Of a stretch of 37,826 nt of DNA, positions 1 to 37,826 are shown in pieces; the stretch's first letter is position 1; every line of letters starts with the position of its first letter. This DNA is from a virus: the IMG/VR virus record IMGVR_UViG_3300042938_002633, positions 1 to 37,826 of that record; one strand, given 5' to 3'. The notes beneath the pieces were generated by a model, which searched no databases, had not been told where the DNA came from, and saw only the letters and a list, made by a program, of their open reading frames with translations. The translations under genes were made by a program, and so were the position numbers.

Positions 1-158
1 GGTGTAAGTCCACCATCCAAATTACCACTCAGAGCAATATTAATGCCAGGAACTGGTGTGTGGATCATATCCTTTTTATTAAAGATCTTTGAATCCGTAA
101 GTGTGGAAGTAAAATCAACTGTGCTATTTTTAATAAGACGAGAACGTAAATCGTTCAT
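1..158 (-). CDS. uvsX: UvsX-like RecA-family recombinase, N-terminal part
   Basis: Only the first 52 codons are inside the window; the gene runs off the left edge. It reads MNDLRSRLIKNST followed by NIALSGNLDGGLT, matching the start of T4 UvsX in register (MSDLKSRLIKAST, NIALSGEITGG); the Walker A loop would follow just outside. UvsX is the phage strand-exchange ATPase that works with the phage polymerase in recombination-dependent replication. GGAG sits 5 nt before the ATG, and a perfect TTGACA/TATAAT promoter lies upstream in the tail of the next gene. Identification rests on the N-terminus alone. Confidence 0.88.
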   Translation of the reverse strand, partial: MNDLRSRLIKNSTVDFTSTLTDSKIFNKKDMIHTPVPGINIALSGNLDGGLT

Positions 159-186
159 AATTTCTCCAATATATCTGCAATAATGA

Positions 187-215
187 ATTATATATTAGTC
201 AATGTCAACTGTCAA
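187..215 (-). promoter_or_regulatory. Consensus sigma70-like promoter for uvsX
   Basis: On the minus strand TTGACA (210-215) and TATAAT (187-192) are separated by 17 nt, both exact consensus. The -35 lies at the end of the preceding gene. A second TTGACA in the spacer could compete. Confidence 0.8.
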
Positions 216-513
216 CCAAAACATTGATCTTTCCAATAAACTCATCAATTTTCTTGATTCTATCTTTACCATTCCATTTAATAATATCCTTTTCAGGATT
301 TTGCTTTAAATTTTTTAAGAATGGTAAAATCATAGCCCTAAGCTTTTCGAGCTTTTCGGTTGCGGTATCAATTTCAGCTGTAAGTTCAGTAGAATCTGCA
401 AATGAGAATCCAAAGTCATGCTCTTGCATTTTTATTTCCTTATATTCACAATTTGGTTCACATTCACGATATAATCCACATGGGCATCCAGCGCCATAAT
501 CGTACTTAGCCAA
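205..513 (-). CDS. Small conserved phage protein next to uvsX
   Basis: This 102-residue protein starts with a cysteine-rich stretch (CPCGLYRECEPNC) that could bind metal, has a Glu/Lys-rich middle likely to be helical, and ends with KWNGKDRIKKIDEF. The C-terminal block recalls small proteins of unknown role beside uvsX/gp43 in other T4-like phages (recognised from memory). It overlaps the end of the polymerase gene by 8 nt, so it is probably translationally coupled and belongs to a gp43-orf-uvsX replication block. Function unknown. Confidence 0.75.
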   Translation of the reverse strand: MAKYDYGAGCPCGLYRECEPNCEYKEIKMQEHDFGFSFADSTELTAEIDTATEKLEKLRAMILPFLKNLKQNPEKDIIKWNGKDRIKKIDEFIGKINVLVDS

Positions 514-3016
514 AGAACGACTCCAATGTGCTACGCTTTTCTACATCCCAACCAATAATTTCTACAATGCCCTTGATTGGTTCTAGAAAAGACTTGTTAA
601 ACTGAGAATCATAGTCAATATATTTTGTGAAATCAAGTTCCTCAGGTAGTTCATCAGGAACAGAAATAACGTGCTCCATAAGTGGATTTGGTAATTTCAG
701 ATAGGCAAACTTGATTTTGTCACCATCACCAATGAGTTGATATTTCTTATCAAGCTCACGTTTTTTAATCAAGTTATTATAAAGTAGAGCACCCTTTACA
801 TGAATTGGAGTGCCTTTAGAATAGATAGTATTACGATCATGATACTTTTCCATCCCATTCATACCACGTGGAAATGCAACATCCTCAAATGGAAGTTTCA
901 TGAAATCATTCCTAAACCTATCAATGAATTGATGTAGAGTTTCCTCATCATTATTCATAATAATACTGAGACACTTTTTAATGTGTGCTCGGCATACTTT
1001 AGGAGTAGAGGATCGAACGGCTTCAATACCTTGAATTTTAAGTTGTGGTTCAGTAAATTGAACACCCTCAATATTCCAGGCATTTAGAATGTACATCTTT
1101 GCTGCTTTCCAGATACCCTTATCAGCAATTGTTTCACGCTTCATAAACATCTTTTTATCATAGGAATGCATGTAATCTGCTAAATCATCAAAAGATTTTT
1201 TAATTACATTTTGAATCTTTGTATTGCAAAACTTATCTAACACTTCTACAATTTTTAGAGGATCGGCGACCCCTAGAATATTTACTAGTGGTTCCATATT
1301 AATATAGAGTGAGTCTGTGTCGGATGCAATCACATAATCAACTGCTTTGGTTTTAAGAACGGTGTTAAGATATTCATTGATATATCGTTCAACCCACTGA
1401 ATAGCAAGCTGACCAGAGGAAGTGATAGCCTCTGCCATATCAAAATCGAACCAACGGAAATATTGATTTGATAGAGCACCATAGAAACTGTTCAATTGGA
1501 TCTTTTTTGCAAGCTGTAGATTATGATATCTAGCAACTTCATTAGTAGTCATTTTTCGTTCCAGAGAGTCTAGAGCAGTAGTCTCTAGTTTCTTTTTGGC
1601 TTCAAGCATTTTGTCTTTATACTTGGCACGATCATTAAACATCTTTTCCATAAGTGCTGGTGCAAAACCCTGCTTTTGCTTGGTAAATTTTACACCATTT
1701 GCCGCATATGAATATCCATGATCTTCTACAACTGCATGACCACTAATTAAGGAATTAAGAACAGGCCAATATTGTTCACGCCCAACCTTAGTCTCTGGTG
1801 AGATATTATAGTGCATGATAAGATGTGGGTAAAGTGAAGTCAAGTCAAAAGAAACCACCCAACGATACATACCAGGCTTAATTTCCTTAACGTGACCACC
1901 CATAAGTTGCACATCATTTGTTTTTTTACTAAACTGAGGAACAACAATACACCGATCCATAAGATAATTATGAACAATAATATCCCATGGCTTCACTGTG
2001 GTCATGGTATCAACATAGTTGACTTTAGCATCATATGCAAAAGCCATGACTAATTCAATGAACCCAAGCTTTTCCTCAAAGCGATCAATCAGTGCTGTGT
2101 CCTGAATGTTATAATCAAAGAATAGTTCCGGATTGCGTTGATATAGATCCTCTAGTGATTCATAACCCATGGACTTATAATCCACCTTGCGCTCACCAAG
2201 AACCACTTCAGCAATGTTATCAAGCTTATAGCTTTCCTCATTACCAAATGAAAACTTCTTGTATAATTGAAGATAGTCTAGAACGTTGATGCCGGCAGGA
2301 GTGTAGGTAGTATTTTCCTTACCATGTGAAACAATTTTACGTTCCTCAAGGATTCCCCATGGAGATAGTTTTTTAGCTTGTTCCTTGCCTAGGATATTTG
2401 TAATCCTATTCACAAGGTAGGGAATATCAAAGAACTCAATATTCCATCCAGTAAGAACATCAGGGAGGAATCGACCAGATTGCCAAACATGTAGGAACTT
2501 ATCCAATAGTTCCCACTCATCCTTACAATGAATATAAGTAATTTTATCTGATTTTGGCTTATAAGGCTTCAGACCAAATACGATCATTTCACCACGACGT
2601 GAAATTGTAATAGCAGTTACTTCTTTATCTGCGGTTTCAATATTTGGAAATCCATCATCACTACGTGTTTCAATATCAAGAGAGATGATATTGATTTTGG
2701 ATGAATCATAGTTGATTTCACCACGATAATTATCGTAGATATAGAGATATGGAAAATTGGATAACCCATGGATTTCCATATTATCCACACCATCGTATCG
2801 CTTTAGAAATTCACGGGTATCAGAAATAGAGTCGAACTCTAGTTTTTCGACAGGTTTACCATCTAGAGTTCGAAACTCGGTGCGTGATTCTTTCCTAGCT
2901 GGAATAAAGAGATAGGGTTTGTAATTAACAATTTCCGCAAAGCGGCGCCCATTACGATAGCCACGAACAAATACACGATCACCACGGCTAAAGACATTAG
3001 TATAAAAAACCGACAT
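506..3016 (-). CDS. 43: Family B DNA polymerase, T4 gp43-like
   Basis: This is the replicative DNA polymerase with 3'-5' proofreading. Exonuclease motifs are visible: DIET (residues 114-117), WNIEFFD (191-197) and YNIQDTALI (302-310). Polymerase motif A is DLTSLYP (391-397), motif B includes NSFYG (509-513), and motif C is SDTDS (565-569) with both catalytic Asp. The C-terminal TLESFFG resembles the clamp-binding tail of T4/RB69 polymerase. At 836 residues it is slightly shorter than T4 gp43 (898). The start was chosen at MSVFYTN because GGAG lies 8 nt upstream; a longer frame begins 7 codons earlier without that signal. Motif C has Ser where YGDTDS is usual, as in other T4-like enzymes. Confidence 0.97.
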   Translation of the reverse strand: MSVFYTNVFSRGDRVFVRGYRNGRRFAEIVNYKPYLFIPARKESRTEFRTLDGKPVEKLEFDSISDTREFLKRYDGVDNMEIHGLSNFPYLYIYDNYRGEINYDSSKINIISLDIETRSDDGFPNIETADKEVTAITISRRGEMIVFGLKPYKPKSDKITYIHCKDEWELLDKFLHVWQSGRFLPDVLTGWNIEFFDIPYLVNRITNILGKEQAKKLSPWGILEERKIVSHGKENTTYTPAGINVLDYLQLYKKFSFGNEESYKLDNIAEVVLGERKVDYKSMGYESLEDLYQRNPELFFDYNIQDTALIDRFEEKLGFIELVMAFAYDAKVNYVDTMTTVKPWDIIVHNYLMDRCIVVPQFSKKTNDVQLMGGHVKEIKPGMYRWVVSFDLTSLYPHLIMHYNISPETKVGREQYWPVLNSLISGHAVVEDHGYSYAANGVKFTKQKQGFAPALMEKMFNDRAKYKDKMLEAKKKLETTALDSLERKMTTNEVARYHNLQLAKKIQLNSFYGALSNQYFRWFDFDMAEAITSSGQLAIQWVERYINEYLNTVLKTKAVDYVIASDTDSLYINMEPLVNILGVADPLKIVEVLDKFCNTKIQNVIKKSFDDLADYMHSYDKKMFMKRETIADKGIWKAAKMYILNAWNIEGVQFTEPQLKIQGIEAVRSSTPKVCRAHIKKCLSIIMNNDEETLHQFIDRFRNDFMKLPFEDVAFPRGMNGMEKYHDRNTIYSKGTPIHVKGALLYNNLIKKRELDKKYQLIGDGDKIKFAYLKLPNPLMEHVISVPDELPEELDFTKYIDYDSQFNKSFLEPIKGIVEIIGWDVEKRSTLESFFG

Positions 3017-3042
3017 ATGCTTCTCCAGGAATACCAAGAGTA

Positions 3043-3071
3043 ATATTATTACACCCTATCCCAAATGTCAA
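3043..3071 (-). promoter_or_regulatory. Promoter for the DNA polymerase gene
   Basis: TTGACA (3066-3071) and TAATAT (3043-3048) with a 17 nt spacer on the minus strand. The TGA stop of the endolysin gene is embedded in the -35 box. Confidence 0.65.
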
Positions 3072-3679
3072 CCCAAAAGAGTCATACCATAATGGAAAAG
3101 ATGTTCTCTTTCAGCTAGACCAATAGTACCACCATTAATCTTTTTAGTGACGGTAAGTACATCTGAATTATCTGCCCATTGGTTAAGATTATTTTTATTC
3201 CAATACCAGCCAGCCGACATGGTAGCACCTTCGGGTGTGGAAAGATATTCAACCGCTTCATCAATACTCATACCCATATCTGAAGCAAAAGAAGCATAGT
3301 TATTGCGACCAGTGAGCTGAATCAAACCACGCCCACGATACTTATAACCATCACCAGATGCTTCATTGCCATTGCCCATTCTACTAGCGTAGACTCTATT
3401 AGCAATCTTTTCTGGATTATGAGCATAGGTTGAGGTATTTACATCTTTAAAATATTTTGGAAATACAACCGCTAATCTTTCAGCCCTATAGTTTAAATTC
3501 TCTTGAATAACACTAAGACCACCTGATTCATGCCCAACTTGAGCAAGAAACATTGCAATTCTTTCTGTTGTGTTGATTTCAAATTTACCACATACTTCAT
3601 TCAGTGGATCAACATATGTTTCTAGAACTAATGCCTTGGTTCTCGGAAACATTCCTTGTAGCAATTCTAATGTAATCAT
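3068..3679 (-). CDS. GH19-type endolysin
   Basis: A 203-residue glycoside hydrolase family 19 (chitinase-like) lysozyme that cuts peptidoglycan at lysis. HESGG (50-54) provides the probable catalytic Glu51, with Glu60 a second candidate; YRGRGLIQLTGRNNY in the middle is the family's core signature. No signal peptide is visible, so export should need a holin, not identified nearby. A spanin pair lies 1.1 kb away on the opposite strand. GGAG is placed before the ATG, and a terminator-like hairpin precedes the gene. Confidence 0.92.
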   Translation of the reverse strand: MITLELLQGMFPRTKALVLETYVDPLNEVCGKFEINTTERIAMFLAQVGHESGGLSVIQENLNYRAERLAVVFPKYFKDVNTSTYAHNPEKIANRVYASRMGNGNEASGDGYKYRGRGLIQLTGRNNYASFASDMGMSIDEAVEYLSTPEGATMSAGWYWNKNNLNQWADNSDVLTVTKKINGGTIGLAEREHLFHYGMTLLG

Positions 3680-3690
3680 TATTTTCTCCT

Positions 3691-3717
3691 AAAAAATAAA
3701 GGGGCAATAAATGCCCC
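3691..3717 (-). terminator. Rho-independent terminator
   Basis: On the minus strand GGGGCA-TTTAT-TGCCCC is followed by TTTATTTTTT. It ends the DUF1127/43-aa transcript just before the endolysin ribosome binding site. Confidence 0.75.
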
Positions 3718-3722
3718 AGTAT

Positions 3723-3854
3723 TTAGATGTTATGTGGTGTTTGTTTAGACTCTAGTTCACGTCTAATTGCTTTAGCTTCTCTATTATCTACTGTTGGCTT
3801 AACATTTAAAGATTCAGTGTAAATTGTAAATAATTCGAATAGTTTATAAATCAT
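3723..3854 (-). CDS. Small hypothetical protein downstream of DUF1127
   Basis: Forty-three residues beginning MIYKLFELFTIY, charged in the C-terminal half. The start was chosen because AAGGAAGG lies about 8 nt upstream, inside the end of the DUF1127 gene whose stop is 1 nt away; a longer frame exists but lacks this signal. Function unknown; probably translationally coupled to DUF1127. Confidence 0.6.
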   Translation of the reverse strand: MIYKLFELFTIYTESLNVKPTVDNREAKAIRRELESKQTPHNI

Positions 3855-3855
3855 G

Positions 3856-4032
3856 TTAACCTTCCTTAGCTTTGTAATATGCCCTAATTGCAAAATAGTC
3901 AATTTGGCATCTAGATATACCAATATCTGCTAAACTTCTGTTTGATAAGCGACCCAGGTCATTATGGACACTGTAATACGCATTAATAGCACGGAGTCGC
4001 CTAACAAGGCGACCCCAAATATTTTTAATCAT
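3856..4032 (-). CDS. DUF1127 family small protein
   Basis: A 58-residue protein with an N-terminal basic segment (RLVRRLRAI) followed by LGRLSNRSLADIGISR, which matches the DUF1127 core (LxxLsdreLaDIGlsR). DUF1127 proteins are typical of Alphaproteobacteria such as rhizobia; members have been tied to RNA binding and phosphate or carbon physiology. Presence in a phage points to an alphaproteobacterial host and suggests capture of a host regulator. It lies between Hsp20 and the 43-residue gene, same strand. Assignment rests on visible motif similarity. Confidence 0.85.
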   Translation of the reverse strand: MIKNIWGRLVRRLRAINAYYSVHNDLGRLSNRSLADIGISRCQIDYFAIRAYYKAKEG

Positions 4033-4041
4033 TTTTTTCTC

Positions 4042-4515
4042 TTATTCTTTTGTTTTTTGCTCGGTTTTTTCAACCACTTCAATATTTTTTACATTTGGTT
4101 TTTGTGTTATGGTATCTAGCCAGACACGAAGCATGCCATTAATAAGTTCAGCATTTTGAATCTCAACATTATCAGCTAGAGTGAATGCACGAGCAAAATT
4201 ACGTGCAGCAATGCCTTGGTATAGATATTGCGTTCCCTCTTTATCTTTTGTGTTTAAAGAAGTGTTACCCTTAATTAAGAGTTTATTATCTTCTAAAGTA
4301 ATCTCAAGATCCTGTTTGCCAAATCCAGCAACAGCCATCTCGATGACATACTTATTGTCTTGAATCTTTTTGATATTGTAAGGTGGGAAATTAGACATTG
4401 CTGTATTGGCGACAAATGCCGCACCATCCACCATTTTTTTCATCATAGTATCAACGCCTACAAAATAGCGGTCAATATTAGATGTGTCGAAATTATAAGT
4501 TTTCCATAAGGTCAT
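4042..4515 (-). CDS. Hsp20/IbpA-type small heat shock protein
   Basis: A 157-residue small heat shock protein with the alpha-crystallin domain: FPPYNIKKIQDNKYVIEMAV at its start, GFGKQDLEITLEDNKLLIKG in the middle, and an AARNFARAFTLAD block typical of bacterial IbpA. These are ATP-independent holdases. A degenerate C-terminal IxI-like segment (VKNIEVV) may aid oligomerisation. AGGAGGT is ideally placed before the ATG, and a promoter with an overlapping TATAAATA sequence lies about 60 nt upstream. Small Hsps occur in many T4-like phages of photosynthetic and soil bacteria. Confidence 0.93.
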   Translation of the reverse strand: MTLWKTYNFDTSNIDRYFVGVDTMMKKMVDGAAFVANTAMSNFPPYNIKKIQDNKYVIEMAVAGFGKQDLEITLEDNKLLIKGNTSLNTKDKEGTQYLYQGIAARNFARAFTLADNVEIQNAELINGMLRVWLDTITQKPNVKNIEVVEKTEQKTKE

Positions 4516-4575
4516 GTGATACCTCCTAAAAGCAAGGTTATTGATATTTGGATCCCATAAGGCAATCCAAGATTA

Positions 4576-4603
4576 TTTATACACCACAATCAACATTTGT
4601 CAA
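4576..4603 (-). promoter_or_regulatory. Promoter for hsp20
   Basis: TTGACA (4598-4603), 16 nt spacer, TATAAA (4576-4581) on the minus strand. The -10 is part of TATAAATA, identical to the T4 late promoter core, so early or late use cannot be separated by eye. Confidence 0.6.
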
Positions 4604-4606
4604 CAA

Positions 4607-4798
4607 TTAGTGAAAAGTATTTTCACTTTTTTCTTTTGTTGTTATATAAACACTATTTTCTTCAGGATCATAAATATAGATCGGTGTTAATCCAGCTTCT
4701 TTGAATAGTTCACCAATGCTCAACAAATGGGCATATGAGCTTCCATACTCAAATTCTTCAGATGCTAACTTTACAAAATCTTCTTCTAAAATATACAT
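4607..4798 (-). CDS. Small acidic hypothetical protein
   Basis: Sixty-three residues, rich in Glu, no recognised motif. AGGA precedes the ATG by 8 nt. Its ribosome binding site is the reverse half of the palindrome TTCCTAAGGAA that also serves the spanin gene on the other strand, so its promoter must lie inside the spanin gene. Confidence 0.6.
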   Translation of the reverse strand: MYILEEDFVKLASEEFEYGSSYAHLLSIGELFKEAGLTPIYIYDPEENSVYITTKEKSENTFH

Positions 4799-4820
4799 TT
4801 AAGTTCCTAAGGAAAAAAAT

Positions 4821-5198
4821 ATGCTAGGGATATTCAGCGGAAGCAAAATAGTAATATATGTTTTTATAGCAATTACTCTAATTGGATCAGGTTGTGGTAT
4901 TTATTATGCTTGGAAAAGAGATATAGAGCGCCAAGCACTAATGGATTTTAATCAAAAACAAATGGAGCAATCACTTAAAGATCAACAAGACTTCTTGGAA
5001 AAACAAGAAAAAATATCAAAAGTACAACAAGAAGCAGCACGGGATCTTTTAGAAGAAAATCAAAAAATATCAAGAAAACTTGAATCAGTGTCCACTTATC
5101 TAGGATCAACTGATGCTAAAAGAAATGATAGACCTGCTTCTGATATTCTTAAAAATACAGTTGAGGGACTTGCAAAGTCTTTGGAGAAGAATAAATGA
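4821..5198 (+). CDS. i-spanin (Rz-like inner-membrane lysis protein)
   Basis: A 125-residue protein with one N-terminal transmembrane helix (about residues 9-28), then a long Gln/Lys/Glu-rich periplasmic coiled coil. This is the architecture of phage inner-membrane spanins, which join an outer-membrane lipoprotein to fuse the membranes in the last step of lysis. Its stop overlaps the next gene by ATGA. The call comes from topology and gene pairing, since spanins diverge too fast for sequence matches. Confidence 0.82.
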   Translation: MLGIFSGSKIVIYVFIAITLIGSGCGIYYAWKRDIERQALMDFNQKQMEQSLKDQQDFLEKQEKISKVQQEAARDLLEENQKISRKLESVSTYLGSTDAKRNDRPASDILKNTVEGLAKSLEKNK

Positions 5199-5485
5199 GA
5201 ATCCTATTAGCTGCTATTGTTATATTTTTATCTGGTTGTGCTTCTGAACCACAACAGTTCATTACTAAACAAAAACAACTAGTTGTATTACCAGATGAAA
5301 AAATGTATAGATGCCCAACAATAGCATTATTTCCAAATTCACAAACACTCACAGATATTCAAGTAGCAAAGCTTTTAATTCAACTACACACCAATAATTT
5401 AGAATGTAAAAATAGCTTAACGGCCGTCAAAGCTTTCCTTGAGAAAGCCAAGACGACCGCTGAAGCTAATGAAGAGTTGGATTAA
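5195..5485 (+). CDS. o-spanin (Rz1-like outer-membrane lipoprotein)
   Basis: A 96-residue lipoprotein with signal peptide MRILLAAIVIFLSGC; the lipobox LSGC gives Cys15 as the lipidated residue after signal peptidase II cleavage. The mature part is short and polar with two further Cys. It starts inside the last codons of the i-spanin gene (ATGA overlap), the usual order for separate but overlapping spanins. It ends 4 nt into a convergent gene. Confidence 0.82.
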   Translation: MRILLAAIVIFLSGCASEPQQFITKQKQLVVLPDEKMYRCPTIALFPNSQTLTDIQVAKLLIQLHTNNLECKNSLTAVKAFLEKAKTTAEANEELD

Positions 5486-5595
5486 GCAGCATTCTTCCAG
5501 GAACCCACAGTAACCCAACGCCAACCAGAATAATAACCTAGAAGCCAAGTGTGAGTTGTAATATCATAGCGAGTAATCATCTTCACGTTAGACAT
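5482..5595 (-). CDS. 37-residue hypothetical protein
   Basis: A short frame starting MSNVKMITRYDI and rich in Trp/Tyr (GYYSGWRWVTVGSW). GAGGAG is 9 nt before the ATG and the gene begins right after the stop of the upstream 63-residue gene, so the pair is probably coupled. Function unknown; the aromatic-rich sequence may form a small beta sheet. Confidence 0.6.
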   Translation of the reverse strand: MSNVKMITRYDITTHTWLLGYYSGWRWVTVGSWKNAA

Positions 5596-5596
5596 A

Positions 5597-5788
5597 TCAA
5601 TTAATCTCCTCAATTACGGGCTTACCAATTAGATTGACTCGAGTCAGACTACGGATAAAGGTATGGGCCGCATCAAACGACTTAAATTTCATTGAGTTCT
5701 CAACAACATAACCATAGTCTGGTGATGTCGAGTCAGTGATCTTTTGGGTAAAGGTCACTAGAAATTGGTTGTTTTTAGCGGTAGCCAT
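5597..5788 (-). CDS. 63-residue hypothetical protein
   Basis: Begins MATAKNNQFLVTFTQK; no family recognised. It has its own TTGACT/TATAAT promoter and is followed immediately by the 37-residue gene. Confidence 0.65.
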   Translation of the reverse strand: MATAKNNQFLVTFTQKITDSTSPDYGYVVENSMKFKSFDAAHTFIRSLTRVNLIGKPVIEEIN

Positions 5789-5815
5789 TAGATATATCCT
5801 TTTATCCTCAATGAG

Positions 5816-5843
5816 ATTATACCAGACTTTAAGAAAAAGTCAA
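5816..5843 (-). promoter_or_regulatory. Promoter for the 63/37-residue gene pair
   Basis: TTGACT (5838-5843), 16 nt spacer, perfect TATAAT (5816-5821) on the minus strand. Confidence 0.7.
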
Positions 5844-5862
5844 TATTTTATTTAGGAGTTTT

Positions 5863-6375
5863 TTAGAGATTTTTACGCATTTCCTCTAAAATATTATCCA
5901 TAGGCATTGGTACATAATCAATGACCTCTACTGATACATTCTTATAGAGTGGATCAGAAAGAGAATTGCAGTGCACATGCCCATGAACATTCCCAAGTGC
6001 CCACCGCGGTAGCATTGTAGGATGAACCGGAATATGTGTTAGCACCAATGAATCAAACTTCACTGATCCATGAACACGCTTGAAGTGCTTCAAGAAGTCA
6101 GTGGTCTCAAAGATATCATGATTGCCTAAGACCAGTTCCTTCTTGCCGTTCAAGCGATCAACTAGATTTAGATAACGTCGATTGATTACAACATCACCAA
6201 GATGATAAACCTTATCATTTGGTGCCACGATATGATTCCAGCGATTGATCATATCTTCATTCATCACGTCAACATCTTCCCAGTTTGGGCGAACACGTGA
6301 ACCATCCTCATTTAGAAACTTGAGAATGTTAGCATGCCCAAAATGGGTATCACTGATAACAAAAGTTGTGCTCAC
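5863..6375 (-). CDS. Calcineurin-like metallophosphoesterase
   Basis: A 170-residue phosphoesterase with the two-metal motif set: SDTHFGH (DxH), HLGDVV (GDxx), LGNHD (GNHD), LTHIPVHP and VHGHVH (GHxH). Family members hydrolyse phosphomono- or diesters, including cyclic nucleotides and RNA ends; the substrate here is unknown. The start is a GTG (GTG AGC ACA) overlapping the stop of the upstream gene, with GGAG 9 nt before it. Confidence 0.9.
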   Translation of the reverse strand: MSTTFVISDTHFGHANILKFLNEDGSRVRPNWEDVDVMNEDMINRWNHIVAPNDKVYHLGDVVINRRYLNLVDRLNGKKELVLGNHDIFETTDFLKHFKRVHGSVKFDSLVLTHIPVHPTMLPRWALGNVHGHVHCNSLSDPLYKNVSVEVIDYVPMPMDNILEEMRKNL

Positions 6376-6752
6376 GGTCGTCGACTCCTACTTCCCATAG
6401 TTTTAATATCCATTCCATCAGTCACATACACAAGACCACCCTTATTATAAGCAATCTCGGTACGCTTAGCTTTTTCAAGAATCTTACGTTGAACCGCTAC
6501 AGATTCTTTATAGAGATTGCTCATAATGGACCTATCCCGCCCACCATCAACAATTGTGTTTGAAAGTTGAACTTTTTCTGTTTTATAAGAAGGCAAAGTA
6601 GTCTTGGCTTTTGGCTTGTGCTTCAGTTGTTCTGGATGAACACCATTACGCTTAAGCCAAGCCTCATGTTCTGCTTTAGCCTGAAGTTGTTTAGCAGAGG
6701 GTTTAGACTTAGTTGAACCGATATTATTGATATGCGGTTTAAGCAACTGCAT
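6372..6752 (-). CDS. Conserved phage hypothetical protein (basic)
   Basis: A 126-residue Lys/Arg-rich protein beginning MQLLKPHINNIGST, with AEHEAWLKRNGVHPEQL near residues 28-44. Similar proteins occur in T4-like phages (from memory) without known function. It overlaps both neighbours by a few nt, consistent with a coupled operon. Low hydrophobicity and high charge suggest nucleic acid or structural binding, but no domain is recognised. Confidence 0.72.
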   Translation of the reverse strand: MQLLKPHINNIGSTKSKPSAKQLQAKAEHEAWLKRNGVHPEQLKHKPKAKTTLPSYKTEKVQLSNTIVDGGRDRSIMSNLYKESVAVQRKILEKAKRTEIAYNKGGLVYVTDGMDIKTMGSRSRRP

Positions 6753-6921
6753 CTTTTAGTTCCCATATAATGGGAGTTTTAATCCCATGATTAATGAAGG
6801 TTATCGTATGATAAGTATCATCTGCAATTGTTCTTGTCAATGATGTTTTGATTTTAGAATAAACAATGTCATATGCAGAATCCCACAAATCATCTCTAAC
6901 TTCAATATTAGTATACAGCAT
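6739..6921 (-). CDS. Small hypothetical protein, EVRDDLW family
   Basis: Sixty residues from an ATG in a TGATG overlap with the upstream gene. It contains NIEVRDDLWDSAYDIVYS, shared with the gene at 7114-7302 (EVRDDLWNWVYD), so the two are probably local paralogues. Function unknown. Confidence 0.62.
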   Translation of the reverse strand: MLYTNIEVRDDLWDSAYDIVYSKIKTSLTRTIADDTYHTITFINHGIKTPIIWELKDAVA

Positions 6922-7127
6922 CAATCTTGCCAATCACGATGAGCTGGCTTAACACGGCGCATCTTCTTAAGCTTCTTGTGCTTACTTGCGGTAGGTCTGT
7001 GGCTGAAGAACCACGAATCACAATTAAAGCAACAAAAAGTCTTTCCCTTACCCTTATTATGATAGGCTGTGGTACGAGTGATGCTTTGCTTTTCACAATT
7101 ACATTGCATATTATTACCCATGGTCAT
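6921..7127 (-). CDS. Small Cys/His-rich, probable zinc-binding protein
   Basis: Sixty-eight residues with QCNCEK near the N-terminus and FCCFNCDSWF about 25 residues later, giving CxC and CxxC pairs able to hold one zinc, then a basic tail (KHKKLKKMRRVK). This suggests a nucleic-acid-binding zinc ribbon. The start is uncertain (in-frame ATGs at residues 1, 3 and 7). It overlaps both neighbours. Confidence 0.65.
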   Translation of the reverse strand: MTMGNNMQCNCEKQSITRTTAYHNKGKGKTFCCFNCDSWFFSHRPTASKHKKLKKMRRVKPAHRDWQD

Positions 7128-7302
7128 CTAAATTATATAATCCTATTCTAACAAACTCATCATGTGGAAATAATATTCCAAAAAGAATAGAGTCTGTAGC
7201 AGCAAGAACATCTAATGAATATCCATACTCACAAACTTCATTAGTTTTATCATAAACCCAGTTCCACAAATCATCTCTAACTTCATCCCTCACATTATTC
7301 AT
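7114..7302 (-). CDS. Small hypothetical protein, EVRDDLW family
   Basis: Sixty-two residues; the N-terminal MNNVRDEVRDDLWNWVYD resembles the gene two places downstream (6739-6921). Weak ribosome binding site; begins just after the stop of the lipoprotein gene. Function unknown. Confidence 0.6.
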   Translation of the reverse strand: MNNVRDEVRDDLWNWVYDKTNEVCEYGYSLDVLAATDSILFGILFPHDEFVRIGLYNLDDHG

Positions 7303-7305
7303 GAC

Positions 7306-7509
7306 TTAACGATAGTGCCTATAATAGCGGGGACGATAATATGGATTATATGAATTATAGTTATAGTAAGGTTGAGGGATATAAACAGGTCGTGGAACAT
7401 AAATCACGGACGATGACGTATATGGTGCACCATATACGTCATCGACGGGCACAGCGACACACCCAGCAAGAGTGACAGAGATGGTTAGGAGTGATAGAGC
7501 TTTTAGCAT
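7306..7509 (-). CDS. Tyr/Pro-rich small lipoprotein
   Basis: A 67-residue lipoprotein: signal peptide MLKALSLLTISVTLAGC with lipobox LAGC, then a short mature part dominated by Tyr, Pro, Asn and Arg (YNYNSYNPYYRPRYYRHYR). It should be membrane-anchored by lipid; the tail resembles low-complexity segments that contact cell wall or carbohydrate. It has its own promoter. A role at the surface (superinfection exclusion, envelope modification) is speculation. Confidence 0.75.
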   Translation of the reverse strand: MLKALSLLTISVTLAGCVAVPVDDVYGAPYTSSSVIYVPRPVYIPQPYYNYNSYNPYYRPRYYRHYR

Positions 7510-7535
7510 AAGATTATTCCATAGGTTATGGATTA

Positions 7536-7564
7536 TATATACACCAACTTGGAATTAAAGTCAA
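7536..7564 (-). promoter_or_regulatory. Promoter for the lipoprotein gene
   Basis: TTGACT (7559-7564), 17 nt spacer, TATATA (7536-7541) on the minus strand. The TGA stop of the 64-residue gene lies in the -35 box. Confidence 0.65.
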
Positions 7565-7755
7565 CGCATACTATCAATGAGATCAAGAATAGGTTGCTCT
7601 AGAGCATCTACCATTTCACGTACATGGATAAGAATCTCTTCATATCCACAGCTGTGCCCTCGATCATAAGCCATCCAGCTGATTGCATTTCTAAGCTGGT
7701 ACGGAAGGCGCTCAAGGATCTCTGCTTCCTTCTGTTCAAACTCATCTTGAGTCAT
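7561..7755 (-). CDS. 64-residue hypothetical protein
   Basis: Starts MTQDEFEQKEAEILERL, largely helical and acidic, no family recognised. AAGGG precedes the ATG at about 10 nt. Last gene of the leftward cluster that starts at the 8.5 kb control region. Confidence 0.65.
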   Translation of the reverse strand: MTQDEFEQKEAEILERLPYQLRNAISWMAYDRGHSCGYEEILIHVREMVDALEQPILDLIDSMR

Positions 7756-7767
7756 TCTTAGTCACCC

Positions 7768-7995
7768 TTACGGTTCAATTCCCATTGTCAAAAGATCACG
7801 CACCCAATCATGTGCTATAGTTTTGGCAAAGTTAAGAGTCATGCTCTCACCCACCTCCTTACCTTTCCACAAGATTTGGTAACGATGGCCATCTTCCCAA
7901 TCAGCCCGGAGACGAATTGTCAGCTCGGTGGTGGGTAGTGTAATCTCACCAGGCCGCACAACTTTCCATTCAGTTTGTGGATTAAAAGAGTTCAT
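7768..7995 (-). CDS. Hypothetical protein, paralogue of the 12031-12255 gene
   Basis: Seventy-five residues from an ATG sharing its A with the upstream TGA (TGATG). The C-terminal half (YQILWKGKEV, then HDWVRDLLTMGIEP) and the EWKVVRPGEI start align with the rightward gene at 12031 (EWIVTSPGVL, IHDLLRMGYEP). Function unknown; the pair shows recent duplication within the window. Confidence 0.7.
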   Translation of the reverse strand: MNSFNPQTEWKVVRPGEITLPTTELTIRLRADWEDGHRYQILWKGKEVGESMTLNFAKTIAHDWVRDLLTMGIEP

Positions 7996-8228
7996 CACTT
8001 GCCCTGATTGCATAGGTTACAGATGCGCACCGCAGCATCAGAAGCCTCTGTGAGTGAGTCAAACCGCTCACACACCGTTGTGCCAAGGGTAAGAAGGATT
8101 TGCAACTCTACATGTGTGCTATGAATCACAATATTCATGGTGGCTACAAGATCACTCCGCACAAATACAGTGGGATTGTGGCGGGCAACGGGAATCAGTC
8201 TATTCATATCATTATCCTTCTTTTCCAT
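7995..8228 (-). CDS. Early-region hypothetical protein
   Basis: Seventy-seven residues from the ATG (MEKKDNDMNRL) that follows the leader AACAAGGTGACCGAT; in sister genes of this promoter type the AAGG in that leader acts as the ribosome binding site. Starts at 8207 or 8252 are alternatives. No family recognised. Confidence 0.6.
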   Translation of the reverse strand: MEKKDNDMNRLIPVARHNPTVFVRSDLVATMNIVIHSTHVELQILLTLGTTVCERFDSLTEASDAAVRICNLCNQGK

Positions 8229-8252
8229 ATCGGTCACCTTGTTCATAGTCAT

Positions 8253-8281
8253 TTTATAATCCAACCTGGGATTAAAGTCAA
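8253..8281 (-). promoter_or_regulatory. Early promoter (TTGACTTTAATCCC type)
   Basis: TTGACT (8276-8281), 17 nt spacer, TATAAA (8253-8258), then ACTATGAACAAGG: the recurring promoter-leader cassette of this region. Confidence 0.75.
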
Positions 8282-8288
8282 CCCCTGA

Positions 8289-8495
8289 TTAGGGCTGGTT
8301 TGCCATATAAGCCAGTTCGGCTTCAGCCGCCTCGAGTGCCATGGCAACATTCTGCTCGTGCCCGAAGTCATCAAAGCGAGTCAGCTGAGTCAGGGCAGCA
8401 GCATAGACCCGCTCCGCTCGAACGACCGCAGTGATCCGCTGATCAGCCGGGAGCATCTTAACGAATTGGATCATCAGTGGGGTGGCTTTGAGCAT
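8289..8495 (-). CDS. Early-region hypothetical protein
   Basis: Sixty-eight residues starting MLKATPLMIQFVKML and Ala-rich at the C-terminus. Start chosen after GAGGAACGGAAG; a frame from 8516 begins within the promoter leader. First leftward gene from the 8.5 kb control region. Function unknown. Confidence 0.65.
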   Translation of the reverse strand: MLKATPLMIQFVKMLPADQRITAVVRAERVYAAALTQLTRFDDFGHEQNVAMALEAAEAELAYMANQP

Positions 8496-8522
8496 CTTCC
8501 GTTCCTCATTCATCATAGTCTC

Positions 8523-8551
8523 TTTATACCACCAGGATGGATAAAAGTCAA
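8523..8551 (-). promoter_or_regulatory. Leftward early promoter of control region 1
   Basis: TTGACT (8546-8551), 17 nt spacer, TATAAA (8523-8528). A CTAACCCATTG-type repeat begins about 23 nt upstream of the -35, as at the other divergent promoters. Confidence 0.78.
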
Positions 8552-8920
8552 CCGTAAGGATATCAATGGGTTAGGGCTAAGTGATTGAAAAGATTATCAA
8601 AAAAATCTGCATATTTCTTATATTTTTTTTAAGCCTAATCATATCAATCACTTAGCTAAGAATACGTCTGAGATCGTGCTAAGTGATCCTAGCGGTATGA
8701 TAACCCATCCACAGTGGCTTAGGTCGGGTAGGGACGTTTTTAGAACCTAACCCATTGAAAAGATTAGACATCTTGGAAAGCCTAACCCATTGAAAAGATT
8801 AGGTTTTGGTTCCAAGTAAGGGTTGATGCCCAAAAAAGTTGCGGATCACCGAAAAAAATTTTGGTAATCTTTTCAATGGGTTAGAACCAATTCATGGCTA
8901 ACCTATTGATTTTGTTGGGG
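8552..8920. promoter_or_regulatory. Bidirectional control region 1 with repeated operator motifs
   Basis: A 369 nt gene-free stretch between divergent early promoters. It holds at least seven copies, in both orientations, of a motif with consensus CTAACCCATTGAAAAGATTA: for example 8746-8766 and 8781-8801 (direct, 35 nt apart), 8865-8884 (inverted), 8561-8574 (inverted, partial) and 8577-8596 (CTAAGTGATTG variant). AT-rich blocks lie between them. The same plan recurs at 23778-24170. It could be an activator or repressor array or an iteron-type replication origin. Confidence 0.7.
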
Positions 8921-8949
8921 TTGACTTTTAAAGCATGTGATGGTATAAA
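8921..8949 (+). promoter_or_regulatory. Rightward early promoter of control region 1
   Basis: TTGACT (8921-8926), 17 nt spacer, TATAAA (8944-8949), followed by GGGACTATGATGAATGAGG, whose GAGGG serves the first gene. A CTAACC repeat starts 23 nt upstream of the -35. Confidence 0.78.
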
Positions 8950-8975
8950 GGGACTATGATGAATGAGGGTTAAAG

Positions 8976-9155
8976 ATGACCGACAACGATAAGCTGATCT
9001 TTGATACGATCCGCGGCACACTCACTGATAACGAAAGGGTGCTTTTTGACCGTGTGATGCAGCGGGAAGCATACTGCCGCGGCAGCATCGGACAGCTCGT
9101 GGCTGAAGCTCTCCGGCGCCGTGAAAAGCTCGACCTTTTACCTGACCATGGTTGA
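8976..9155 (+). CDS. Early-region small protein
   Basis: Fifty-nine residues, MTDNDKLIFDTIRGTLTDNE to KLDLLPDHG, charged and helical. GAGGG is 10 nt before the ATG. Its TGA lies inside the -35 of the next promoter. Function unknown; being the first rightward gene of an early-type unit suggests a host-takeover role. Confidence 0.65.
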   Translation: MTDNDKLIFDTIRGTLTDNERVLFDRVMQREAYCRGSIGQLVAEALRRREKLDLLPDHG

Positions 9156-9180
9156 CTTTAATCCCAGATTGGATTATAAC
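9152..9180 (+). promoter_or_regulatory. Early promoter (TTGACTTTAATCCC type)
   Basis: TTGACT (9152-9157), 17 nt spacer, TATAAC (9175-9180). Nearly identical to the promoter at 9453, including the downstream CAGACTATGAT leader. Confidence 0.75.
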
Positions 9181-9207
9181 CAGACTATGATGAATGAGGG
9201 TCTAAAG

Positions 9208-9456
9208 ATGATCTGCAAGCTGTTTGGTTTTTTCCGTAAGCCTGCCCCGATGAAGACCTACAGGGTTACGCTGACCTTTGTATACCCTACGGATGATCCG
9301 GGTCCGCACGTCAACAAGGCTGTATACCCTCCGGTGCAGGCCCGCAATGTGCTGGATGCCATTCAGAAGGCCTTTGACATGGAGCGCAGCACCGACGGAT
9401 ATTATGTGGAGGGCTACACCAGCGTGCACGCAGACGTGGAAGAAATTTCTGGTTGA
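9208..9456 (+). CDS. Early-region small protein
   Basis: Eighty-two residues beginning MICKLFGFFRKPAPMKTYRV; the start follows GAGGGTCTAAAG in the cassette leader. A beta-rich middle (YRVTLTFVYP) precedes helical LDAIQKAFDM. Stop TGA is embedded in the next promoter's -35. No family recognised. Confidence 0.65.
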   Translation: MICKLFGFFRKPAPMKTYRVTLTFVYPTDDPGPHVNKAVYPPVQARNVLDAIQKAFDMERSTDGYYVEGYTSVHADVEEISG

Positions 9457-9481
9457 CTTTAATCCCAGGTTGGATTATAAC
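9453..9481 (+). promoter_or_regulatory. Early promoter for the metallopeptidase gene
   Basis: TTGACT (9453-9458), 17 nt spacer, TATAAC (9476-9481); overlaps the preceding stop codon. Confidence 0.75.
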
Positions 9482-9506
9482 CAGACTATGATCAATTGAG
9501 GGTATC

Positions 9507-9968
9507 ATGCAAGTATCAGTCTGTAAGTGCCCACCCAAGCTCTCGTCCGACATGGTAACCGAAGCGGTTCGGTTCTATGCATCAATGCTCATGAACCGTC
9601 AGCTTGTCAAGAACTTGACTGTCGACGTCTTTTTCAAGGGTGAGGGTGTGGATGGTCAATGTGATTCGGACGAAATTGCTCGCCCTCGTGAGTTCAATTT
9701 GCATATCAACCCGAAGCGTTCGGTTAAGGATATGCTGATTGCACTGGCTCATGAGATGGTCCATGTGAAGCAGTACGCCACCGGTGAGTCAAGGCAATAT
9801 GAGCGCACGCCATACGTGACTAAGTTTCGTGGCGTGATGGTAAATACCAATACCATGGACTATTGGGATCTACCGTGGGAAATCGAAGCATTCGGGCGTG
9901 AACTTGGTCTTTACGTTCGATTCATGGAGCACTGGAAGAATGTCAAAGCGAAAGCAGATAAAACGTAA
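9507..9968 (+). CDS. SprT-like zinc metallopeptidase (putative)
   Basis: A 153-residue protein with HEMVH (82-86), the HExxH zinc-binding catalytic motif of metallopeptidases, inside ALAHEMVHVKQY. Downstream WDLPWEIEAFGRE may provide the third ligand. The size and the FNLHINPKRS strand before the helix resemble small SprT/WLM-like domains, which in cells cleave DNA-protein crosslinks. Substrate here is unknown. The gene follows its own early promoter with GAGGG before the ATG. Confidence 0.8.
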   Translation: MQVSVCKCPPKLSSDMVTEAVRFYASMLMNRQLVKNLTVDVFFKGEGVDGQCDSDEIARPREFNLHINPKRSVKDMLIALAHEMVHVKQYATGESRQYERTPYVTKFRGVMVNTNTMDYWDLPWEIEAFGRELGLYVRFMEHWKNVKAKADKT

Positions 9969-10095
9969 CCCTATGGCTAGGGTTCTTATTGACCCGAAGT
10001 TTCATAAAAGGGTTGTTAAGAGCAAAAAGCTCTATTCACGAAAAAATGTCAAGGCGCCGAAAGAACCCTTGACATTTTTTGTGAGTATGGTATAA
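9940..10095 (+). CDS. Small basic phage protein
   Basis: Fifty-one residues, starting MSKRKQIKRNPMARVLIDPK and highly basic (RVVKSKKLYSRK). It overlaps the metallopeptidase end by 29 nt; an internal start at MARVLIDP is possible. Similar short basic proteins occur in T4-like phages (from memory). A strong promoter for the next gene is embedded near its end. Confidence 0.6.
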   Translation: MSKRKQIKRNPMARVLIDPKFHKRVVKSKKLYSRKNVKAPKEPLTFFVSMV

Positions 10096-10096
10096 T
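10069..10096 (+). promoter_or_regulatory. Perfect-consensus promoter
   Basis: TTGACA (10069-10074), 16 nt spacer, TATAAT (10091-10096), directly upstream of the AT-hook-like protein gene. Confidence 0.82.
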
Positions 10097-10120
10097 CGGT
10101 ACGTAATCTAGGAGAGCAAC

Positions 10121-10564
10121 ATGCCTCGTGGTCGCCCTAAGGGTTCTAAGAACAAGTCTAAGATCGATGCGGTTAACCCAGCTCCAGTGGAGAAGGAAGT
10201 AATTGCTCGTCAGAAGGCTCATGCCAAACGGCATCCCAAGGAAGTTCAAAAGGCTGATGAATATGCTGCAACCCTAACATCTAATGTAGCGCCAGCTATT
10301 CCAGCCAAGCGTGCATTCTTTGATAACTCCAGGTTTCTTCTTCCTGAAATGCTGACCGAGCGCAAGAAGCCAGTGGTTGTGCCATCTGGCATTCGTCGTG
10401 TTTCATTCTCCAGTTTTGATATCCCAAATTGTCATCGCTTTGCTAAGATGCTTATGACCAAATATGGTTACACTGATCCTTCCATGCCTAAGCCTAAGAA
10501 AGATGGTAGTGGATGGTATACGTTTGAAATTACTGAACCTGTAGGTAGTAAAAATGTCGACTAA
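10121..10564 (+). CDS. Protein with N-terminal AT-hook-like motif
   Basis: A 147-residue protein beginning MPRGRPKGSKNKSK; PRGRPKGSKNK matches the GRP core of AT-hook minor-groove DNA-binding motifs. The rest (RKKPVVVPSGIRRVSFSSFD, GSGWYTFEI) is unrecognised. It is expressed from a perfect-consensus promoter with AGGAGA before the ATG. A DNA-binding or regulatory role is inferred from the N-terminus only. Confidence 0.68.
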   Translation: MPRGRPKGSKNKSKIDAVNPAPVEKEVIARQKAHAKRHPKEVQKADEYAATLTSNVAPAIPAKRAFFDNSRFLLPEMLTERKKPVVVPSGIRRVSFSSFDIPNCHRFAKMLMTKYGYTDPSMPKPKKDGSGWYTFEITEPVGSKNVD

Positions 10565-10760
10565 ATTTGTTAAATGGAAACCTACTCGAAACACAGAACG
10601 TGGTGCAATTAAGCGCTTTGGTGAGGAATGGATTGTGCAATCCCATTTCTTAGACACATCTAAACTTCTTATTGTTCCTAAGGATGATCCTAAAGCTGAT
10701 ATGCGCTGGATTACACATGAGCAAGTCATCAGCCAACGTTGGGAACTGGAGCCAATTTAA
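10554..10760 (+). CDS. 68-residue hypothetical protein
   Basis: Starts MSTKFVKWKPTRNTERGAIK, overlapping the previous stop by 11 nt. Trp-rich with a strand-like middle (EEWIVQSHFLD). Its TAA shares an A with the ATG of the repeat gene. Function unknown. Confidence 0.62.
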   Translation: MSTKFVKWKPTRNTERGAIKRFGEEWIVQSHFLDTSKLLIVPKDDPKADMRWITHEQVISQRWELEPI

Positions 10761-10933
10761 TGAAGCAAGTCTTGGGTCAAGTCAGGGTTCAAGTCAGGGT
10801 TCAAGTCATGGATCAAGTCGAGGTTCAAGTCATGGATCAAGTCATGGATCAAGTCGGGGATCAAGTCGGGGATCAAGTATGGATTCAAGTCTTGGATCAA
10901 GTCTGGGATCAAATCTTGGATCAAAACTTATAA
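10760..10933 (+). CDS. QVxDQV tandem-repeat protein
   Basis: A 57-residue frame starting in a TAATG overlap, made almost wholly of QV-containing units (MKQVLGQVRVQVRVQVMDQV and on). The DNA is a 12-nt tandem repeat. The alternative frame gives Gly-Ser-Ser repeats but has no start nearby, so the QV frame is preferred. The gene at 22281-22460 has related QV(x)2-3QV spacing. Low-complexity QV proteins recur in phages without known function. Confidence 0.5.
   Translation: MKQVLGQVRVQVRVQVMDQVEVQVMDQVMDQVGDQVGDQVWIQVLDQVWDQILDQNL
10766..10925 (+). repeat. 12-nt tandem repeat (GGATCAAGTCAT type)
   Basis: About 13 imperfect copies of a 12-nt unit around GGATCAAGTC, varying mainly at the last two bases. 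In-phase length keeps the reading frame open, so copy number can change without frameshift. Confidence 0.85.
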
Positions 10934-10950
10934 TTAAAACGGATAATAAA

Positions 10951-11265
10951 ATGTATATTAGGCGTGATTATCTTTACACTCGGTGCACATTTGATGAGTA
11001 CTATAGTCAATTTGTAACACCAGAAGTGCTTTCTTATGTTGACTCTAAGCTTGGAAATGATATTATCCTATCTAAGGATGAAACCTTCAAGGATATTGAA
11101 CTTAGTAAATGGGATAAGCTAGTGTATAATCTCAAGCCTCTAATTTGTGACCAACTCCTAATAGAAGCTCAAGAAGGTTGGTCATTAATGACTGGTGTAT
11201 GTATTGTAAAACAGGCTGCACGGATCATATGGAGGAAAAACAATAATGCGCTTGGAATTCAGTGA
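10951..11265 (+). CDS. Conserved phage hypothetical protein
   Basis: A 104-residue protein beginning MYIRRDYLYTRCTFDEYYSQ, with LSKDETFKDIELSKWD mid-protein. It resembles a family found in T4-like and other large phages (YYxQFVT signature, from memory) of unknown role. GGAT lies 9 nt before the ATG. Confidence 0.72.
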   Translation: MYIRRDYLYTRCTFDEYYSQFVTPEVLSYVDSKLGNDIILSKDETFKDIELSKWDKLVYNLKPLICDQLLIEAQEGWSLMTGVCIVKQAARIIWRKNNNALGIQ

Positions 11266-11323
11266 TGTAATTACTTGGATTTTGGTTTTTGCTTTTCTAA
11301 TTTTTGTGTTTTTGGTGTTGTGA
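11246..11323 (+). CDS. 25-residue single-pass membrane peptide
   Basis: MRLEFSDVITWILVFAFLIF and five more residues: a short polar N-terminus and one hydrophobic helix. GGAGG lies 11 nt upstream and the TGA overlaps the next ATG (TGATG), supporting translation. Role unknown; length and topology fit a small membrane modulator. Confidence 0.6.
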   Translation: MRLEFSDVITWILVFAFLIFVFLVL

Positions 11324-11688
11324 TGAAAATTGTAGCTAAAAATCCAATGTGGGATAGAAAGCATTTGTGCTTCTTTCATATTGATCAATATGATACTTTC
11401 TATGGTGAACTTCTACCCATACCAACCTGGGCTGAAGCAGATTCATTGTGCATTACGGCTGATATTCCATCCAAGATGCGCATCATCCCCAAAAGATTAA
11501 TTGTTTCTATTGATGATACGACACAAAAGCCTGTAGTTGCTAAGCCAATAAACCCCATCAAAACATTTAATGTAAAGGGCTCCAAAGGAGAAATTTACAC
11601 CGTTACAATTGACGGTAAACATAGCACATGTACGTGCACTGGATTTGGTTTCAGGCGTACATGCAAACACATTAAGGAAGCATCATGA
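11323..11688 (+). CDS. SWIM-type zinc finger protein (putative)
   Basis: A 121-residue protein whose C-terminus has CTCTGFGFRRTCKHI, matching the SWIM finger pattern CxCx(n)CxH. SWIM domains bind DNA or protein partners. The N-terminal part (MKIVAKNPMWDRKHLCFFHI) is unrecognised. Translation is coupled to the 25-residue peptide (TGATG) and to the next gene (ATGA). Confidence 0.75.
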   Translation: MKIVAKNPMWDRKHLCFFHIDQYDTFYGELLPIPTWAEADSLCITADIPSKMRIIPKRLIVSIDDTTQKPVVAKPINPIKTFNVKGSKGEIYTVTIDGKHSTCTCTGFGFRRTCKHIKEAS

Positions 11689-11957
11689 ATTTTACACGAG
11701 AAGAACTAGAAGATATCTGGAACAATAAGCCTTATGGCTACTTTACAGATCTTCGAAAAAAGAAAGATTTAAGTAAATACAGAAAGTATGTCATTGAAGC
11801 TAAGGTTCTTAAGAATTGTGGAACTAAAACAATCACTGTGCATGACACAAAAGAAAATGGTGTTATGGTCCAAAATGCAAGAAATGTTCTTCGAAAACAA
11901 ATCTTAGATGAGTTTGGTGAATATGTAACTGTCAATTATAGAATCTTATCAGAATAG
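11685..11957 (+). CDS. 90-residue hypothetical protein
   Basis: Begins MNFTREELEDIWNNKPYGYF, basic and mixed alpha/beta, no family recognised. Overlaps the SWIM gene by 4 nt; ends in TAG, a minority stop codon in this window, just before a terminator hairpin. Confidence 0.68.
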   Translation: MNFTREELEDIWNNKPYGYFTDLRKKKDLSKYRKYVIEAKVLKNCGTKTITVHDTKENGVMVQNARNVLRKQILDEFGEYVTVNYRILSE

Positions 11958-11967
11958 TCTATAATAT

Positions 11968-12016
11968 AAAAAAACCCATGTGTCTGATTATAAATATCAG
12001 GTTCACATGGGTTTTT
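11968..12016 (+). terminator. Terminator hairpin, probably bidirectional
   Basis: AAAAACCCATGTG pairs with CACATGGGTTTTT; an inner CTGAT/ATCAG step extends the stem. The T-run follows on the plus strand and an A-run precedes it, so it could work both ways. Confidence 0.75.
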
Positions 12017-12030
12017 CGTATGGAGAAGAA

Positions 12031-12255
12031 ATGAATTTTGATCTTGAACCAGAATGGATAGTAACTTCACCCGGTGTTTTAAATTTAAACACAACTGAGG
12101 TATCAATAGCATATCAACCAAATTATGGTGTTTATTTTATAATGTGGAAAGATAAAGTTGTAAATTCAAAAGGGATGCATTTTTCTCTGGATTCAGCAAA
12201 GGAAACCGCTTTATTATATATACATGATTTGCTTCGTATGGGATATGAACCATAA
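12031..12255 (+). CDS. Hypothetical protein, paralogue of the 7768-7995 gene
   Basis: Seventy-four residues from MNFDLEPEWIVTS; GGAGAAGAA precedes this ATG, better than the upstream in-frame ATG at 11980, which lies inside the terminator. Ends IHDLLRMGYEP, matching RDLLTMGIEP of its paralogue. Located between two terminators. Function unknown. Confidence 0.68.
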   Translation: MNFDLEPEWIVTSPGVLNLNTTEVSIAYQPNYGVYFIMWKDKVVNSKGMHFSLDSAKETALLYIHDLLRMGYEP

Positions 12256-12259
12256 AAAT

Positions 12260-12287
12260 AAAGGGAGAACCTAGGTTCTCCCTTTTT
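12260..12287. terminator. Convergent terminator
   Basis: AAAGGGAGAACC and GGTTCTCCCTTT form a 12-bp inverted repeat with A- and T-runs on the two sides. It separates the rightward unit from leftward nadV. Confidence 0.82.
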
Positions 12288-12290
12288 AGT

Positions 12291-13676
12291 TTAGCTATTT
12301 GAATTGTTCCTAATTTCCTCAAAAGTCATATCACGGATTAGTTTACCATTAAGGTAAACGGTTTCAAGTCCATGTTTCCAACCATTGAGTAATTCAGGTG
12401 TTGTTTCACTTGTGGCAAATTTATTATCTTTACGCCACAGTTCAAGTAGACCTGCTTTGCTTTTCTTACCTGAATCGGTAATAGGATCCTTTAGAACTTT
12501 TCTCCAATCATGTTTACCGATTCGCACAGCAGAGCATTTCATTGCAAATTTCTGTGTATCCCTATTCACCTGTTGAAGAAGAGCACCACCCATACCAAAA
12601 GCAATATTATCAGCAGAGTAGCCGTTATTATCAAAGACAGTAAGGATATCCTTGACTGTGTTATAATTGACCCCATCACCCTGGATTAATCTAACATTAT
12701 TCAGGACTCGGTATCCCTTATCATTTACTGTAGAGCCAAATTTCTTATCTAGGAGCTGAATAAGTTTACAATTTACAGCAACCGGTTCACCAGAATCTGG
12801 TCGAATAACCAGAGTAGCACCAGAGTCGATGATCTTTTGTTTCAGCTCACCACCCCAGAGATTTTCTGCTGCATTGAATACATCATAACTATCACTCACA
12901 ACAGCAAGAATAGCACCAGGCTTGGCAAACTTATTCAGCATATTTTCATATGCTTTTACTTCATATGGGCGACCCCAACTAGTAATTGTGCTGTGTTCTG
13001 CGGCTGGAATAGAGAAACCAGCAATGCCTGCATTATAATGCTCACGAGCCCAAAGAATACCCGCAATGGTATCAGTACCCATGAAATTAATTAGATGCGC
13101 AGCACCACCAATTCCAGCGGATTCTTGACTTGAAACACCACGTGCACCGAAGTCATGAAGTTTAAAGCTAAGTCCAGCAGGATCACCATTCTTTTCTAAG
13201 AATCCTTTAATTAGATTCTTGATGGCTTTGCTGTTGGTTGCTACAGTTGTAGGATACCAAATTGCACGAAGCAGAGCTGTTTCCAAATGTGTTGTCAACC
13301 AAAAACAATTTGGATCTGTATTTTCAATAGTAAGTAGAACATTACTTACAGGAACAATAGTACCTTCTGGAACTGCACGGATATGGACTGGTAGTTTACC
13401 ACCGTGGTTGGTAACAATATATTCCCAACCAACACGATTAAATGGTTCACCATGGGCTTGCATAATTTCTTCTGCTAGATCAATGTCTGCCATTGTCACC
13501 GGCGTTAGAAGATAATCTTTAATGAAACCCTGTAGACCAAAGAATAAAGTTTCTAGATGTTCACCACCTCGTGATTCAATGTAGCTGTGAACAATTTCAG
13601 TCCCTTCTGGGTATTGTTCAAACATTGAAACTTTATAGCTGTCAACATTAAGTAGAATATTTTTTAGAATAGTCAT
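12291..13676 (-). CDS. nadV: Nicotinamide phosphoribosyltransferase (NAMPT/NadV)
   Basis: A 461-residue enzyme that makes nicotinamide mononucleotide from nicotinamide and PRPP. The start NVDSYKVSMFEQYPEGT, then HDFGARGVSSQESAG (conserved active-site region), the EHSTITSWG segment and RPDSGEP phosphate-binding loop are hallmarks of NAMPT. Length matches the family. GGAG precedes the ATG. It lies directly downstream of the NMN adenylyltransferase gene (18 nt gap), so the two form an operon covering nicotinamide to NAD+. Phage examples include Vibrio phage KVP40. Confidence 0.96.
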   Translation of the reverse strand: MTILKNILLNVDSYKVSMFEQYPEGTEIVHSYIESRGGEHLETLFFGLQGFIKDYLLTPVTMADIDLAEEIMQAHGEPFNRVGWEYIVTNHGGKLPVHIRAVPEGTIVPVSNVLLTIENTDPNCFWLTTHLETALLRAIWYPTTVATNSKAIKNLIKGFLEKNGDPAGLSFKLHDFGARGVSSQESAGIGGAAHLINFMGTDTIAGILWAREHYNAGIAGFSIPAAEHSTITSWGRPYEVKAYENMLNKFAKPGAILAVVSDSYDVFNAAENLWGGELKQKIIDSGATLVIRPDSGEPVAVNCKLIQLLDKKFGSTVNDKGYRVLNNVRLIQGDGVNYNTVKDILTVFDNNGYSADNIAFGMGGALLQQVNRDTQKFAMKCSAVRIGKHDWRKVLKDPITDSGKKSKAGLLELWRKDNKFATSETTPELLNGWKHGLETVYLNGKLIRDMTFEEIRNNSNS

Positions 13677-13693
13677 TAGATAAACTCCTTATC

Positions 13694-14689
13694 TTATTTC
13701 TTAAGTTTGGTAAAAGCTGGCATTGGCATAACACCAGTCATAGTAGAGATAATAGCAGCATGGTCATCATAGAGCTCATATGTATTAAGAGCATCAGTGA
13801 GTGGCACCCATTTACATAGTGCAGCATCATCGGCGCCATTTGCTCGTGGTAGAGAATAGTCTGGATTTGGACTGATCCTCATATAGACTGCTAATGTATT
13901 CCTTAGCAAGCCAAATGATCGAGACGGTGAATCAAAAAGTTGAGTCTTGACAATAGAGCCACGAAGAACTTTTTCTGGTACTCGAACATTTGTTTCTTCT
14001 TGAAGTTCACGAATAGCACAATCAAGAAAAGTTTCTTTATTATTTCTAAATCCACCTGGTAGAGCCCAACATCCAGCACCTGGAGCAAACTTACGTTGGA
14101 TTAGAAGAACATGACCCTGACATTCTAGAACAGCATCAGAGCAGTTGAAGTTGAGAGTATCAGGGAATGGATAGTTTGCAAACAGTTCTTGTTCTTTCTT
14201 ATAGAACAGATGATCTTGATAGACCGTTTCCGGCATACGCTTATCATGTTCTGCAAACATCTTTGCACGAATAGATGTAGCATTTACTGTATATTCGGCT
14301 TCAATATTTTTGAAGTTCCAATCTGGAAACCAGTTAAGATAGTCATTACCATCTTTTGTGTGACCAAAAAGAGTCGGTGGTGAATAGATGCCCCAATTCT
14401 TTTGGGTATACTCTACGCTTGCACGTACATCTGCCATCCACTGAGTATGGGAGTATTGATAGTCATTAAGGGGAAGAATGTCAATCAGATTGTCAATCTG
14501 TTCCCATTTTGAATGGAACATCTGAACTCGCTCTGAATAGGTCCATGGATTTTTAATGCTACGGCACTGATTAGCCGAACCGATAAGGACCAGAAGAAGG
14601 TCTACTTGCTTAGCGGCAACCTTGATTGCCTGAATATGACCTTCATGTAAGGGCTGAAAACGCCCAATGAATACGCCTAATGTTTTCAT
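13694..14689 (-). CDS. nadM: Bifunctional NMN adenylyltransferase / Nudix hydrolase
   Basis: A 331-residue protein. The N-terminal nucleotidyltransferase domain has GRFQPLHEGH (8-17) and the ATP-binding STxR-like TSIRAKM segment; it joins NMN and ATP to make NAD+. The C-terminal domain has a Nudix box: GG, then E seven residues on, then RELQEET, for hydrolysing ADP-ribose or similar nucleotides. This fusion is known from cyanobacteria and phages. Start chosen at MKTLGVF because AGGAG precedes it; a longer frame runs into the promoter. First gene of the NAD operon. Confidence 0.95.
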   Translation of the reverse strand: MKTLGVFIGRFQPLHEGHIQAIKVAAKQVDLLLVLIGSANQCRSIKNPWTYSERVQMFHSKWEQIDNLIDILPLNDYQYSHTQWMADVRASVEYTQKNWGIYSPPTLFGHTKDGNDYLNWFPDWNFKNIEAEYTVNATSIRAKMFAEHDKRMPETVYQDHLFYKKEQELFANYPFPDTLNFNCSDAVLECQGHVLLIQRKFAPGAGCWALPGGFRNNKETFLDCAIRELQEETNVRVPEKVLRGSIVKTQLFDSPSRSFGLLRNTLAVYMRISPNPDYSLPRANGADDAALCKWVPLTDALNTYELYDDHAAIISTMTGVMPMPAFTKLKK

Positions 14690-14722
14690 GTTCTTAACTC
14701 CTAAGAAACAATTTATATGTAT

Positions 14723-14750
14723 ATTATATACCACCTGTGGTGGTTGTCAA
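14723..14750 (-). promoter_or_regulatory. Promoter of the NAD salvage operon
   Basis: TTGACA (14745-14750), 16 nt spacer, TATAAT (14723-14728), exact consensus. The spacer holds an inverted repeat CCACC/GGTGG that could be an operator. Confidence 0.8.
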
Positions 14751-14760
14751 TCAAAAAGTT

Positions 14761-14835
14761 TGGCACCAGTGCTAGGATTCGAACCCAGGACGCACGGTTT
14801 TGGAGACCGGCATGTTACCGCTACACCACACTGAT
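14761..14835 (-). tRNA. tRNA-Trp (CCA)
   Basis: Anticodon loop CTCCAAA on a CGGT/ACCG stem; 7-bp acceptor, TTCGAAT T-loop and encoded CCA. It lies just upstream of the NAD operon promoter. Confidence 0.92.
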
Positions 14836-14839
14836 AGTA

Positions 14840-15022
14840 TTAAGTCTTTTTACACTCTATAATCTTATATTGAATTTCAGACTTATGCTTCTGAAATACG
14901 CTATTCATATGCTCAACCATATTTATCTCATCTCTGCAATCAGGGCTAGTGCTCTGTAGATTAATCGGGGAGCCCGTAGGAACCCCACCGATTAACATAG
15001 AGACAACAAGTACAATATTCAT
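14840..15022 (-). CDS. 60-residue hypothetical, possibly exported
   Basis: Starts MNIVLVVSMLIGGVPTGSP, a short hydrophobic N-terminus that could be a signal peptide, followed by a polar part with two Cys. The ATG shares a base with the TAA of the DUF2828 gene, so it is probably cotranslated. Ribosome binding site weak. Function unknown. Confidence 0.52.
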   Translation of the reverse strand: MNIVLVVSMLIGGVPTGSPINLQSTSPDCRDEINMVEHMNSVFQKHKSEIQYKIIECKKT

Positions 15023-16449
15023 TAGAAATTGTACCTTTCAGCCATAAGGGTCTTCATCATCATTGCCTCTGGTGTAAACTGTTCTAGATCGGAAGCCAGA
15101 ATAGACTTGAGGATAGATGGGCTGAAACCAGAGACTAGAGCCACACCATTCTCATTTTCCTTTACAGGAACATTGTCGTGTGAATTTAGATTCCAGAAAA
15201 CAATCTTTGGCATTGTATAACCGGCATCTGTAAACTTGCGACGGAATGTTTCCATAGCAGAGCCATCAAAGCGAGCGCATTGATTAAACTGCATGTCTGA
15301 AAGAATAAGAAGAGTGGAAGGCATATCCTCCTGTGGCACATTACCATTGACTGCAGTGTGAAGGATTAGATCCATTGCGGCAACAATGTTGGTGCTCATA
15401 GCCCATGAAGATTTAATCATCTGATCAATCTTCTGTAGGATATTACCACGAAGAGTTAGTAGTTCTGGTTGACTAGAGAATGTAAGGAACATGTCCTTAA
15501 AGTCCCCAGTATTCTTATCAGCACAATACAGACCAAGAGAAACAGCCACATCAAGGCAAGATGTGGTGCTAGAACCACCAACTGGGCATGTCATGGATCC
15601 AGAAACGTCAACCAGAGGAAGAACGTTTGAACCATTCATATAGTTTGGTAGTGCTTCCCACTGAGCCCGAACAGCATTTAGTTCTGCTTGAGAGTACCCA
15701 GCTGAAGTCCGATAGTGACTAATCTTACCCTTGAGTACATCATAAGGATAGACTGCACCAGCATTGATCTTGACTTCTTCACGAACCTTAGGATCAGTGC
15801 TGACAAGCTTTGATGTCCATTCCTTATACTTGGTAGTATTACGGTTGAAGGCCTTCTTATAGCGAGCAGAAGCAACAGATGGGACATGATTGAAGTTGAT
15901 AGAATCCCAATCTTTAGCGCACATCTGACTCTCAACAACAGAAGAGAGATTGACTAGAGTCTTACGGTACTGCTTAGGAGTGAAACCTAGAGCATTACGA
16001 AGTTCAATAGCAATTGGTCCCTTACGTGGCATCCACTTTGCAGCTAGACCATCACGTGTTGCAAGAGCACGTCGAACCATTCCAATAGCAATATTACGTG
16101 CTTCACCAGAAGTAGAGAATACGTCATCCCAACGCCCAAGTTCTGGTACACGAAGTACTAGACGAGAAGCCATATTTGGATCGTTATCAGAGACATATGC
16201 AAGAATAGAACGGAAAATTTCACGTTCACCTGCACCGGATCGAATATCACGAGCCCATAGAGCAATACGGCAAGCAAGTTCCTTATCTTGAACATATGCT
16301 GCGATAAAGTCTGGTAGGACATTCTTGCCACGTGAAGCACCGATCTTATAGAATAGATCAACGCATGGATTAGTTGTGCTCTTTAGAGCCTTCATACCGT
16401 TTGTGGTACGAGTAGTTTGATTGCGAGCAGCCTTAGCAAAAGCGTTCAT
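15022..16449 (-). CDS. DUF2828 / TROVE-like Ro60-type protein with vWA domain
   Basis: A 475-residue protein. The N-terminal helical part has ARDIRSGAGEREIFR (66-80), the GGKGER-like signature of DUF2828. The C-terminal von Willebrand A domain carries the MIDAS DVSGSM (281-286), later LILSDMQFN and KIVFWNLNSH, all typical of DUF2828. The family shares its plan (helical repeats plus vWA) with TROVE/Ro60 proteins, ring-shaped binders of misfolded RNA and Y RNAs. RNA binding here is inferred. Its leader consists of a tandem array of structured RNA modules (16471-17077), much as bacterial Ro genes sit next to Y RNAs. AAAGGA lies right after the last module and before the ATG. Confidence 0.9.
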   Translation of the reverse strand: MNAFAKAARNQTTRTTNGMKALKSTTNPCVDLFYKIGASRGKNVLPDFIAAYVQDKELACRIALWARDIRSGAGEREIFRSILAYVSDNDPNMASRLVLRVPELGRWDDVFSTSGEARNIAIGMVRRALATRDGLAAKWMPRKGPIAIELRNALGFTPKQYRKTLVNLSSVVESQMCAKDWDSINFNHVPSVASARYKKAFNRNTTKYKEWTSKLVSTDPKVREEVKINAGAVYPYDVLKGKISHYRTSAGYSQAELNAVRAQWEALPNYMNGSNVLPLVDVSGSMTCPVGGSSTTSCLDVAVSLGLYCADKNTGDFKDMFLTFSSQPELLTLRGNILQKIDQMIKSSWAMSTNIVAAMDLILHTAVNGNVPQEDMPSTLLILSDMQFNQCARFDGSAMETFRRKFTDAGYTMPKIVFWNLNSHDNVPVKENENGVALVSGFSPSILKSILASDLEQFTPEAMMMKTLMAERYNF

Positions 16450-16470
16450 AATATAGTTCCTTTCATTGAC

Positions 16471-16569
16471 AGATTAACCGATCTGCAAGTTATCACACCT
16501 GCGCCCAGATCGTTGGGTTTTTGATATCACAAAAAGTGACTGGAGATTGTTTTTAGCGGAAGTTAATCT
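16471..16569 (-). ncRNA. RNA module 6
   Basis: Outer helix AGATTAAC/GTTAATCT (8 bp), then TTCCGC. A second helix CGATCTG/CAGATCG (16479-16485 with 16506-16512) stacks directly on the outer 3' strand. Also a TCAC-TTTTT-GTGA hairpin. It ends 20 nt before the DUF2828 start. Confidence 0.78.
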
Positions 16570-16582
16570 TAAGTAAGATAAC

Positions 16583-16711
16583 AGAGTGACTTCTTCTCCG
16601 GGTTTAACCAGGCGGATTCGAAACCCTGGGTTGTCAATTTGACCGTAGTCTGTGACATTTTCATGAAAGCCCTCGTGAAAGGGCTAAAATGGGTTGCTGA
16701 ATGGTCACTCT
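16583..16711 (-). ncRNA. RNA module 5
   Basis: Outer helix AGAGTGAC/GTCACTCT (8 bp), 2 nt, then TTCAGC. Inside: hairpin AGCCCT-TTCACG-AGGGCT and a T-loop-like TTCGAAT flanked by CCAGG/CCTGG (about 16608-16629). Followed by CTGTTA. Confidence 0.78.
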
Positions 16712-16721
16712 AAAATTTAAC

Positions 16722-16823
16722 AGAATAGCATGCTTTTCCTGGCAATCCAGCCTCGCAACGGTCGAATCGAACGACCACGGTCCTTGTTCAAAAAGAAGAT
16801 TTTTATGTTGCTGTAACTATTCT
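16722..16823 (-). ncRNA. RNA module 4 with canonical T-arm
   Basis: Outer helix AGAATAG/CTATTCT (7 bp), then TTACAGC. It holds a perfect tRNA T-arm GGTCG-TTCGATT-CGACC (16760-16776) next to a GCAAC/GTTGC helix that takes the place of an acceptor stem. No anticodon arm is visible. Confidence 0.8.
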
Positions 16824-16842
16824 TTATTCTTAAGAGAATAAC

Positions 16843-16942
16843 AGGATGTTGTTTTTTAGGTTGGATTTGAACCAACTACCAGGTGTTTTGAGGACACTTT
16901 GCTCTACCGATGAGCTACTATTTGGTTTGCTGAAAACATCCT
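16843..16942 (-). ncRNA. RNA module 3, tRNA-like
   Basis: Outer helix AGGATGTT/AACATCCT (8 bp), then TTCAGC. Inside are a D-arm (GCTC-ATCGGTA-GAGC, 16901-16915), an anticodon-like hairpin (GTGT/ACAC, loop CCTCAAA, 16883-16897) and a canonical T-arm (GTTGG-TTCAAAT-CCAAC, 16860-16876). Only 3 bp of a normal acceptor stem can form and position 33 is C, so this is a tRNA mimic and not a working tRNA. Confidence 0.82.
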
Positions 16943-16951
16943 TTAGATATC

Positions 16952-17014
16952 AGATTCGCTTTTTTGCAGTTTTGATTTACAGTTCAATTGCTTTTTGAAT
17001 GCTGAAACGAATCT
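16952..17014 (-). ncRNA. RNA module 2
   Basis: Outer helix AGATTCG/CGAATCT (7 bp), then TTTCAGC. Interior is A-rich with an imperfect TTCA..ATT/AATTGAA hairpin. No tRNA-like arm. Confidence 0.72.
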
Positions 17015-17024
17015 ATAAGTTAGC

Positions 17025-17077
17025 GGGTTGGACTTGGTTGCTCTTGGATTATAGCTTTTGTAGGCTGAACCCAACCC
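17025..17077 (-). ncRNA. RNA module 1
   Basis: Outer helix GGGTTGG/CCAACCC (7 bp), then TTCAGC one base later. Shortest unit; first after the promoter. Confidence 0.72.
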
Positions 17078-17099
17078 TTATTCCTTAATTTATAAGCGT

Positions 17100-17128
17100 A
17101 TTATATACCAGATTTATGTCAATGTCAA
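17100..17128 (-). promoter_or_regulatory. Perfect promoter driving the RNA array and DUF2828 gene
   Basis: TTGACA (17123-17128), 17 nt spacer, TATAAT (17100-17105). The -35 is read as Leu-Thr codons at the end of the PTH2-like gene. Predicted start of transcription is near 17093, about 15 nt before module 1. Confidence 0.85.
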
Positions 17129-17761
17129 TAGACTTTTTCCAGTAAAAAGCTTTTTTCTTTGCGCATATGACTTTCTCATTGGATGATAAGCCATAGCAGT
17201 AAATTGTCCAATATCAGACTCAAAGAAGTAAGCAAATGGGATCTTAGATATTTTAGCCTTAGATATCTCATTAAGAAGATCTTGATAATTCTCTAAAGCT
17301 AGTACACAAAAATGTTGCTTTTTAGCATCAGCTTTATGTTTTGAAACTTGTTGACCGAGCACCATAGCCACATGGGCAGCTTGAACAACTTGTTGAATTG
17401 GTGGTAAGTCTTGTCTTACAAGAATGTAAGCATAAGTTTTATCTTGCCATTCTTCTTTAAGAAGCTTTCTAGTAATCTCATTAAATGCTAGTTTTGAAAC
17501 TTCATCAAGTTCATTATAAATGACCGACCGATTATTCCAAGCCAAAGCATCTAACAGAGACTGAAATGGTTTATTTCCACCGTTCAGCTTAGATTCTTTA
17601 GTGATTGGAGAAAATGATCGAAATAGAAGTGCTTTAGCAACTTCAAGCTTCTCATTAGATTTTGCAAAAATGGCTTTTGCAATACAATAAGCAGCTACAT
17701 CATAATTCTGGATTTGCTTTAGATTAGCAAGATTTTTCCAAGTAGTAGTAATATTATCCAT
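17114..17761 (-). CDS. Protein with PTH2-like C-terminal domain
   Basis: A 215-residue protein. The last ~105 residues (AYILVRQDLPPIQQVVQAAH, later HFCVLALENYQDL and FFESDIGQFTAMAYHP) follow the order seen in peptidyl-tRNA hydrolase 2-like proteins (VR.DL....QAAHA, then Asp/Glu in a strand). The N-terminal ~100 residues are helical and unrecognised. If correct, it acts on aminoacyl or peptidyl-tRNA-like ends, fitting its place between a tRNA and the tRNA-like array. AGGAG precedes the ATG. The call is tentative. Confidence 0.55.
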   Translation of the reverse strand: MDNITTTWKNLANLKQIQNYDVAAYCIAKAIFAKSNEKLEVAKALLFRSFSPITKESKLNGGNKPFQSLLDALAWNNRSVIYNELDEVSKLAFNEITRKLLKEEWQDKTYAYILVRQDLPPIQQVVQAAHVAMVLGQQVSKHKADAKKQHFCVLALENYQDLLNEISKAKISKIPFAYFFESDIGQFTAMAYHPMRKSYAQRKKLFTGKSLLTLT

Positions 17762-17891
17762 TTTAGTTCTCCTGTGGTATATTTCATAAAAAGTTAAGGT
17801 TCATGACAAATCCACGGGAGGCCCACGAATGGATTCTTGCTACGTTTCTTTTAGAATTACTTGTGTCATTGTTGATTCCCAGTAAAATGAT

Positions 17892-17966
17892 TGGTGCAAA
17901 TGCGGGGAATCGAACCCCGACTTCCGATTTTAGAGATCGCCCTGCTAACCGTTACATCACATTTGC
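17892..17966 (-). tRNA. tRNA with CUA anticodon (amber suppressor)
   Basis: Acceptor GCAAATG/CATTTGC, T-arm CGGGG-TTCGATT-CCCCG, encoded CCA. Anticodon loop CTCTAAA on CGAT/ATCG gives CTA, which reads UAG. One G-G mismatch at 27-43. It follows RNA module 0 by 9 nt. The amino acid it carries cannot be told by eye. Confidence 0.8.
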
Positions 17967-17975
17967 ATATTAAAC

Positions 17976-18033
17976 GGATTGGTGTGTTTTTGTTTTTTCC
18001 AATAAAAACTTTTTTAGTTGCTGAAACAAATCC
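17976..18033 (-). ncRNA. RNA module 0 (separate copy of the array module)
   Basis: GGATT/AATCC helix (5 bp, extendable with one mismatch), then TTTCAGCAAC as in the array, with a GTTTTTATTGG..AAAAAC interior. Lies between the 18046-18402 gene and the CUA tRNA. Confidence 0.6.
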
Positions 18034-18045
18034 TTAATTGTATTA

Positions 18046-18402
18046 TTAGATCTTAAACACACGCATTAGTTGAAGAGTAGAATGCCCTGTACCTGGCACT
18101 TCATCAAAAAGCATCCGATTATATGTAACTTCTTCATACTTTCTTGTTTGATAGTTATATCGCTGATATGTGGTAGGCTCAGTCTTGCCATTTGGCACAC
18201 GCTTAATAATGGGATAAGAAACTCGAACGGATTGAATCTGCCCAGACTTATTCTTATTTACACCATTAAAAATGCCTTCTTCAAGTCGTGTACGTTTCCA
18301 AGAAGTTGCGGCAAAAACAACTTTATCTCCAGGCTTTACTTCCTGCTCAAAACTGTTATTAAAAGGCTCAACACAAAAAGTATTAATTCGACCTCGACTC
18401 AT
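18046..18402 (-). CDS. 118-residue hypothetical protein
   Basis: Begins MSRGRINTFCVEPFNNSFEQ, beta-rich with VKPGDKVVFAATSWKR near residues 22-37, resembling an SH3-like or KOW-type beta barrel by pattern only. Expressed from a consensus promoter; the transcript would continue into RNA module 0 and the CUA tRNA. Function unknown. Confidence 0.7.
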   Translation of the reverse strand: MSRGRINTFCVEPFNNSFEQEVKPGDKVVFAATSWKRTRLEEGIFNGVNKNKSGQIQSVRVSYPIIKRVPNGKTEPTTYQRYNYQTRKYEEVTYNRMLFDEVPGTGHSTLQLMRVFKI

Positions 18403-18429
18403 TTTTCACCTCATTCATTGTATAAGTGG

Positions 18430-18458
18430 ATTATATATTAGGCTTTAGTGCTTGTCAA
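18430..18458 (-). promoter_or_regulatory. Consensus promoter
   Basis: TTGACA (18453-18458), 17 nt spacer, TATAAT (18430-18435). Confidence 0.82.
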
Positions 18459-18461
18459 CCA

Positions 18462-18683
18462 TTATTTTGGTTCAAAGTATTTGGCTTCATCACCACATTT
18501 AAATATTCTAATAACGGCACAATAAGAATTGTAAGCACTTCGACCTGTAACTGAATCAATCTCCACAAATTTCGGATGACCACACTTAGAATACTTTTTA
18601 AATGGTATCCCTAAAATAGGAATATAAGACATAGGATCACGCTTTTCAAATTTACAATCTTTACAAAACTTCATATCTTCCAT
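18462..18683 (-). CDS. Small Cys-rich protein
   Basis: Seventy-three residues with CKDCKFEK near the start and two more Cys (SKCGHPKF, NSYCAV); CxxC plus CGH suggests one zinc site. AAGGA precedes the ATG. Overlaps the end of the GIY-YIG gene by 23 nt. Function unknown. Confidence 0.65.
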   Translation of the reverse strand: MEDMKFCKDCKFEKRDPMSYIPILGIPFKKYSKCGHPKFVEIDSVTGRSAYNSYCAVIRIFKCGDEAKYFEPK

Positions 18684-19347
18684 AATATATTTCCTTTTGA
18701 AGGATCAACCTACCTTTTATCCAGTTTTGTTCAAGATAAATTTCAAGTTGATCTTTTTTAATTTTTTTATTTTCAAAACCATTATTAATCCAGCAGGTAT
18801 TAAACTGAGAATTTTTTGATCCTTGTTGATGTTTATTTTCTATAAAAGTCTGTTTTCTTTTCATAACAGCATTGGGAGATTGTGCTTGTTCTAATGCTTT
18901 TTTAAGTATAGATTTATTAATTGAAAAATTTGTAGATTTCTTTATTGTTCTATTTTGTTTAATTAACTTTTGTTTATTTTTTTCATAAACACCATTTTGC
19001 CAATGTTCTCTGACAGTATTTGCTATTTTTTGTTTGCTATTTTCATTAAGTGGTAATTTAAGATTATTTTTATTAATGTAACTAAACCCACCCTTACCAC
19101 CTTCAATAAGATTATAAGTTGATTCACTTACTACAACCAATTCTTTTTCTTTGGTATTCATTTCTAATTCATTATCAAATATATGTAATATTTCTTTTTT
19201 AAAGTTTTCTTTACCATGTTTTTTAATGGCTGCTTTGATAAGTTTACCAGAACCCATATAATTATCATCTAAATTTTTGGTTTGATGTTTACCTACATAA
19301 TATTTGTTATTAATTTTATTAGTAATTTTATAGATAGTATAAAACAT
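18661..19347 (-). CDS. GIY-YIG homing endonuclease (copy A)
   Basis: A 228-residue endonuclease: IYKITNKINNKYYVGKHQTK carries the GIY-YIG module (IYK...YVGK), followed by YMGSGKLIKAAIKKHGKENF, the SegA/MobE-like continuation; the basic middle and the NSQFNTCWINNG end fit a DNA-binding tail. It is paralogous to 34584-35282, nearly identical over the first 50 residues. It sits 3' of tRNA-Leu(CAA), separated by a long hairpin shared with the other copy. Such enzymes cut recipient DNA to spread their gene. Confidence 0.93.
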   Translation of the reverse strand: MFYTIYKITNKINNKYYVGKHQTKNLDDNYMGSGKLIKAAIKKHGKENFKKEILHIFDNELEMNTKEKELVVVSESTYNLIEGGKGGFSYINKNNLKLPLNENSKQKIANTVREHWQNGVYEKNKQKLIKQNRTIKKSTNFSINKSILKKALEQAQSPNAVMKRKQTFIENKHQQGSKNSQFNTCWINNGFENKKIKKDQLEIYLEQNWIKGRLILQKEIYYGRYEVL

Positions 19348-19357
19348 TTGAGCTAAC

Positions 19358-19407
19358 CTCGAAAATTATAAATAGTCTTATTGATATTGCTATTTATAAT
19401 TTTCGAG
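19358..19407 (-). repeat. 18-bp perfect hairpin of the GIY-YIG element (copy A)
   Basis: CTCGAAAATTATAAATAG and its exact complement flank the 14-nt loop TCTTATTGATATTG. The same loop occurs at 35293-35341 with a different stem. It joins the tRNA-Leu 3' end to the endonuclease gene. Confidence 0.9.
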
Positions 19408-19415
19408 TGCTTATG

Positions 19416-19489
19416 TACCCGTAGTCGGATTCGAACCGACAACACACAGTTTTTGAAACTGCTACCTCTGCCAATTGGGCTATACGGGC
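19416..19489 (-). tRNA. tRNA-Leu (CAA), no encoded CCA
   Basis: Acceptor GCCCGTA/TACGGGT, anticodon loop TTCAAAA, T-loop TTCGAAT. The 3' end reads A-CATAAGCAC and not ACCA; this junction is shared with the tRNA-Met at 35350. Short variable loop, as in other phage tRNA-Leu. Confidence 0.85.
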
Positions 19490-19519
19490 ATTTTAGCTTT
19501 AAAAATAGAACCTGTCAAT

Positions 19520-19747
19520 TTACTCACGAGAATCTCCAAAAGCAGATATTACGTAATTACCATTAGCAGGATCCATATCAACTTTGATATCCGGTGAATA
19601 GCCGGCATAAACATACCGATATCCACCTGCTTCTTCAAATGTATCTACATAAATTTCAGGTTCACCCATTACTTCAAGATATGCTTCATCAGCAGTTGCA
19701 TTCTCATATTTATCTTGAAGTAATGAAATGAAGTCTTTTAGTAGCAT
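19520..19747 (-). CDS. 75-residue acidic hypothetical protein
   Basis: Starts MLLKDFISLLQDKYENATAD, acidic, with YVYAGYSPDIKVD later. AAAGGA follows directly on the CCA of tRNA-Met upstream, so one transcript may give both tRNA and message. A longer frame would start inside the tRNA. Function unknown. Confidence 0.68.
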   Translation of the reverse strand: MLLKDFISLLQDKYENATADEAYLEVMGEPEIYVDTFEEAGGYRYVYAGYSPDIKVDMDPANGNYVISAFGDSRE

Positions 19748-19759
19748 GATATATTCCTT

Positions 19760-19834
19760 TGGTGCGCCCACCCCGTTCTGCCCGGAGATCAAGACAGTTA
19801 TGAGCTGTCGGCTTTACTGTTAAGCTATAGGCGC
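19760..19834 (-). tRNA. tRNA-Met (CAT) with atypical D- and T-loops
   Basis: Acceptor GCGCCTA/TGGGCGC, anticodon loop CTCATAA on GACAG/CTGTC, encoded CCA. The T-loop is GGCAGAA and the D-loop AACAGTA, lacking the usual TTCRA and GG. It could also be a lysidine-type tRNA-Ile. Confidence 0.8.
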
Positions 19835-19844
19835 AGTTAAACTA

Positions 19845-20813
19845 TTACTGATTCTTTAGTTGTTTGATTACCATACCCTTATTATAATCCGAAAGTGGGA
19901 TAAAGTCAAGGGAAATCGCTGAGGCATTTCCATTTTTATAAACCCATTCTAGCCAACTTGTAATCTCATTTAGCTTCTTAGAGTCCTTGGGAATAAGAAC
20001 ATATGTTGCGGATACAATAGGATAGCATTCATCACAAGAGCGATTAATTACATTTGCTTCATTAGTATCCGACCAATCTGCTTTAGCTACTGCTGCCATA
20101 AAGCTTTTATTGCTAGGTGCTACCCAAGCTCCAGTTGCACTCTTTAGCACTGCAGTTGGAATATTATTATTTGTGGCAAAAACTTTTTCAACATAACCGA
20201 TTGATCCCGGCATGCGCTTTACAGTGGCTGCTACGCCATCATTACCACGGGCGCCTGAACCAGCATTCCACTTGATTGATACCGCAGGCACACTAAAATC
20301 TTTATCTTGTGAATGTAGATATGAAACAAACACAAATGTGGTACCTGAACCATCAGCACGATAGACTGGTGCAATTGCCATATTAGGTAGTTTTAAACTT
20401 GGATTATCTACAACAATCTTTGGATCATTCCATTTGGTAATCTTACCATTGAAAATATCAACTAGATTTTGCCCAGAAATATTTAAGGTATTTGTAGCAA
20501 TACCAGGAATATTTACAATAACAACAACCGATCCCATAACCGTAGGAACTTGAAACAGATTATATTGTTTTAGTTTTTCTAGTGTCATAGGAGCATCTGA
20601 TGCTCCAAAATCAACTGTTCGGTTGATGATTTGATTTTGCCCACCACCAGAACCAATTGCTTGATAGTTAATTCCAAATCCAGCAGATTTAGATTCTTCT
20701 GCCCATTTAGAATAAATCGGTGCAGGGAATGTAGCACCAGCACCGTTTAGTACTTGTGCATGTGCTGTTGTAGTCAGTAGAGTTGCCGTTAAGCCTGCAA
20801 TTACAAATTTCAT
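19845..20813 (-). CDS. pstS: Phosphate-binding protein PstS
   Basis: A 322-residue periplasmic phosphate-binding protein. Signal peptide MKFVIAGLTATLLTTTAHAQ; mature start VLNGAGATFPAPIYSKW; GSGGGQNQI and DFGASDAPM follow, then YRADGSGTTF and GARGNDGVA, all phosphate-site motifs of PstS. Phage PstS occurs in marine T4-like phages and is thought to raise phosphate uptake. It overlaps rpiB by 4 nt and lies last in a four-gene operon. Confidence 0.96.
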   Translation of the reverse strand: MKFVIAGLTATLLTTTAHAQVLNGAGATFPAPIYSKWAEESKSAGFGINYQAIGSGGGQNQIINRTVDFGASDAPMTLEKLKQYNLFQVPTVMGSVVVIVNIPGIATNTLNISGQNLVDIFNGKITKWNDPKIVVDNPSLKLPNMAIAPVYRADGSGTTFVFVSYLHSQDKDFSVPAVSIKWNAGSGARGNDGVAATVKRMPGSIGYVEKVFATNNNIPTAVLKSATGAWVAPSNKSFMAAVAKADWSDTNEANVINRSCDECYPIVSATYVLIPKDSKKLNEITSWLEWVYKNGNASAISLDFIPLSDYNKGMVIKQLKNQ

Positions 20814-21262
20814 TTATATACTCCAAATAGTTTCATAACTCGTTGTTCATGTCGCCCACCTTCATATTTAGTCTGAAGGAAATTAGTGATGCAATTCCAG
20901 ATTTTATCTCTATCAGATGCAAATCGAGCACCAAGTGCAAGAACATTTACATCATTATGTTCTCTTGCAATCTTAGCAATCTCTGGATCATTTGTATTTA
21001 CACAACGAATTCCAGCATGTCGATTAGCCGCAATTGCCATGCCTACACCAGAACCACAGACCAGAATACCACGACTTGTAGTGTGAGATTCTAGAGTAAC
21101 GGAAGAACATGTTCTATGGGCATAGTCTGGATAATCAACGTGTGTATTTGGTGCCGGAAAGAAAGTGTGGATCTTATGACCAGAGTCAAAGAGCCATACC
21201 GAGATTTCTCGGGCTAGCTCCAGACCTGCATGATCACAACCAATTGTAATGGTATAATCCAT
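20810..21262 (-). CDS. rpiB: Ribose-5-phosphate isomerase B
   Basis: A 150-residue RpiB/LacAB enzyme interconverting ribose 5-phosphate and ribulose 5-phosphate. GCDHAGLELAREI (N-terminal loop), DYPDYAH, and GILVCGSGVGMAIAANR with the catalytic Cys are diagnostic; NDVNVLALGAR follows. It could support nucleotide synthesis from the pentose pool. The ATG overlaps the upstream TAA (TAATG). Confidence 0.95.
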   Translation of the reverse strand: MDYTITIGCDHAGLELAREISVWLFDSGHKIHTFFPAPNTHVDYPDYAHRTCSSVTLESHTTSRGILVCGSGVGMAIAANRHAGIRCVNTNDPEIAKIAREHNDVNVLALGARFASDRDKIWNCITNFLQTKYEGGRHEQRVMKLFGVYK

Positions 21263-21792
21263 TACTTCTTTTCCTCAATATTAACAACTAGAGGCTGAAT
21301 GGTTAGACGCATTGGCTGTGTAGAATAGAGATAGTGGCCACTCCACTGGCGATAAACACCATCAATATTCCAATAGAAGATATATGGGTTGGAAGAACCA
21401 TAAGTTCCTTCATCAGATGGTGCTTGGCGAACCACAGAGTGCTGACCGCCGTTATTGCCATGAGTGGAAATCTGTTGTGCACGATCGGGTGCTGTTAGGC
21501 GCTTAGAACCAGAAGTAATCTTACCACGAACACCTTCATACATAATGGGCTGTCCGGATTCATTGAATAGAATTACATAACCAAGAAGACCTGGCTTGCT
21601 GGTAAGTTCAACTCGGTTCTTGATATTGTCAATTTCAGCATTATCGGTGAACTGAATTGAATTTGCTGCTCGTTGGGCAAGTTCAGCCTGGGCATTCTTT
21701 ACTTGTGGTTGTGCAGGCTTATCTTCATTACAACCAGTAAGAAGAATAGCGCCAGAAACTAGAGCAACGACGGGGAAGATCATCTTATTCAT
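21262..21792 (-). CDS. Lipoprotein, phage envelope-associated
   Basis: A 176-residue lipoprotein; signal peptide ends at lipobox LLTGC (Cys about residue 21). The mature domain has IKNRVELTSKPGLLGYVILF and GQPIMYEGVRGKITSGSKRL. Small lipoproteins with this core occur in large phages and prophages next to a membrane protein like 21799-22221 (from memory). Role unknown, possibly envelope modification. Confidence 0.8.
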   Translation of the reverse strand: MNKMIFPVVALVSGAILLTGCNEDKPAQPQVKNAQAELAQRAANSIQFTDNAEIDNIKNRVELTSKPGLLGYVILFNESGQPIMYEGVRGKITSGSKRLTAPDRAQQISTHGNNGGQHSVVRQAPSDEGTYGSSNPYIFYWNIDGVYRQWSGHYLYSTQPMRLTIQPLVVNIEEKK

Positions 21793-21798
21793 TATATA

Positions 21799-22221
21799 TT
21801 ACTCACAAGTTTGAATGTTAAGGGAAGAAGGTGCTTCTCGACCTTGGAAAATCGAGACATTAGTCTTGGTAGCATTTGCATTATATCGAGTCACGATATC
21901 ACGGCAAGATTGACGTTGTGCAGATAGTTCAATCCGAAGGCGAGAACGCTCGGCAACATCTTTCTCTTCGATATACATTTGTCGGGTCGACACAATTTGA
22001 TTGACTCGTGCTTGGTATTGTCCATGTGCATCATGGAACCATTCATATTTAGCAATCACATTGTCTGCATCAAATGTTCGATTGATAACACCACCAGCGG
22101 TACGAAGAGGTTGGGTTGCAACATTGAGCAAAAATGCCCCACCAGCAACAATACCTAAACAAACACCACCGATAGCGGTCCACTTTAGAGTCTGTCCTGC
22201 AAAGTCTTTAAAGTCACTCAT
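21799..22221 (-). CDS. Membrane-anchored protein paired with the lipoprotein
   Basis: A 140-residue protein with one transmembrane helix (about residues 14-35, IGGVCLGIVAGGAFLL) and a helical periplasmic part (YEWFHDAHGQYQARVNQI). It lies 6 nt upstream of the lipoprotein gene, probably cotranscribed through rpiB and pstS. Topology recalls spanin-like pairs but the conserved soluble domain argues for a different role. Function unknown. Confidence 0.72.
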   Translation of the reverse strand: MSDFKDFAGQTLKWTAIGGVCLGIVAGGAFLLNVATQPLRTAGGVINRTFDADNVIAKYEWFHDAHGQYQARVNQIVSTRQMYIEEKDVAERSRLRIELSAQRQSCRDIVTRYNANATKTNVSIFQGREAPSSLNIQTCE

Positions 22222-22280
22222 CTTTTTTCCTTTTCTGTGTATTTTTATATTTTTAGTCTAAGAGTTCATGAAATACTTGA

Positions 22281-22460
22281 TTATAGACTGGTTTCATCTA
22301 GTTCATTTAATGTATGAAATACTTGACGTGAAATATGTCTTGCATTTGAACCCCATAATTGTCTCCAGGCTTCATTACAAATTTGCATTGGTACTTTAAC
22401 ATGGACTTGATCCGAGACTTGACACCTTACTTTACCCCAAACATCATTATATACTTGCAT
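22281..22460 (-). CDS. QV-repeat-related small protein
   Basis: Fifty-nine residues, MQVYNDVWGKVRCQVSDQVH onward, with degenerate QV spacing like the 10760 repeat protein. GGAAAG precedes the ATG and a consensus promoter lies upstream. Function unknown. Confidence 0.6.
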   Translation of the reverse strand: MQVYNDVWGKVRCQVSDQVHVKVPMQICNEAWRQLWGSNARHISRQVFHTLNELDETSL

Positions 22461-22499
22461 ATTATAATCTTTCCATATTACATCATTTTGTCATAGACT

Positions 22500-22527
22500 A
22501 TTATATCCATATTTGGGTAAATGTCAA
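22500..22527 (-). promoter_or_regulatory. Consensus promoter
   Basis: TTGACA (22522-22527), 16 nt spacer, TATAAT (22500-22505). Probably also the promoter for the membrane protein-lipoprotein-rpiB-pstS operon, since none is visible closer. Confidence 0.78.
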
Positions 22528-22533
22528 TACCTT

Positions 22534-23049
22534 TTAGTTAAATATGGCTCGAAAAAGTTGCTTCATAAAACCAGGCTTTTTCACTTTGTCTGAGTAATCA
22601 GGTGCTTTAGAATTATTCTGTGATTTTTGAAGCATTTCGAGCTCAACACGATCAAGAAAATCAGAAAATCGTTTAATACCCTTTTCATATCCAAGAACAT
22701 TGAACTTAAGTTCTGATGGAGATGTGATCTTGTTATCAGAAGATTTTAGATGGATAATATGAATGCACATACCACCTTTTACTGCATTTGTAAAAACAGT
22801 GTGGATATAATCCTGAAGGTATGTTGCTTTAATATTAACTGTATATGTAAGTTTGTGTGTATAAGATTCAGACATATACACGGTTTTATCTTTATAAACA
22901 ACCTTAGTTTCAGGCTTTTCATCTAGAAGAGTAGAAACGTTTCCGCTTGAAGCCATTCTACGAAGAGCGCTAAAAGCAGCTGCAGCTTCGTTCTCTCCGG
23001 TATCCGGTCGAAGTGCAAGAACAAGAGTCTTACGGAAACGGTCATTCAT
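22534..23049 (-). CDS. 171-residue protein, DUF2786-like N-terminus
   Basis: The first 35 residues (RKTLVLALRPDTGENEAAAA, then FSALRRMA) resemble the short helical DUF2786 segment found in many phage and bacterial proteins. The rest includes strands (KLTYTVNIKATY) and a basic C-terminus. Resemblance is modest. Function unknown. Confidence 0.6.
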   Translation of the reverse strand: MNDRFRKTLVLALRPDTGENEAAAAFSALRRMASSGNVSTLLDEKPETKVVYKDKTVYMSESYTHKLTYTVNIKATYLQDYIHTVFTNAVKGGMCIHIIHLKSSDNKITSPSELKFNVLGYEKGIKRFSDFLDRVELEMLQKSQNNSKAPDYSDKVKKPGFMKQLFRAIFN

Positions 23050-23054
23050 TGTTA

Positions 23055-23450
23055 TTAAACTCCCAGAGCTTCACGTTCCTCGTCACTCAGTCGAGCCAGC
23101 ACTTCTTTCTTAAGATTTGCCAACCGCTTGCCACGGTCACGAGCTTCTTCAACAAGCTTGAGTTGATTTTCGATGCTGTCCATCATCCACTCGCTGAGTT
23201 CAGCCACCGGACCGCAAATCGAGTCGTAGCTGTTGGGCAGGTTGATCTTGCTGAAGTTGAAGTCATAGTAGAGCACATTGTCATAGCGGTAAAACATTTG
23301 CGCATCCACCCCCTGATGATGAGCACGAGCTATGGCATGCAGGAGTCGAATGGATTTCTCAGCTTCAAACTTCTGCTCACGCTCCTGCTGCGCCCGAACC
23401 AGTTCCTGCCGTTCACGTGCACGACGCTGGGTAGCCGTTTCTTTGGTCAT
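23055..23450 (-). CDS. Early-region charged helical protein
   Basis: A 131-residue protein starting MTKETATQRRARERQELVRA, a long charged helix, probably coiled coil, followed by YDNVLYYDFNFSKINLP. Start chosen after AAGGAAGTCAAG in the early promoter leader. Function unknown. Confidence 0.7.
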   Translation of the reverse strand: MTKETATQRRARERQELVRAQQEREQKFEAEKSIRLLHAIARAHHQGVDAQMFYRYDNVLYYDFNFSKINLPNSYDSICGPVAELSEWMMDSIENQLKLVEEARDRGKRLANLKKEVLARLSDEEREALGV

Positions 23451-23474
23451 CTTGACTTCCTTGTTCATAGTCTC

Positions 23475-23503
23475 TTTATAACCCAACTTGGTATTAAAGT
23501 CAA
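23475..23503 (-). promoter_or_regulatory. Early promoter
   Basis: TTGACT (23498-23503), 17 nt spacer, TATAAA (23475-23480); the TGA of the upstream gene lies in the -35. Confidence 0.75.
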
Positions 23504-23706
23504 CCCACATTCTTACGCAGCTGGACATAAAACTTGTCGTTGGTCAAGGCCCAGGTGATGGATAGACGCACCCCATATTCCTTGGCGGCAGCATACAGTT
23601 CAGCCTTCAGCTCAGCGATGCGGTCAGCCCACATCGACCCATAAGCCTCACGAGAGGCAAACCGACCGGTTTCCTCGAGGGTGTCCCAGATTTCGTTAGC
23701 GGTCAT
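23500..23706 (-). CDS. Early small protein, paralogue of 24482-24697
   Basis: Sixty-eight residues from MTANEIWDTLEETGRF. C-terminal YGVRLSITWALTNDKFYVQL plus RKNVG aligns with the divergent gene across the control region (YGVSLSIKR..., IYLRKNCG). The leader holds two copies of ATGAACAAGGGAATGACG, giving two ribosome binding sites. Confidence 0.7.
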   Translation of the reverse strand: MTANEIWDTLEETGRFASREAYGSMWADRIAELKAELYAAAKEYGVRLSITWALTNDKFYVQLRKNVG

Positions 23707-23748
23707 CGTCATTCCCTTGTTCATCGTCATTCCCTTGTTCATAGTCAC

Positions 23749-23777
23749 TTTATACCACCATCCATAAAAAATGTCAA
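23749..23777 (-). promoter_or_regulatory. Leftward early promoter of control region 2
   Basis: TTGACA (23772-23777), 17 nt spacer, TATAAA (23749-23754). Confidence 0.78.
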
Positions 23778-24170
23778 CCGTGACAAATCAATGGGTTAGC
23801 ATGGCGACCTACCTAACCCATTGATTTCCTTGGAATAAAAAACTTAAATTTTTTGAAAAAAATGTAGGTCTTAATCTTATCAATGGGTTAGCATGACGAC
23901 CTCTGCTAGCTTTGAGTTAGGCATATGGTATATCCATCCATGGTGGCTTAGGCTGCCCAGAAACCCTTTCTTAGCCTAACCCATTGATATCATTAACTTT
24001 TGCTTAAAGCCTAACCCATTGAAAAGATTGACTTTTTGGTTCTATGGGTGTCTGGGCACCATGGTGTGCTCAAACTTTTTTGAAATTTTTTTGGATTGCC
24101 TAAAAAAGTTTTGATAATCTTTTCAAAGGGTTAGGTACCTGAAACGGCTAAGTCATTGATATCCTTAGTG
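23778..24170. promoter_or_regulatory. Bidirectional control region 2 with repeated operator motifs
   Basis: A 393 nt gene-free stretch paralogous in plan to 8552-8920. Copies of CTAACCCATTG(A/ATATC)-type motifs occur at 23786-23799 (inverted), 23813 onward, 23975-23995 and 24010-24030 (direct, again 35 nt apart) and 24115-24134 (inverted). AT-rich runs and a CCATGG-centred segment are present. Confidence 0.7.
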
Positions 24171-24199
24171 TTGACTTTTAAATCAGATGGTGGTATAAA
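24171..24199 (+). promoter_or_regulatory. Rightward early promoter of control region 2
   Basis: TTGACT (24171-24176), 17 nt spacer, TATAAA (24194-24199). A CTAAGTCATTG repeat starts 23 nt upstream of the -35, the same offset as at 8921. Confidence 0.78.
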
Positions 24200-24223
24200 G
24201 AGACTATGATGAAGGAAACAAAC

Positions 24224-24418
24224 ATGACCGACCTATACTCCACCATCAAGGCCCACCGTGGGCCCATCAGAGTGCTGGTTAACAGCCGAAACGAATTCTT
24301 TTGGGTCGAGGTTAAGAAGAGTGACCTGCTCGACCGAGTGATCCATTATGGTTTGGATCTGACCGAGATGGCGGCCCGCCTCGATTCCGACGTGCTCTGG
24401 GTCAGTCGCAAGGATTGA
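24224..24418 (+). CDS. Early-region small protein
   Basis: Sixty-four residues, MTDLYSTIKAHRGPIRVLVN onward, strand-rich then helical, ending in SRKD. AAGGA in the cassette leader precedes the ATG. Function unknown. Confidence 0.68.
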   Translation: MTDLYSTIKAHRGPIRVLVNSRNEFFWVEVKKSDLLDRVIHYGLDLTEMAARLDSDVLWVSRKD

Positions 24419-24428
24419 AAAATACCTA

Positions 24429-24457
24429 TTGACTTTAATACCAAGTTGGGTTATAAA
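24429..24457 (+). promoter_or_regulatory. Early promoter for the 24.5-27.6 kb unit
   Basis: TTGACT (24429-24434), 17 nt spacer, TATAAA (24452-24457). Same spacer words as the promoter at 23475 (TTAATACCAAGTTGGGT). Confidence 0.76.
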
Positions 24458-24481
24458 GAGACTATGAACAAGGAACAGAAC

Positions 24482-24697
24482 ATGACCGTGAATCGTATCG
24501 ACACCAACCTCGTCTGGAATAAACTTGAAGTATATGGTAAGGCCACTGTTAGGAAGGTATTTGATCGTCAAGATGACTTCATCGCTCAGCTCTATGATGG
24601 AGCTCGGGACTATGGCGTCAGTCTCTCCATCAAGCGCTCGACAAGTCCATATCATAATGGCCGTATCTATATCTATCTCCGCAAGAACTGCGGCTAA
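24482..24697 (+). CDS. Early small protein, paralogue of 23500-23706
   Basis: Seventy-one residues from MTVNRIDTNLVWNKLEVYGK; C-terminal half matches its leftward paralogue. AAGGAACAGAAC precedes the ATG. Function unknown. Confidence 0.7.
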   Translation: MTVNRIDTNLVWNKLEVYGKATVRKVFDRQDDFIAQLYDGARDYGVSLSIKRSTSPYHNGRIYIYLRKNCG

Positions 24698-24711
24698 GAA
24701 AGGAACAAAAC

Positions 24712-25020
24712 ATGACCGTGAACCGTGAACGCAAGCTGGTTTGGCACGAAAAGACCAGCATTGATTTTGAATATGATACCCTGGACGAAGCTATTGCTAA
24801 TCTTCAGCGTTATCGTGAAGACTATGGTGGCGACGCACGTATTGATGAACGCCATCATGAGTATAGTGACGGAACATACCTTGCAATCATGGTATGTGAA
24901 CCGGAAACGGACCGAGAGATGACGGACCGTATTACTCGAGAAGAGCATCATGCTACAATACGAGAAGAGCGTGATCGTCATGAATTTGAGCGGTTGAAGA
25001 AGAAGTTCGGAAAGGCTTAA
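24712..25020 (+). CDS. 102-residue charged hypothetical protein
   Basis: Starts MTVNRERKLVWHEK, sharing the MTVNR start and leader AAAGGAACAAAAC with the gene before it. Highly charged; C-terminal EERDRHEFERLKKKFGKA is helical. Function unknown. Confidence 0.7.
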   Translation: MTVNRERKLVWHEKTSIDFEYDTLDEAIANLQRYREDYGGDARIDERHHEYSDGTYLAIMVCEPETDREMTDRITREEHHATIREERDRHEFERLKKKFGKA

Positions 25021-25023
25021 AGC

Positions 25024-25248
25024 ATGACTGATATTGTTGTCCTTCTCCGTGAAGGTGTCTTTGGTGGTAAAATTACTAAGACCGATGCCGTTCTTAATGG
25101 TCTTATGCTTGAGGCAGCTATTGAGATTGAACAACTTCGTGCCGAGTTAAAGAAAGCTACAACAAGAAATATTAAATCAAGTTGGGAAGGTCATGTAGAC
25201 CGTCAGGGTGGTTCTTTTGATCCACATGAACATACGGTTTGGAGATAA
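25024..25248 (+). CDS. 74-residue hypothetical protein
   Basis: Begins MTDIVVLLREGVFGGKITKT; helical middle (LEAAIEIEQLRAELKKA), polar tail with HEHTVW. Starts 3 nt after the previous stop. Function unknown. Confidence 0.68.
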   Translation: MTDIVVLLREGVFGGKITKTDAVLNGLMLEAAIEIEQLRAELKKATTRNIKSSWEGHVDRQGGSFDPHEHTVWR

Positions 25249-25251
25249 AGC

Positions 25252-25467
25252 ATGAATGCAAAATATCGTGTGACTCTTTGGGAAAGTGAACGTGGATGGG
25301 GTCGCAAGCCTTTCCTGGATCAAGATTTTGAAAGTCTTGAACTAGCTCATGCCTACTATCAGACCGAGAACGCCAAGAACAATCTTTCTTACGTTCCTGA
25401 TTACTATATCTTTGCAGAGAAACCTGTGCTAGTTGATGCTGATATCAACCCACCAAAGGATTATTGA
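25252..25467 (+). CDS. 71-residue hypothetical protein
   Basis: Begins MNAKYRVTLWESERGWGRKP; strand then helix, aromatic-rich. AAAG precedes the ATG; 3 nt from the previous stop. Function unknown. Confidence 0.68.
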   Translation: MNAKYRVTLWESERGWGRKPFLDQDFESLELAHAYYQTENAKNNLSYVPDYYIFAEKPVLVDADINPPKDY

Positions 25468-25468
25468 A

Positions 25469-25777
25469 ATGACTGAAAAAGTTAAGATTCTATTTAGCCC
25501 CGGTTTTGGCTCTGGTTGGTATTCCTGGAATACCCAATACCCAGAACTACTGAGAGATGAACGAGTCATTCAATGGCTTGAAGATGGCGAAGATCCTGAA
25601 GAAAAGATTGAACTTGTTTCTTATCTAGAAAACAAATATCCAAAAATGTGCATTGGATCTAATCTAGATAGTCTAGAGATTGCCCTTATCCCTAAGGGAA
25701 CTTTATTCCGTATTAAGGAACATGATGGTTCCGAAATTCTTGAACTAAGAGATAAAGTTATTTGGCAACTTGCTTAG
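25469..25777 (+). CDS. Conserved phage protein with PGFGSGWYSWN motif
   Basis: A 102-residue protein, MTEKVKILFSPGFGSGWYSW onward; the PGFGxGWxxWN signature recurs in unrelated large phages (from memory), role unknown. AAAGGA precedes the ATG. It ends in TAG, and reading through that codon would continue in frame into the next gene. Confidence 0.75.
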   Translation: MTEKVKILFSPGFGSGWYSWNTQYPELLRDERVIQWLEDGEDPEEKIELVSYLENKYPKMCIGSNLDSLEIALIPKGTLFRIKEHDGSEILELRDKVIWQLA

Positions 25778-25783
25778 GATAAA

Positions 25784-26008
25784 ATGAACGTGACAAAGAA
25801 ACGTGTTGTAATTCTGACAGAATTCATTTACGATCATGCAGACTCAGTGATTGTTCGAGGTCAAGTCACACCCAATCCCTTTGACACAGAATGGCTTCTC
25901 AGCCAGGTAAAATATACCCTGGAATGTCAAGATTATGGCATCCTGTGCAAGGATGCCGTGCTGAATATTTCTGCCGTAACTGTAGAAGATGTGGTTGACA
26001 CCGACTAG
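25784..26008 (+). CDS. 74-residue hypothetical protein between in-frame TAGs
   Basis: Begins MNVTKKRVVILTEFIYDHAD; strand-rich. AGGA, part of the preceding TAG context, lies 5-8 nt upstream. It ends in TAG and is in the same frame as both neighbours, so suppression of UAG would fuse three genes. Confidence 0.65.
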   Translation: MNVTKKRVVILTEFIYDHADSVIVRGQVTPNPFDTEWLLSQVKYTLECQDYGILCKDAVLNISAVTVEDVVDTD

Positions 26009-26050
26009 AGTCGTGCTACAATGCACAGGACCAAGCAAGGACTGACCCAA

Positions 26051-26443
26051 ATGAAGATCCTTCGATTCCACGAGAAGCATGGCGATCGAGTTTTCCTTTT
26101 CAAAACCAAAGAGGAATACCAGCTGATCCTAGCGCAGGTTGCACAGGAAAGGTTGGATGAAGGCTATTGGTATGACACTGAGAATGGCAGTGATCAGATT
26201 GACAGGTTGTGGCCCATGCGGCATCTCAGTGATGCGGGTCACATTGCACTGCTGCTCAAGCGTCTCCAGGACCCTTTGGAACGGCCCAACACCAACCCCA
26301 CCAGCTATTATCTGCACCAGGTTGCGCAATGGATGCGAGCTCGTCGGGACTATGAGTATGAGGGCTGGGATGTACTGCCCGTCGAACAGTGTCAACTCAC
26401 CCACTACGAGGGCAGCGTGCGTCGCACCAGCTCTGCAACATAG
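26051..26443 (+). CDS. 130-residue hypothetical protein
   Basis: Start chosen at MKILRFHEKHGDRV because AAGGA lies 9 nt upstream; an in-frame ATG at 26021 is the alternative. Helical, Gln/Arg-rich. Higher GC than its neighbours. Third member of the same-frame TAG chain; its own stop is TAG, with TGA four codons later. Confidence 0.66.
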   Translation: MKILRFHEKHGDRVFLFKTKEEYQLILAQVAQERLDEGYWYDTENGSDQIDRLWPMRHLSDAGHIALLLKRLQDPLERPNTNPTSYYLHQVAQWMRARRDYEYEGWDVLPVEQCQLTHYEGSVRRTSSAT

Positions 26444-26454
26444 AGGTTCATAAT

Positions 26455-26787
26455 ATGAAAACACTTGCTAGATTTGCCATTCGCCCTGCTGATAACCAGT
26501 ATTCAAAGGGCGACCTTATCCTGGGCGCTATGTTTCGAGAGCAGGACACCAACCTGCTCAAACCCAACTATGTGTATGAGATTCGAGAAATTCTAGATAC
26601 ACTTACTATAGTAAATATGGGTGAGAGTTCAATGGGTATGTATCCCATTGAAGCCCAACTTGACAGCCCACTACGAGGTATGGTATCCCATGTTGGATGG
26701 TGTTCAGACGTAAGCTATATTCTTAGCGTAGGTGCTGGACAACATTTAGTAACTCGCACTGAAATGAATAGATCATTTAGGAGGTAA
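26455..26787 (+). CDS. 110-residue hypothetical protein
   Basis: Begins MKTLARFAIRPADNQYSKGD; mixed alpha/beta. GAGG 6-9 nt upstream decides this start over a longer frame that overlaps the previous gene. Function unknown. Confidence 0.68.
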   Translation: MKTLARFAIRPADNQYSKGDLILGAMFREQDTNLLKPNYVYEIREILDTLTIVNMGESSMGMYPIEAQLDSPLRGMVSHVGWCSDVSYILSVGAGQHLVTRTEMNRSFRR

Positions 26788-26788
26788 A

Positions 26789-26971
26789 ATGGACCGCTGG
26801 AAAGACGATTATGAGTCTAATTCAGATTATGATGATCAACCAGATAACCCACAGTCATGGCATAAACCAGAACCTAGGCCCAAAAAGCCAGGTTCTAACT
26901 ACGTTTGGATTAATGGTCAGTGGCGACAACCTGATTGGGATGATAATCCACAACGCTGGCATAAAGACTAA
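26789..26971 (+). CDS. Small Trp/Pro/Asp-rich protein with internal repeat
   Basis: Sixty residues, acidic and probably disordered, with DNPQSWHK and DNPQRWHK near the two ends. AGGAGG overlaps the previous stop. Function unknown. Confidence 0.62.
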   Translation: MDRWKDDYESNSDYDDQPDNPQSWHKPEPRPKKPGSNYVWINGQWRQPDWDDNPQRWHKD

Positions 26972-27141
26972 TGAATAAAGTTTTTGATATGGTATTTGGT
27001 ATACCATCGGTTGGTGTGGATTTTATTGAAATGGATAATATAACCTTAGATCTTTCCAAAGATCTCAAAATATATCTAATATTTGATAATACTAATATTA
27101 TTAGCAATATACATCTTGAGTTGATCTTTGAAACAAGTTAA
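26971..27141 (+). CDS. 56-residue hypothetical protein
   Basis: MNKVFDMVFGIPSVGVDFIE onward; starts in a TAATG overlap with the previous gene. AT-rich, strand-like. Function unknown. Confidence 0.58.
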   Translation: MNKVFDMVFGIPSVGVDFIEMDNITLDLSKDLKIYLIFDNTNIISNIHLELIFETS

Positions 27142-27313
27142 ACACACAGTAAAACATTTGGTTTCACTTGAAGCTGATTTCTTATTGAGAGTAAAGCTTA
27201 GGAATGCAAATATTAGTACAGATATTAGACAGCAACCCCACAGAATTTTAAATCATGATGGAACTCTAAGAACTATTTTAACTGCAATTATACAAGAACA
27301 CTTTAAACGATAA
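27128..27313 (+). CDS. 61-residue basic protein, TTG start (uncertain)
   Basis: LKQVKHTVKHLVSLEADFLL onward, basic and helical. It needs a TTG start with a weak GAG upstream and overlaps the previous gene by 14 nt; the real start may differ. Confidence 0.45.
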   Translation: MKQVKHTVKHLVSLEADFLLRVKLRNANISTDIRQQPHRILNHDGTLRTILTAIIQEHFKR

Positions 27314-27330
27314 AAGGTTAAATTTCAATC

Positions 27331-27636
27331 ATGAAACACCAATACAATGATTTTGTCTTTCATAAAGATATGATTATGATTAGAAAGTTGCTTAGTCGAC
27401 TACGATATCATGACCAAGTAAAATACTGTGGTCCACTAATGCTGTTTGATGGAACTAAACTAGGTGAAGATTATGAGTTCTACGATACATTCTGCAAGGA
27501 ATGGGATTCACCACGAGCATTTATACCAAAATCAAAAACACGCCTAATAATGGAAAAGATTATTTCTTTACTGGAAAAGCATCAAGTTCCAAATGGATTT
27601 GTTATGACTAAATGGACATGGTATCTAGATAGATAA
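27331..27636 (+). CDS. 101-residue hypothetical protein
   Basis: Begins MKHQYNDFVFHKDMIMIRKL; mixed alpha/beta, basic. Last gene of the rightward early unit, followed by a terminator. Function unknown. Confidence 0.7.
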   Translation: MKHQYNDFVFHKDMIMIRKLLSRLRYHDQVKYCGPLMLFDGTKLGEDYEFYDTFCKEWDSPRAFIPKSKTRLIMEKIISLLEKHQVPNGFVMTKWTWYLDR

Positions 27637-27644
27637 GAATACTA

Positions 27645-27672
27645 AAAAGGGGCATCACTGCCCCTTTATTTT
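27645..27672. terminator. Convergent terminator
   Basis: AAAGGGGC-ATCACT-GCCCCTTT with A-run and T-run on opposite sides; ends both the rightward unit and leftward speD. Confidence 0.83.
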
Positions 27673-28025
27673 TTGCCTCTTTCCAGAAGAGTAGTTTCCA
27701 TTCTGTGAGGTTTATAGAACTTTTCTATAGCAGGAATAGTAAGCATTGGATCGGCAACACCACACATGAATATATCCAGAGCAGCATATCCATGCTCTGG
27801 CCATGAATGCACAGATATATGACTTTCTGCTAATATAACAACTCCGGTATAACCAAAGCCTTCACCAAAATGGTGCCAGCGTTCAGATAGAACAGTTGCA
27901 CCTGCATCAATAGCAGCTTGTTTTAGTACTTCAGCTGCTTCATCCATTTGCCAAAAAGGTAGGGATTTCTCGGCTCCCCAAACTTCCAAAATCAAATGTT
28001 TACCTAAAGTTGATATACTTTCCAT
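27666..28025 (-). CDS. speD: S-adenosylmethionine decarboxylase proenzyme
   Basis: A 119-residue SpeD. ESHISVHSWPE (67-77) holds the self-cleavage site Glu67-Ser68, which yields the pyruvoyl group; His73 and Cys88 match the other catalytic residues of the small bacterial class. It makes decarboxylated SAM for spermidine synthesis. Polyamines help neutralise packaged DNA, and phage speD genes are known from cyanophages. It converges with the early unit and diverges from the plcP-like gene. Confidence 0.95.
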   Translation of the reverse strand: MESISTLGKHLILEVWGAEKSLPFWQMDEAAEVLKQAAIDAGATVLSERWHHFGEGFGYTGVVILAESHISVHSWPEHGYAALDIFMCGVADPMLTIPAIEKFYKPHRMETTLLERGKK

Positions 28026-28079
28026 TCCATGGAAACTCCTATATTAAATAATGGTGGGTTATTTATGAGGTATTTTTAG

Positions 28080-28841
28080 ATGAAATATAAAGCTATATGG
28101 ATATCAGATATTCATCTGGGGTCTAATTCATGTAAAGCAAATGAAATATGTTCTTTTCTAAAAGAAAATGATTGTGAAGAACTTTATCTAGTAGGTGATA
28201 TTATTGATGGGTGGAAATTACAGCGTGGATGGAGTTGGAATCAAGCACATAGCAATGTTATTAGAAGATTTTTAACAAAAGCCAAAAGAGGGACTAAAAT
28301 AGTATATATTGTAGGAAATCACGATGAATTTCTACGAAAGTGGCTAAAACATAAATTTGATGTAGGAAATATCAGTTTAGTTAATAACTATGAATATACT
28401 GATATCAAAGGTAGAAAATGGCTAATAACGCATGGGGATTTATTTGACCAAGTTACAAGACATTGGAAGTGGATTAGCATAGTAGGAGATATAGGTTATA
28501 ATCTTCTTCTTTCTTCAAATGGCATTTTACATTTTATAAGAACAAAATTTGGTCTAGGGTATTGGAGTTTAAGTAAATACATTAAAACTCGTACTAAACA
28601 AGCTGTAAATTTTATATATAAATTTGAAGAACATCTAGTCAAACACACCAAAGAAGGTGGATATCACGGAGTTATTTGTGGGCATATACATACGCCAACA
28701 ATAAAAACATTAAATAATATCACATATATGAATACTGGTGATTGGGTTGAAACTTGCTCAGCCATAGTAGAAACTTATGATGGAGAATTTCATCTTTTAA
28801 TATTGGAAAATGATAAAATGGAGGTAGTTAAAGTATATTAA
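28080..28841 (+). CDS. PlcP/LpxH-like metallophosphoesterase
   Basis: A 253-residue phosphoesterase: SDIHLGS (D10, H12), LVGDIIDGW (39-45), VGNHDEF (78-84), THGDLFD, and CGHIHTPT near residue 203. This is the LpxH-like family of UDP-diacylglucosamine hydrolases. In Alphaproteobacteria a member, PlcP, is a phospholipase C that frees phosphate from membrane phospholipids, with a glycosyltransferase (Agt) gene beside it. The same pairing occurs here (the ATG of the next gene overlaps this TAA), so PlcP-like activity is inferred over lipid A synthesis. AT-rich composition unlike the NAD operon. Confidence 0.8.
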   Translation: MKYKAIWISDIHLGSNSCKANEICSFLKENDCEELYLVGDIIDGWKLQRGWSWNQAHSNVIRRFLTKAKRGTKIVYIVGNHDEFLRKWLKHKFDVGNISLVNNYEYTDIKGRKWLITHGDLFDQVTRHWKWISIVGDIGYNLLLSSNGILHFIRTKFGLGYWSLSKYIKTRTKQAVNFIYKFEEHLVKHTKEGGYHGVICGHIHTPTIKTLNNITYMNTGDWVETCSAIVETYDGEFHLLILENDKMEVVKVY

Positions 28842-29860
28842 TGAAAATATGTATAGTATCAGATACCTGGAATAATATTAATGGTGTTGCCACAACCATG
28901 AAAGCTTTGGTCCATGAGCTTGAAAAACGTGGTCACACAGTTCTGGTAATAGAGCCATCTTTATTTAAGACTATTAAACCATGGTTTTATCCGGATAATG
29001 ATATCGCTATCAATTTCTGGAAAACAATTGATCTTATTGAGGAATTTCAACCAGATGCAATTCATATAAGCACTGAAGGGACTTTAGGCTTTGCTGCTAG
29101 ATGGTACTGTAAAATAAAAAAGAATAATATCCCACACAATACTAGTTATCATACAAAATTTCCTGAATATCTAAAAATTCACATTGGATTGCCATTAAAA
29201 GCTGGTTATTTTTTGATGAGATTATTTCATAAATTTTCACAAAGAATATTAGTCACTACAAAAAGTATGAAAAAAGAACTTGAAGATCAAGGATTTAAAA
29301 ATTTAGTTGTATGGACCAGAGGTGTAGATAGATCTATATTTAATAGTTCCCCAAGAGTAAAATCTTTAAAACAACAACCTATATTATTATGTGTTAGTAG
29401 AGCAAGTAGAGAAAAAGGCTTAGATGATTTCTGTGGTCTAAAAACCAATGGGATTAAACTTCTAATAGGTGATGGCCCATATCTAGATAAATTAAGACAA
29501 AAATATCCAGATGTTTTATTTTTAGGTTTTAAACAAGGTGATGAATTAGCTTATTATTATGCAAATGCTGATGTATTTGTTTTTCCAAGTAAATCAGATA
29601 CTTTTGGTGTTGTAATGATTGAAGCCATGGCATGCGGAACACCAATAGCAGCATACCCAGTAACAGGCCCCATTGATGTCATCAACGAAGGTGTTACTGG
29701 GTGCATGGATTCTAATCTGGAACTAGCAATTGAAAAATGCTTAACTTTAGATAGACAAAAAGTTATGGACAGTAGCAATCATTTTTCATGGGAAAAAACA
29801 ACAGATATTTTTCTTGAAAATCTTGTTGTTATTAAGAATGGCGGAGCGCATAGTATTTGA
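28841..29860 (+). CDS. GT4 glycosyltransferase, Agt-like
   Basis: A 339-residue group 1 glycosyltransferase. N-terminal Rossmann part: IVSDTWNNINGVATTMKAL and HISTEGTLGFAARW. C-terminal part: KGLDDF, GDGP, FVFPSKSDTFGVVMIEAMAC, the nucleotide-sugar E(x7)E motif. The GVATTM start and STEGTLG match the diacylglycerol/mannosyl transferase branch to which alphaproteobacterial Agt belongs. With the PlcP-like gene it would turn diacylglycerol into glycolipid that replaces phospholipid. Its end overlaps a tRNA-Ser on the other strand. Confidence 0.82.
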   Translation: MKICIVSDTWNNINGVATTMKALVHELEKRGHTVLVIEPSLFKTIKPWFYPDNDIAINFWKTIDLIEEFQPDAIHISTEGTLGFAARWYCKIKKNNIPHNTSYHTKFPEYLKIHIGLPLKAGYFLMRLFHKFSQRILVTTKSMKKELEDQGFKNLVVWTRGVDRSIFNSSPRVKSLKQQPILLCVSRASREKGLDDFCGLKTNGIKLLIGDGPYLDKLRQKYPDVLFLGFKQGDELAYYYANADVFVFPSKSDTFGVVMIEAMACGTPIAAYPVTGPIDVINEGVTGCMDSNLELAIEKCLTLDRQKVMDSSNHFSWEKTTDIFLENLVVIKNGGAHSI

Positions 29861-29930
29861 AACTAAAACTTATTTCTAAGTCCACATTCCTTAGCAGGGA
29901 AGTCCGGCACGCCTGTCCGGTTTACGCTCC
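29839..29930 (-). tRNA. tRNA-Ser (GCT)
   Basis: Acceptor GGAGCGT/GCGCTCC (8 bp possible), D-arm CCGG/CCGG, anticodon loop CTGCTAA, variable arm ACTTA/TAAGT, T-loop TTCAAAT, CCA encoded. Its 3' end overlaps the last 22 nt of the glycosyltransferase gene on the other strand. Confidence 0.88.
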
Positions 29931-29939
29931 AATATTCAG

Positions 29940-30013
29940 TGGCGCCGCATGGGGGAATTGAACCCCCGCTATCCGCTGGACAGGCGGACGTCCTACCATT
30001 AAACGAATGCGAC
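29940..30013 (-). tRNA. tRNA-Asp (GTC)
   Basis: Anticodon loop CTGTCCA on TCCGC/GCGGA, acceptor GTCGCAT/ATGCGGC, CCA encoded. Confidence 0.92.
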
Positions 30014-30019
30014 TTAACT

Positions 30020-30106
30020 TGGCGGGGGAAATCGGACTCGAACCAATTAAAATTTGTTGCTGTAGTTATCCAGCTGGATAAATCCACACCACGTGGAATC
30101 TCCCCC
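30020..30106 (-). tRNA. tRNA-like gene with palindromic anticodon arm
   Basis: Good acceptor (GGGGGAG/TTCCCCC), D-arm (TCCA/TGGA), T-arm (ATTGG-TTCGAGT-CCGAT) and CCA. The anticodon region is the palindrome TTATCCAGCTGGATAA, giving only 6- or 8-nt loops, and a long variable region follows. Isotype cannot be assigned; it may not decode. Confidence 0.65.
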
Positions 30107-30138
30107 ATAACTCTACATATGTAGAGTAACTCTATTAT

Positions 30139-30213
30139 TGGTGGAAGTAGTGGGACTCAAACCCACCAGGCTGGCTCCGTGCAAGGGAACCCCGGGTACT
30201 CTGCCCTACCCCC
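30139..30213 (-). tRNA. tRNA-Ala (TGC)
   Basis: Anticodon loop CTTGCAC on GTTCC/GGAGC; acceptor GGGGGTA/TACTTCC with two G-T pairs; T-loop TTTGAGT; CCA encoded. D-arm irregular. Confidence 0.8.
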
Positions 30214-30219
30214 AAAAAT

Positions 30220-30295
30220 TGGTGAATCTTGCTGGTCCCGACCCAGCGACCTCTTGCATGTCAAGCAAGTGCTCTCCCAACTGAGCTAAAGATTC
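30220..30295 (-). tRNA. tRNA-Val (GAC)
   Basis: Acceptor GAATCTT/AAGATTC, anticodon loop TTGACAT, CCA encoded. T-loop GTCGGGA departs from TTCRA (54 and 58 both G). Confidence 0.85.
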
Positions 30296-30302
30296 ATTAT
30301 TG

Positions 30303-30400
30303 TTAACCGCCCCAATTAGTCAACATATTAGTCGGGTAATATCCGATGTAGTTGACATTATCAAGAAACGACCCGTGATCAACTCAGGTTAGGCGATTAA
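30303..30400 (-). ncRNA. Structured spacer with pseudoknot potential
   Basis: Outer helix TTAACCGCC/GGCGATTAA (8 of 9 paired). Inside, GTCAAC/GTTGAC (30319-30324, 30351-30356) encloses ATATTA-GTCGGG-TAATAT, whose loop CGGGT can pair with ACCCG (30371-30375). No reading frame. Strand assumed from flanking tRNAs. Confidence 0.55.
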
Positions 30401-30402
30401 GT

Positions 30403-30479
30403 TGGTACCTGTGACTGGATTTGAACCAGCAACATCTAGTTTCTAAAACTAGCATCTCTACCAATTGGACTACACAGGC
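30403..30479 (-). tRNA. tRNA-Leu (TAG)
   Basis: Acceptor GCCTGTG/CACAGGT, anticodon loop TTTAGAA on CTAGT/ACTAG, T-loop TTCAAAT, CCA encoded. Confidence 0.92.
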
Positions 30480-30485
30480 ATAAAG

Positions 30486-30562
30486 TGGAACTCCCGACAG
30501 GATTCAAACCTGCAACCAATAGCTTCGTAAACTAGTGCTCTATTCAGTTGAGCTACGGGAGT
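30486..30562 (-). tRNA. tRNA-Arg (ACG)
   Basis: Acceptor ACTCCCG/CGGGAGT, anticodon loop TTACGAA, T-loop TTTGAAT, CCA encoded. Confidence 0.9.
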
Positions 30563-30568
30563 ATAAAG

Positions 30569-30643
30569 TGGAGCTGATAATCGGACTCGAACCGATAACA
30601 ACTTCGTTGGCAACGAAGAATTCTACCATTGAATTATATCAGC
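30569..30643 (-). tRNA. tRNA-Gly (GCC)
   Basis: Acceptor GCTGATA/TATCAGC, anticodon loop TTGCCAA on CTTCG/CGAAG, T-loop TTCGAGT, CCA encoded. Confidence 0.92.
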
Positions 30644-30647
30644 AAAG

Positions 30648-30723
30648 TGGTAGCCATCCTAGGATTCGAACCTAGACAAACTTGAGTCAGAGTCAAGCGC
30701 ACTAGCCGTTATGCTAGATGGCT
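30648..30723 (-). tRNA. tRNA-Gln (CTG)
   Basis: Acceptor AGCCATC/GATGGCT, anticodon loop CTCTGAC on CTTGA/TCAAG, CCA encoded. Confidence 0.92.
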
Positions 30724-30733
30724 TCAATAAGAT

Positions 30734-30808
30734 TGGCAGCCTCTCCAAGATTCGAACTTGGACTTTACAGATTCAAAGTCTGTTGCACTACCGTTATGCT
30801 AAGAGGCT
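30734..30808 (-). tRNA. tRNA-Gln (TTG)
   Basis: Acceptor AGCCTCT/AGAGGCT, anticodon loop CTTTGAA, T-loop TTCGAAT, CCA encoded. Confidence 0.92.
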
Positions 30809-30814
30809 ATATTA

Positions 30815-30890
30815 TGGTGCCGCCTCTCTGAATCGAACAGAGTTTTCACCTTCTTCAGAGGCACGTGAGCACCAGCTTCACCAAGGCGGC
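30815..30890 (-). tRNA. tRNA-Phe (GAA)
   Basis: Acceptor GCCGCCT/AGGCGGC, anticodon loop CTGAAGA, T-arm CTCTG-TTCGATT-CAGAG, CCA encoded. Confidence 0.9.
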
Positions 30891-30896
30891 ATTAAG

Positions 30897-31082
30897 TCAA
30901 TTGCAATATGGTTCAATTTCAACAGTTGTAATATGTTTAAGTCTACCAGAACCTTTGCAATTATAGCAAGTTTTATAGATTGTGTCGTATTCTCTTTTAT
31001 GATAATTGACACATTCTTCGTAAGAAGTTTGACCAGTACCTTTACAAGTTTTACAAAGAATAATCTCTACTGTTTTTGTCAT
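30897..31082 (-). CDS. DnaJ-type zinc finger small protein
   Basis: Sixty-one residues with two CxxCxGxG motifs (CKTCKGTG and CYNCKGSG), as in the DnaJ cysteine-rich domain. Such stand-alone fingers bind unfolded protein or RNA. GAGGAAG precedes the ATG; a longer frame would start inside tRNA-Val. It sits between tRNAs, probably on the same transcript. Confidence 0.78.
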   Translation of the reverse strand: MTKTVEIILCKTCKGTGQTSYEECVNYHKREYDTIYKTCYNCKGSGRLKHITTVEIEPYCN

Positions 31083-31099
31083 AACTTCCTCACATAATA

Positions 31100-31175
31100 T
31101 GGTACCTGATGACGGGATTGAACCGCCGACATTCTGCGTGTAAAGCAGATGCAACTACCGCTGTGCTAATCAGGC
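31100..31175 (-). tRNA. tRNA-Val (TAC)
   Basis: Acceptor GCCTGAT/ATCAGGT, anticodon loop TTTACAC on TCTGC/GCAGA, T-loop TTCAATC, CCA encoded. Confidence 0.9.
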
Positions 31176-31183
31176 ATTAAAGT

Positions 31184-31299
31184 TTACATATAGTTGATCC
31201 CTCAAACTCACTTACTCTTGGATCAAGCTTCTATATCGTTATAAATCGTAGAGTTATCCATTTATAACTAAGTGACCGGCGCTAACCGCATATATGTAA
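31184..31299 (-). ncRNA. Compact structured RNA with pseudoknot
   Basis: Four perfect helices in 116 nt: TTACATATA/TATATGTAA (9 bp, closing), TTGATCC/GGATCAA (7), GTTATAAAT/ATTTATAAC (9), and TCACTTA (31208-31214, in the loop of the second) with TAAGTGA (31269-31275), a 7-bp pseudoknot. No reading frame. Lies between tRNA-Val and tRNA-Pro. Confidence 0.7.
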
Positions 31300-31306
31300 T
31301 TTATAA

Positions 31307-31381
31307 TGGTCCGGATGGAGAGTATCGAAATCTCGGCCTCTAGTTCCCAAAACTAGCGCTCTTCCTCTGAGCTACACCCGG
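31307..31381 (-). tRNA. tRNA-Pro (TGG)
   Basis: Acceptor CCGGGTG/CATCCGG, anticodon loop TTTGGGA on CTAGT/ACTAG, T-loop TTCGATA, CCA encoded. Confidence 0.9.
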
Positions 31382-31537
31382 TTATTTTTTAAGTTCAAGA
31401 ATTCGTTTAGCCAAATAATTCTTTACAACTACTGTTTCTTCATCTTGTTGATCTAGAGGTAAAAGATCAATGACATTTCTCAATTCATGATCAAAGGCTG
31501 AAGCTTTAAGCATCTGAATTGAATAACTGTCAGGCAT
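31382..31537 (-). CDS. 51-residue hypothetical protein
   Basis: MPDSYSIQMLKASAFDHELR onward, acidic helical, ending in KRILELKK. AGAGGAA precedes the ATG, and a promoter lies upstream. The stop abuts the first base of tRNA-Pro. Function unknown. Confidence 0.65.
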   Translation of the reverse strand: MPDSYSIQMLKASAFDHELRNVIDLLPLDQQDEETVVVKNYLAKRILELKK

Positions 31538-31565
31538 TTAAATTCCTCTCAATCAGTATAAGTTA

Positions 31566-31593
31566 TTTATACCACAACTAGCAGATTTGTCAA
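31566..31593 (-). promoter_or_regulatory. Promoter (with TATAAATA core)
   Basis: TTGACA (31588-31593), 16 nt spacer, TATAAA (31566-31571) continuing to TATAAATA, as at hsp20. It would drive the 51-residue gene and the downstream tRNAs. Confidence 0.7.
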
Positions 31594-31596
31594 CAA

Positions 31597-32016
31597 TTAA
31601 TTGCACCAGCTAGCTTTTTTACCACCATCATATGGTCTAGCATGACCAGATTCTATTAGCATTTTCTTAAGACTCTTGCCATCTAGAATAAGATCGCCTA
31701 GAACTCTACCGCCATATTTATCCCAACTTACAAGAATAACTTCATGTCGAGTAGCAGTGCCGACCATTCTCTTAGTAAAGTTTGTAGCTCTAAGAGCCTT
31801 ATCTGCTTCTGCCCGACATTTAGCTAAACTACCTTTTTCGGGTGTATCAACCTCAATAATCCTAAGCTTTAGGACTTGTTTTAGTTCAACTGGGAGAAAT
31901 GGAGCATCAAACTCAATAGTATCTCCATCAAGTACTCGAGTAACTCTGTACTGATATGGATTAGCTAGAGCAGAGGTAGCATATAGTGATATTAAAAAAG
32001 CTAGAATATATTTCAT
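31597..32016 (-). CDS. Exported thermonuclease (SNase-like)
   Basis: A 139-residue staphylococcal-nuclease-like enzyme. Signal peptide MKYILAFLISLYATSALA; VTRVLDGDTIEFD (first strand pair), LRIIEVDTPE (catalytic Arg and Ca-binding Asp), then DKYGGRVLGDL (catalytic Arg) and HARPYDGG. It should degrade DNA or RNA in the periplasm, perhaps blocking superinfecting DNA. Only 4 nt from tRNA-Cys. Confidence 0.92.
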   Translation of the reverse strand: MKYILAFLISLYATSALANPYQYRVTRVLDGDTIEFDAPFLPVELKQVLKLRIIEVDTPEKGSLAKCRAEADKALRATNFTKRMVGTATRHEVILVSWDKYGGRVLGDLILDGKSLKKMLIESGHARPYDGGKKASWCN

Positions 32017-32020
32017 AAGT

Positions 32021-32096
32021 TGGAGACTCCACCCAGATTTGAACTGAGATTAAAAGGATTTGCAGTCCTCTGCCTAGCCATTCGAGCCATGGAGTC
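32021..32096 (-). tRNA. tRNA-Cys (GCA)
   Basis: Acceptor GACTCCA/TGGAGTC, anticodon loop CTGCAAA on AGGA/TCCT, T-arm CTCAG-TTCAAAT-CTGGG, CCA encoded. Its 5' end overlaps the end of a short gene. Confidence 0.92.
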
Positions 32097-32250
32097 GATA
32101 ACGCCATTGTGTATTATAAAAGTTTATTTTAGCAAGATCACTTTTATAATAGTTGAATTGATTTCGTTTAATCTCGGGAAGATTGTCAAACCATTCCCAA
32201 AATGACTGATTGAATTCTTTAGTGTCTATATGTTGATCTATATCTTGCAT
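32074..32250 (-). CDS. Small conserved phage protein
   Basis: Fifty-eight residues, MQDIDQHIDTKEFNQSFWEW onward, with FDNLPEIKRNQFNYYKSD; similar short proteins occur in T4-like phages (from memory). AGG precedes the ATG; a longer frame would start inside tRNA-Ser. The last codons, including a TAG stop, lie in tRNA-Cys. Function unknown. Confidence 0.65.
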   Translation of the reverse strand: MQDIDQHIDTKEFNQSFWEWFDNLPEIKRNQFNYYKSDLAKINFYNTQWRYRLHGSNG

Positions 32251-32266
32251 TGTAGACCTAAAAAAA

Positions 32267-32359
32267 TGGCGGAGAGCGGGTACACTCGAAGTCCAAACCT
32301 TTTTAAGGGTTCGCATCGCTTTCAAGGCGAGCCCGGTACGCCTGTCCGGTTCACTCTCC
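32267..32359 (-). tRNA. tRNA-Ser (TGA)
   Basis: Anticodon loop CTTGAAA on TCGC/GCGA; 7-8 bp acceptor (GGAGAGTG/CGCTCTCC), variable arm AACC/GGTT, T-loop TTCGAGT, CCA encoded. D-arm CCGG/CCGG matches the tRNA-Ser(GCT), so the two are related by duplication. Confidence 0.85.
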
Positions 32360-32372
32360 GTATTATTTAAGT

Positions 32373-32448
32373 TGGGGTGAGTGACGGGTATTGATCCCGC
32401 TTAGATGGTTTCACAGACCACCGTCCATACCTACTGACTCCACTCACC
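32373..32448 (-). tRNA. tRNA-His (GTG)
   Basis: Anticodon loop CTGTGAA on TGGT/ACCA; the extra G-1:C73 pair expected of tRNA-His is encoded; T-loop ATCAATA (T54 changed to A); CCA encoded. The 80 nt upstream up to the barrel gene is non-coding with short inverted repeats and no clear tRNA. Confidence 0.88.
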
Positions 32449-32530
32449 ATAAAATGTTTCGGGAGAGATTACCAATTCTCAAATTAAGACATGGATTGTC
32501 GGGTGTTTATCCCACGTCCCCGTATTTATT

Positions 32531-33040
32531 TTAGAACTTATAAGATGCACCAACCATAAAAATATGGTCATCACGAACACGAGCATTAGAACCATTCATT
32601 GAACGGACATTACGCCAGCGAAGATCAGCATCAAGATTATCAGTGATCATGACACGTGTTCCTAGTCCTAGATTATAAACCGGAGAAGCAACACCACTCT
32701 TAACTGCACCTAGGGAATCAAAAGCATAACCTACACCTGCCACTGCATATGGTGTTAGAGTAGTGCCAGGGATTCGGTACTGCGGAACAACATTTGCAAA
32801 TACCATAGTTCCAGAACCTGTTCCGGTCTTCCAAGCATTTTCTACAGTAACTTCACCACGGAGAAAACGATTGACTTGATATCCACCATTTAAACCAATG
32901 GTAACTTGATCATTCTTACCTGTAAATGATCCTACCTGCCCACCGACAAAAAATCCACTATCGGAAGCGTTCTTACTCTGGGCAATTGCAACCGAAGTCA
33001 TACCAAGTGCCATAATTGTAGCCATAAGAATAGTCTTCAT
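32531..33040 (-). CDS. Outer-membrane beta-barrel protein (OmpA/opacity-like)
   Basis: A 169-residue protein with signal peptide MKTILMATIMALGMTSVAIA; the mature part shows alternating strands (FFVGGQVGSF, GLNGGYQVNRFLRGEVTVEN, YAVAGVGYAF) and ends HIFMVGASYKF with the C-terminal Phe signal for barrel assembly. About eight strands are expected. Phage genomes seldom carry such proteins; changing the host surface or masking receptors is an inference. Confidence 0.85.
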   Translation of the reverse strand: MKTILMATIMALGMTSVAIAQSKNASDSGFFVGGQVGSFTGKNDQVTIGLNGGYQVNRFLRGEVTVENAWKTGTGSGTMVFANVVPQYRIPGTTLTPYAVAGVGYAFDSLGAVKSGVASPVYNLGLGTRVMITDNLDADLRWRNVRSMNGSNARVRDDHIFMVGASYKF

Positions 33041-33064
33041 ATTTATATCCTTTTCATTGAAAAA

Positions 33065-33153
33065 TGGTGGGGAGGATAGGATTCGAACCTACAATGTTTC
33101 TAATGTAACAGTTTTACAGACTGCCGTCCCACCACCGTCGGAACAGCCTCCCC
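33065..33153 (-). tRNA. tRNA-Tyr (GTA)
   Basis: Acceptor GGGGAGG/CCTCCCC, anticodon loop CTGTAAA on CAGT/ACTG, long variable arm, T-loop TTCGAAT, CCA encoded. Confidence 0.92.
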
Positions 33154-33164
33154 ATTATTTATTT

Positions 33165-33193
33165 AATATATCACACTATAGTTAGTGTGTCAA
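33165..33193 (-). promoter_or_regulatory. Promoter for tRNA-Tyr and downstream genes
   Basis: TTGACA (33188-33193), 17 nt spacer with palindrome CACTA/TAGTG, TATATT (33165-33170). Confidence 0.7.
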
Positions 33194-33826
33194 TTAAATT
33201 CCTTTACCTGAGCTCAAAATTATCTTAGAGATGTGTTCAAGCCTCTCGATATGCTCATAAGCTCTCCAAGGAGTCTTATCAACTGAAACCACACCATGAC
33301 CTTTAATACCGACAATATTAAACTCAGTTTCACCGGTAGCCATATTTAGCTTCATGTTTTCCATACAAGCTTCAGCTAAATCCCAAGAAATAGGAGGAAC
33401 ATCATCAGTGCTTTTAGCTACTTTAGTATATCTAGCAATCTCAGGAAAGTGATCTTTAAGCCGATGAAGTTCTAGACCAGCATGCATAGCGGCAACTGTA
33501 TAAGTTGAATGAGTATGAATTACTACCCGAGTTTCCCAATCCTTTGGAAGCAATCGTTGTAGCATGTAGTGCAATGGAAACTCACCCGACGGCTTTAAAC
33601 CAAGAGAAATATTTGTATAAGGAAGAGCAATTGGTGAACGATCTTCCTTTAGTGAAGTGGATAGTTTCTTAAACTGATCTGGCTTAAGAGTCTGTTTTCG
33701 CATATCTGTTGGAGATAGATAGAAAAAGTCTTGACCTCTATAGCGTAGAGATACATTCCCATCTCTAGAAGTCATAAGCCCTTTTTCATAGGCTTCAACC
33801 ATTAAGTCACAACACGTTTCAAGCAT
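33194..33826 (-). CDS. Class II aldolase/adducin family protein
   Basis: A 210-residue protein: TSRDGNVSLRYRG (the GN.S substrate-phosphate loop), YLSPTDMRK, LKPSGEFPLHYML (the E/H region) and VVIHTHSTYTVAA, the HxH zinc motif, with a later KGHGVVSV supplying the third His. Relatives act on fuculose-, ribulose- or methylthioribulose-phosphates. Substrate is unknown; it could process sugars for glycan or nucleotide modification. Confidence 0.88.
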   Translation of the reverse strand: MLETCCDLMVEAYEKGLMTSRDGNVSLRYRGQDFFYLSPTDMRKQTLKPDQFKKLSTSLKEDRSPIALPYTNISLGLKPSGEFPLHYMLQRLLPKDWETRVVIHTHSTYTVAAMHAGLELHRLKDHFPEIARYTKVAKSTDDVPPISWDLAEACMENMKLNMATGETEFNIVGIKGHGVVSVDKTPWRAYEHIERLEHISKIILSSGKGI

Positions 33827-33836
33827 ATTTTAAACC

Positions 33837-34532
33837 TTAAGATGTTTTCTTATAAGAAGCTTTAATATTACCTTTTTCAAGGACTGTAAAGCCATGATCA
33901 AAAATAATTTTTTCAAATAAATCATGATTATACATCCAGATATCATCTGCAACAAAAACTGTGCCGATGGTTGATCTTTCTGCAAAGAATTTTGTTTCTA
34001 ATTCAACTGCTTCATTGTGATGTGGACCATCAAAGAAAACAAATGCATATTGATTTTCTAGTTTCTTAACTTGATTATAGACGGGCACACCATCGCTAAA
34101 TCTAGCAAAAAATTCACTGTCTTCCATACAAAAGAAAGTAAAATTAATACCTTTGCTAAAAGCATAATAATACAAAGAAGGAATTATTTTATTCCGCATT
34201 TCATTTGAATAATCAAGCTTTATGGGCTGGGTTATATCTTTAGAAGTAGGATCACCAGAAACTGGCGTGCCTGGATAATGTTGTGTTACATTTAAATTTG
34301 TGCAGATATATTCAATATTTCCATAAGGATCAATACAAAACATTGAACGATCCGTATCTGAATTATATACTAGAGAATCAATGATGATTCTAGCAGAACC
34401 ACCCATTCTGGTGCCTATTTCAACTATAGCTCCAGGAACATCTTTACACTCTAAAACCGCTTTATGTAAAATTTCATATTCCGAACTATCGGTTGTGAAT
34501 AAATCATCTAGAAAAAATCTAACTACACTCAT
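33837..34532 (-). CDS. TylF/CmcI-like class I methyltransferase
   Basis: A 231-residue protein with GAIVEIGTRMGGSARIIIDS (SAM-binding glycine loop), MFCIDPYGN (acidic end of strand 2) and AFVFFDGPHHNEAVELE, typical of TylF/CmcI-like O-methyltransferases acting on sugars. In phages such enzymes are often linked to glycan decoration. It ends 10 nt before the aldolase gene, suggesting joint action. Confidence 0.72.
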   Translation of the reverse strand: MSVVRFFLDDLFTTDSSEYEILHKAVLECKDVPGAIVEIGTRMGGSARIIIDSLVYNSDTDRSMFCIDPYGNIEYICTNLNVTQHYPGTPVSGDPTSKDITQPIKLDYSNEMRNKIIPSLYYYAFSKGINFTFFCMEDSEFFARFSDGVPVYNQVKKLENQYAFVFFDGPHHNEAVELETKFFAERSTIGTVFVADDIWMYNHDLFEKIIFDHGFTVLEKGNIKASYKKTS

Positions 34533-34553
34533 ATCATTATCCTAAAAGCAAAT

Positions 34554-34625
34554 TGGTGCCTTCACGTGGTAACGCTCCACGATCTAGTCGCTTATGAGAC
34601 GACCGAGATCACTTGATCTGAAGGC
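34554..34625 (-). tRNA. tRNA-Met (CAT) with atypical elbow
   Basis: Acceptor GCCTTCA/TGAAGGC, anticodon loop CTCATAA on GTCGT/GCGAC, CCA encoded. The T-loop is AGCGTTA (A54, T58: a swapped pair) and the D-arm is reduced to GATC-AAGT-GATC. The GIY-YIG gene's TAG stop lies inside it. Could be a lysidine-type tRNA-Ile. Confidence 0.8.
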
Positions 34626-35282
34626 ATTTATATTTCTACCACGATACCAATTATCAGGCATCGGTTCATCTAATTTTATTTTTTTATTATTGGTACCATC
34701 AGTTATCCAAATGGTACCAAATTGTGAATTTTTCTCACCATTGTGTTTATGTTTGTGAGATAAAGACATTTTTTGTTTTGTATGTGATGTGTGGTTTTTC
34801 CCAAAGAAATGGTTTAAAGAACCAATTTTACTAGATAGATATAATGGGTCTTTTTCTAAGATTGCTTTTAGTTTAGAATTAGCAATATTTGAAAGAACAG
34901 ATCTCCAATTTTCACCATATTTACTTTCTAAAATAAGATCAGTTGCTTTACGACCGTTTTGATATACTTTTGTTTCAGGATTCATAATAGGAGATAATTT
35001 ATTTTCATTAACATATCCCCATCCACCTTCCCCACCAGGACAAAGATTATAACTACTTTCACTTAAAACTACATATATTTTTTCAGCTTCATCCATTTCT
35101 TTTTCGGTATTAAAAAAACCAAGTATTTCTTTCTCAAAGTTTTCTTTACCGTGTTTTTTGATGGCGGCTTTGATAAGTTTTCCTGAGCCCATATAACCAT
35201 CATCTAATTTTTTAGTCTTGTGTTTACCAATATAAAATTTATTATTAATCTTATTGGTAATTTTGTATATAGTATAGTACAT
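34584..35282 (-). CDS. GIY-YIG homing endonuclease (copy B)
   Basis: A 232-residue paralogue of 18661-19347. IYKITNKINNKFYIGKHKTK and YMGSGKLIKAAIKKHGKENF are nearly identical; the middle differs; NSQFGTIWITDG near the end again matches. The last ~14 residues (AFRSSDLGRLISD) are read from tRNA-Met sequence and end in TAG. It lies between two tRNA-Met genes and is preceded by the shared hairpin at 35293-35341. Confidence 0.93.
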   Translation of the reverse strand: MYYTIYKITNKINNKFYIGKHKTKKLDDGYMGSGKLIKAAIKKHGKENFEKEILGFFNTEKEMDEAEKIYVVLSESSYNLCPGGEGGWGYVNENKLSPIMNPETKVYQNGRKATDLILESKYGENWRSVLSNIANSKLKAILEKDPLYLSSKIGSLNHFFGKNHTSHTKQKMSLSHKHKHNGEKNSQFGTIWITDGTNNKKIKLDEPMPDNWYRGRNINAFRSSDLGRLISD

Positions 35283-35292
35283 TTAAGCTAAC

Positions 35293-35341
35293 CCTTGATT
35301 ATATAATAGTCTTATTGATATTGCTATTTATATAATCAAGG
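35293..35341 (-). repeat. Hairpin of the GIY-YIG element (copy B)
   Basis: CCTTGATTATATAATAG and CTATTTATATAATCAAGG pair around the loop TCTTATTGATATTG, identical to copy A's loop. The stem sequence differs from copy A but stays complementary. Confidence 0.88.
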
Positions 35342-35349
35342 TGCTTATG

Positions 35350-35425
35350 TAGCAGAGGTGGGATTTGAACCCACGATTTCCTGGGTATGAACCAGGCGAG
35401 GACGACCGAGCTCCTCTACCCTGCA
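35350..35425 (-). tRNA. tRNA-Met (CAT), initiator-like mismatch, no encoded CCA
   Basis: Anticodon loop TTCATAC on CCTGG/CCAGG, T-arm GTGGG-TTCAAAT-CCCAC. Acceptor TGCAGGG/CTCTGCT leaves a T1-T72 mismatch, as in initiator tRNAs. 3' end reads A-CATAAGCAC, the same element junction as tRNA-Leu(CAA). Confidence 0.82.
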
Positions 35426-35430
35426 ACTGT

Positions 35431-35541
35431 TTGATTCTTACGTTTACTATGTTTCGCAATCCCGGAACGGAGCTCGAGGCGCCGAGACCTCTTGAAACAC
35501 AAGGTTAGCAGGTCGTTCCTGCACACGAGCGTAAGAATCAA
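35431..35541 (-). ncRNA. Structured RNA closed by a 12-bp helix
   Basis: TTGATTCTTACG (35431-35442) is perfectly complementary to 35530-35541. Inside are TGTTTC/GAAACA, CTCG/CGAG and GCAGG-TCGTT-CCTGC; GGAACG (35464-35469) can alternatively pair with CGTTCC (35514-35519). GC-rich and without a reading frame. A CTTGATT/AATCAAG hairpin follows toward tRNA-Gly. Confidence 0.62.
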
Positions 35542-35647
35542 TTCTTACCGATTTATACTCAACATACTCAGCTGTAGATGGTTGTCCACAATATCTTGAT
35601 TCACCAAATCAAGCCACTGATTGCTACGTGATTATAGACCGGGTCTC

Positions 35648-35721
35648 TGGTGCGGAATACGAGATTCGAACTCGTGCCATTTGGGTGGAAGCCAAAGACG
35701 CTACCTTTACGCCAATTCCGC
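35648..35721 (-). tRNA. tRNA-Gly (TCC)
   Basis: Acceptor GCGGAAT/ATTCCGC, anticodon loop CTTCCAC on TTTGG/CCAAA, T-loop TTCGAAT, CCA encoded. Confidence 0.92.
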
Positions 35722-35727
35722 TTATTC

Positions 35728-36279
35728 TTATAGATATTTAGAGAACTCATACATTGCAACCGCAGCGGCAGAAGCAACATTGAGTGAACGAATTACACCA
35801 CGTTGTGGAATATGAAAGCATGGATATTTATCCGTTAGACAAGTCGGAATACCAGAATTTTCATTTCCAAAGACTAAACATGGTGTGGTTAGATCGCCAT
35901 TATTATAAATGTGAGATTCAGAAATATCTCTTGATTCTGCTGTTTTATCAATCAGCAATGGCTCAAGATTATAGTCATAAATCATATTTTCAAACTGATT
36001 GGCAATCACTTCATCATCAGTAAGTTCATCAAAATCATATTTAACAATATTAGTATAGTGATTGGCACCAACAGTTGATCTTAGATCATAGCGACGACGA
36101 CCAAAGATAAAGACTTGTTCAGCGCCAAAAATATGAGCAGTTCGAATACAGTTACCAATATTTAGGTCATATTCTAGATTGAGTAGACAAACTGTATATG
36201 GTAGTCGAGTAGCATTAGAAATTAACTTCAAATCTTCTACACTCAGATCCTTGTAGTGATCATGAACGTTGAAGGACAT
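35728..36279 (-). CDS. SpoU/TrmH-family RNA 2'-O-methyltransferase
   Basis: A 183-residue SPOUT enzyme with all three family motifs: NIGNCIRTA (motif 1, catalytic Arg), LVFGNENSGIP (motif 2) and IPQRGVIRSLNVASAAAVAM (motif 3, trefoil knot). It methylates ribose 2'-OH on tRNA or rRNA; with so many phage tRNAs nearby, tRNA is the likely substrate. The 170 nt upstream contains ATAATAT/ATATTAT and GGCAG/CTGCC inverted repeats. Confidence 0.93.
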   Translation of the reverse strand: MSFNVHDHYKDLSVEDLKLISNATRLPYTVCLLNLEYDLNIGNCIRTAHIFGAEQVFIFGRRRYDLRSTVGANHYTNIVKYDFDELTDDEVIANQFENMIYDYNLEPLLIDKTAESRDISESHIYNNGDLTTPCLVFGNENSGIPTCLTDKYPCFHIPQRGVIRSLNVASAAAVAMYEFSKYL

Positions 36280-36451
36280 AGTATATTCCTTTCTATATTA
36301 AAAGTTCTGGTTTGTGGCAGGTGAGGTATCCAATAATATTTATGAGATATTATCTGCCCATTCTCCTTTTATGGATTGATTATATCCACTCTACCTTATC
36401 ATCGCTAGCTAGCCGATTTAGCGTAGACTTTACTTACCACAATATCTGAAC

Positions 36452-36622
36452 TTACTTTGGGCCTGTAAGTATACCGTAAATGCCGATGGCAAGTAATGGA
36501 AGTCCTACAAATAAGAATCCAAATCCTTTACCAAAAAATACACCTACAGCACAACCACAAAGAAACATGCCAATTACAAATAGAATTAATCCGGCAAGCT
36601 GGTTATCTTCATTACCTGTCAT
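36452..36622 (-). CDS. Small two-helix membrane protein
   Basis: Fifty-six residues: MTGNEDNQLAGLILFVIGMF, a short CGCAVGVFFGKG turn, then FGFLFVGLPLLAIGIYGIL and GPK. Two hydrophobic helices with a Gly-rich loop fit a holin-like or other small membrane protein. AAAGGAT lies upstream of the ATG. No holin is otherwise seen near the lysis genes, but this gene is 31 kb away. Confidence 0.68.
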   Translation of the reverse strand: MTGNEDNQLAGLILFVIGMFLCGCAVGVFFGKGFGFLFVGLPLLAIGIYGILTGPK

Positions 36623-36641
36623 AGTATAGATCCTTTAAAAG

Positions 36642-36718
36642 TGGTACTCCTGGAGGGATTCGAACCCCCATAAAACTGCTTAGAAGGCAGTGAACTTATC
36701 CAGTTAGTCAACAGGAGC
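36642..36718 (-). tRNA. tRNA-Arg (TCT)
   Basis: Acceptor GCTCCTG/CAGGAGT, anticodon loop CTTCTAA on ACTGC/GCAGT, T-loop TTCGAAT, CCA encoded. Confidence 0.92.
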
Positions 36719-36805
36719 AAATTGTTGATAAACCTCACGTATTGGTCTATCCGTCTAGCATCATCGCAAACCAGGTAATTCCTAATCTGAGCTAGATCAA
36801 AATTT

Positions 36806-36896
36806 TGGTAGGCACGTAGGGAATTGAACCCTATCCCAACAGTAATCAGCTGCCTAAGGAGGTATAAGCTCCTGGTGAGCACCAGCCCTCACGCCC
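36806..36896 (-). tRNA. tRNA (TAT anticodon, Ile?) with long variable arm
   Basis: Acceptor GGGCGTG/CGTGCCT, D-hairpin CTGG/CCAG, anticodon loop CTTATAC on AGGAG/CTCCT, T-arm TAGGG-TTCAATT-CCCTA, CCA encoded. The ~20 nt variable arm (CAG..CTG) is unexpected for tRNA-Ile. Confidence 0.75.
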
Positions 36897-36907
36897 TTAA
36901 CTAAGAT

Positions 36908-36936
36908 AGTATACCATGGATATAATCAGCTGTCAA
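36908..36936 (-). promoter_or_regulatory. Promoter for the tRNA(TAT)-tRNA-Arg unit
   Basis: TTGACA (36931-36936), 17 nt spacer, TATACT (36908-36913). Confidence 0.7.
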
Positions 36937-36962
36937 TTGATTTTCGCTTAATACCACAACTT

Positions 36963-37349
36963 TTATTTATGTGAATCGTAAGCCTTCTTGATAAGTTCAA
37001 TTAGCTGAGGATCACGATATGCAAAATCGTCGGGAATATTCAACTGAATAACTTTAGGTCCAGTTGAACCTAGACCAGAAGTATTAATCAGTTCTTCAAC
37101 AACTTTAGTATGTGCTTTCTCCATTGTCACAATTTCATCAGCCCAATGGAGATGAACGGAATCAATCGGAATCAGAGCATATTCACGAGAAATACCAACA
37201 GCACGAGTATTGAAGTTATAAGGTTCTTGTGAAAGAACAAATGCTGTGGTTGGAGACCTAAGAAGACCTGCAGAGCAAACACATAGCACCCGTTTAAATT
37301 GGCCCTGGAAGCGATTGCCTGCATTACCAATTCGGTTCATTGTACTCAT
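36963..37349 (-). CDS. Low-molecular-weight phosphotyrosine phosphatase-like protein
   Basis: A 128-residue protein with VLCVCSAGLLRSPT, the C(x)5R(S/T) phosphatase loop near the N-terminus, as in predicted protein tyrosine phosphatases. A general-acid Asp is expected in the C-terminal DFAYRDPQL. Start chosen at MSTMNRIG after GAGGTGATGAC; a frame 5 codons longer lacks a site. Target unknown. Confidence 0.8.
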   Translation of the reverse strand: MSTMNRIGNAGNRFQGQFKRVLCVCSAGLLRSPTTAFVLSQEPYNFNTRAVGISREYALIPIDSVHLHWADEIVTMEKAHTKVVEELINTSGLGSTGPKVIQLNIPDDFAYRDPQLIELIKKAYDSHK

Positions 37350-37373
37350 GTCATCACCTCTCATTATATGATC

Positions 37374-37401
37374 TTTATATCACAGACTAAAGGAAAGTCA
37401 A
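37374..37401 (-). promoter_or_regulatory. Promoter for the phosphatase-like gene
   Basis: TTGACT (37396-37401), 16 nt spacer, TATAAA (37374-37379). Confidence 0.72.
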
Positions 37402-37409
37402 TAGATATT

Positions 37410-37484
37410 TGGTGCTCTCACTCGGAATCGAACCAAGTTCTCAGGATTACAAAACCCGTGCATCGCCACTTATGCTTTAAGAGC
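37410..37484 (-). tRNA. tRNA-Thr (TGT)
   Basis: Acceptor GCTCTTA/TGAGAGC, anticodon loop TTTGTAA, T-arm CTTGG-TTCGATT-CCGAG, CCA encoded. Confidence 0.88.
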
Positions 37485-37489
37485 AAGTT

Positions 37490-37567
37490 TGGTGCGGTAG
37501 ACGGGAATCGAACCCGCATTGGCCTGATTGAAAGTCAGGGTTCCTAGTCCAATTAGAAGACTACCGC
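37490..37567 (-). tRNA. tRNA-Glu (TTC)
   Basis: Acceptor GCGGTAG/CTACCGC, anticodon loop CTTTCAA on CCTGA/TCAGG, T-loop TTCGATT, CCA encoded. Confidence 0.92.
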
Positions 37568-37654
37568 AAACTTAGAATATATCCAGTGTATTTCATCAGC
37601 CCAACTGGAAGGCCTCTTCTATATTTCTCTATAGAAAGAGAAACAAGAACTGAA

Positions 37655-37730
37655 TGGTTGTCCTGGTTGGTTTCGATCCAACTACCTTTCGCTTATCAAG
37701 CAAATGCTCTCCCAATTGAGCTACAGGACA
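37655..37730 (-). tRNA. tRNA-Ile (GAT)
   Basis: Acceptor TGTCCTG/CAGGACA, anticodon loop TTGATAA, T-loop ATCGAAA (T54 to A), CCA encoded. The 87 nt to tRNA-Glu is non-coding with a TCCAGT/ACTGGA hairpin. Confidence 0.88.
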
Positions 37731-37736
37731 TTAAAG

Positions 37737-37821
37737 TGGAGGATCAGTGAGGTAACGCTCCCCTTGCGACCGGATTAAAAGCCCGGCTGTAGCACTTGCC
37801 TGACATATACGCTACTGATCC
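37737..37821 (-). tRNA. tRNA-Lys (TTT) with atypical elbow
   Basis: Acceptor GGATCAG/CTGATCC, anticodon loop CTTTTAA on CCGGG/TCCGG, CCA encoded. T-loop AGCGTTA, as in tRNA-Met at 34554, and a D-loop enlarged to about 17 nt inside TAGC/GCTA. Confidence 0.82.
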
Positions 37822-37826
37822 AAAGT

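What the first reader, a model, noticed from the sequence alone, without database searches (positions are those of the whole stretch)
15022..17128. Ro60-like DUF2828 gene preceded by a tandem array of Y-RNA-like RNA modules
Seen directly: from a perfect TTGACA-17-TATAAT promoter to the DUF2828 ATG lie six successive units, each closed by its own 7-8 bp perfect inverted repeat and each carrying TTCAGC (or TTACAGC/TTCCGC) right after the 5' strand. The helix sequences all differ while complementarity and motif position are kept, as expected for a selected RNA. Known: bacterial Ro (TROVE) proteins are encoded beside Y RNAs, some of which mimic tRNA. Inference: the array makes several ligands or scaffolds for the phage DUF2828 ring, perhaps cut into single RNAs at the CTGTTA junctions, to steer RNA decay, tRNA quality control or host defence. 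I know of no described multi-module Y-RNA array in phages.
Basis: partly seen in the sequence, partly recalled or inferred. Interest (0 to 1): 0.95.

Follow-up and report, generated by a model that had tools for sequence, protein, structure and literature searches.

The report
Phage RNA handles for Ro-like protein
A virus of bacteria carries, in front of the gene for a ring-shaped RNA-binding protein, a row of small RNAs that share one stem-and-motif "handle" and often imitate transfer RNAs; the same handle accompanies this protein family in many phages and bacteria and resembles an unexplained RNA class of social amoebae.

Summary
Six modules (a seventh, imperfect, at 18032-17975) precede the DUF2828 gene, each closed by a 7-8 bp helix followed by C-N-G-C. 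The predicted protein fold is Ro60. Helix + CAGCA lies upstream in 72 of 75 viral loci, helix + CAGCAA beside 61 of 76 bacterial ones; unrelated control words are rare. Helix letters change on both sides and pairing is kept. Nine TROVE-type loci show no excess. Interiors differ: circularly permuted tRNAs in YrlA order, linear tRNAs, anticodon-hairpin mimics, long unknowns. Sixteen tRNA genes in nine loci, one in this window, carry the clamp turned inside out. The Rfam model of Dictyostelium Class I RNAs picks out clamp modules in 10 of 24 DUF2828-positive viral records, but misses many others, including the bacterial ones. Best reading: Y-RNA-like handles that hold tRNA-like ends on a Ro ring. 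Binding, expression and effectors are untested. Phage Y RNAs beside Ro-like genes were already proposed in print; the CAGCAA clamp, arrays of up to eight, clamped tRNAs and the amoeba link were not seen in the papers searched.

The parts
17100..17128 (-). sigma70-type promoter TTGACA-17-TATAAT ahead of the array
   Evidence: read directly; activity not tested
17975..18032 (-). module 0: single clamp module about 1 kb upstream, one mismatch in the helix
   Evidence: RF01414 hit E 0.035; sequence; perfect helix in relative L008
17025..17077 (-). module 1, 53 nt, GGGTTGG/CCAACCC + TTCAGC
   Evidence: orthologue in L008
16952..17014 (-). module 2, 63 nt, anticodon-hairpin-like interior
   Evidence: L008 orthologue has a 7-nt loop CTGTTAA on a 4-bp stem
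16843..16942 (-). module 3, 100 nt, tRNA-like in normal order, clamp in place of the acceptor stem
   Evidence: Rfam tRNA 35.1 bits over 16920-16857; alignment A4
16722..16823 (-). module 4, 102 nt, perfect T-arm GGTCG-TTCGATT-CGACC
   Evidence: helix differs from L008 by two double changes
16583..16711 (-). module 5, 129 nt, interior with a GTTTCGAAT T-loop-like element
   Evidence: (z -3.8)
16471..16569 (-). module 6, 99 nt, ends 7 nt before the Shine-Dalgarno AAAGGA
15022..16449 (-). Ro60-like protein (DUF2828 + DUF7788/vWA), 475 aa
   Evidence: Pfam; fold search
30020..30106 (-). clamped tRNA-like gene: acceptor stem and GCCA, D-like arm, T-arm, anticodon arm replaced by capped clamp TTATCC-AGCT-GGATAA + CTA-CAGCAA

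Best explanation
The array encodes six Y-RNA-like RNAs (seven with module 0) for the adjacent Ro60-like ring protein. Shared handle (shown as sequence and covariation): a terminal helix of 6-8 bp and free sequence, a linker of mostly 2-3 nt, C-N-G-C-A-A, and G after the 3' strand. Interior (shown): variable, in part a tRNA mimic. Inferred: the ring holds the handle while the other end reaches a tRNA-handling partner (nuclease, modification enzyme or translation factor), as YrlA tethers Rsr to PNPase. One transcript thus supplies RNPs with different docking ends during infection, acting in the RNA decay and tRNA economy of a phage rich in tRNA genes. Inferred: units are released at the AU-rich junctions. 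Inferred: binding of the last module, whose helix ends close to the start codon in most viral relatives, limits translation of the ring gene.
For: Clamp tied to DUF2828: helix + CAGCA upstream, 207 places in 72 of 75 viral loci; 23 of 29 permutations of the word give 0-10 places, the six others 19-146, most of these overlapping the motif or its variants. Helix + CAGCAA beside 61 of 76 bacterial loci; ten control words reach at most 7 loci. TROVE genes: 6 places in 9 loci, controls 0-6; DUF2828 genes of the same phylum sample: 9 places in 6 of 7 loci, controls 0-4. All seven outer pairs occur as four Watson-Crick types in 403 non-redundant modules. G after the 3' arm in 327 of 343 without rewarding it. 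T-arm in 69 and T+D in 31 of 403; shuffled interiors gave 0.55 (T) and 0 (T+D) on average. Permuted class: 17 of 19 pairs with double changes, covariation 0.719 against 0.225, 0/500. Ro60 fold. Clamp modules elsewhere in some DUF2828 phages that lack a neighbouring array. Last module 11-23 nt before the start codon in 66 of 75 viral loci, not all independent.
Against: No binding or expression data; no effector identified. 325 of 403 modules have neither T- nor D-arm by the strict test. The YrlA model stays below its cut-off and also scores tandem ordinary tRNA genes and 13 of 14 control genomes. 11 of 76 bacterial and 9 of 21 phage-record loci had no module in the range scanned. The phage RNA region given by coordinates in PMC12282133 is not a clamp module but fits ROOL RNA. 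Structure model of middling confidence.
Confidence: 0.62

Rival explanations
1. Decoy array: tRNA-like and anticodon-hairpin modules, held on the ring, absorb host tRNA-cutting defence enzymes (anticodon nucleases, PARIS AriB, Septu and the like).
For: Interiors show tRNA faces: T-arm, D-arm, capped acceptor, and anticodon-like hairpins with many loops (86 hairpin hits, of which 41 are mostly T-arms and about 45 others, some spurious; 3.3 modules expected in shuffles). tRNA-targeting defences and tRNA-based evasion are described (starts of abstracts in the listing: PMC10264068, PMC11555353, PMC12409363). The Ro-like CKA15_055 was found in purified Listeria phage particles, 20 peptides, 57.1% coverage (PMC12282133 passages), so an RNP could arrive with the phage.
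Against: Bacterial contigs have the same arrays, which do not need anti-defence, though some may be prophage. Loops are not concentrated on one target. No nuclease tested.
Confidence: 0.2
2. The modules act only in cis: a structured 5' leader that the Ro-like protein binds to control its own synthesis.
For: Array lies between promoter and start codon; last helix ends 11-23 nt before the start codon in 66 of 75 viral loci.
Against: In two mycobacteriophages, a Staphylococcus and a Felix-type phage modules lie downstream, and in KVP40, nt-1 and Ahp1 kilobases away. Clamped tRNAs are separate genes. Autoregulation may coexist with the best explanation.
Confidence: 0.1
3. Decayed tRNA cluster: the modules are tRNA remnants in a tRNA-rich phage and the helices are incidental.
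For: Window has 23 tRNA genes; one module scores as tRNA.
Against: Clamp recurs with covariation beside the same protein family in phages and bacteria. Most modules have no tRNA content by the strict test.
Confidence: 0.03

Closest known systems
Bacterial Y RNA YrlA (Rfam RF02553) with Rsr/Ro60
   Same: Terminal helix plus effector module; T-arm, capped acceptor, D-arm in that permuted order in one class of modules; encoded beside a Ro60-fold protein.
   Different: Handle is stem + C-N-G-C-A-A, not the YrlA handle (Rfam consensus); model hits below the Rfam cut-off and not specific; arrays of up to eight units; linear tRNA, anticodon-hairpin and long interiors; clamped tRNA genes.
Dictyostelid Class I RNAs (Rfam RF01414; PMC7919456, passages read)
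   Same: Short stem joining the ends with compensatory changes, motif next to the 5' stem (Rfam consensus CUUACAGCAA), variable interior, median about 60 nt; the model picks out phage modules. Published ends AAG and CUGU: 151 of 189 IMG/VR modules end CTGT (in a set chosen with a reward for G).
   Different: Eukaryotic genes with a DUSE element; known binder is the RRM protein Rnp1A. Bacterial and phage-record modules end CTGT in only 10 of 184 and 5 of 30. The model finds none of the upstream modules of seven bacterial DUF2828 genomes. The paper found no Class I RNA outside dictyostelids.
Putative Y RNAs of Listeria phage CKA15 (PMC12282133; passages and section 8 read)
   Same: Proposes Y RNAs near a phage Ro-like gene.
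   Different: The region it gives by coordinates (26,236-26,727) maps to a ROOL-like RNA; in the relative A511 three clamp modules lie directly before the gene.
Ro60/TROVE proteins, e.g. Thermus phage phiLo Ro60 (PDB 9l5y, 9kop)
   Same: Same fold over 378-380 residues, Z 14.8-14.9.
   Different: 12-13% identity; other Pfam family; nine TROVE loci scanned show no excess of the clamp.

Membership tests
Ro60/TROVE protein | ring of helical repeats plus vWA domain fold | tested here: met
   Ranks 1-10 all Ro60, Z 14.9-10.4; next are vWA only, 8.8; model pLDDT 63.9, pTM 0.50
Ro60/TROVE protein | Pfam TROVE (PF05731) match | tested here: not met
   Only DUF7788 and DUF2828 match at E <= 0.001; so it is a DUF2828 protein with a Ro60 fold, not filed as TROVE
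bacterial Y RNA (YrlA, RF02553) | covariance model at gathering score 69 | tested here: not met
   Best 39.8 bits (LeBron) and 39.1 (L022 contig); none of 7 records over the cut-off; tandem tRNA genes also score
bacterial Y RNA (YrlA, RF02553) | terminal helix, T-arm, capped acceptor, D-arm in that order | tested here: met
   23-sequence alignment A3: all four helices covary; holds for the permuted class in related loci, not for window modules 1-6
bacterial Y RNA (general) | encoded beside a Ro60-fold gene | tested here: met
bacterial Y RNA (general) | bound by the Ro protein through the terminal helix | not testable with these tools
   needs a binding experiment
Dictyostelid Class I RNA (RF01414) | covariance model at gathering score 41.5 | tested here: not met
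   Best 33.4 bits (phage nt-1, E 1.7e-5); none of 24 DUF2828-positive viral records over the cut-off
Dictyostelid Class I RNA (RF01414) | covarying short stem with a conserved motif at the 5' stem and a variable interior | tested here: met
   against the description in PMC7919456
Dictyostelid Class I RNA (RF01414) | conserved ends AAG and CUGU | tested here: inconclusive
   CTGT end in 151 of 189 IMG/VR modules but 10 of 184 bacterial and 5 of 30 phage-record modules; AAG start in 96 of 184 bacterial modules
Dictyostelid Class I RNA (RF01414) | a DUF2828/Ro-type protein as partner in amoebae | not testable with these tools
   no eukaryotic genomes held
tRNA | complete cloverleaf with acceptor stem and 3' CCA | tested here: not met
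   Module 3 matches Rfam tRNA positions 5-66 only, clamp in place of the acceptor; the clamped gene at window 30106-30020 does have an acceptor stem and GCCA

The most novel reading that the evidence does not exclude
One RNA-handle system spans phages, bacteria and social amoebae: RNAs with the stem + C-N-G-C-A-A clamp are the dedicated partners of the DUF2828 branch of Ro60-fold rings, and the abundant Class I RNAs of Dictyostelium belong to it. Phages and bacteria use the handle to mount a library of tRNA faces on the ring, including whole tRNAs with the handle set into the anticodon stem, from which the permuted tRNA order of Y RNAs may have arisen. (Odds lowered from 0.35 on rechecking: the Class I model does not find the bacterial modules.)
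Probability: 0.3. Interest if true: 0.95.

Novelty: new variant of a known kind. Interest (0 to 1): 0.83.

Why it matters
It gives a large family of unnamed phage and bacterial proteins (682 of 50,697 phage records hold a relative) an RNA partner that can be recognised from sequence. It offers an origin for the odd permuted tRNA order of bacterial Y RNAs. It turns two open questions, what phage Ro-like proteins do and what Dictyostelium Class I RNAs are for, into simple pull-down and mutation tests. It also adds a possible second way for phages to use tRNA-like RNA, besides encoding spare tRNAs.

Tried and rejected
Chance helices: rejected by shuffles and word controls. In the same 75 viral loci CAGCA helices are also the commonest outside the upstream range (155; other words 31-119), a mild excess. 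Rfam at gathering score: no family but tRNA was reported on modules of the window, of 14 further loci and of 20 bacterial loci. Exact junction CCTGTTGAGTTTTAGG in IMG/VR: 7 stretches, too specific. CATTCTGTAAAGAATG in IMG/VR to find more clamped tRNAs: 36 stretches; in the printed contexts I saw no clamped tRNA. A YrlA-type GNCGAA handle (motif recalled) with a perfect helix was sought in the TROVE and DUF2828 loci and none was printed, so the Y RNAs of those TROVE genomes were not identified. Sequence profile against PDB: only weak TROVE matches, E 0.75. Amber recoding (TAG=Q) was listed and not pursued.

Results against the reading. RF01414: the level E <= 0.0051 was chosen after seeing the hits. 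14 of 24 DUF2828-positive viral records have no hit at that level, among them LeBron, an Enterococcus and a Bacillus phage with clear modules; none of the E <= 10 hits in seven bacterial DUF2828 genomes falls on their upstream modules (only 150 of up to 8389 first-look candidates were scored per genome). T4, without a DUF2828 match, gave one hit at E 0.0024 that lacks the clamp; a second ME3 hit at 0.0197 lacks it too; two hits in the L022 contig were not inspected. Whole-genome scans: KVP40 has 9 places with CAGCAA, G tail and linker 1-4, control words 0-10, so the count is no excess; I picked three by eye for form and place (tRNA cluster), one of which RF01414 also hits. Tribble 5, controls 0-2; phiM12 3, controls 0-5, no excess.

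Rows dropped: five of 80 IMG/VR loci in all counts (L007, L017, L040, L041, L064: gene at the contig end), and L006 (near-identical to the window); four of 80 bacterial loci (L171, L210, L237, L242). Bacterial gene starts were taken as the match start or a common value. One search gave 28 permuted and 19 linear rows by a laxer test; L011, L056, L071, L199, L231 and L232 were left out of A3 and L079 added by eye; L046, L071, L078 and L206 were left out of A4. Of 24 raw clamped-tRNA hits I kept 16: repeats of the window locus (L107, L110), ordinary tRNAs (L016, L027, L028, L077) and false hits (L081, L085) were set aside by eye. The 24 come from four words taken together; ten control words gave 2 in all.

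Papers: Chen et al. 2014, Sim et al. 2020 and Wang et al. 2018 are known to me by recall and citation only (not held).
Full report
What is there. The window is a 37,826-base virus record of IMG/VR. Its family B DNA polymerase is nearest, among the eight rows shown, to cyanophages at about 48%, so I take it for a T4-like phage. It has 23 tRNA genes called by ARAGORN, all on the minus strand. Against Markov shuffles the strict pattern occurs 4 times in the array region, mean 0.03, maximum 1 in 2000. A seventh, imperfect module lies at 18032-17975.

The protein. An AlphaFold model from 26 window and IMG/VR sequences (pLDDT 63.9, pTM 0.50) matches Ro60 before anything else. Foldseek's three matches at E <= 0.001 are Thermus phage phiLo Ro60, a TROVE crystal structure and human Ro60. 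VIA-align ranks 1-10 are Ro60 entries, Z 14.9 to 10.4, then vWA-only proteins from 8.8. By Pfam it is not TROVE. Relatives are in 682 of 50,697 phage records and in bacterial contigs (80 kept of at least 440). None of eight DUF2828-bearing genomes searched had a TROVE match.

The clamp is conserved and specific. I asked how often a helix of at least 7 perfect pairs is followed within five bases by CAGCA, within 1.5 kb upstream of the gene. In 75 viral loci there are 207 such places, in 72 loci. Of 29 permutations of the word, 23 give 0-10 places; ACAGC, GCAAC, GCACA, CACAG, CGCAA and AGCAC give 146, 94, 24, 23, 22 and 19, most of them overlapping the motif or its CCGCAA variant. With CAGCAA within 800 nt on either side, 61 of 76 bacterial loci and 10 of 21 phage-record loci have modules; ten control words reach at most 7 and 1 loci. 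In a sample of 398 genomes of one phylum, 9 had TROVE and 7 DUF2828. Around the TROVE genes there is no excess (6 places in 5 of 9 loci; controls 0-6); around the DUF2828 genes there are 9 places in 6 of 7 loci (controls 0-4). In 403 non-redundant modules (189 IMG/VR, 184 bacterial, 30 phage-record) every outer pair occurs as all four Watson-Crick types, and the core is CAGCAA in 311. The base after the 3' arm is G in 327 of 343 when this was not rewarded. Between the window and its nearest full relative, L008, modules 3 and 4 differ by one and two double changes that keep the pairs. These counts treat related loci as separate; some are near-identical.

The interiors. A perfect T-arm is present in 69 of 403 modules, T-arm plus D-arm in 31; shuffled interiors gave 0.55 modules with a T-arm and none with both. 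325 modules have neither arm by this strict test, so tRNA mimicry is common but far from universal. In 21 of the 31 the T-arm precedes the D-arm, the order of YrlA. In a set of 23 such modules RNAalifold finds clamp, T-arm, capped acceptor and D-arm unaided. Seventeen of 19 pairs have double changes, covariation is 0.719 against 0.225 in shuffles, 0/500, and sliding the partners by one to three columns destroys it. The YrlA model scores two modules at E 7.5e-9 and 2.8e-8, below its cut-off, but it also scores tandem ordinary tRNA genes of the window (E 2.3e-5) and rings in 13 of 14 control genomes, so this is weak support. Others are linear tRNAs with the clamp in place of the acceptor stem, like window module 3, or short modules with an anticodon-like hairpin. 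Sixty of the 189 IMG/VR modules exceed 140 nt and are unexplained.

Clamped tRNA genes. Scanning for a capped clamp between the two halves of a cloverleaf gave 24 raw hits for the four C-N-G-C-A-A words together; ten control words gave 2 in all. After removing repeats, ordinary tRNAs and false hits by eye, 16 genes in nine loci remain: two in Synechococcus phage BUCT-ZZ01, one each in the window and in viral locus L056, and twelve in six bacterial contigs, in L187 within the same array as ordinary modules. By my reading the clamp sits in the 5' strand of the anticodon stem in several of them, with the stem pairing kept on both sides of it, and the anticodons read as Asn GTT, Ile GAT, Asp GTC and Tyr GTA. 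The BUCT-ZZ01 tRNA-Asn and the module L016:412-523 read alike on both sides of the clamp, so one looks like the other with the ends moved. In L232 two tandem clamped tRNAs can be read as one permuted module, which suggests how the permuted order could arise. This is inference.

Phages without a neighbouring array, and an outside probe. A Felix-type phage has three canonical modules in its tRNA cluster (5 places, controls 0-2). KVP40 has three of canonical form in its tRNA cluster, but its total of 9 places is no more than control words give (0-10), so these rest on form and place; phiM12 shows no excess. The Rfam model of Dictyostelium Class I RNAs, noticed through a weak hit, was then used as a probe. 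In 24 DUF2828-positive viral records it gave 11 hits at E <= 0.0051 (a level chosen afterwards) in 10 records, all with the clamp on inspection; they include one KVP40 module, nt-1 (E 1.7e-5), Ahp1, ME3 and an Erwinia phage, the last two far from the gene. The other 14 records, some with clear modules, had no hit at that level. Five phages without DUF2828 gave one such hit, in T4, without the clamp. In seven bacterial DUF2828 genomes no hit fell on the upstream modules, with only part of the candidates scored. No hit reaches the cut-off of 41.5 bits. The published description of Class I RNAs, a short covarying stem, a motif at the 5' stem, AAG start, CUGU end and a free interior (PMC7919456, passages), fits the IMG/VR modules closely (151 of 189 end CTGT) and the bacterial ones less well (10 of 184). 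I regard common descent as possible, not shown: the motif is short and no eukaryotic partner could be searched.

What it does. Known: bacterial YrlA binds Rsr by its basal stem and PNPase by its tRNA-like end (PMC8394870, passages). Inferred: the phage array supplies a set of such tethers. The last helix ends 11-23 nt before the start codon in 66 of 75 viral loci, which would let the protein limit its own translation. A decoy role against tRNA-cutting defence is possible; arrays in bacteria argue that it is not the only role. In Listeria phage CKA15 the Ro-like protein was found in purified particles (PMC12282133 passages), so the RNP may travel with the phage.

What is new. Phage Y RNAs beside Ro-like genes were already proposed (PMC12282133; PMC7765460 and PMC7824862 mention Ro60-type proteins with Y RNAs or tRNA-like partners, passages; by recall also Chen et al. 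2014, which I could not read). In the searches I saw no description of the CAGCAA clamp with DUF2828, of such arrays, of clamped tRNA genes, or of a link to Class I RNAs. I saw listings of these searches, not the papers; the library lacks most subscription journals and preprints, so this is a limited statement.

Noticed in passing
L086 2507-3058 (Listeria phage A511; about CKA15 26,236-26,727): A highly transcribed noncoding region of phage CKA15, for which the paper considers Y RNA, matches ROOL RNA in the relative A511 (87.5 bits, E 3.4e-16, below the cut-off of 99.1).
   Followed up: partly
L241 1062-1636: A full ROOL RNA (314 bits) lies in a tRNA cluster upstream of a DUF2828 gene and its modules.
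   Followed up: no
Long modules of IMG/VR loci, e.g. L049, L045, L075, L067: Modules of 150-275 nt share elements such as ACCGATATACTGGGGATGGGG or GAGTTTCGATTTCTC; fold and role unknown.
   Followed up: no
window 17892-17966 (-): tRNA with anticodon CTA (called Pyl by ARAGORN), a possible amber suppressor, between module 0 and the array.
   Followed up: partly
window about 30213-30139 (-): A degenerate tRNA-like sequence with a TGC loop and CCA end, not called by ARAGORN, next to the clamped tRNA.
   Followed up: no
window 12291-14734 (-): NAD salvage genes (NAMPT and a cytidylyltransferase-NUDIX fusion) downstream of the Ro-like gene and tRNA-Trp.
   Followed up: no
L079 about 1183-1238: A minimal RNA with only an acceptor-like stem (GGGACA/TGTCCC-GCCA) and a capped clamp.
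   Followed up: partly
KVP40 175367 and 173125 (-): Two long clamp-like modules of 213 and 247 nt in the tRNA cluster of a T4-like Vibrio phage; their record annotation was not viewed.
   Followed up: partly

What the first reader, a model, noticed from the sequence alone, without database searches (positions are those of the whole stretch)
16583..16942. tRNA mimicry inside three modules of the array
Modules 3, 4 and 5 hold T-loops (TTCAAAT, TTCGATT, TTCGAAT). Module 3 also has a good D-arm and an anticodon-like hairpin, but lacks an acceptor stem and U33, and is embedded in the 8-bp module helix. Module 4 has only the T-arm stacked on a 5-bp helix. Known Y RNAs of the YrlA type carry a tRNA-like domain; here different modules show different degrees of tRNA likeness, as if captured from several tRNAs.
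Basis: partly seen in the sequence, partly recalled or inferred. Interest (0 to 1): 0.8.

Follow-up and report, generated by a model that had tools for sequence, protein, structure and literature searches.

The report
Ro-clamped RNAs that mimic tRNAs
Next to its Ro60-like gene this phage carries a row of small RNA modules closed by a shared helix that probably docks on Ro, one of which folds like a tRNA whose acceptor stem has been replaced by that helix; the same module family recurs in hundreds of phage and bacterial copies and resembles an RNA class thought to be unique to social amoebae.

Summary
The tRNA-likeness is real in modules 3 and 4 and weak in module 5. On the minus strand, upstream of a Ro60-like gene (15022-16449), five modules each have a 6-9 bp terminal helix and an internal NUNCAGCA(A)-type motif. 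Module 3 (16842-16941) scores 35 bits with Rfam tRNA: D-arm, anticodon-like arm and T-arm in tRNA order, no U33, acceptor cut to 3 bp. Module 4 has only a perfect T-arm. Module 5 has the letters TTCGAAT but no T-arm.

The clamp is a family trait: 501 sense against 21 antisense copies in phage loci, and 169 against 4 within 2 kb upstream of bacterial and archaeal DUF2828-type Ro genes. Inserts mimic tRNA in two topologies: tRNA order with the clamp in place of the acceptor (module 3 type), and circularly permuted (YrlA type). Shuffles give almost none.

Best reading: Y-RNA-like Ro partners with tRNA-mimic effector domains. The clamp differs from YrlA's Ro stem. Unexpectedly, Rfam's Dictyostelium Class I RNA model recognises the short modules (up to 40.1 bits, cut-off 41.5), with the same layout. 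New variant of a known kind. Ro binding, and what the mimics recruit, are inferred, not shown.

The parts
15022..16449 (-). Ro60-like (TROVE-fold/vWA; Pfam DUF2828 + DUF7788) protein gene, 475 aa
   Evidence: Pfam PF25043 4.9e-46, PF11443 2e-21; model matches D. radiodurans Rsr 2nvo, TROVE 9kop and phage phiLo Ro60 9l5y
17100..17128 (-). consensus sigma-70-type promoter TTGACA-17-TATAAT just upstream of the array
   Evidence: 12 of 12 matches; consensus match only, not tested
17024..17076 (-). module 1: clamp GGGTTGG/CCAACCC with GTTCAGCC
16951..17013 (-). module 2: clamp AGATTCG/CGAATCT with TTTCAGCA
16842..16941 (-). module 3: clamp plus tRNA-like insert in tRNA order (D, anticodon-like, T)
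   Evidence: RF00005 35.1 bits; fold z -2.9; relatives
16857..16920 (-). tRNA-like core of module 3: 3-bp acceptor stub, D-arm 16915-16901, anticodon-like arm 16897-16883, T-arm 16876-16860
16721..16822 (-). module 4: clamp AGAATAG/CTATTCT with TTACAGCAA; T-arm at 16776-16760
16582..16712 (-). module 5: clamp TAGAGTGAC/GTCACTCTG with CATTCAGCAA (11-nt register); TTCGAAT at 16622-16616 not in a T-arm
17975..18032 (-). outlying sixth module (one mismatch in clamp) upstream of ORF 17114-17761; related to L211 in the contig of L003

Best explanation
The array encodes Y-RNA-like partners of the Ro60-like protein made next door. Each module is a clamp (6-9 bp helix whose 5' strand runs into an unpaired NUNCAGCA(A); the helix's outer G-C pair is followed by UG-3') on which Ro is proposed to dock, plus an exchangeable insert that serves as effector domain. 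In module 3 the insert is a tRNA body (D, anticodon-like and T arms around a 3-bp acceptor stub) joined through A-rich linkers to the clamp, so the clamp takes the place of the acceptor stem. Module 4 keeps only a T-arm. Such inserts cannot be aminoacylated (no free acceptor/CCA end) but could be bound by enzymes that read the tRNA elbow, as YrlA is by TruB and DusA, and so bring them, or the exonuclease PNPase, to Ro and the RNA it holds. Shown here: clamp, register, pairing with compensating changes, strand and position relative to ro, predicted tRNA-like folds, Ro fold. Inferred: that Ro binds the clamp, that modules act as separate RNAs, and what the mimics recruit.
For: Ro identity. Clamps in 61 nonredundant upstream regions: 141 against 3.6 in shuffles; 131 of 135 share one register, 9 nt from the pairing G to CAGC. 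Whole loci: 501 sense, 21 antisense. Test without choosing by pairing: 53 of 53 last modules, picked by CAGCA position alone, have a perfect 6-bp partner followed by TG, with six different helices. Bacterial/archaeal Ro genes of the same Pfam type: 169 sense, 4 antisense clamps within 2 kb upstream, 67 of 76 loci. tRNA-likeness; in 14 module-3-type inserts D-stem pairs 56/56, anticodon stem 69/70, T-stem 68/69, stub 38/42, many with several pair types. YrlA core recognised by RF02553 in permuted modules, up to 46 bits. Promoter. Known precedent: YrlA basal stem binds Rsr, its tRNA-like domain binds PNPase and is modified by DusA/TruB (PMC8394870).
Against: No binding, expression or processing data for this phage. 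In Listeria phage CKA15 the reported hot non-coding region 26236-26727 holds no clamp; clamps lie at 25289-25553, so expression of clamps is not shown. Some Ro-bearing phages (KVP40, DLP6, Milchi) have no clamp within 1.5 kb upstream or about 1.6 kb downstream of ro, though KVP40 has one about 7 kb away. Two tRNA hallmarks (U33, full acceptor) are missing in module 3. The clamp differs from the Ro stem of RF02553.
Confidence: 0.7

Rival explanations
1. The modules are decoys: the tRNA-like inserts, with tRNA-type anticodon loops, soak up host anticodon nucleases or similar tRNA-cutting defences, and Ro only stabilises or presents them.
For: 12 of 14 module-3-type inserts keep U33 and a 7-nt anticodon loop, six with TCT. 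A competitive-inhibitor role was proposed for YrlA (PMC7790460). Phages commonly face tRNA-cleaving defences (general knowledge).
Against: Module 3 itself lacks U33; most modules carry no tRNA-like insert; permuted modules often have a poor or no anticodon arm. YrlA was not cut by the nuclease studied (PMC7790460).
Confidence: 0.15
2. The region is a structured 5' leader acting in cis on ro expression, not a set of trans-acting RNAs.
For: Array lies directly upstream of ro on the same strand with one strong promoter-like site and no terminator-like site before ro on that strand.
Against: Clamps also lie downstream of ro (S13, SUSP2, LeBron) and far away in tRNA clusters (KVP40, contig of L074); inserts vary freely while the clamp is fixed.
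Confidence: 0.12
3. Modules 3 and 4 are decaying tRNA genes from the phage's tRNA cluster.
For: The window is rich in tRNA genes; ARAGORN calls some module-3-type inserts tRNA genes.
Against: Stems keep pairing through compensating changes, the same insert type recurs on the same clamp in many distant phages and bacteria, and the acceptor is uniformly reduced to a stub followed by A-rich linkers.
Confidence: 0.04
4. The inserts are working tRNAs freed by RNase P and RNase Z, with clamps as spacers.
For: In Cronobacter phage S13 tRNA halves with perfect 7-bp acceptors span module boundaries; 5 of 32 permuted modules keep NCCA.
Against: Module 3 has only a 3-bp acceptor stub and no CCA; in most permuted modules the acceptor is a closed hairpin.
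Confidence: 0.05

Closest known systems
YrlA (bacterial Y RNA; Rfam RF02553)
   Same: Ro-adjacent gene, basal stem plus tRNA-like domain; permuted modules of relatives match the YrlA core (T, acceptor hairpin, D) at up to 46 bits.
   Different: Module 3 has tRNA order with the clamp at the acceptor end; Ro-binding stem sequence differs; none reaches the RF02553 cut-off of 69; arrays of several different modules.
Dictyostelium Class I RNA (Rfam RF01414)
   Same: 6-bp terminal stem, CUUACAGCAA-type motif just inside the 5' strand, variable remainder, 3' ...CUG with its C paired to a conserved 5' G, about 60 nt (PMC7919456).
   Different: Eukaryotic, single genes with DUSE promoter, known binder is an RRM protein; spacing to CAGC is one nucleotide longer; best phage score 40.1 bits is just under the cut-off 41.5.
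Vertebrate and Deinococcus Y RNAs
   Same: Small RNAs whose terminal stem docks on Ro60/Rsr.
   Different: Vertebrate Ro site is a 7-bp helix with a bulged C and a 3-nt bulge opposite (PMC4726728); no such bulges and no Rfam vertebrate Y RNA match here.
tRNA (Rfam RF00005)
   Same: D, anticodon-like and T arms of module 3, 35.1 bits.
   Different: Acceptor cut to 3 bp, no CCA, no U33, held in a Ro clamp.

Membership tests
Y RNA (RNA partner of Ro60/Rsr), general | Gene next to a Ro60/Rsr homologue | tested here: met
Y RNA (RNA partner of Ro60/Rsr), general | Conserved terminal stem, as expected of a Ro site | tested here: met
   Conserved covarying clamp; binding itself not tested
Y RNA (RNA partner of Ro60/Rsr), general | Physical binding to Ro | not testable with these tools
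   needs gel shift or pull-down
YrlA (RF02553) | Score at or above gathering cut-off 69 | tested here: not met
   best 46 bits in a relative; no match in the window array
YrlA (RF02553) | tRNA-like domain in order T, acceptor hairpin, D | tested here: not met
   module 3 is D, anticodon, T; met in relatives such as L011, L013, L018
YrlA (RF02553) | Its basal stem sequence (cggCga-AUGC ... UuGucGccg) | tested here: not met
   alignments of two relatives show mismatches over the stem and CAGCAA-type motif instead
tRNA (RF00005) | Gathering score 29 | tested here: met
   35.1 bits, model 5-66 of 71
tRNA (RF00005) | 7-bp acceptor stem and U33 | tested here: not met
   3-bp stub, C33; not called by ARAGORN
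Dictyostelium Class I RNA (RF01414) | Gathering score 41.5 | tested here: not met
   40.1 bits best in relatives; 17.2 and 16.6 in the window
Dictyostelium Class I RNA (RF01414) | Stem joining ends, CUUACAGCAA-type motif, G-C pair before 3' UG | tested here: met
   against PMC7919456; spacing one nucleotide shorter
Ro60/TROVE protein | Ro fold (HEAT-like ring plus vWA domain) | tested here: met
   Foldseek 2nvo 3.6e-7, 9kop, 9l5y; model of moderate confidence (pLDDT 72)
Ro60/TROVE protein | Pfam TROVE match | tested here: not met
   matches DUF2828 and DUF7788 instead

The most novel reading that the evidence does not exclude
The clamp RNAs of DUF2828-type Ro proteins in phages, bacteria and an Asgard archaeon, and the Class I RNAs of Dictyostelium (regarded as unique to social amoebae, with a role in development), are one RNA family: Class I RNAs would be Y RNAs, and an unrecognised partner of theirs a Ro-like protein. 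Within this family tRNA mimicry arose in at least two topologies.
Probability: 0.4. Interest if true: 0.92.

Novelty: new variant of a known kind. Interest (0 to 1): 0.74.

Why it matters
Y RNAs are known to mimic tRNA, but one topology (YrlA) is described in the sources I could read. Here the same Ro clamp carries tRNA mimics in tRNA order (clamp at the acceptor end) and circularly permuted (YrlA type), in arrays, in many phages and bacteria. That gives a simple sequence rule for finding candidate Ro-bound RNAs, exposes probably mis-annotated 'tRNA' genes in phages, and makes it testable which tRNA-reading enzyme the mimics recruit. The match to Dictyostelium Class I RNAs, if it holds, would give a poorly understood eukaryotic RNA class a new protein partner and a mechanism.

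Tried and rejected
Module 5 as a T-arm: rejected; it may be akin to a separate hairpin class with UUUCGANUU loops (14 of 250 clusters, 0.02 in shuffles), but module 5 itself does not meet that pattern. Recent capture from phage tRNAs: identity at background. Expression support from Listeria phage CKA15: the hot region does not coincide with clamps. Profile search of PDB sequences with the Ro alignment: only weak (TROVE E 0.05); fold comparison settled it. Covariation counted on modules chosen by pairing would be circular; replaced by the position-only test. MAFFT alignment of module-3-type inserts misplaced some arms; pairs were counted on arms assigned by hand. Papers on YrlA by Chen 2014, Sim 2018 and Sim 2020 are not held. 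No paper found in the held library links phage Y RNAs with a CAGCAA motif or Class I RNAs with Ro. No eukaryotic genome could be searched.

Full report
WHAT IS THERE. The window is a fragment of a virus record from IMG/VR with a T4-like DNA polymerase whose closest matches are cyanophages and over 20 tRNA genes. The finding lies on the minus strand, between a sigma-70-like promoter with a perfect consensus (17128-17100) and a 475-residue Ro60-like gene (15022-16449). That protein matches Pfam DUF2828 and DUF7788, not Pfam TROVE, but its predicted structure matches D. radiodurans Rsr (2nvo), a TROVE domain (9kop) and Ro60 of Thermus phage phiLo (9l5y) as the only hits below 1e-3.

THE MODULES. 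Five modules follow the promoter, and a sixth lies apart at 17975-18032. Each is closed by a 6-9 bp helix whose 5' strand runs into NUNCAGCA(A) or a close variant. Module 3 contains the tRNA-like fold: RF00005 35.1 bits over model positions 5-66; MFE and centroid agree on clamp, D-arm, anticodon-like arm and T-arm, z -2.9. Module 4 has a perfect T-arm only. Module 5 has TTCGAAT without a T-arm.

THE CLAMP IS A FAMILY TRAIT. Relatives of the Ro protein were collected from viral contigs, phage genomes and bacterial/archaeal genomes. In 61 nonredundant phage upstream regions 141 clamps were found, 3.6 expected from dinucleotide shuffles. 131 of 135 had the same register: nine bases from the outer pairing G to CAGC, and the partner C is as a rule followed by UG. 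Scanning 1.96 Mb of loci (partly overlapping) gave 501 clamps on the sense strand and 21 on the other. Because these searches require pairing, an independent test chose the last module before ro by the position of CAGCA alone: 53 of 53 have a perfect 6-bp partner, with six different helix sequences. In 80 loci from bacterial and archaeal genomes, whose Ro is of the same Pfam type where checked, 169 clamps lie within 2 kb upstream on the sense strand and 4 on the other; 67 of 76 loci with enough upstream sequence have one. Some of these loci may be prophages; this was not checked. Named phages with the clamp near ro include A511, S13, BUCT-ZZ01, NCTC12673, VRE9_3, SUSP2 and LeBron; phiM12 has a related module with a longer helix.

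TWO TOPOLOGIES OF tRNA MIMICRY. Among 250 clusters of phage modules, 22 are circularly permuted tRNA-like (T-arm, acceptor hairpin, D-arm), 20 have an anticodon-like hairpin followed by a T-arm in tRNA order, and 15 have a T-arm only; shuffles give 0, 0.15 and 0.45. A few of the 20 are permuted modules with a longer acceptor hairpin that the rule missed, so 14 were assigned to the module-3 type by hand. Among 160 deduplicated bacterial modules the counts are 4, 17 and 17 against 0, 0 and 0.16. Permuted modules come in two openings, between D and anticodon arms (for example L013, L071, L126) and between anticodon and T arms (L003 at 4749, L018); their core matches RF02553 YrlA at up to 46 bits, below its cut-off of 69. 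Fourteen inserts of the module-3 type share D (56/56 cells paired), anticodon (69/70) and T stems (68/69) plus a 3-bp acceptor stub (38/42), with compensating changes; 12 of 14 have U33, the window's does not. In these the clamp replaces the acceptor stem, whereas in YrlA the basal stem occupies the anticodon side (structure line). I found no description of the module-3 topology in the library available to me, but the key YrlA papers are not held.

ORIGIN. Identity of module-3-type inserts to real phage tRNAs, setting aside matches to the modules themselves, is at background, so recent capture is not shown. Five of 32 permuted modules keep NCCA after the acceptor 3' strand (0.5 expected), and in phage S13 clamp boundaries sit inside the anticodon loops of consecutive tRNA-like genes with perfect acceptors. 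Both suggest derivation from tandem tRNA genes, with moderate weight.

THE CLASS I RNA MATCH. In the window search Rfam RF01414 (Dictyostelium Class I RNA) matched modules 3 and 4 weakly. In 34 phage records it finds clamps: best 40.1 bits (E 1.4e-7 in a 101-kb contig; cut-off 41.5), then 33.8, 33.4, 29.4, 28.8; by a loosened criterion 25 of 26 hits with E below 0.01 carry a clamp. In bacterial genomes the best hits are weak (24.3 and 20.7 bits) but appear by position to fall upstream of the Ro gene in two genomes. The published description of Class I RNAs (PMC7919456) fits the clamp: terminal 6-bp stem with compensating changes, an 11-nt motif inside the 5' strand, variable remainder, 3' CUGU whose C pairs with an invariant G, about 60 nt. 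That paper found them only in dictyostelids and names an RRM protein as direct binder. Differences: one more base between stem start and CAGC, and no score over the cut-off. Shared ancestry and convergence on one kind of protein surface cannot be told apart here.

HOW IT MOST LIKELY WORKS. Clamp as Ro docking site, insert as exchangeable effector. For YrlA the basal stem binds Rsr and the tRNA-like domain binds PNPase and is modified by DusA and TruB (PMC8394870). By analogy module 3 would present a tRNA elbow to such enzymes. Binding, expression and recruitment remain unproven; decoy action against tRNA-cutting defences is the main functional rival.

VERDICT. A new variant of a known kind: Y-RNA-like Ro partners with a distinct clamp and with tRNA mimics in two topologies. 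It is not a YrlA member by Rfam's test and not a tRNA.

Noticed in passing
L094 (contig of L074, 49390-49443), L096, L095, L098, L097, L099, L100: Rfam Dictyostelium Class I RNA model recognises the short phage clamp modules, up to 40.1 bits against a cut-off of 41.5.
   Followed up: partly
L083 4870-5290 (Cronobacter phage S13): Clamp boundaries lie inside the anticodon loops of consecutive tRNA-like genes with perfect 7-bp acceptors and CCA; the record annotates them as tRNA-Ser of 121 nt and tRNA-OTHER of 113 nt.
   Followed up: partly
L003 (-603), L006, L109, L141, L163: ARAGORN reports module-3-type mimics as tRNA genes (SeC-TCA, Cys-GCA, Ile-AAT, Arg-TCT), so some phage 'tRNAs' are probably such mimics.
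   Followed up: partly
window 17892-17966: tRNA with anticodon CTA (amber suppressor type, followed by CCA) near the array; a CTA tRNA also lies upstream of ro in L003, L005, L014 and L052. TAG ends 3 of 33 likely genes here.
   Followed up: partly
L005, L006, L013, L026, L029, L052, L064, L065, L116, L141, L146, L147, L150, L163: A recurring hairpin with a UUUCGANUU loop on a GAG/CUC-type stem in larger modules, 14 of 250 clusters against 0.02 in shuffles.
   Followed up: partly
L257 (Lokiarchaeota MAG), 250 bases upstream of ro: An Asgard archaeal contig carries a DUF2828/DUF7788 Ro gene with a clamped, permuted tRNA-like module that keeps ACCA after the acceptor 3' strand.
   Followed up: partly
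window 12291-14734: Two genes next to ro look like nicotinamide phosphoribosyltransferase (by eye) and a nucleotidyltransferase-Nudix fusion, suggesting an NAD salvage pair.
   Followed up: no
L093 (Listeria phage CKA15), paper PMC12282133: The Ro homologue CKA15_055 was detected in purified virions by mass spectrometry; the strongly transcribed non-coding region 26236-26727 holds no clamp and remains unexplained.
   Followed up: no
window 18661-19347 and 34584-35282: Two similar ORFs beginning with YTIYKITNKINNK, the first matching GIY-YIG homing endonuclease.
   Followed up: no
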